Origin: a virus
Reading direction: 5' to 3' (one strand)
Virus record (IMG/VR): IMGVR_UViG_3300025769_001036
Span: 1-20,992 of that record
DNA length: 20,992 bases
Below are positions 1 to 20,992 of this stretch, in pieces (positions within the stretch are counted from its first letter, which is position 1; each line of letters begins with the position of its first letter). The position numbers and the translations under genes are program-made. A model generated the notes under the pieces. The model saw nothing but the letters and a program-made list of their open reading frames with translations, had not been told where the DNA came from and did no database searches.

Positions 1-243
1 ATCTTTTTTCATATAATATTTGGGATAAAAGCAAACTCTGTATATTTCATCATTGAATATGGCTCTACGACTCTTGATGTCTGCATTCATATTGGCTACT
101 ACAACTGCAAGTGCTTTCTGTTTTTCTGTGATGTTGTCCAAGTCCAATCTCATTATCCAATCATAAACAGATCCACTTCTATTGATACCATAACCTTTTA
201 GGTTAATCATTGTTTGTTTGTCGTATTTGGTATATCTAGGCAT
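1..243 (-). CDS. Hypothetical protein, C-terminus beyond window
   Basis: An open minus-strand frame starts at ATG 241-243 and runs without a stop to base 1, giving 81 residues and continuing outside the window. It begins MPRYTKYDKQTMINLKGYG and ends, as seen here, in YPKYYMKKD. The composition is that of a soluble, charged protein with no membrane segment. I do not recognise a family. No SD sequence precedes the ATG; instead a TATAAATA box lies only 9-16 bases upstream, so a transcript from it would be almost leaderless. It is the first gene after the 466-base gap at 244-709. That the frame is coding rests on its length, its phage-like amino acid mix and its strand agreement with all neighbours. 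Confidence 0.6.
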   Translation of the reverse strand, partial: MPRYTKYDKQTMINLKGYGINRSGSVYDWIMRLDLDNITEKQKALAVVVANMNADIKSRRAIFNDEIYRVCFYPKYYMKKD

Positions 244-251
244 TCAAGTAG

Positions 252-259
252 TATTTATA
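252..259 (-). promoter_or_regulatory. TATAAATA box, T4-late-promoter-like
   Basis: The minus strand reads TATAAATAC just upstream of the ATG at 243. T4-type late promoters consist of TATAAATA near -10 with no -35 element, and no -35-like hexamer is seen here. A start about six bases past the box would give an mRNA with a leader of only a few bases. It is one of five such motifs, all in gaps. Confidence 0.4.
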
Positions 260-599
260 GAGACACTTCGTGTCTTTATTCACTACGTGGTTTCTTCGAA
301 ACTCACTTGTTCATAAGTTTCTTTGTTTTTTCCTATTCACAAAAGGACATAGATCCATATTTCTCCCATTACGGGAGAAAAAATAGTCTTCACAAGAAGG
401 GACACCATCCTATTGCTGGGCACTTTGAAAGGCGTGATGCTTTTTCCCTCCATATGCTACCATCTCTACATCCGGAATAACAACTATACTGCAAAGGTTC
501 ATATAGTGTTATTGTGTGTTGCTTTTTCTCAGAGCACACATTCTTTTTTATTGTATGTTGACCTAACAGAAAGAAAGTCTCTACCTCGAAAGATACTGT

Positions 600-629
600 A
601 TTATAGTCGCCTACATTTTCACAGTCTAA
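600..629 (-). promoter_or_regulatory. Possible sigma70-type promoter
   Basis: On the minus strand a perfect TATAAT (600-605) lies 18 bases downstream of TTAGAC (624-629), a moderate match to TTGACA. It would drive a transcript with about 350 bases of leader into the gene starting at 243. In AT-rich DNA such a match can occur by chance. Confidence 0.3.
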
Positions 630-709
630 CTCAGTTTTAAGAGTGCATAGTATCCTATGCCCTTGTTCTCTAGTCTATATAACCGGTGACCAACCTTATG
701 TTCTGTTTG

Positions 710-916
710 TTAAAATATTTTGTTTAATTTGCCGTAAGTTTTGCCTGAATATTTTCTGCCTTTTGTTTTGCCTTGTTTTTCTGGATTAGTGTTAGTTGCC
801 CAACCTATAACCTTGTCAAGTTGATAAGGACTAAGTTGTTCAACACTTTTGCCATAATATTTGTTTGCCAGTCTGTTGTATTCTGATTTGTTTTTTAGTG
901 TTGTTAATTTTCCCAT
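710..916 (-). CDS. Small basic hypothetical protein
   Basis: This 68-residue protein starts at ATG 914-916, nine bases after the stop of the preceding gene (926-1183), so the two are likely co-transcribed. It is strongly basic, with a Lys/Gly/Tyr-rich C-terminus containing GRKYSGKTYGKLNKIF after a short region that should be helical (about residues 10-40). Basic tails of this kind suit nucleic acid binding, but that is inference. No SD is evident before the ATG, so translation may depend on coupling to the upstream gene. I do not recognise a family. Confidence 0.6.
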   Translation of the reverse strand: MGKLTTLKNKSEYNRLANKYYGKSVEQLSPYQLDKVIGWATNTNPEKQGKTKGRKYSGKTYGKLNKIF

Positions 917-925
917 AATCAGTTT

Positions 926-1183
926 TTACTTATCTTTTTTTGTTCTGCCTAAGGAATATTTTTCGTAATGATTAAACATTGCCTGATTATAACGTTGTAT
1001 GTATGCTAATACTAATGGTCTATGTTTCACAGTATCGAATCTAAATGTCGGGTCCAAATATACACGTTGTTCTATTCTAAGTTCATCTATGTCTTCATTT
1101 GTTCCGTGTTCAAATACATTAAACAGGTTATCCATCTCTTGTATTTGTGGTTTGACCACATATTCCCAATCATTTATATTCAC
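926..1183 (-). CDS. Hypothetical protein, GTG start
   Basis: This 85-residue protein has a GTG start at 1181-1183 that overlaps the TGA of the upstream gene (1180-1509) as GTGA, which points to translational coupling. AAAGG lies four to five bases before the GTG. The next in-frame ATG is 16 codons further in and would discard a convincing N-terminus (MNINDWEYVVKPQIQEMDN). The protein is soluble, acidic in its first half and basic at its end (SLGRTKKDK). No motif is recognised. It sits second in a three-gene cassette (1509 to 710) after the terminator at 1585-1624. Confidence 0.65.
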   Translation of the reverse strand: MNINDWEYVVKPQIQEMDNLFNVFEHGTNEDIDELRIEQRVYLDPTFRFDTVKHRPLVLAYIQRYNQAMFNHYEKYSLGRTKKDK

Positions 1184-1509
1184 AAAGCCTTTCTCAACAA
1201 ATGATGATTGAACTCTTCTGTGTATTCTCGGTGTATGCTTACTCTACAGTCAGCATTTATCATACCTTTCTTTTTGTTTTTGAGTTTGAAGTTGGGTATG
1301 CTCACCACAATCTTTGCAAGAGGCAATTGATCCACTAATTGTTCAACAACGTCCCAATTGTTTTTGTAATTTTTGTTGTCTGCGTCTATATAAGTGTAAT
1401 ATTTCTTTGGTTCACCGAATTCATTCAGACCTTTAAAGTCCATTCTGCGATATTGCCCGCCATTACTTCCTTCTTGTAAAGAAGTTATATATTCTACTAC
1501 TAATATCAT
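1180..1509 (-). CDS. Hypothetical protein, first gene of small-gene cassette
   Basis: This 109-residue protein starts at ATG 1507-1509 behind a strong SD (AAGGAG, eight bases away). It is the first gene after a strong terminator (1585-1624), and two NATAAATA boxes lie 16 to 39 bases upstream of its ATG, so it appears to open a separate transcription unit. It begins MILVVEYITSLQEG and contains a Tyr/Asn-rich middle (around YYTYIDADNKNYKNNWD), followed by alternating hydrophobic residues (AKIVVSIPNFKL) and a basic stretch. It could be a small beta-rich protein, but I cannot assign a family. Its stop overlaps the next start by four bases. Confidence 0.7.
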   Translation of the reverse strand: MILVVEYITSLQEGSNGGQYRRMDFKGLNEFGEPKKYYTYIDADNKNYKNNWDVVEQLVDQLPLAKIVVSIPNFKLKNKKKGMINADCRVSIHREYTEEFNHHLLRKAL

Positions 1510-1524
1510 TATAATTCTCCTTAA

Positions 1525-1548
1525 TATTTATATGTATTAGTATTTATT
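1525..1548 (-). promoter_or_regulatory. Two tandem NATAAATA boxes
   Basis: On the minus strand AATAAATA (1541-1548) is followed by TATAAATA (1525-1532), then AAGGAG and the ATG at 1509. Both match the T4-type late promoter core. They sit directly downstream of the terminator at 1585-1624, where a new promoter would be needed for the three-gene cassette. Confidence 0.45.
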
Positions 1549-1584
1549 CCTTTTTACGAAATTCCGGGTCAAAATAATGGTGTC

Positions 1585-1624
1585 AAAAAAAAGTGCTACA
1601 AAACTCGGGGTAATGTAGCACTTT
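1585..1624 (-). terminator. Rho-independent terminator
   Basis: On the minus strand a perfect 11-bp stem (AAAGTGCTACA with TGTAGCACTTT, 13-base loop) runs straight into a run of eight T (1592 down to 1585; the first three also pair in the stem). It would end transcription coming from the structural and HNH genes, or from the box at 1900-1907. It lies about 290 bases beyond the HNH stop codon and 75 bases before the next gene. Confidence 0.85.
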
Positions 1625-1873
1625 ACATATACTATTATTAGGAAAATTCTATTTTGGCACATATCTAAGAATGCTTTAAACGTATTATAGGCAACATTTA
1701 AAGTTTCGGTGTTATGCGATAACTAACCGAAAAGTTAGTTAAGAATTTTAATTTTTTTAAGTGAATCACCACCACACTTAATTGGAGTTAAAGTGATTTT
1801 TTGTAGTCAGGGTGCTCTGTTATTATGAATTACAATTTTGAATCCCACCGGAGAGGCTAGATTTTTGTTGAAA

Positions 1874-1886
1874 TGTAACAGTTACA
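1874..1886. promoter_or_regulatory. Operator-like palindrome
   Basis: TGTAAC and GTTACA flank a single central base, giving a 13-base inverted repeat. It begins 13 bases downstream of the GATAAATA box at 1900-1907, near the expected transcript start, where a repressor or other dimeric protein could bind. In RNA it would form only a 5-bp hairpin. Confidence 0.3.
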
Positions 1887-1899
1887 ATAACTACACTTT

Positions 1900-1907
1900 T
1901 ATTTATC
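1900..1907 (-). promoter_or_regulatory. GATAAATA box upstream of candidate RNA
   Basis: The minus strand reads GATAAATA six bases beyond the HNH stop codon (1913-1915). It fits the NATAAATA pattern shared by five gap motifs. No -35 hexamer is seen. A transcript starting near 1893 would run into the terminator at 1585-1624. Confidence 0.4.
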
Positions 1908-1912
1908 TATTT

Positions 1913-2257
1913 TTACGATTTCTTAGAACGTTTTCTAGTTGATCTGTTGTTTTGTTTGTGAGTGCCCTTTTTTAGATGTAAAGGATGAAAACAACGCCTA
2001 TTGTGACACATATGCATAATAACATCTGTCTTTTCTAATGGTTTATCATAGTATACTGCATACATCAGTCTGTGCAATAGTGTTACATTTGATTTAAAAT
2101 ATTGTGGATATGTTTTGCAATCTACTTGTTTGTAAGTATCTTTGTTGTGTTCCCAACAGGGTGAGTTTTTTAGGTGATTTGTGGTGCTTGTTTGCCCGTG
2201 TGTTGCAAGTTGATAGAACAGACTATATAGTGCCTGTTGTCTTTTATTTTTTTGCAT
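1913..2257 (-). CDS. Small HNH endonuclease
   Basis: This 114-residue protein has the layout of zinc-binding HNH nucleases: H62-R63 (LLHRLMY), then VIMHMCHNRRC with H82, C84 and C89, then HPLHLKKGT with H94 and G98-T99, and an N pair at 103-104. The usual Asn of the C-x-N-P motif is His here (CFHP, H91). HNH proteins of this type cut or nick DNA using a beta-beta-alpha metal fold. The tail is very basic (RSTRKRSKKS), which suits DNA contact. No SD is seen before ATG 2255-2257, and a 7-bp hairpin lies just upstream at 2265-2283. The gene stands alone at the end of the late cluster. It could be a free-standing homing nuclease or a phage-function nuclease. It has no RuvC domain, so it is not an IscB-type protein. 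Confidence 0.85.
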   Translation of the reverse strand: MQKNKRQQALYSLFYQLATHGQTSTTNHLKNSPCWEHNKDTYKQVDCKTYPQYFKSNVTLLHRLMYAVYYDKPLEKTDVIMHMCHNRRCFHPLHLKKGTHKQNNRSTRKRSKKS

Positions 2258-2264
2258 ACGTGAC

Positions 2265-2283
2265 GTCTGTGTGATTCACAGAC
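2265..2283 (-). other. Hairpin before HNH start
   Basis: GTCTGTG and CACAGAC form a perfect 7-bp stem with a 5-base loop, between the stop of the membrane protein gene (2283) and the HNH ATG (2257). No T run follows on the minus strand, so termination is unlikely. It may limit translation of the HNH gene, which also lacks an SD. Confidence 0.45.
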
Positions 2284-2546
2284 TACATTGCTCTACTGAT
2301 AAGAGCACCCATTACGGTGAGTAGAGTAGTAACAACCAGTCCCAAAACCCAATATATTCTATTGTCTAATCTGTTTAGCCGATCCTCAAAATATTTTCTG
2401 TTATCTTTAACATTATCCTCTAGTCTGTGTATACAATCGTGTATATGCACCAATGACTGCTCTTGGATCTGGTCGATTTGCAATTTAAGTTCTTTTGTTG
2501 TGACTCTGTTACTACTCATCTCGATTATCTTGGCTTGTTTCTTCAT
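2283..2546 (-). CDS. Coiled-coil protein with C-terminal membrane anchor, holin-like
   Basis: This 87-residue protein has a heptad-like, charged helical region (about residues 18-62, including IDQIQEQS and RLEDNVKDNRKYFEDRLNRLDNR) and one hydrophobic segment near the C-terminus (YWVLGLVVTTLLTVMGALI, about residues 65-83). That layout matches small XhlA-like lysis-associated proteins, which sit in the inner membrane and aid holins, but the likeness is in shape and no diagnostic motif is present. The start is uncertain. ATG 2546 has AGGA too close to it and overlaps the upstream gene by 35 bases; ATG 2519 (MSSNRVTTKEL) overlaps by 8. No endolysin is present in the window, so the lysis role stays an inference. 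Confidence 0.7.
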   Translation of the reverse strand: MKKQAKIIEMSSNRVTTKELKLQIDQIQEQSLVHIHDCIHRLEDNVKDNRKYFEDRLNRLDNRIYWVLGLVVTTLLTVMGALISRAM

Positions 2547-2951
2547 ATCCTATTTGTTTTCTCAAGTCTGTTAGTTCCTTTTTGTCCTGCACAATAACAC
2601 AAGGAATTTCAGTATTTTGGTCGCCTTCAGTGGGATGACTCCAAAATGCGGCTAAATGCAAGTATTTGGCTTCTATCTTCTCGGTAACTGCATACAATTT
2701 TTCGATACTGGTGTCCATAGGATATTGTATAAGAAGTGCTTTGCTGTTTGTTGCACACCAACCGGCTACAAAACTGAGTTCTGTGCCTTCACTTGCTTTT
2801 ACAAAGGTTATCCTATCATCCATAAAATATCGATAACTCCAAGGACAATAAGGTCTAATACTAAGAAAGTATTTTTCCCAATTTATTTCCTCTTGGTGCC
2901 TCTGTTCTTTTTCTTTTTTGATTTCATCGTCCCTCTGTTCTTACCTGGCAT
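2512..2951 (-). CDS. 'CPWS' hypothetical protein, apparently made by -1 frameshift
   Basis: The downstream frame has its first ATG at 2823 (MDDRITFVKASEGTEL), but the frame is open upstream back to a stop at 2941-2943 and encodes a protein-like stretch: INWEKYFLSIRPYCPWSYRYF. That stretch has no ATG, GTG or TTG. ATG 2949-2951, with a strong SD (AAGGAG) just after the previous gene, opens a frame of only 22 codons (MPGKNRGTMKSKK...). A -1 slip on A AAA AAG at 2913-2919 joins the two and gives a 146-residue product: a basic N-terminus, then a charged helix, the W-x-K-Y-F...CPWS segment, and the rest. Small proteins with a CPWS-like motif occur, as I recall, in marine phages. The alternative is a one-base homopolymer error or mutation in the A6 run. 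Function unknown; it may be in the virion or the lysis region. Confidence 0.6.
2913..2935 (-). promoter_or_regulatory. dnaX-like -1 slippery site with upstream SD-like element
   Basis: The minus strand carries AAAAAAG at 2919-2913, phased as A AAA AAG relative to the ATG at 2951 (codons 12 and 13). GAGGGA (2935-2930) lies exactly ten bases upstream, the spacing of the stimulatory SD-like element in E. coli dnaX. No strong hairpin is seen downstream (only CCAA/TTGG). Confidence 0.5.
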
Positions 2952-2952
2952 A

Positions 2953-3267
2953 CTACGTCTCCTTTTTAATTTGTTTATTGACCCATCCTAATGCTCTAGG
3001 ACCACCCCATAAAAGGTAGGCCCCTATTGCTTTGCTGTTTTTGGCAGTGAGTCCTCTGCCTTTAGCACTATCATAATTGCTTCTTGCTCTAATCAAATAA
3101 CTACGCATTCTGATAAGTGTCTCTAAACTTAAATTGTCTCCATTTACCAACTGATTTGCTCTGGCTAGTCCTACTGCTGTGCCATAACGTCTACTTGGTG
3201 GTAAATCTTTTCTTATTTCTAGTGCCTTACGTGCGGCATTCTTCATATAATCTGGTGCTACTGGCAT
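2953..3267 (-). CDS. WGG-motif phage protein of unknown function
   Basis: This 104-residue protein shows the pattern of a small domain common in phages: an N-terminal helix (MKNAARKALEIRKDLP), then GTAVGLARANQLVNGDNLS, then a core with RMRSYLIRARSN, and finally SKAIGAYLLWGGPRALGWV. The combination of arginine-rich helices with a closing LWGG and a W is characteristic. The domain is found alone or fused to head or other phage proteins and its role is not established. AGGAC precedes the ATG at 3265-3267 and the gene follows the propeller gene by one base, so it is part of the same operon. Confidence 0.75.
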   Translation of the reverse strand: MPVAPDYMKNAARKALEIRKDLPPSRRYGTAVGLARANQLVNGDNLSLETLIRMRSYLIRARSNYDSAKGRGLTAKNSKAIGAYLLWGGPRALGWVNKQIKKET

Positions 3268-3268
3268 A

Positions 3269-4399
3269 TTAGTGTCCTGAATTCACATACGAACTTAGTG
3301 TGTATGCGTTTGCGTTAGTGCCTCCTGTGGCATTTGTTGGTAAAACCAATACAGATGTTGCGGCATTTGGAACAAAATAAACATTTGCGGTATCACTTAC
3401 TGCACCAACAAATTCATCATTACTTGAAAATGAATATGTGCTTGATGTTCCTGCTATTGGATCTATTTCAAATACATTGTCCGCATCAAACGGTGCTAGA
3501 TATAAATTACCATTAGGTGCGGCTACACCTCCTATATATGCGTTATTTCCTTGTCCGTGTGTAAATGGTTCATCAACTGTGCCGGTATCAGGATCTAGTC
3601 TTAAAACTGTGCTACTGGCCCAAGGAACACCATATATTTTACCATCTGCACCTGTTAGTGCACCTTGACACAATCCTTGACCAGTGCCTTTGCCTGTTGA
3701 ATAAGTTGTGCTGGTTTCATTTACAGGATCCAGTTCTAAGAAATCACCACTTTGTAAAGGTGCTAGATATATGTTGCCGTTTGGATGAACTGTGCCACTG
3801 ATATATTTTGCACTACCAAATGTCGCACCAAAACTTACTGTGCTGAGTGTTGCAGGTTCTACACTACAATCTATTTTTACGCAAGTTGTTTGGTTTTGTG
3901 GTATGCAAAACACATTACCACTTTTGTCTGTAACTGCACCATTATATTTGTTTGAACCACTAAGTCCTGTTGCTATTTCTCTGCTTGTTCTGTTTACAGG
4001 ATCAAACTCTAACACATTAGTTCCACTGAATGGTGCTAGATATATGTTACCATTACCACCTAATGTCCCGCCTGTGTATTCATCACTACTGATTAAACCT
4101 GTGTTAATCATTGTGCTGTTGTTTGCTGTAGGATCTATTTCAAATATGGCAGTATCACTTCTAGGGAACATATACACATTACCATTAGGTGCTAAACATC
4201 CACCTCTGTAATTATTGCCTCCACCTAGTGGATTACCAAAGTCATTTTCTACCAATGTGCCTACTGCACCACTATACAATGCTACTTCTGTATCAAATTC
4301 TGCTTCTGTGGCTTGTGTGGGCCAATCAGGATATCCTGCAGGAGGAGGAGTAGGTGCGGTTTGTTGTTCAAAGAATCCTATTTTAGCACTAAACGGCAT
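3269..4399 (-). CDS. Seven-bladed beta-propeller protein, probable receptor-binding or tail component
   Basis: This 376-residue protein has a short N-terminal part with a Pro-rich linker (TAPTPPPAGYPDWP) and then seven repeats of 42-47 residues starting near Y64, Y108, Y152, Y199, L243, Y288 and F330. The repeat consensus is Y-x-G-G-x-x-x-x-N-G-N-I-Y-L-A-P-F followed by V-x-E-x-D-P. Each repeat should be one four-stranded blade, and seven blades close a ring. There is no signal peptide. It lies directly after the long fibre gene with a strong SD (AGGAGA), which suggests a virion part that touches the host surface or decorates the fibre. Sugar binding is plausible for such propellers but is not shown. 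Lyase activity cannot be excluded. Confidence 0.75.
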   Translation of the reverse strand: MPFSAKIGFFEQQTAPTPPPAGYPDWPTQATEAEFDTEVALYSGAVGTLVENDFGNPLGGGNNYRGGCLAPNGNVYMFPRSDTAIFEIDPTANNSTMINTGLISSDEYTGGTLGGNGNIYLAPFSGTNVLEFDPVNRTSREIATGLSGSNKYNGAVTDKSGNVFCIPQNQTTCVKIDCSVEPATLSTVSFGATFGSAKYISGTVHPNGNIYLAPLQSGDFLELDPVNETSTTYSTGKGTGQGLCQGALTGADGKIYGVPWASSTVLRLDPDTGTVDEPFTHGQGNNAYIGGVAAPNGNLYLAPFDADNVFEIDPIAGTSSTYSFSSNDEFVGAVSDTANVYFVPNAATSVLVLPTNATGGTNANAYTLSSYVNSGH

Positions 4400-4407
4400 T
4401 ATGTCTC

Positions 4408-7400
4408 CTAGTAATAATCTTTACTCAATGTAGCATAATAATTGCTACCATCATAAACAACACTTATAACGTCTGTGTTTCCTGCGGCAGTTGTTAATGT
4501 TTTGTCACCGCCTTGATACTTAAATGTGCTGGTAAGTGCGTGACTGCCTGTGCCATCTTGTGTTACTATAATTGTGTAACTTGAACCTGTTGTGGCATTT
4601 GGTATTTGACTTATTTCAATACCGCCTGTTGCTGTAACAGTGAATATACTGCCATTTGCGGCGTTGAAACTTGCCAATGCGGCAATGTTACCACTTTGGC
4701 TACCTAAATCAATTTTTGTTTCATTAAATTGTTGGAGAACAGTGTTTCTAGGTCTTATACTGCCGTCTACAACAACATTTCTGCTAACATCTAAGTTAGC
4801 ATTTAAGTCTACATTGGCACTTATGGTTGTTATACCATCTATGAACGTATTTCCACTTAATGTTGTTATACCTGTAACATTCAAACTGCTACTTAATGAA
4901 GTTGCTTGAGTGACAAAACAGTTACCACTTACTGTTAAGTTTGCATCAAATGTTTCATCAAATGTTGTTTTTGCTAAGTCACCAAACGCATACCAACCAT
5001 TGTTACTGCCATCGTAAACTGGTTCTTTGTTTGCTGAACCACTACCACTGGTAGTTCTTGTTATTGGATCATACCAACCTAATCTTGTGCCATCCAAGTT
5101 GTTTGTTTTTATACCAACCACTTGGTTTGGTGTGCCATCGACGTTACCAACTGGCATATTAATTTGAACATTACTTCTAAAACTTCCTAAACTGCTTAGT
5201 GCTATTGTTCCATCACCTAAACTGTTTGTGCTATCAAGTCCACAACTTAGGTTAAGAAATTGCCTACCAAAGTTTAAAGAAGTTCCTACATACAATGCAC
5301 CATCACCTATAACCAGTGACTTACCACCATAACCAATAAAACTTGGATTGTAATGACCTATTTCGCCACCGCCATTACCAGTGTCACCAACGTGAACTAC
5401 ACTACCAAAACTTGCACTTGGATTTGCAAAACCTAGGTTAATGTTACCCAGTATGTTTGCACTTTCTGATCCTGTATTACCATTGCTTAAAAGTCCAGTA
5501 AATGTTATGTTAGCAGGAGATAAATCACCATCATAATCTGCTATGGCTAAGTTTGCTGTGTCAGTAAAGTCTGCTGTTACGGCTTGATTACTGCCATTTC
5601 CTAAGAAGAAATTACCATTGTTAAGGTTAGGTGTTGCGGCACTACGACCTGCACCATATACTTCACCTTTACCACTTACTGCTACATCAGTTACTACACC
5701 CAAGTTCTGTATAAAGTTTGCTTCACCACTTGGTGCAACATTGGCATAACCACCACCTACAGCAACAAATATGGTGTCACCTACAGTGAATGAACTTGTG
5801 TCTACACCTGAAATTAAACCACTCAAAATACCTCTACCTGTATCACCTGTGCTGGTCAATTCTTCATTTGCTATAAAGTGTGCCGGCATTAAGACACTAT
5901 TACCTGCATCTGCTAATACTACTTCTACTTCACCACCTACACTTGTGCCTGTTGCGTGAACAGGATATCCTTTAGGAATAGTGACTGTGTCAGCATTTTT
6001 AATTGTTATTTCAATTGTTTCTGCCCTTACACTTGTTAAATCACTACCATCACCTGTAAATGTTACGGCAGTTATGTCATTGGCATCAATGTTAGCCGCA
6101 CTATAACCATTTTCCAAGAAGTTTTGAACATCGGCGTTTGCATAAGTTCCTGTTATAGCAACATTACTTACACCTGTGATTCTACCCTGTTGATCCACTG
6201 TGAATTGTGGGACATTTGCGGCATCACCATATGTTTTAGGTGTAACTGCTGTGTCATCTAAATCAATACTACCTGCTGTATATGTTATACCTGTGCCACC
6301 TGATAAATGTGCATCTACTCTAGCATCTGTGTAATAAAGATTAGTTCCTTCTGCAACATCACTAGTGCTGGTTGCTAAATTGTAAAATGTGCTACCATCA
6401 TTTGTGAATGTCCACTTGTCTGTGTCTTCATTCCATTTAATTTCTGTGCTGGTAGTTTGCGGTCTGTTTGCAATAATTTGCACATTGCTATCTGTTGCCG
6501 CATTGGCATTTAGAGTTATCTTTTGGTCTGTCACATATAAGTCTGTGACATTTTCATAATCTATATTGCCTGTTGCAATAATATTTCCTTGAACATTTAG
6601 ATTACCGCCTACTGTTAAAGGATTTTGTGATATATGAGTTATAACTTGTGCATTTGTTAAACCACTACCTGCGTCTTCCCAAGTAACTACACCACTACCA
6701 TTTGTGGTTAAAACTTGGTCAACACTACCATCTGTGTTAGGAAGTGTGAATGCGTTGTTTAGTGTTAAACTGCCTGTTGCGGTTAGTTTTAGAATACCAT
6801 TACCACTGTTAGATCCTTCTGTGGTTTTGAATATGGTAAATTGATTTGTGCCAGCATTATCATCATCGATTATGATATTAACATTACTTTTACCTTGTAT
6901 AGTAACAGCATTTGCTTGGCTGCCACTGTTATCATCTAAACTGATTAAATTTCTTTTGTCTGGATCTGTTGTTGCTATTACGGCTCGTTGCACACTTGCT
7001 TCGGCTCTTAACATTTCTATATCAGTAGTAGCACCATTTGTTCTTGTGGTGTTTAAACTACCAGTTTGTATTTCACCTTGTGCAACTGCACTTATGCCTG
7101 TGTTGCTCATAGTGATATCTTCAAAAGCACCTTGGTCAACTTCTAAAACACTTTTTGCACCAGTCATATTCATTCTGGCTCTAGGTGTTTGTCCAGTTAT
7201 TTGTCCAAAGTCTACTACACCATTTGCTCTAACTCTAAATAAGTTTTCTGCAGAGCCACTTGTAGCACTTACATTACTACCTCTTACACGTCTAACAGTA
7301 AAACCTGCTGTTTCACTGTTTGCACCTTCCCAATCTGTTGCAACTGTGAGACCACCATTGTGTCCCAATATCATACCATCCCAGTTATCACCTGTTACAC

Positions 7401-8640
7401 TACTGCTGTATGGTGCTTGGTTAAAGTCTATAAAACTGTTTGCTTTTGTGGTATAACTGTCTGGATCTGTGCCACTTGCAACTCTCATCCACATACCATT
7501 TCTTGGTGTTCCGCCACTGACCATACCTGCTGGTGTAGGTGCTAACTTGGCATTTAATTGTAAATGTGTTGATGCACCAAAGTTACCTTGTGTTAAGATT
7601 ATATCACCGTCTTTTCTCAGTCTTAATCTTGCTTGATTGCCGTCTGCATTGTTACCCCATAGTGTAACATTACCTTGCTCGTCTACTTGAAATAATTGGT
7701 CAGACGCACCTGTAGTTTCTCCATTTGCAAATATTTTGAAAACTTCTGTTGTGCTGTTGTCATTTTTATCTATAAAATTGTATATGCTGTCGCCGGCTTT
7801 GATATCGACATCTGTGCTACTGTTTAGTCCTGTGATATCAGTTATACCGATTGCACCTGTGCTACTGTTATATGTTATAGGTGATGTAGCACTCAATTGA
7901 CCTCTTATGTCTGCACTGCTTGGTCCTGTGTATGTGAATACACCTGTGCCACTGTTGTAACCAAAACTACCAAATCCGCCTGCGTCTGTGGCATTTACAC
8001 TGCTTCTAGCCAAACTTTCACTGAAGTATAAATTACTAGATCCTTGTGTTAAATCGTCTGTGGTTTGAGTTGTAAACCAAGTGTTTGCATTTGTGTTAGT
8101 GAAGTATAAATTTGTGCTACCTTGTGCTAGATCGTCTGTATCTTTACTGCTAAGGTCTAGGTTTGCGCCAGTTTGAGCATCTACTCTTGCATCTGCTCTA
8201 GCATTTGTGTAGTATAAGTTAGTTGAACCTTCTGGTAAAGCATCTGTGTTTACAGTTGCACCTGTTGTTGTAAAGTATTTGTTAGTTGTGCCTTCTGTTA
8301 AGTCATCAGTTGTTTTACCTGTGAACAATGCGGCACTGTCTATACCTATAACACCAGTTGAACTGTTGTATTGTATTGGTGAAGTGTTACTTAAATGTGC
8401 TCTTACTTCTGCGGCACTTGGTCCTGTGTAAGTGAATATACCTGTTGTATTAGCATATGTTAAACTGCCATCGCCACCTGCGTCAGTTACACTTAATACA
8501 CTTCTTACTGATTCTACGTTTGCCAGTGCGGCAACTTGACTTACTGTTACTGTTGAACTTGTAGAACTTACATTAACAGTATTATTACTTTTGTTTACAG
8601 TAATTGAAGGATTACTGCTTGTTATTGTTACATTAGCCAT
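4408..8640 (-). CDS. Long tail fibre protein
   Basis: This 1410-residue protein is rich in Thr, Ser, Asn and Gly with few charged stretches, typical of fibrous beta-structured trimeric fibres. In order it has a short N-terminus (residues 1-45), a 50-residue module TDAGG.GS..Y...G.FTYTGPS (about 50-100 and again 217-267), four TDDL..G(S/T)TNLYFT repeats between about 109 and 206, a central region with VTDLYVTDQKITLNANA (about 690), which is common in marine phage structural proteins, a segment around IPKGYPVHATG (about 890), and a C-terminal domain of about 100 residues (from about 1308) likely to be a jelly-roll tip. It starts at ATG 8640 behind AGGAG. The chaperone-like gene at 9222-9620 probably helps fold it. 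It most likely binds the host receptor. Confidence 0.85.
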   Translation of the reverse strand: MANVTITSSNPSITVNKSNNTVNVSSTSSTVTVSQVAALANVESVRSVLSVTDAGGDGSLTYANTTGIFTYTGPSAAEVRAHLSNTSPIQYNSSTGVIGIDSAALFTGKTTDDLTEGTTNKYFTTTGATVNTDALPEGSTNLYYTNARADARVDAQTGANLDLSSKDTDDLAQGSTNLYFTNTNANTWFTTQTTDDLTQGSSNLYFSESLARSSVNATDAGGFGSFGYNSGTGVFTYTGPSSADIRGQLSATSPITYNSSTGAIGITDITGLNSSTDVDIKAGDSIYNFIDKNDNSTTEVFKIFANGETTGASDQLFQVDEQGNVTLWGNNADGNQARLRLRKDGDIILTQGNFGASTHLQLNAKLAPTPAGMVSGGTPRNGMWMRVASGTDPDSYTTKANSFIDFNQAPYSSSVTGDNWDGMILGHNGGLTVATDWEGANSETAGFTVRRVRGSNVSATSGSAENLFRVRANGVVDFGQITGQTPRARMNMTGAKSVLEVDQGAFEDITMSNTGISAVAQGEIQTGSLNTTRTNGATTDIEMLRAEASVQRAVIATTDPDKRNLISLDDNSGSQANAVTIQGKSNVNIIIDDDNAGTNQFTIFKTTEGSNSGNGILKLTATGSLTLNNAFTLPNTDGSVDQVLTTNGSGVVTWEDAGSGLTNAQVITHISQNPLTVGGNLNVQGNIIATGNIDYENVTDLYVTDQKITLNANAATDSNVQIIANRPQTTSTEIKWNEDTDKWTFTNDGSTFYNLATSTSDVAEGTNLYYTDARVDAHLSGGTGITYTAGSIDLDDTAVTPKTYGDAANVPQFTVDQQGRITGVSNVAITGTYANADVQNFLENGYSAANIDANDITAVTFTGDGSDLTSVRAETIEITIKNADTVTIPKGYPVHATGTSVGGEVEVVLADAGNSVLMPAHFIANEELTSTGDTGRGILSGLISGVDTSSFTVGDTIFVAVGGGYANVAPSGEANFIQNLGVVTDVAVSGKGEVYGAGRSAATPNLNNGNFFLGNGSNQAVTADFTDTANLAIADYDGDLSPANITFTGLLSNGNTGSESANILGNINLGFANPSASFGSVVHVGDTGNGGGEIGHYNPSFIGYGGKSLVIGDGALYVGTSLNFGRQFLNLSCGLDSTNSLGDGTIALSSLGSFRSNVQINMPVGNVDGTPNQVVGIKTNNLDGTRLGWYDPITRTTSGSGSANKEPVYDGSNNGWYAFGDLAKTTFDETFDANLTVSGNCFVTQATSLSSSLNVTGITTLSGNTFIDGITTISANVDLNANLDVSRNVVVDGSIRPRNTVLQQFNETKIDLGSQSGNIAALASFNAANGSIFTVTATGGIEISQIPNATTGSSYTIIVTQDGTGSHALTSTFKYQGGDKTLTTAAGNTDVISVVYDGSNYYATLSKDYY
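7840..8493 (-). repeat. Duplicated 50-residue module flanking the short repeats
   Basis: The module at 8341-8493 (TDAGGDGSLTYAN...YTGPSAAEVR...SPIQYNSSTGVIGI) recurs at 7840-7992 (TDAGGFGSFGYNS...YTGPSSADIR...SPITYNSSTGAIGI). The copies bracket the YFT repeats, suggesting that a larger unit was duplicated. Confidence 0.65.
8023..8316 (-). repeat. Four tandem TDDL..GSTNLYFT repeats in fibre gene
   Basis: Residues 109-206 of the fibre carry four degenerate copies of a repeat with the core T-D-D-L-x-x-G-[ST]-[ST]-N-x-Y-[FY], spaced about 20-40 residues apart. A fifth partial copy (DVAEGTNLYYTDARVD) occurs much later, near 6300-6360. Such repeats build regular fibre shafts and can change number by recombination. 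Confidence 0.7.
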
Positions 8641-8649
8641 TTAGTTCTC

Positions 8650-9156
8650 CTACGATGTTGGTATTGCTGTGAAACCGGCATCTAATGTTGGATTACCAAT
8701 GGTAACATCTGGTTCATATCTCTCTAATATTGCCCATCTATGGCTGTCTGTTTGAGTTGGAGTTATTGTGCTGTCTGTCCATTTCACACTAACAACTGTT
8801 ACTGGCACATTAGTTCTTGCATCTGGTATAATATTACCAGTGTATCTTTGTGCTGGGATAGTTATATCAACTGTGCCATTTGCGGCACTAACAACATTAA
8901 TATTACCTGCACCAAAGTCTACATTGGCAAAACTGCCTAAAACTGTGGAATCTGTAAAATTTGGGTCACCGGTTACACGGTCATATGCAATAGTATCTAT
9001 TACTATTGTTTGGGCACTTAATTCGAAACTATAGTTAGTAATATCTACACCATAGTCATATCTAAATGTTTTTTGTTTGGATGGAACCATTTCTTCTACA
9101 ATTACGTTGTCCATTCCACCAACGTAACTCTTAAAATCTAATACTCTACCTGACAT
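8650..9156 (-). CDS. Hypothetical virion-associated protein
   Basis: This 168-residue protein lies between the fibre chaperone and the fibre. It has no membrane segment and looks beta-rich (FRYDYGVDITNYSFELSAQTIVIDTI; later GTVDITIPAQRYTG and PVTVVSVKWTD), suggesting an Ig-like or baseplate-adaptor fold. It starts at ATG 9154-9156 behind AGGAG. The 65-base gap upstream holds a GATAAATA box, so the fibre genes may have their own late promoter. An adaptor that fixes the fibre to the tail tip is a reasonable guess from its position and its fold-like pattern. I do not recognise a named family. Confidence 0.65.
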   Translation of the reverse strand: MSGRVLDFKSYVGGMDNVIVEEMVPSKQKTFRYDYGVDITNYSFELSAQTIVIDTIAYDRVTGDPNFTDSTVLGSFANVDFGAGNINVVSAANGTVDITIPAQRYTGNIIPDARTNVPVTVVSVKWTDSTITPTQTDSHRWAILERYEPDVTIGNPTLDAGFTAIPTS

Positions 9157-9213
9157 ATTTCACTCCTGAGGGAATTTCCTTGCAAACTGAGGTCTACAAG
9201 GCTTATTTTGTTA

Positions 9214-9221
9214 TATTTATC
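9214..9221 (-). promoter_or_regulatory. GATAAATA box before fibre genes
   Basis: The minus strand reads GATAAATATAAC immediately after the stop codon of the gene at 9222-9620 and about 58 bases before the ATG at 9156. This is the only gap of more than 50 bases between 4.4 and 20.2 kb, and it holds this motif. Confidence 0.4.
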
Positions 9222-9620
9222 TTAACTTGGCTGACTGGGCCAGGTTATGTCTTCTACTGTGGCCCAATTGTCTGCATTTGTGGGCATATCTCTCAATGCT
9301 TGTCTGTATGTGGCCCATTCTGCCTTCTTACTGGCACTTAATGGTGAATCTGTTGTTTGTGTCCAGTCACTGAGTTTTAGTAATGTTAATCTTTGTTGTC
9401 TCACATATTGTGGTATGTTTATAACTTTTTCTGGTTTTGCTTCTATAAAATGCGGTGTTACTGACACGTTCATTTGCACTTTGTTTACATCTGCAACTGT
9501 GCCTGGCATAAATGCAATGCCTGGATTGTTGTCTAGCATTTTTTGTTTGCTGGTATCAGTTAACCTCAACACACTTTCTATAAAACCAGTGTCTGTGTGA
9601 TATAGAATATAATTACTCAT
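9222..9620 (-). CDS. Tail fibre assembly chaperone-like protein
   Basis: The C-terminal half of this 132-residue protein (about residues 74-113) reads RQQRLTLLKLSDWTQTTDSP followed by LSASKKAEWATYRQALRDMP. This matches the signature of the phage tail assembly chaperone family (Pfam Phage_tail_APC): R..LL...DWT...D.PL......W..YRQALRD.P. Such proteins help fold or trimerise fibre proteins and lie near fibre genes, as here. The ATG at 9618-9620 overlaps the TAA of the tip gene by one base, and AAGGAGAC lies upstream. The N-terminal half is variable in this family. Confidence 0.8.
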   Translation of the reverse strand: MSNYILYHTDTGFIESVLRLTDTSKQKMLDNNPGIAFMPGTVADVNKVQMNVSVTPHFIEAKPEKVINIPQYVRQQRLTLLKLSDWTQTTDSPLSASKKAEWATYRQALRDMPTNADNWATVEDITWPSQPS

Positions 9621-11707
9621 TAGAATACGTCTCCTTTGGTTATTCTCAACATATCATATCTTATACTGTTAAATCCTCTATCACCACTTACATCATCTAA
9701 TGTGTTAAATCCTTCCATTACCACATTACCACTTACTGGATTTGGGCCAACAACAATCTTTTTGTTTGCTTCTATCACACTGGGTGGATTTGTTACATTC
9801 AATACACTGAGACCAAACTCTTCTTTTTGCACAAATCCATTTGCATATTGTATTTGCACATTTGAAATAACACTAAAACTGGCAGGATTTGCGTTTCCGG
9901 CTCCTATAGGTGTTGCACCACTTATAAATGAATAGTCACCTGGTTCTAATCCGCCACCTGCTGTGAAGTCTAATTCTCTTCTGGTAAACAAATTGGTATA
10001 TGTTGTGGTGTTACCCAAGTTTAATTTGTTTGCCGGTTTGTCTTCTACTTGTCCACCCGGACTTAAAGGTCCAAAATGAAATCTATTAAGTTGATTACCA
10101 AACTTTTCGACGTTAATATTTAAATTACCATAACCACCTTCCAGTGCAATTGGTAAAGGAAAACTTCCTGGTGGGTATATAGGTATTCTAGGTTGATCTA
10201 TGTTTGCTCTAGGCAAGTCTAATTGTGCATTAACTGGCATTGTGTAAATGTTATCGTCATATTCTAAACCAGTCATTTCAACACCAATCATACCTTGTGC
10301 TGTTTCTACTTCTTTGGTTCGCATAATTTTGAACAGTTTGTTGTTGAAACCATACAAGTCATTATCTACTTTCACAATATCACCTATATCTGTTTGCATA
10401 CCACTATAATCTGTGCTAAACTGAATAACTGTTGCTAATCGACTTTGTTGAAGGTCAACATTTGCTAATCTTTCTGCTCTTATCTTGTCATTGATTAAAT
10501 CAATGTTGTATTTTAATACATTGTCTGGTTCATTTGCGTTTCTGTCGCCTGCTGGTGTTTCTATAAGCACCGTGTTCATTAGGTCTTTTCTGTTGTCATC
10601 TGCAAACTCTACTTCTACTGCGTTATACATACTGAACAATTCTGTTGAACTTATGTCTAACTTACCTACCATATTGCTATCATTGTATACCAGTGCATTG
10701 GCTTGTTCTGCGGCTGTGTATGCTCTGTTAGGTATTGCTTTGAATTTGCCTTGTTTACCGTCATATGCAAAGTATGTTCCGCCTGCTTGACATATTCTAT
10801 CTATGTTTGTTCTAGTATCTGCAAAGGTTGTTAATACACCATTTATTTCATAACGTGCATTTTGTTGTGTGCTACCACCTGCATCTTTGTAATCGATAAG
10901 TTCATCACAAAAACCTCGCATTGCTGTATTGGCTGTGCCCACTATACTGTTTGTATCAATCAGTGTGTTGCTGAATCCTACACCATACCTATCATTGTTC
11001 AAATAATCTTGTAGCACCAAACCTGGATTCTTAAGACTGTTGGTCATTTCAAATGTTATGGGTGGTAAACCTGTTAGTCCGTTTTCTGGTGAATAATCAA
11101 TTTGCACTACTGCATACACCAAATTGTTTGCTGTATGTGTTGCTGGTGCCCAATGTGCCACCAAACTGGTTGCTGGTGTAGTTGAGCCTGTGCCACTAGT
11201 TGGAAATATAACATCACTTCCTGTTGATCCACCTTGATAAACATTAACTCTCACATTACCGGCGTAAGTTGTTGCACTTGTTCCGTTAGGATCAAAGTGA
11301 CTGGTAACACTATTACCACTGAAAACAAGTCTAGCATCGTTTAGAAAAACATTTGAAACTGTAAAACTACCTGTATCTGTTTCTTCACTGAGTGCAATAC
11401 AGTAAGTCATTGTTTCGTTTTGATTACTGATTGCGGCATCGAATATGGGCCCACTGGTAAATGCTTTACCATACAACACTGGTATTTTGTTTGCTGTGTC
11501 TGGTGCTAGGGTTATTCTTACACCTGGATCGTTTGCTTCACCGGCACTGGGTGCCTTAAACATACCTGTTGCTCTGGCAGTTGCTGTGGCTAAACCTGCG
11601 GCAACTACACCTACAACAACATCAAACAATAATGTTGATCCAAGAATAGTTCCTGCTGTTGCTACTGCACCTACTATTGCTGTTGCTATTGCTGAAAATA
11701 CTGCCAT
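9620..11707 (-). CDS. Tail tip / central hub protein, lambda gpJ-like
   Basis: This 695-residue protein begins with a hydrophobic, Ala/Gly-rich region of about 45 residues (AIVGAVATAGTILGSTLL and VVGVVAAGLATATARATG) that could insert in a membrane or pack in the tip, similar to sections of lambda gpI or gpJ. The following region has NKIPVLYGKAFTSGPIFDAA and later PPITFEMTNSLKNPGLVLQD-YLNN-DRYG, a pattern typical of phage tail hub and tip attachment proteins. Position in the operon (after tape measure, M-like and L-like genes) supports the role. It would form the tail end that holds the fibre and admits DNA. AGAGGAG precedes ATG 11705-11707, which overlaps the stop of the GNAT gene by one base. 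Confidence 0.75.
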   Translation of the reverse strand: MAVFSAIATAIVGAVATAGTILGSTLLFDVVVGVVAAGLATATARATGMFKAPSAGEANDPGVRITLAPDTANKIPVLYGKAFTSGPIFDAAISNQNETMTYCIALSEETDTGSFTVSNVFLNDARLVFSGNSVTSHFDPNGTSATTYAGNVRVNVYQGGSTGSDVIFPTSGTGSTTPATSLVAHWAPATHTANNLVYAVVQIDYSPENGLTGLPPITFEMTNSLKNPGLVLQDYLNNDRYGVGFSNTLIDTNSIVGTANTAMRGFCDELIDYKDAGGSTQQNARYEINGVLTTFADTRTNIDRICQAGGTYFAYDGKQGKFKAIPNRAYTAAEQANALVYNDSNMVGKLDISSTELFSMYNAVEVEFADDNRKDLMNTVLIETPAGDRNANEPDNVLKYNIDLINDKIRAERLANVDLQQSRLATVIQFSTDYSGMQTDIGDIVKVDNDLYGFNNKLFKIMRTKEVETAQGMIGVEMTGLEYDDNIYTMPVNAQLDLPRANIDQPRIPIYPPGSFPLPIALEGGYGNLNINVEKFGNQLNRFHFGPLSPGGQVEDKPANKLNLGNTTTYTNLFTRRELDFTAGGGLEPGDYSFISGATPIGAGNANPASFSVISNVQIQYANGFVQKEEFGLSVLNVTNPPSVIEANKKIVVGPNPVSGNVVMEGFNTLDDVSGDRGFNSIRYDMLRITKGDVF

Positions 11708-12165
11708 TATGCGGCTCCTCTAACAAAGTTAGTTTCTATTGGTGTCCATCCTCTTTTTTGCATATTCAAATGGTCTCCCATACCTAATGTTGTTATTGTG
11801 TATGCACTTATGACACGTTCTTCTACCAGTCGGTCTCCTACACCTACATACTCTTTTAATAATTTTGCACCGGCACTTGATCCTCTGTGTTCTGGATCTA
11901 CCCACCAAGCAATCTCTCTCATTGACTTTACTTCCGGCAACCACATATCACCTTGTATCATTGCCAACAGCATTCCTACTATTTTGCCTTCTGCTTCTGC
12001 AACTAAGGCTACTCCTGCCTTTCTTATGCTGTCGATTACTCTGTTTGCATACACATCATTGTGTTTTGGTTGTTGCAATCCTGAGAATGGATTTGCATTT
12101 GCAAAGTCAATCATAAAACCTTTTATTGCTTCATAATCTTTAAATTCTGCTCTTCTAACTATCAT
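11707..12165 (-). CDS. GNAT-family N-acetyltransferase in tail-tip operon
   Basis: This 152-residue protein is the usual size for a single GNAT domain. It opens with IVRRAEFKDYEAIKGFM (strand 1 and helix 1), has GVALVAEAEGKIVGMLLAMI (strands 2-4), and a motif A of WWVDPEHRGSSAGAKLLKEY (about residues 87-106), where R94-G-S-S-A-G99 is the acetyl-CoA pyrophosphate loop. It ends NMQKRGWTPIETNFVR, the typical closing strand. It transfers acetyl from acetyl-CoA to an amine; the target is unknown. The gene overlaps both neighbours by one base and takes the slot where lambda has gpK, so it is fixed in the tail operon rather than a loose insertion. GNAT genes in phage structural clusters are known elsewhere, but their function is unclear. 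Confidence 0.85.
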   Translation of the reverse strand: MIVRRAEFKDYEAIKGFMIDFANANPFSGLQQPKHNDVYANRVIDSIRKAGVALVAEAEGKIVGMLLAMIQGDMWLPEVKSMREIAWWVDPEHRGSSAGAKLLKEYVGVGDRLVEERVISAYTITTLGMGDHLNMQKRGWTPIETNFVRGAA

Positions 12166-12848
12166 TATCTTTCATCTACTATACGTTGTCTGTCACGGCC
12201 ACCACCGCCTCCGCCTCCGCCGCCTCCACGGCCTCGGCCTCCACCACCGCCATAATTACCACCACTCTTGAACTCTTTACCAAAGTCAAAGTGTAAGTTT
12301 TGTAAGTCTGGTATTCTGTCGAATATTTGGTCGTTGGGGAATAAACGTTTTCTGTCTTCTGGATTAGTTAATTGTCCTTTTATTTTATTTTGTAACAATT
12401 GATTCAAACTTGCAACTGTTATTGTGACACTATTAGTGTTTTGTTTTGCTAATATATCTACTTGTTCTGTGATTGCAAAGTTTACAATTATACCACTATA
12501 ACGTGTAAACACTTGACTGGTATCCAGTTCAAGGTCATTTTTATCCATAAAGCCACGTCTAACAATTACTTCACCGCCTTTTATTTTGCTGGTAAGTATT
12601 ATGTTCATATAGTCTGCATCACTGGGTATACCACTAAGGCTTATTGCTAAGTCTCCATTAGTAGTTTTTATATCATCGGTGATTGCATCCATACTTAAGA
12701 AACTGCCTAACTCTGTGTAAGTATTACTGTTGTATGTGACTGGTTTATAAGCATTGCTTATATAATATGTGGTATTATCTAATGTTAAGTCTATAAGCAC
12801 AACACTAACAATGTGGTCTTGTTGAACTGCTGTTATAGTAGTAGCCAT
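12165..12848 (-). CDS. Minor tail / hub protein, lambda gpL-like, with poly-Gly tail
   Basis: This 227-residue protein has an N-terminal beta-rich part (VVLIDLTLDNTTYYIS, VTYNSNTYTELGSFLS), a middle containing VIVRRGFMDKND, and KIKGQLTNPEDRKRLFPNDQ followed by FDRIPDLQN. The sequence G.LTN..DR..LFP.D..F is typical of the DUF2163/gpL-like tail hub proteins that sit between tape measure and tip in many phages. The last 30 residues are unusual: GGNYGGGGGRGRG and ten Gly in a row, then RDRQRIVDER. This is encoded by a GC-rich tract (about 12196-12252) unlike the rest of the window. The start has a full GGAGGT, 12 bases away. Confidence 0.7.
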   Translation of the reverse strand: MATTITAVQQDHIVSVVLIDLTLDNTTYYISNAYKPVTYNSNTYTELGSFLSMDAITDDIKTTNGDLAISLSGIPSDADYMNIILTSKIKGGEVIVRRGFMDKNDLELDTSQVFTRYSGIIVNFAITEQVDILAKQNTNSVTITVASLNQLLQNKIKGQLTNPEDRKRLFPNDQIFDRIPDLQNLHFDFGKEFKSGGNYGGGGGRGRGGGGGGGGGGRDRQRIVDER

Positions 12849-13519
12849 TAGTCTGTGATAACCTCCATTAATTCAAAGTCGCCACTAAATTGCACTCTAT
12901 CGTGTGGCACTATACTGTATGTGGGCATCGATAATGCTTTGACTTGAAAGTTTACAGCATTACCTACTCTTAACCCACCGGTTGTTATGCTGGTTCCTGT
13001 TTGTGTTAGCACACCTCTATGCACAGGTATAGTCAAGTCTGAACTAGGACTAAATGTTACATCTGATGTTACCTGATAAGGGTATCTGTAAGTGCTTGTG
13101 TTGCCCAGTGGCTGTATGTAATCTCCTGCTTTGAACAATATACCACTTGGCGATCCTGTTACGCCTGTGGTGTCTATGTGAATGTTAGCACCATCTGTTC
13201 CTGTGCCTGTTGTGCAAACTATCTGGTCCAAATTTGCCTGTGTTAAATCACCTTGATATGCTGTGACATAATTCATACCAGTATTATTGTTTAGACTTAT
13301 ATTGGCTTCATTGATTACATCCATAGTGTCTAAACTTTCTAATAAACTTCTGTTGGTGCTGTAAGTTAGTCCGGCGTGCATACCCACAGTAAATTGGTAT
13401 ACTCCTACACCTCTGTCTGCTGTTTTGATATGTCCACTTCTACTCACACTACTTGCGGCTACTTTACGTTTGTTTACTGTGACAAACGTTGCGTTATCTA
13501 TAATTGTTTGTATACTCAT
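12848..13519 (-). CDS. Distal / minor tail protein, lambda gpM-like position
   Basis: This 223-residue protein follows the tape measure directly. It is beta-rich, with a central DITQ-like segment (GDLTQANLDQIV, GDYIQPLGN) and a C-terminal part (GLRVGNAVNFQVKALSMPTY, ending VQFSGDFELMEVITD). The closing 'V.F.V..L.MP......R..FSG.FEL.E' is a pattern seen in phage minor tail proteins of this position. Order TMP, this gene, gpL-like, slot, gpJ-like fits lambda H-M-L-K-J. It would join the tail tube end to the tip. AAGGAGG precedes ATG 13517-13519, which overlaps the tape measure stop by one base. Confidence 0.65.
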   Translation of the reverse strand: MSIQTIIDNATFVTVNKRKVAASSVSRSGHIKTADRGVGVYQFTVGMHAGLTYSTNRSLLESLDTMDVINEANISLNNNTGMNYVTAYQGDLTQANLDQIVCTTGTGTDGANIHIDTTGVTGSPSGILFKAGDYIQPLGNTSTYRYPYQVTSDVTFSPSSDLTIPVHRGVLTQTGTSITTGGLRVGNAVNFQVKALSMPTYSIVPHDRVQFSGDFELMEVITD

Positions 13520-15654
13520 TATTGAGGTGTCCTCCTTGCGCCTGCTCTACTCACGTTGTATATAAATTCTGGATCTTGTGCTACCAGTTGTTTGAAACTG
13601 GCGGCATCCACGGCGTTTATGTTGTAATTTACGGTTGTGCCACCCATTGCTTGTCCGTTTGGAATAACGTGACCACTTTGACTGCCCATTCTAAGCAACT
13701 CAGGTCCATCTTCCCCAACCACGTATGTTCCGCCAGCACTTACTGGTCCACCATTACGTCTTCCTGGAATAAATGATCCGCCCGTAGCAAATGATCCTTG
13801 TATACCAAATGCACCAAATATACTTGTTAATATTGGTTGTATAACTTGCAAACGTATAATGTCTGCAATTATTTGAGTTACCATAGTTTTAAAGAAGTTT
13901 TTAAAGGCGTCTCCTGCCTTTTGTCCTTCTAAGAATGCTGTTGCCAAGTCTTCACTTAAGGATTTTTGTGCTGTGCCTAATGTGTCAATAAAATTGTTTA
14001 AGCCTTCATTTTGACCGAACAATTCATCCAGTTCACGTTTTGTGTTTATGTAAGTATCTATACCTATTTCGCCTTGTTCGAATATTGAATTCAAACTCAA
14101 CATAAATGCTTTAAATTCTTCTGGATTTGTGCCTTTGCTAAGATCCATTGCATCTTTGAGTTTCTCAAATGCTGTTCTAGTGTCTTCTATGGTGTCCGAG
14201 GCTGCCTTAGGTATTTTGGTAGCATCTGTAATGGCTTCGCCTGTTTTTTTAGCACGTTTAATTTGTTCAGCATCCATAGTTACACTATCAAAGAATTTTT
14301 TAGCCGCCTCTGCTTTGTCAAAATCTATAATACCATCTAGACTTTCACCTATACTGACACCTAGACTTTTTAAAGCATTACCTATAGCCGCATACGCACC
14401 ATCTAACAATCCGCCCAGTGTAACAATTTCGACAAAGGCGTTTTTTGCGGCTTCTAATACATCAAGTAAATATGCACCGCCGATCACAGCATTCTGAAAT
14501 CCTTCTACAACATTTTTACCTATAGTTTTTGCTGTTGCATATGCGGCATCTCCACTCTCGTCAAATACTGAAACTAGTTCTCTTAATGTTGCTGTAAAGA
14601 ATGGCAATGTTTCTTCACCCATTGCCGCCTGAAATAATGTTATTCTGTCGCCTGCTTGACTTACAGCACCTGTAAACGTTTGACTTAAGGTTTGTGCGGC
14701 ACCTTTTATGGACTCACCATATTCTTCCAATTTCTTTCTGGTTTCGTCAATGCTGTAACTTACACCTGCTTGGAATCCTGCCGCGGATAAAACACCTCTT
14801 TCTCTAAATATATCTGCCGCACCAGCACCTGCACTAAAGGCTCTTTGCAACGAACTTGCGGCTTCTGTAAATCCAATACCAAATTGGGCACTGATATCTG
14901 CGGCTAAATTAATATTTTTTCTTAAACCACCTAGGTCATCTGATATGGTGGACAACACAGGCGCCGATCCGGCTAGTTCATCAAAAGCAATGGGTAATTT
15001 AGTTGCTTCGTCTTTTACCAAACTTAAAGCATACGCACCTGCTTCTGCACTACCTGTAATGTTTGTTAATGTTGTTTCGATATCTTGGAATCTTGCGGCT
15101 GTTGATATACTGCCGGCTAACTGTCTAAAACCTAATGTTATACCTGCTACAGCACCGGCTACTATCGCGGCAATACCGGCAAATTTAAGTAATCTAGCAC
15201 CGCCTTTAGCAAACCCTTGATTAGCCTTTGTTTGACCTTTTTCTAATTCAATTTGTTCTTGAGTTAGGTTTTTTGCGGCTGTGGATACTTTTCGTTGAAC
15301 ATTATATAACTCTCTTCCCTTTTTTACATTATCTTTTGTTTCAATTGTGCCTTCAATTAACGAATCTCTAAGTCTTTTAAATTGGTTTGCGGTTTTTTGG
15401 ACTTGGTCAACTAAATTTCTGCTTAACCTAACTTGTGCACCTTGTTGACCTGTTGTAGCAACTGTTGCCGCACCAACAGCCGCAATGGCTGTTGTAAGTC
15501 CACCCATACCTTGTTGGCCACTTAATCCTCTGGCACTACCGCCGGTTTGCTTTAGATTACGTTGTAATTTGTCTAGATTTCTGTTAGCACGTTTAATACC
15601 ACTAACAAAATCTCTATCATTCAGTTTGAGTGTTACTTCTATTTTCTTAGCCAT
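13519..15654 (-). CDS. Tape measure protein
   Basis: This 711-residue protein sets tail length. Its N-terminus (KIEVTLKLNDRDFVSGIKRA then NRNLDKLQRNLK) is a typical tape measure start, followed by an Ala/Gly-rich helical stretch, a hydrophobic segment (about 157-175, GIAAIVAGAVAGITLGF), long helices, and a C-terminus with GGSFIPGRRNGGPVSAGGTY and VVGEDGPELLRMG, a hallmark of these proteins. At about 0.15 nm per residue the tail would be near 105 nm, an inference. It lies after the chaperone genes and the gp10-like gene and overlaps the latter by one base. AGAAGG precedes the start. No peptidase or lysozyme domain is evident. Confidence 0.9.
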   Translation of the reverse strand: MAKKIEVTLKLNDRDFVSGIKRANRNLDKLQRNLKQTGGSARGLSGQQGMGGLTTAIAAVGAATVATTGQQGAQVRLSRNLVDQVQKTANQFKRLRDSLIEGTIETKDNVKKGRELYNVQRKVSTAAKNLTQEQIELEKGQTKANQGFAKGGARLLKFAGIAAIVAGAVAGITLGFRQLAGSISTAARFQDIETTLTNITGSAEAGAYALSLVKDEATKLPIAFDELAGSAPVLSTISDDLGGLRKNINLAADISAQFGIGFTEAASSLQRAFSAGAGAADIFRERGVLSAAGFQAGVSYSIDETRKKLEEYGESIKGAAQTLSQTFTGAVSQAGDRITLFQAAMGEETLPFFTATLRELVSVFDESGDAAYATAKTIGKNVVEGFQNAVIGGAYLLDVLEAAKNAFVEIVTLGGLLDGAYAAIGNALKSLGVSIGESLDGIIDFDKAEAAKKFFDSVTMDAEQIKRAKKTGEAITDATKIPKAASDTIEDTRTAFEKLKDAMDLSKGTNPEEFKAFMLSLNSIFEQGEIGIDTYINTKRELDELFGQNEGLNNFIDTLGTAQKSLSEDLATAFLEGQKAGDAFKNFFKTMVTQIIADIIRLQVIQPILTSIFGAFGIQGSFATGGSFIPGRRNGGPVSAGGTYVVGEDGPELLRMGSQSGHVIPNGQAMGGTTVNYNINAVDAASFKQLVAQDPEFIYNVSRAGARRTPQ

Positions 15655-15950
15655 TATCTTGTTAACCTTCTAATTTCTTTATCTACCAATTTGTCTATAT
15701 GATCGATAGTAGGTTCTGTGAAACCTTTGGGTGCTTGTTGACTCCACCCTTCGTCTAATCTTCCGGCATAAGGATAACCACTTTTTATAGTGTCGCCTCT
15801 TAACACAGTTTTATTTCTAGCATTACCACTTCTAATGGGTGTTTCTTTTTTAAGAAACTTGTATGCTGGTTTTATAACGTCGCGAGGTAAGTCTTCTAGG
15901 TCTTCGAACATTTTTCTTACTTCTTTCATTGATGTTGTTAGTGTTATCAT
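15654..15950 (-). CDS. HK97-gp10-like tail morphogenesis protein
   Basis: This 98-residue protein has helical N-terminal residues (MKEVRKMFEDLEDLPRDVIK) followed by ETPIRSGNARNKT, then YPYAGRLDEGWSQQAPKGF. The pattern 'TP..SGN.R....... YPYA..L..G.......GF' matches the HK97 gp10 / minor tail Z type family, which acts in neck and tail completion. Such genes usually lie before the tail tube gene; here it lies between the chaperone pair and the tape measure, which is a shifted position. It overlaps the gpT-like frame by four bases (ATGA) and has only a weak SD, so translation is probably coupled to it. Confidence 0.7.
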   Translation of the reverse strand: MITLTTSMKEVRKMFEDLEDLPRDVIKPAYKFLKKETPIRSGNARNKTVLRGDTIKSGYPYAGRLDEGWSQQAPKGFTEPTIDHIDKLVDKEIRRLTR

Positions 15951-16213
15951 TTTTTACCGTAATATTTTTCTTTTAAACTTTCTAGTTTGTCTTTGCCAAC
16001 TTCTCTGGTCAGCATATCTTGACTTAGTTGTTGTTTGTTTGCTTTGGCATTTTGAATAATTTCATAATTTACCGCAACATCAAATATCATCAAATCAAGT
16101 GTATCGCCGGTTTCTAACAATGTGCTGGGCAAAACACCGTAACGTTTTGCAACACTATCTAACATCAATAACAGATTGGTTTCAGAACTCTCATCAATTG
16201 GATGAGATGTTAC
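15947..16213 (-). CDS. gpT-like second part of tail assembly chaperone (reached by -1 frameshift)
   Basis: This frame is open from the slippery site at 16213-16219 down to TGA 15947 and adds 88 residues to the gpG-like protein, giving a 186-residue gpGT-like fusion. The new part starts VTSHPIDESSETNLLLMLDS and continues VAKRYGVLPSTLLETGDTLD. The 'RYG.LPS.LL..D...L.I.D' pattern is typical of second-frame chaperone parts that bind the tail tube protein. A separate start is possible (TTG 16168 or ATG 16165), but no SD precedes it, and the in-frame opening right after the heptamer favours the fusion. It precedes the gp10-like gene and the tape measure, as in lambda. Confidence 0.8.
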   Translation of the reverse strand, partial: VTSHPIDESSETNLLLMLDSVAKRYGVLPSTLLETGDTLDLMIFDVAVNYEIIQNAKANKQQLSQDMLTREVGKDKLESLKEKYYGKK

Positions 16214-16219
16214 TTTCCC
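16189..16219 (-). promoter_or_regulatory. Lambda-type -1 frameshift signal
   Basis: The minus strand carries GGGAAAG (16219-16213), phased as G GGA AAG right before the TAA of the gpG-like gene. This is the same heptamer used in lambda G-T. Five bases later a perfect 7-bp stem (TCTCATC/GATGAGA, 5-base loop, 16207-16189) follows, the usual stimulator. Confidence 0.85.
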
Positions 16220-16506
16220 AGATTGTCACCAATTAATTTCATTGCTTCAGTCATTACATCAACAGGAAGAACGTGGTCATCACTCATAACTGGTGTGCCA
16301 TCTTCTTTGAGTATAATTTGTGTAAGTAATGTAAAGTAAGTTTCCATATCATCAGTGCTGGCGTTTGCCATTTTACTGAATACATCTAATGGTTGTCTGT
16401 CATACATATAAAATTCTAATTCTTCACCATACTTTTTCACTATGGCTTCATCATTTATTGTTAATTTTATAAGTTTGGGTTTTATTGCTAGGTCGGCTAG
16501 TTTCAT
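16210..16506 (-). CDS. gpG-like tail assembly chaperone
   Basis: This 98-residue protein precedes the tape measure, where siphoviruses have their two-part tail chaperone. It reads MKLADLAIKPKLIKLTINDE, then AIVKKYGEELEFYMYDRQPL and ending MTEAMKLIGDNLGK, with the EFYMYDRQPL-type strand common in these proteins. It would coat the tape measure and recruit tail tube subunits, and it is expected in larger amounts than the frameshifted gpGT form. Its ATG overlaps the stop of the 61-codon gene upstream (ATGA), suggesting coupling; GAGG is about 12 bases away. The last codons, G-K-stop, lie on the slippery heptamer at 16213-16219. Confidence 0.85.
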   Translation of the reverse strand: MKLADLAIKPKLIKLTINDEAIVKKYGEELEFYMYDRQPLDVFSKMANASTDDMETYFTLLTQIILKEDGTPVMSDDHVLPVDVMTEAMKLIGDNLGK

Positions 16507-16688
16507 ATCTCTGTTTCCTCTATATCTCTATTTTTTATATTGTGTAAGGCACTTAAACAAAATGCCATACGTTTGTGTGCTTTGGCTATATCAGCCTCTG
16601 CACAATTAAGTTCATTCTTTGCTTTTGCTATCTCCATCTCCATACTCTTCAGTATGTCCTTGATGGTGTGATTGTTCCATATCTGCAT
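16503..16688 (-). CDS. Small hypothetical protein overlapping its upstream neighbour
   Basis: This 61-residue helical protein (KAKNELNCAEADIAKAHKRM) starts at ATG 16686-16688 behind GAGGT eight bases away, so its first 77 bases lie inside the gene at 16612-16872 in another frame. A later ATG at 16643 would shorten the overlap to 32 bases but has only a distant AAGGA. It ends in an ATGA overlap with the gpG-like gene. The sequence resembles a short coiled coil. No family recognised; possible third small tail-assembly factor. Confidence 0.6.
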   Translation of the reverse strand: MQIWNNHTIKDILKSMEMEIAKAKNELNCAEADIAKAHKRMAFCLSALHNIKNRDIEETEI

Positions 16689-16872
16689 AACTATTTACCT
16701 CTTTTTTAGGTTTGTGTTCTTTCTTCTCTTTGGCATCTGGTAATTTGATACCGTGCATATCTGCATATTGTTCTAATGGGTATGATCCTTCTTTCATACG
16801 AACCATTCTGTCTTTGGGTCCACAGTATTTTCCGTCTTTGTCATACCATCTTAAAATTTTTGCTACTTTCAT
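16612..16872 (-). CDS. Hypothetical protein after the tail tube gene
   Basis: This 86-residue protein begins MKVAKILRWYDKDGKYCGPK (ATG 16870-16872, with GAGAG six bases away). I chose this start over an upstream TTG at 16896 because that one lies inside the hairpin at 16895-16919 and has no SD. The N-terminal half has a K-Y-C-G-P-K-D-R turn and aromatic residues; the C-terminal 35 residues are very rich in Lys, Glu, His, Asp and Ser and are probably disordered. It sits between the tube protein and the chaperone genes. No family recognised. Its location suggests a role in tail assembly, an inference. Confidence 0.65.
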   Translation of the reverse strand: MKVAKILRWYDKDGKYCGPKDRMVRMKEGSYPLEQYADMHGIKLPDAKEKKEHKPKKEVNSYADMEQSHHQGHTEEYGDGDSKSKE

Positions 16873-16894
16873 AAGTTCTCTCTTTATAAAGTGC

Positions 16895-16919
16895 AACTCC
16901 CCCGCAGAAGGGGGGAGTT
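16895..16919 (-). terminator. GC-rich hairpin after tail tube gene
   Basis: A perfect 9-bp stem AACTCCCCC/GGGGGAGTT with a 7-base loop, the strongest GC hairpin in the window. On the minus strand it is followed by GCACTTTATAAAG, not a T run, so it is likely a partial attenuator or an mRNA-end stabiliser rather than a full terminator. Confidence 0.55.
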
Positions 16920-16923
16920 ACTA

Positions 16924-16940
16924 AGTCTAAATGTTAGACT
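16924..16940 (-). other. Second hairpin covering the tail tube stop codon
   Basis: AGTCTAA and TTAGACT form a 7-bp stem with a 3-base loop; the tube gene's TAA (16934-16936) is inside it. It directly precedes the GC-rich hairpin at 16895-16919. Confidence 0.5.
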
Positions 16941-17413
16941 GTATCTTTTGTAAGTTCACCGTTTACAATTATTGTTCCCGGGGAAAGCCAGACTGCTTGG
17001 TCAATTGATGCTGTTGGCGCCAATCCTCCAATAAATCCTTTACCCTTGATGTAGTTGTCTGTGCTTGTATCACCTTCAAATGCAACACTGAAGAAAATTT
17101 CAGTCTTGTTAATTGAAGTAGTCAATAGTCCTAGTTCTGCTACACTATTAGTTGTAAGTGCGGCGTTACCAAAGAATACATCGTCATCTACTAACATATT
17201 GAATGAAATTTCATTCTCATTTGTAGTTGTGAATGCACTACTTGAACCACTATCTAGGGTGCTGTATCTGACTGTGCCGGGTGCGGCTGAGACAGTTACA
17301 TCTTGGACTAATGGGACAACCAAACCGCCAACGGCTGCTGGAGCCGCCAATACTTCTGTGTTACCCAAGGTCAATATTGCTTGTGAACCTGCTGTTACGT
17401 TAATTACGCTCAT
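16934..17413 (-). CDS. Major tail (tube) protein
   Basis: This 159-residue protein lies after the tail terminator and before the chaperones, the place of the tube protein in siphoviruses. It is rich in beta-forming and small residues (SVINVTAGSQAILTLGNTEV; GGLVVPLVQDVTVSAAPG; NEISFNMLVDDDVFFGNAAL) and closes PGTIIVNGELTKDTV, with a 'G.I..L....S.....VWLSPGTI..NGEL' look common among tube proteins. Subunits form stacked hexamers along the tail and so are needed in many copies. An SD (AGGAGA) precedes ATG 17411-17413. Two hairpins follow its stop, which fits raising its expression over that of downstream genes. Confidence 0.7.
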   Translation of the reverse strand: MSVINVTAGSQAILTLGNTEVLAAPAAVGGLVVPLVQDVTVSAAPGTVRYSTLDSGSSSAFTTTNENEISFNMLVDDDVFFGNAALTTNSVAELGLLTTSINKTEIFFSVAFEGDTSTDNYIKGKGFIGGLAPTASIDQAVWLSPGTIIVNGELTKDTV

Positions 17414-17428
17414 TGGTTATCTCCTATT

Positions 17429-17827
17429 TTATATTGCAATGAATCTATACTCGAAAGTATAGACGATTTTGTCATCGACAAAATCTGTTGTTAAATCAAC
17501 TTCACGAATAAATTGATTATTATCCGTTAGTTGTGTCCTTTCGGACTGTATCAAATTAATGATACTTGCGATGTCTGTAAGACTATTTTTAGCATCTACA
17601 CATAGATAAGCATTGATGACAGTTTCAGTTTGACTAACATCTCCTCGATCCAATGTGTTGTATACTTCTGTGATGTCAACTTGTTGTTCGTCTAGATACA
17701 CTTTCTTCATATTTTTTTGATATAAAGGTATATCTCCACTAACAAACGGTAGTTCTGTGCTAACACTTACACTACTGCCTGCTAATCTAGTGGTCAAACC
17801 AGTAATTAAATCATCACGTATTGCCAT
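17429..17827 (-). CDS. Tail terminator / completion protein
   Basis: This 132-residue protein is close in size to lambda gpU (about 130 residues) and sits between the connector and the tube gene, the expected place. It reads MAIRDDLITGLTTRLAG at the start, a helix typical of tail terminators, then SVSTELPFVSGDIP and VYLDEQQVDITEVYNTLDRG, and ends with a beta segment (VDDKIVYTFEYRFIAI), 'Y.YR' being common at the end of such proteins. It would cap the tail tube and join it to the head. Its start overlaps the stop of the upstream gene by one base. Confidence 0.6.
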   Translation of the reverse strand: MAIRDDLITGLTTRLAGSSVSVSTELPFVSGDIPLYQKNMKKVYLDEQQVDITEVYNTLDRGDVSQTETVINAYLCVDAKNSLTDIASIINLIQSERTQLTDNNQFIREVDLTTDFVDDKIVYTFEYRFIAI

Positions 17828-18387
17828 TATCTAACTCTTACCACATTTGATTTGCCACGAGTCCTTCGACTTCTGCTGAATCTAATGAATTTCTCATTGT
17901 CTTCAACAGTGGCATCGCCGTCTTGTGAATACCAATCCCACATACTGGTAAGTTCTGTGAATAAATTCTCGAACTTATTTTCGTAATAAGTGATTTTCTG
18001 CACTTCTGGCGATTCTGGATTACCGAAGTCTGCTACTTTGGGTAGCAAGTATTCCTTTAATGTGTAATAACTACACATATCGGTAAAATCTGCCTTTCTA
18101 CTTTTTATGTTGTTAGGCACAAATGCTGGAATAGTTCCTGAAGTTAGACCTACACCCATATAGTTGAGATATTCTCGCCAATTTGCACTGGCACGAATCT
18201 TTTCGTTGATACGTGCTGTGCTTTTGGTTGTTAAATCCTCAATGTAGTTGTCTAGACTACCGGGTGTATCTGGCACATTAGTGAAGTCAAACTCATTTGC
18301 TTCGAATAAACGTTGATCTTTGTCTCTGACATCTAATGCTTCAGCATATGCTAAAACATTACCGCCTCCGTCTACTATAAATGCCAT
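17827..18387 (-). CDS. Head-tail connector (neck) protein
   Basis: This 186-residue protein follows the capsid gene. It has an N-terminal segment (MAFIVDGGGNVLAYAEALDV), helices including RINEKIRASANWREYLNYMG, then CSYYTLKEYLLPKVADF and a closing region with YYENKFENLFTELTSMWDWY-x-QDGDAT. The pattern 'F...Y.LKEYLLP.....' with helices and a terminal acidic WYS.DGD is in line with adaptor proteins that sit below the portal. It would bind the portal ring and the tail. It ends in a basic RSRRTRGKSNVVRVR tail. AAGGAG precedes ATG 18385-18387. The exact family is not certain. Confidence 0.6.
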   Translation of the reverse strand: MAFIVDGGGNVLAYAEALDVRDKDQRLFEANEFDFTNVPDTPGSLDNYIEDLTTKSTARINEKIRASANWREYLNYMGVGLTSGTIPAFVPNNIKSRKADFTDMCSYYTLKEYLLPKVADFGNPESPEVQKITYYENKFENLFTELTSMWDWYSQDGDATVEDNEKFIRFSRSRRTRGKSNVVRVR

Positions 18388-18408
18388 AATATACTCCTTA
18401 CTTCCTGC

Positions 18409-19377
18409 TTAACTTAATGCAATACCTGTAGGGATATTGTTAGAACGTGCAAATCTTAAACCTATTGCTTGAGTAATCAAACTCTGTAGCAATGCGTCGT
18501 TTGCCAAGTCCTGTGCAACTGATCCAATTGAACCACTACTTGCACCAATACCGTTTAGTTCTTTTGCAAGATCTAATTCTTGTGCTGGTGAAATAACTGC
18601 ATAATAGAATCCAGTTAAATCAGTAGGGGCATTAACACCTCTTAGGTTTGCAACTGAAGTTGAGAAATGGTCTAGAGTGGCTACGTTAGCACCTCCACCA
18701 ATTCCACTTTGTGAAGCAACTGCTCTAATGAACTGTCCACTTGCACCGTTTTGTCCAATTTGAGCAAAACCGTTTCTTACTGTTGCAACCATATCGTGGT
18801 TGTCATTTTGGATGTCGTTAAACATTTTTACTGTTGGTTCTCTTTTTACAGCATAACCAAGTGCTTCTGGTGACATAACTACTGCAATGTCACAAGTTCC
18901 TGACATCTGACCTGCTAGTTTACCATCGTTAGTTACGTTGATTACGCCTAAGTTTGCTAAGGCAGAACCTGAACCACTTAATGCAATGTTGAAACCTGAT
19001 TGGTCTGTTGCTTGTGCAATACTTCTAGAAAGTCTAGTTAATACTGCGTTTCTTACCACATCAAAACCACCATCTTCTAGTGATTCTTCTGAGATTGTTG
19101 TTCCTGCTGACTTTTTGCTTACTGATAAACTTACTGAATCTGTTTCGAAATTAAATCCGTTGTTGATTAAGTCTGTGTTTTCACCAAGTGCAACGTTTCC
19201 TGCAGGCCAGGCGTTGGTTCTAGGAATCTTCATCGTGTTACCGACGGCTCCTGTTAAATTATAGTTATTAACGATTAACTGAGGGTTAGGTAATAAAACC
19301 GCATTATCATAATATGCGATCAAATCTGCAACCACGTCAGAATAAAGGTCGTTAATGTTACTGCTTTGTGTTGGCAT
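18409..19377 (-). CDS. Major capsid protein
   Basis: This 322-residue protein lies directly after the scaffold gene, the standard position. It starts MPTQSSNINDLYSDVVADLI, has an N-arm with GNTMKIPRTNAWPAG and SVSLSVSKKSAGTTISEESL, a P-domain-like helix (VVRNAVLTRLSRSIAQATDQ), then DIAVVMSPEALGYAVKREPT and a late helix ending IGLRFARSNNIPTGIALS. This order (arm, long helix, beta segments) fits the HK97 fold, and the size is usual. The N-terminus has no long propeptide. AAAGGAGAAAAATA precedes the ATG, a strong SD suiting a highly expressed protein. No protease gene is visible in the window. Confidence 0.8.
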   Translation of the reverse strand: MPTQSSNINDLYSDVVADLIAYYDNAVLLPNPQLIVNNYNLTGAVGNTMKIPRTNAWPAGNVALGENTDLINNGFNFETDSVSLSVSKKSAGTTISEESLEDGGFDVVRNAVLTRLSRSIAQATDQSGFNIALSGSGSALANLGVINVTNDGKLAGQMSGTCDIAVVMSPEALGYAVKREPTVKMFNDIQNDNHDMVATVRNGFAQIGQNGASGQFIRAVASQSGIGGGANVATLDHFSTSVANLRGVNAPTDLTGFYYAVISPAQELDLAKELNGIGASSGSIGSVAQDLANDALLQSLITQAIGLRFARSNNIPTGIALS

Positions 19378-19409
19378 TATTTTTCTCCTTTTTTAATGAC
19401 TTGAAAGAA

Positions 19410-20252
19410 TCAGCCTCTGCCCATTCTCTCTATTTGTTTTTTTACCATTGAATCTGTGATTTGATCTCTTTTCAATGATTTGTTTGTGTCTCTAACACTG
19501 ATGTATGCGGCTCTATAAACTGGATCTGATTTAACTTTTGTTTCATCATACAGTTTATTGTTATTCGCACTCACCTTTTTGTCAGAGTCAAATGTGTCAA
19601 CGCCTTTCTTTGCAAATGGTAAACCTAACGTTTTACCAACCAATTGTATTGCTTGGTTATAGTCTGGCTTCTCTCCTGATTCATCAGTTAAGAAATCATT
19701 ACCACTTTTGATATAGAACTGTTCATTCTCAATGTGCAACATATCTCTGGCTTTCATCAAATCAACTACTGCTGATTTTTGGTCTGCATTCCAACTGCTG
19801 GGCATATTGTTTTGCAAATTGCCGATATGTTCCTTTAAAGCATAATCTGTTTTCAAACTGGCTAATTCAGCCTTAAGTTCTTCCACAGTTTGCTCTTTCT
19901 TCTTGACTGCATCTTGTAATGCTCCTACATTCAAACTACCTTCTTCTGTTGAAGTTTGTAGTTGACTTACGACTGTTTTAACTTGGTCAAAACTGTCTAC
20001 TTCTAGGTCACTTAACAATTTGCTTTCAAGGTCTCTTTGAGCATTCTTGGCAATGTTGTTTGTTTCAGTTCTAGAGTAAACTCTAACACCATCCACATAC
20101 ATTTTGCCATCTTTGTTCTCTACCTTAGGTGTTTTTGACACACTTTCAGATTTTGCATCATCTACATTTGTAGTTTCCGCGGTTTCAGTATCTGTAACTG
20201 GTTGCACATTTTCCCCTGCAATTGGGGTTCCTACTATAAGTTCCTCACTCAT
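19410..20252 (-). CDS. Capsid scaffolding protein
   Basis: This 280-residue protein has the classic layout: acidic, low-complexity N-terminus (about residues 1-45, with PVTDTETAETTNVDDAKSE), a central coiled-coil stretch (about 108-142, KKKEQTVEELKAELASLKTD), and a basic C-terminus ending DSMVKKQIERMGRG that would bind the capsid shell. Location between portal and capsid genes fits. It would guide procapsid assembly and then leave or be cut out. The start ATG 20250-20252 follows AAAGGAG. Protease activity cannot be seen. Confidence 0.75.
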   Translation of the reverse strand: MSEELIVGTPIAGENVQPVTDTETAETTNVDDAKSESVSKTPKVENKDGKMYVDGVRVYSRTETNNIAKNAQRDLESKLLSDLEVDSFDQVKTVVSQLQTSTEEGSLNVGALQDAVKKKEQTVEELKAELASLKTDYALKEHIGNLQNNMPSSWNADQKSAVVDLMKARDMLHIENEQFYIKSGNDFLTDESGEKPDYNQAIQLVGKTLGLPFAKKGVDTFDSDKKVSANNNKLYDETKVKSDPVYRAAYISVRDTNKSLKRDQITDSMVKKQIERMGRG

Positions 20253-20298
20253 ATCAATTTCTCCTTTTTATCGATGAAGTAATCGTTAATCAAAATAA

Positions 20299-20992
20299 TT
20301 ATAGACTATTGTTAGATGAAGTGCCCTTCATCAATTGCTCCAGTCTAAGGCGTATTTTGTCACGCATATCTTCTTTGAATCCAGTGTCTTCTTCATAATC
20401 AACACCTGGATTCTGTTGTTCTAATGTTGATTCATATTCACTGTGGCTACTGAATGGCATATAAACAGTTGTGCCATTTTCTGTATGACTGTGACTGCCT
20501 GTGCCTCCTAACTCAATTGCCCTTTGTTCTGCTTGTTGTTGTGTGGGGAATGTTTCTGCTTTAAACTTGGTTGTTCCTGCAAAAACTTCCTCGTATTTGG
20601 TTAACACATTCATCATAGTGTTAATTTCTGCTAATTCGTGTTCTAATGCACGTTTGTTGTATTGTCGATTGTAACTGATGCCAAAGTCTTCTGGCATAGT
20701 CATATTGGTCCAATCAAACCATATTTTCCACAGTTTGTATTCTGTGTTTTCCATATTTGTTGCTTTGCGTCTAATCAATGCGGCAAGTTTATCATCATAA
20801 ACTTCTATCTGTTCGCCACTCTTTGCACTTTTGATTAGTTCTTCACTTCTCAACAATGCTATTTGGCTTAGTTTTTGTATTTTGCTGTCTACCAGTTTGC
20901 TGATACTGTCTATAGCATTGGTAGTTGGTGAGGCAAATTCATACACATAACTTGGTTCACCTTGTAAACTGCTTTGCACTCTTACTACTGAT
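20299..20992 (-). CDS. Portal protein, C-terminal part
   Basis: The frame is open through the right edge of the window, so the visible 231 residues are the C-terminal part only. It includes PTTNAIDSISKLVDSKIQKL, a long helix as in portal crown and stem regions, then ALIRRKATNMENTEYKLWKI and a C-terminal helix with GFKEDMRDKIRLRLEQL. The order portal, scaffold, capsid is typical and supports this name. The internal GTG at 20979 is probably not the start, since the reading frame continues upstream of it. A 46-base spacer with AAGGAG for the scaffold gene follows. Sequence identity to a named portal family is not certain. Confidence 0.6.
   Translation of the reverse strand, partial: SVVRVQSSLQGEPSYVYEFASPTTNAIDSISKLVDSKIQKLSQIALLRSEELIKSAKSGEQIEVYDDKLAALIRRKATNMENTEYKLWKIWFDWTNMTMPEDFGISYNRQYNKRALEHELAEINTMMNVLTKYEEVFAGTTKFKAETFPTQQQAEQRAIELGGTGSHSHTENGTTVYMPFSSHSEYESTLEQQNPGVDYEEDTGFKEDMRDKIRLRLEQLMKGTSSNNSL

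Follow-up and report, generated by a model that had tools for sequence, protein, structure and literature searches.

A candidate stand-alone structured RNA, anchored to a late-type box, in marine tailed phages

The gene-free gap and its surroundings

The window, meaning the whole stretch of DNA analysed here, spans the 20,992 bases of a virus record. Its main genes, for a portal protein, a major head protein, a tape measure protein and a J-like tail fibre, together with small genes, lie on the minus strand, and the finding is therefore read on that strand. In the stretch that links the last structural genes to the operon that leads to terminase, we found a gap (1510-1912) that holds no plausible gene (Table 1). 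The preliminary description of this DNA had reported a GATAAATA box, an absence of genes and a perfect 11-bp terminator stem with eight T at this place, and all three were confirmed on the minus strand from 1907 to 1585.

Table 1. Coordinates of the features at the locus (window numbering)
Feature	Position	Strand	Basis or remark
Small HNH endonuclease gene	1913..2257	(-)	Upstream; outside the RNA unit
Box GATAAATA	1900..1907	(-)	Presumed late-type promoter -10 element, from its location, strand bias and spacing
Whole structured RNA	1585..1895	(-)	About 311 nt; fold z and homologues L041, L043/L044, L045
Domain A	1802..1895	(-)	Four-lineage fold, pair table, counts, leave-one-out model
P1 of domain A	1895-1888/1809-1802	(-)	Closing helix
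Domain A core UGU/GCA	1886-1884/1815-1813	(-)	CCC bulge 1812-1810
P3, inner helix of domain A	1881-1876/1822-1817	(-)	
Hairpin P4	1765..1798	(-)	Directly 3' of domain A; predicted folds
3' domain	1643..1749	(-)	Closed by P5 (1749-1742/1650-1643); holds P6 (1740-1721)
AUGUUGCC motif	1697-1690	(-)	Inside the 3' domain; common to L041, L044 and type B RNAs
Intrinsic terminator	1585..1624	(-)	Perfect 11-bp stem 1624-1614/1600-1590, 13-nt loop, eight T 1592-1585
Two extra ATAAATA boxes	1525..1547	(-)	Between the terminator and the next gene
Next gene, 109 aa	1180..1509	(-)	Distant homologue of the RNA-adjacent gene in L041, L044 and L116

Apart from the terminator, the window has no stem that reaches 9 bp and carries a T-run, and 30 shuffles produced none of 10 bp or longer with a T-run. 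The fold of the 313-nt RNA is better than those of dinucleotide shuffles (z = -3.9, terminator included). When the terminator was removed, the window RNA still beat the shuffles (z = -2.3), and its relatives gave z values of -2.0 to -4.0. Together with the homologues, this suggests that the gap almost certainly encodes a real structured RNA that belongs to a family of such RNAs.

The closing helix P1 starts 4 nt downstream of the GATAAATA box, and a similar spacing of 4-5 nt is seen in L041, in L044 and in the type B RNAs presented later. The count of GATAAATA itself is unremarkable (2 found, 1.36 expected). However, all five ATAAATA sequences of the window are on the transcribed strand, and 11 related loci have 46 of them on that strand and 3 on the opposite one. 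T4-type late transcription units associate a TATAAATA-like box at -10 with a dedicated sigma factor, gp55. No gp55 homologue was present among the proteins scanned, a subset of the genes; the strand bias of the box stands at 46:3. Since a late-type box precedes the window RNA, we infer that it is a late-infection transcript. L045 has a perfect TTGACA-16-TATAAT promoter in place of the ATAAATA box, just before P1 (1118-1145 of that locus, 12/12 positions of the sigma-70 consensus).

The RNA had previously been described as lying beside an HNH gene, whose product has 114 aa and matches Pfam HNH_3 only. This neighbour changes among the relatives: L045, L106 and L116 carry an RNA in this place with a head gene upstream and no directly adjoining HNH gene, whereas in L041/L044 the HNH gene is placed after a second RNA. 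Judged from these neighbourhoods, the link of the HNH gene to the RNA is incidental. At 2309-2368, on the upstream border of the HNH gene region, identity to the closely related locus L002 drops sharply, which is what a recombination joint would give. On the other side, homologues of the next gene were located in L041 (2697-3185, minus strand), L044 (6156-6572, minus strand) and L116 (1613-1957); they are distantly related, and flank the RNA in four lineages in opposite orientations. A pairing of this gene with the RNA was considered and rejected, the gene being also found without the RNA.

Domain A and its four lineages

L002, a 99.6% copy of the locus, is uninformative on structure. Distant phages were found by a search with a nearby gene (2953-3267), and among them L041 and L043/L044 carry homologues in the same place. 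A fourth domain A lineage, L045, was found via the core motif. Each homologue consists of a promoter, about 4-6 nt, a closing helix, an RNA of 230-330 nt and a terminator hairpin, the T-run of which is short in L045. The gene upstream is divergent in L041 and L044, where it lies on the opposite strand, and the RNA is therefore not a 3' UTR in these phages. The recurrence of this anatomy in diverged phages, the divergent upstream gene in L041/L044 and the promoter that L045 has of its own lend support to the earlier reading of a stand-alone unit. The order of box, RNA, terminator, new boxes and next gene suggests that the window RNA very probably forms its own transcription unit.

The four RNAs were folded singly, and the same 5' domain, domain A, was predicted in each: going inward from a P1 of 8-13 bp, an N/CCC internal loop is followed by UGU/GCA, by an AA/R loop and finally by an inner helix of 3-7 bp. 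Its internal loops are asymmetric and invariant (GUUAnUGUAA / AGCACCCUGA). Moreover, compensatory changes are seen in the homologous gaps, where the outer pairs of P1 and the pairs of the inner helix change on both sides in L045 and L044. For the pairs of these two helices, 95.3% of the cells are paired, against at most 48% when slid. A leave-one-out covariance model, trained on the window, L041 and L044, finds L045 with 45.8 bits (E = 9e-7 over 583 kb), whereas the next best match has 17 bits. The window, which carries the features of domain A membership (P1, the GUUAnUGUAA / AGCACCCUGA core and the inner helix), scores 93 bits against the domain A covariance model, being itself in the training set. 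Domain A is known from four lineages only, three of which share P1 almost letter for letter.

In searches for further members, the four-lineage covariance model gave no additional convincing copy in 128 loci or 36 whole viral records. Exact-motif scans of IMG/VR recovered the known lineages only, the remaining matches being due to chance and mostly in coding DNA, and a pattern scan of 84,980 genomes yielded ten chance-like matches. L186 and L188 were rejected as members, since their ∼29-30 bits stem solely from the core imposed by the pattern, and the weak model matches in L193 and L194 were discarded because they lie inside coding sequence. A blastn search of INPHARED phages with the window, L041 and L044 RNAs matched only an AT-rich chance stretch of the leader. 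We also noted that the ends of the L044 record (31,198 bases) share 965 bases with 99.9% identity, so that it probably represents a complete genome of ∼30.2 kb.

The 3' domain aligns poorly among the homologues. It contains a pair of mutually exclusive helices that had been taken as the sign of a switch. Both hairpins are indeed possible in the window, at 1740-1721 (-5.7 kcal/mol) and 1732-1704 (-8.0 kcal/mol), but the relatives lack the alternative one. The switch reading itself was not borne out: the exclusive pair is not conserved in L041 or L044, the P1 strands find no alternative partner in the 3' part that outdoes those in shuffles (p 0.05-0.82), and a conserved switch between P1 and the terminator is not significant. 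A short peptide starting ML(L)P at the motif was also rejected; it has 10-11 codons and lacks a ribosome site, and it occurs only in the window, L041 and L043/L044.

A wider class of box-anchored RNAs

In the same genomic place, relatives without domain A have gaps that open with a box and contain a long closing helix, in many cases together with a terminator. These type B RNAs are different closed RNAs, which start 4-5 nt after the box and hold a GUUGCC hairpin. A scan of all [GT]ATAAATA boxes revealed that perfect helices of at least 9 bp begin 4-5 nt past the box and hardly ever at another position within 30 nt. At offsets 3-6, closing helices of this length follow 8 of 163 boxes, compared with 3 of 1304 control windows (Fisher p 2e-6), and the 8 boxes correspond to six distinct P1 sequences. 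Beyond these, there are helices with G-U pairs (the window, L041, L044, L122 and one in L126) or with a mismatch (L108); the window P1, 8 bp with a G-U pair, falls below the 9-bp threshold of the scan. The box-anchored P1 sequences diverge widely while their complementarity is kept. The helices in the count of 14 P1 sequences had been selected for their pairing, which leaves the offset test as the appropriate evidence.

A GUU(n)UGCC sequence is found within 240 nt of the box in 10/10 de-duplicated members versus 7/129 other boxes and a background of 238/4169 windows, with a pattern that was partly defined on the same RNAs in which it was counted. The GUUGCC motif usually stands in a small hairpin flanked by two larger ones. 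In the window, L041 and L044 it is placed in the 3' domain, and CAUAAUAAAUGUUAUUGCCUAACAG of L041 resembles CAUAAUAAAUGUUGCCAAACAG of L127. The MAFFT alignment of the domain B RNAs is too poor for a covariance model, and their relation rests on anatomy and motif. We infer from these comparisons a modular organization, with domains A and B together in the window, A alone in L045 and B alone elsewhere.

Two arrangements of the class deserve description. L123 (5461-5833) and L126 (6077-6450) have two different closed RNAs in tandem with no gene between, each 5 nt after its own box. In L109 (1149-1265) and L114 (3593-3709), a box-anchored closed RNA with the GUUGCC motif runs directly into AAGGAG and a start codon, at which a 160-aa gene begins. 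Read from their layout, the RNAs of L109 and L114 are mRNA leaders, and the window form is a terminated RNA.

Comparison with known RNAs and possible function

At the gathering score, Rfam 15 gave no match in the window, L002, L041, L044, L045 or nine further loci, and at loose thresholds only chance-level matches. This negative result covers GOLLD, ROOL, HEARO, the group I intron and IMES as far as the library lists them. The earlier failure to match the RNA to any known one held in this covariance search, with no HEARO or GOLLD match. By sequence comparison, the window RNA has no counterpart in Rfam, nor in INPHARED by blastn, and its family was previously uncatalogued.

In style, the closest RNAs are GOLLD, ROOL, HEARO, put and lambda 6S, although, among their defining features that can be tested, only a putL-like position at the 5' end was found here. 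HEARO / OMEGA RNA neighbours an IscB/IsrB-type HNH nuclease of several hundred residues. As in that system, the window RNA adjoins an HNH gene, but its neighbour is a 114-aa HNH_3 protein that varies among relatives, and no Rfam match was obtained. Lambda 6S RNA is a late-promoter leader ended by tR', in which a promoter, an RNA of ∼200-300 nt, a terminator and genes succeed each other. The window shows the same order; however, its RNA domain is conserved as structure and further boxes come after the terminator. Like GOLLD and ROOL, the window RNA is a structured stand-alone phage RNA, but it is far from the size of GOLLD (often >800 nt), and whereas GOLLD and ROOL lie near tRNA islands, no tRNA gene was found in the window or the related loci scanned. 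GOLLD expression rises at phage lysis (PMC12286853). Other structured RNAs of marine phages include the manA and wcaG motifs, with manA in possible 5' UTRs (PMC2864571); these cyanophage motifs correspond to Rfam RF01745 and RF01761, neither of which matches the window.

We consider it probable, at about 0.68, that the window RNA is a stand-alone noncoding RNA of a new modular family of marine tailed phages, which may act in trans. With a late-type box, it would be made late in infection. It may be long-lived, because its 5' end is closed (UGUA... in P1 around domain A) and it ends in a terminator hairpin. Domain A could be a protein-binding site, since its invariant loops are held in a helix whose own sequence drifts, and the RNA would then act in trans on a host or phage protein, either by binding it as a partner or by serving as its decoy. 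This particular function, protein binding in trans, is put forward tentatively, at somewhat less than even odds.

A cis-acting role, as for HK022 put, is a strong rival, because the RNAs of L109 and L114 run straight into a ribosome site and start codon. The RNA could be the 5' leader of a longer transcript and influence the very polymerase that produced it, by antitermination in the manner of put or by attenuation, with a terminator that is overridden in certain conditions, the situation at lambda's late promoter. We regard this as rather unlikely for the window. The position between structural genes and the terminase operon would suit it, but in the window, L041 and L044 the terminator is separated from the next gene by new boxes, and no conserved antiterminator pairing was found. 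In HK022 putL, pairing begins at A3 of the transcript (PMC9378689), and the window RNA likewise starts pairing at its very 5' end, just past the promoter. In contrast to put, which has two stem-loops in ∼70 nt on early transcripts whose polymerase ignores terminators, the class has a closed domain of 80-200 nt and a late-type box, with a terminator at the end in the window RNA; domain A forms a single long, irregular helix of 80-106 nt.

Also unlikely, though conceivable, is that a whole phage lineage opens a part of its late transcripts with a closed modular domain, set exactly where transcription starts, which engages RNA polymerase or another host machine. Per this reading, domains A and B would be a general RNA part, which might serve as an mRNA leader, or as a free RNA once a terminator is added.

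We judge it improbable that the RNA is a base-pairing (antisense) small RNA, in which an exposed GUUGCC loop targets phage or host messages. The loop motif is kept in 10/10 box-anchored RNAs, an eight-T terminator is of the kind found on small RNAs, and a 9-nt match to the next leader exists in L108. However, neither the RNA nor its GUUGCC loop has a consistent phage target across lineages, and the best conserved nucleotides of domain A are in helices and internal loops rather than in an open seed.

An ordinary 3' UTR, i.e. tail-operon read-through that ends at the terminator without function, is very improbable. The window by itself would allow it, with the HNH gene upstream on the same strand and no terminator between this gene and the RNA, but the opposite-strand upstream gene in L041 and L044, the perfect promoter before the L045 RNA and a structure homologous enough for L045 to be found by the leave-one-out model all argue against it. 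Finally, a MITE-like insertion with the closing helix as terminal inverted repeats (TGTA...TACA) is scarcely credible: the TGT...ACA ends and 8-12 bp inverted repeats recall one, but the repeats differ between phages yet stay complementary, include G-U pairs and always begin 4-5 nt after a box, the flanking letters of the box-anchored RNAs are without duplications, and no close relative was seen that lacks exactly this segment and has a restored target site.

To the several unexplained structured RNAs of marine phages, the present RNA adds a concise set of diagnostic features (box, 4-5 nt, UGU-closed helix and GUUGCC hairpin) with which large metagenomes can be searched. The modular comparison of domain A alone, box-anchored domain B and both makes its function testable. 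If placement at the 5' end matters, it might represent a new means by which phages mark or protect late transcripts.

We also observed a second, larger noncoding element of ∼350-500 nt, which starts AACAAACAGAACAUAAGG and lies at 244-709 on the minus strand of the window. It gave no match in Rfam or, by blastn, in INPHARED. It is present in a dozen related phages, with copies in L041 (3713-4220), L044 (7153-7683), L039, L107, L109, L110, L112, L114, L123, L126 and L128, and is better sampled than the RNA at 1585-1895. In the window and L041 it directly follows a small protein gene, and its helices covary (AACAG/CUGUU and GCAGGU/ACCUGC).
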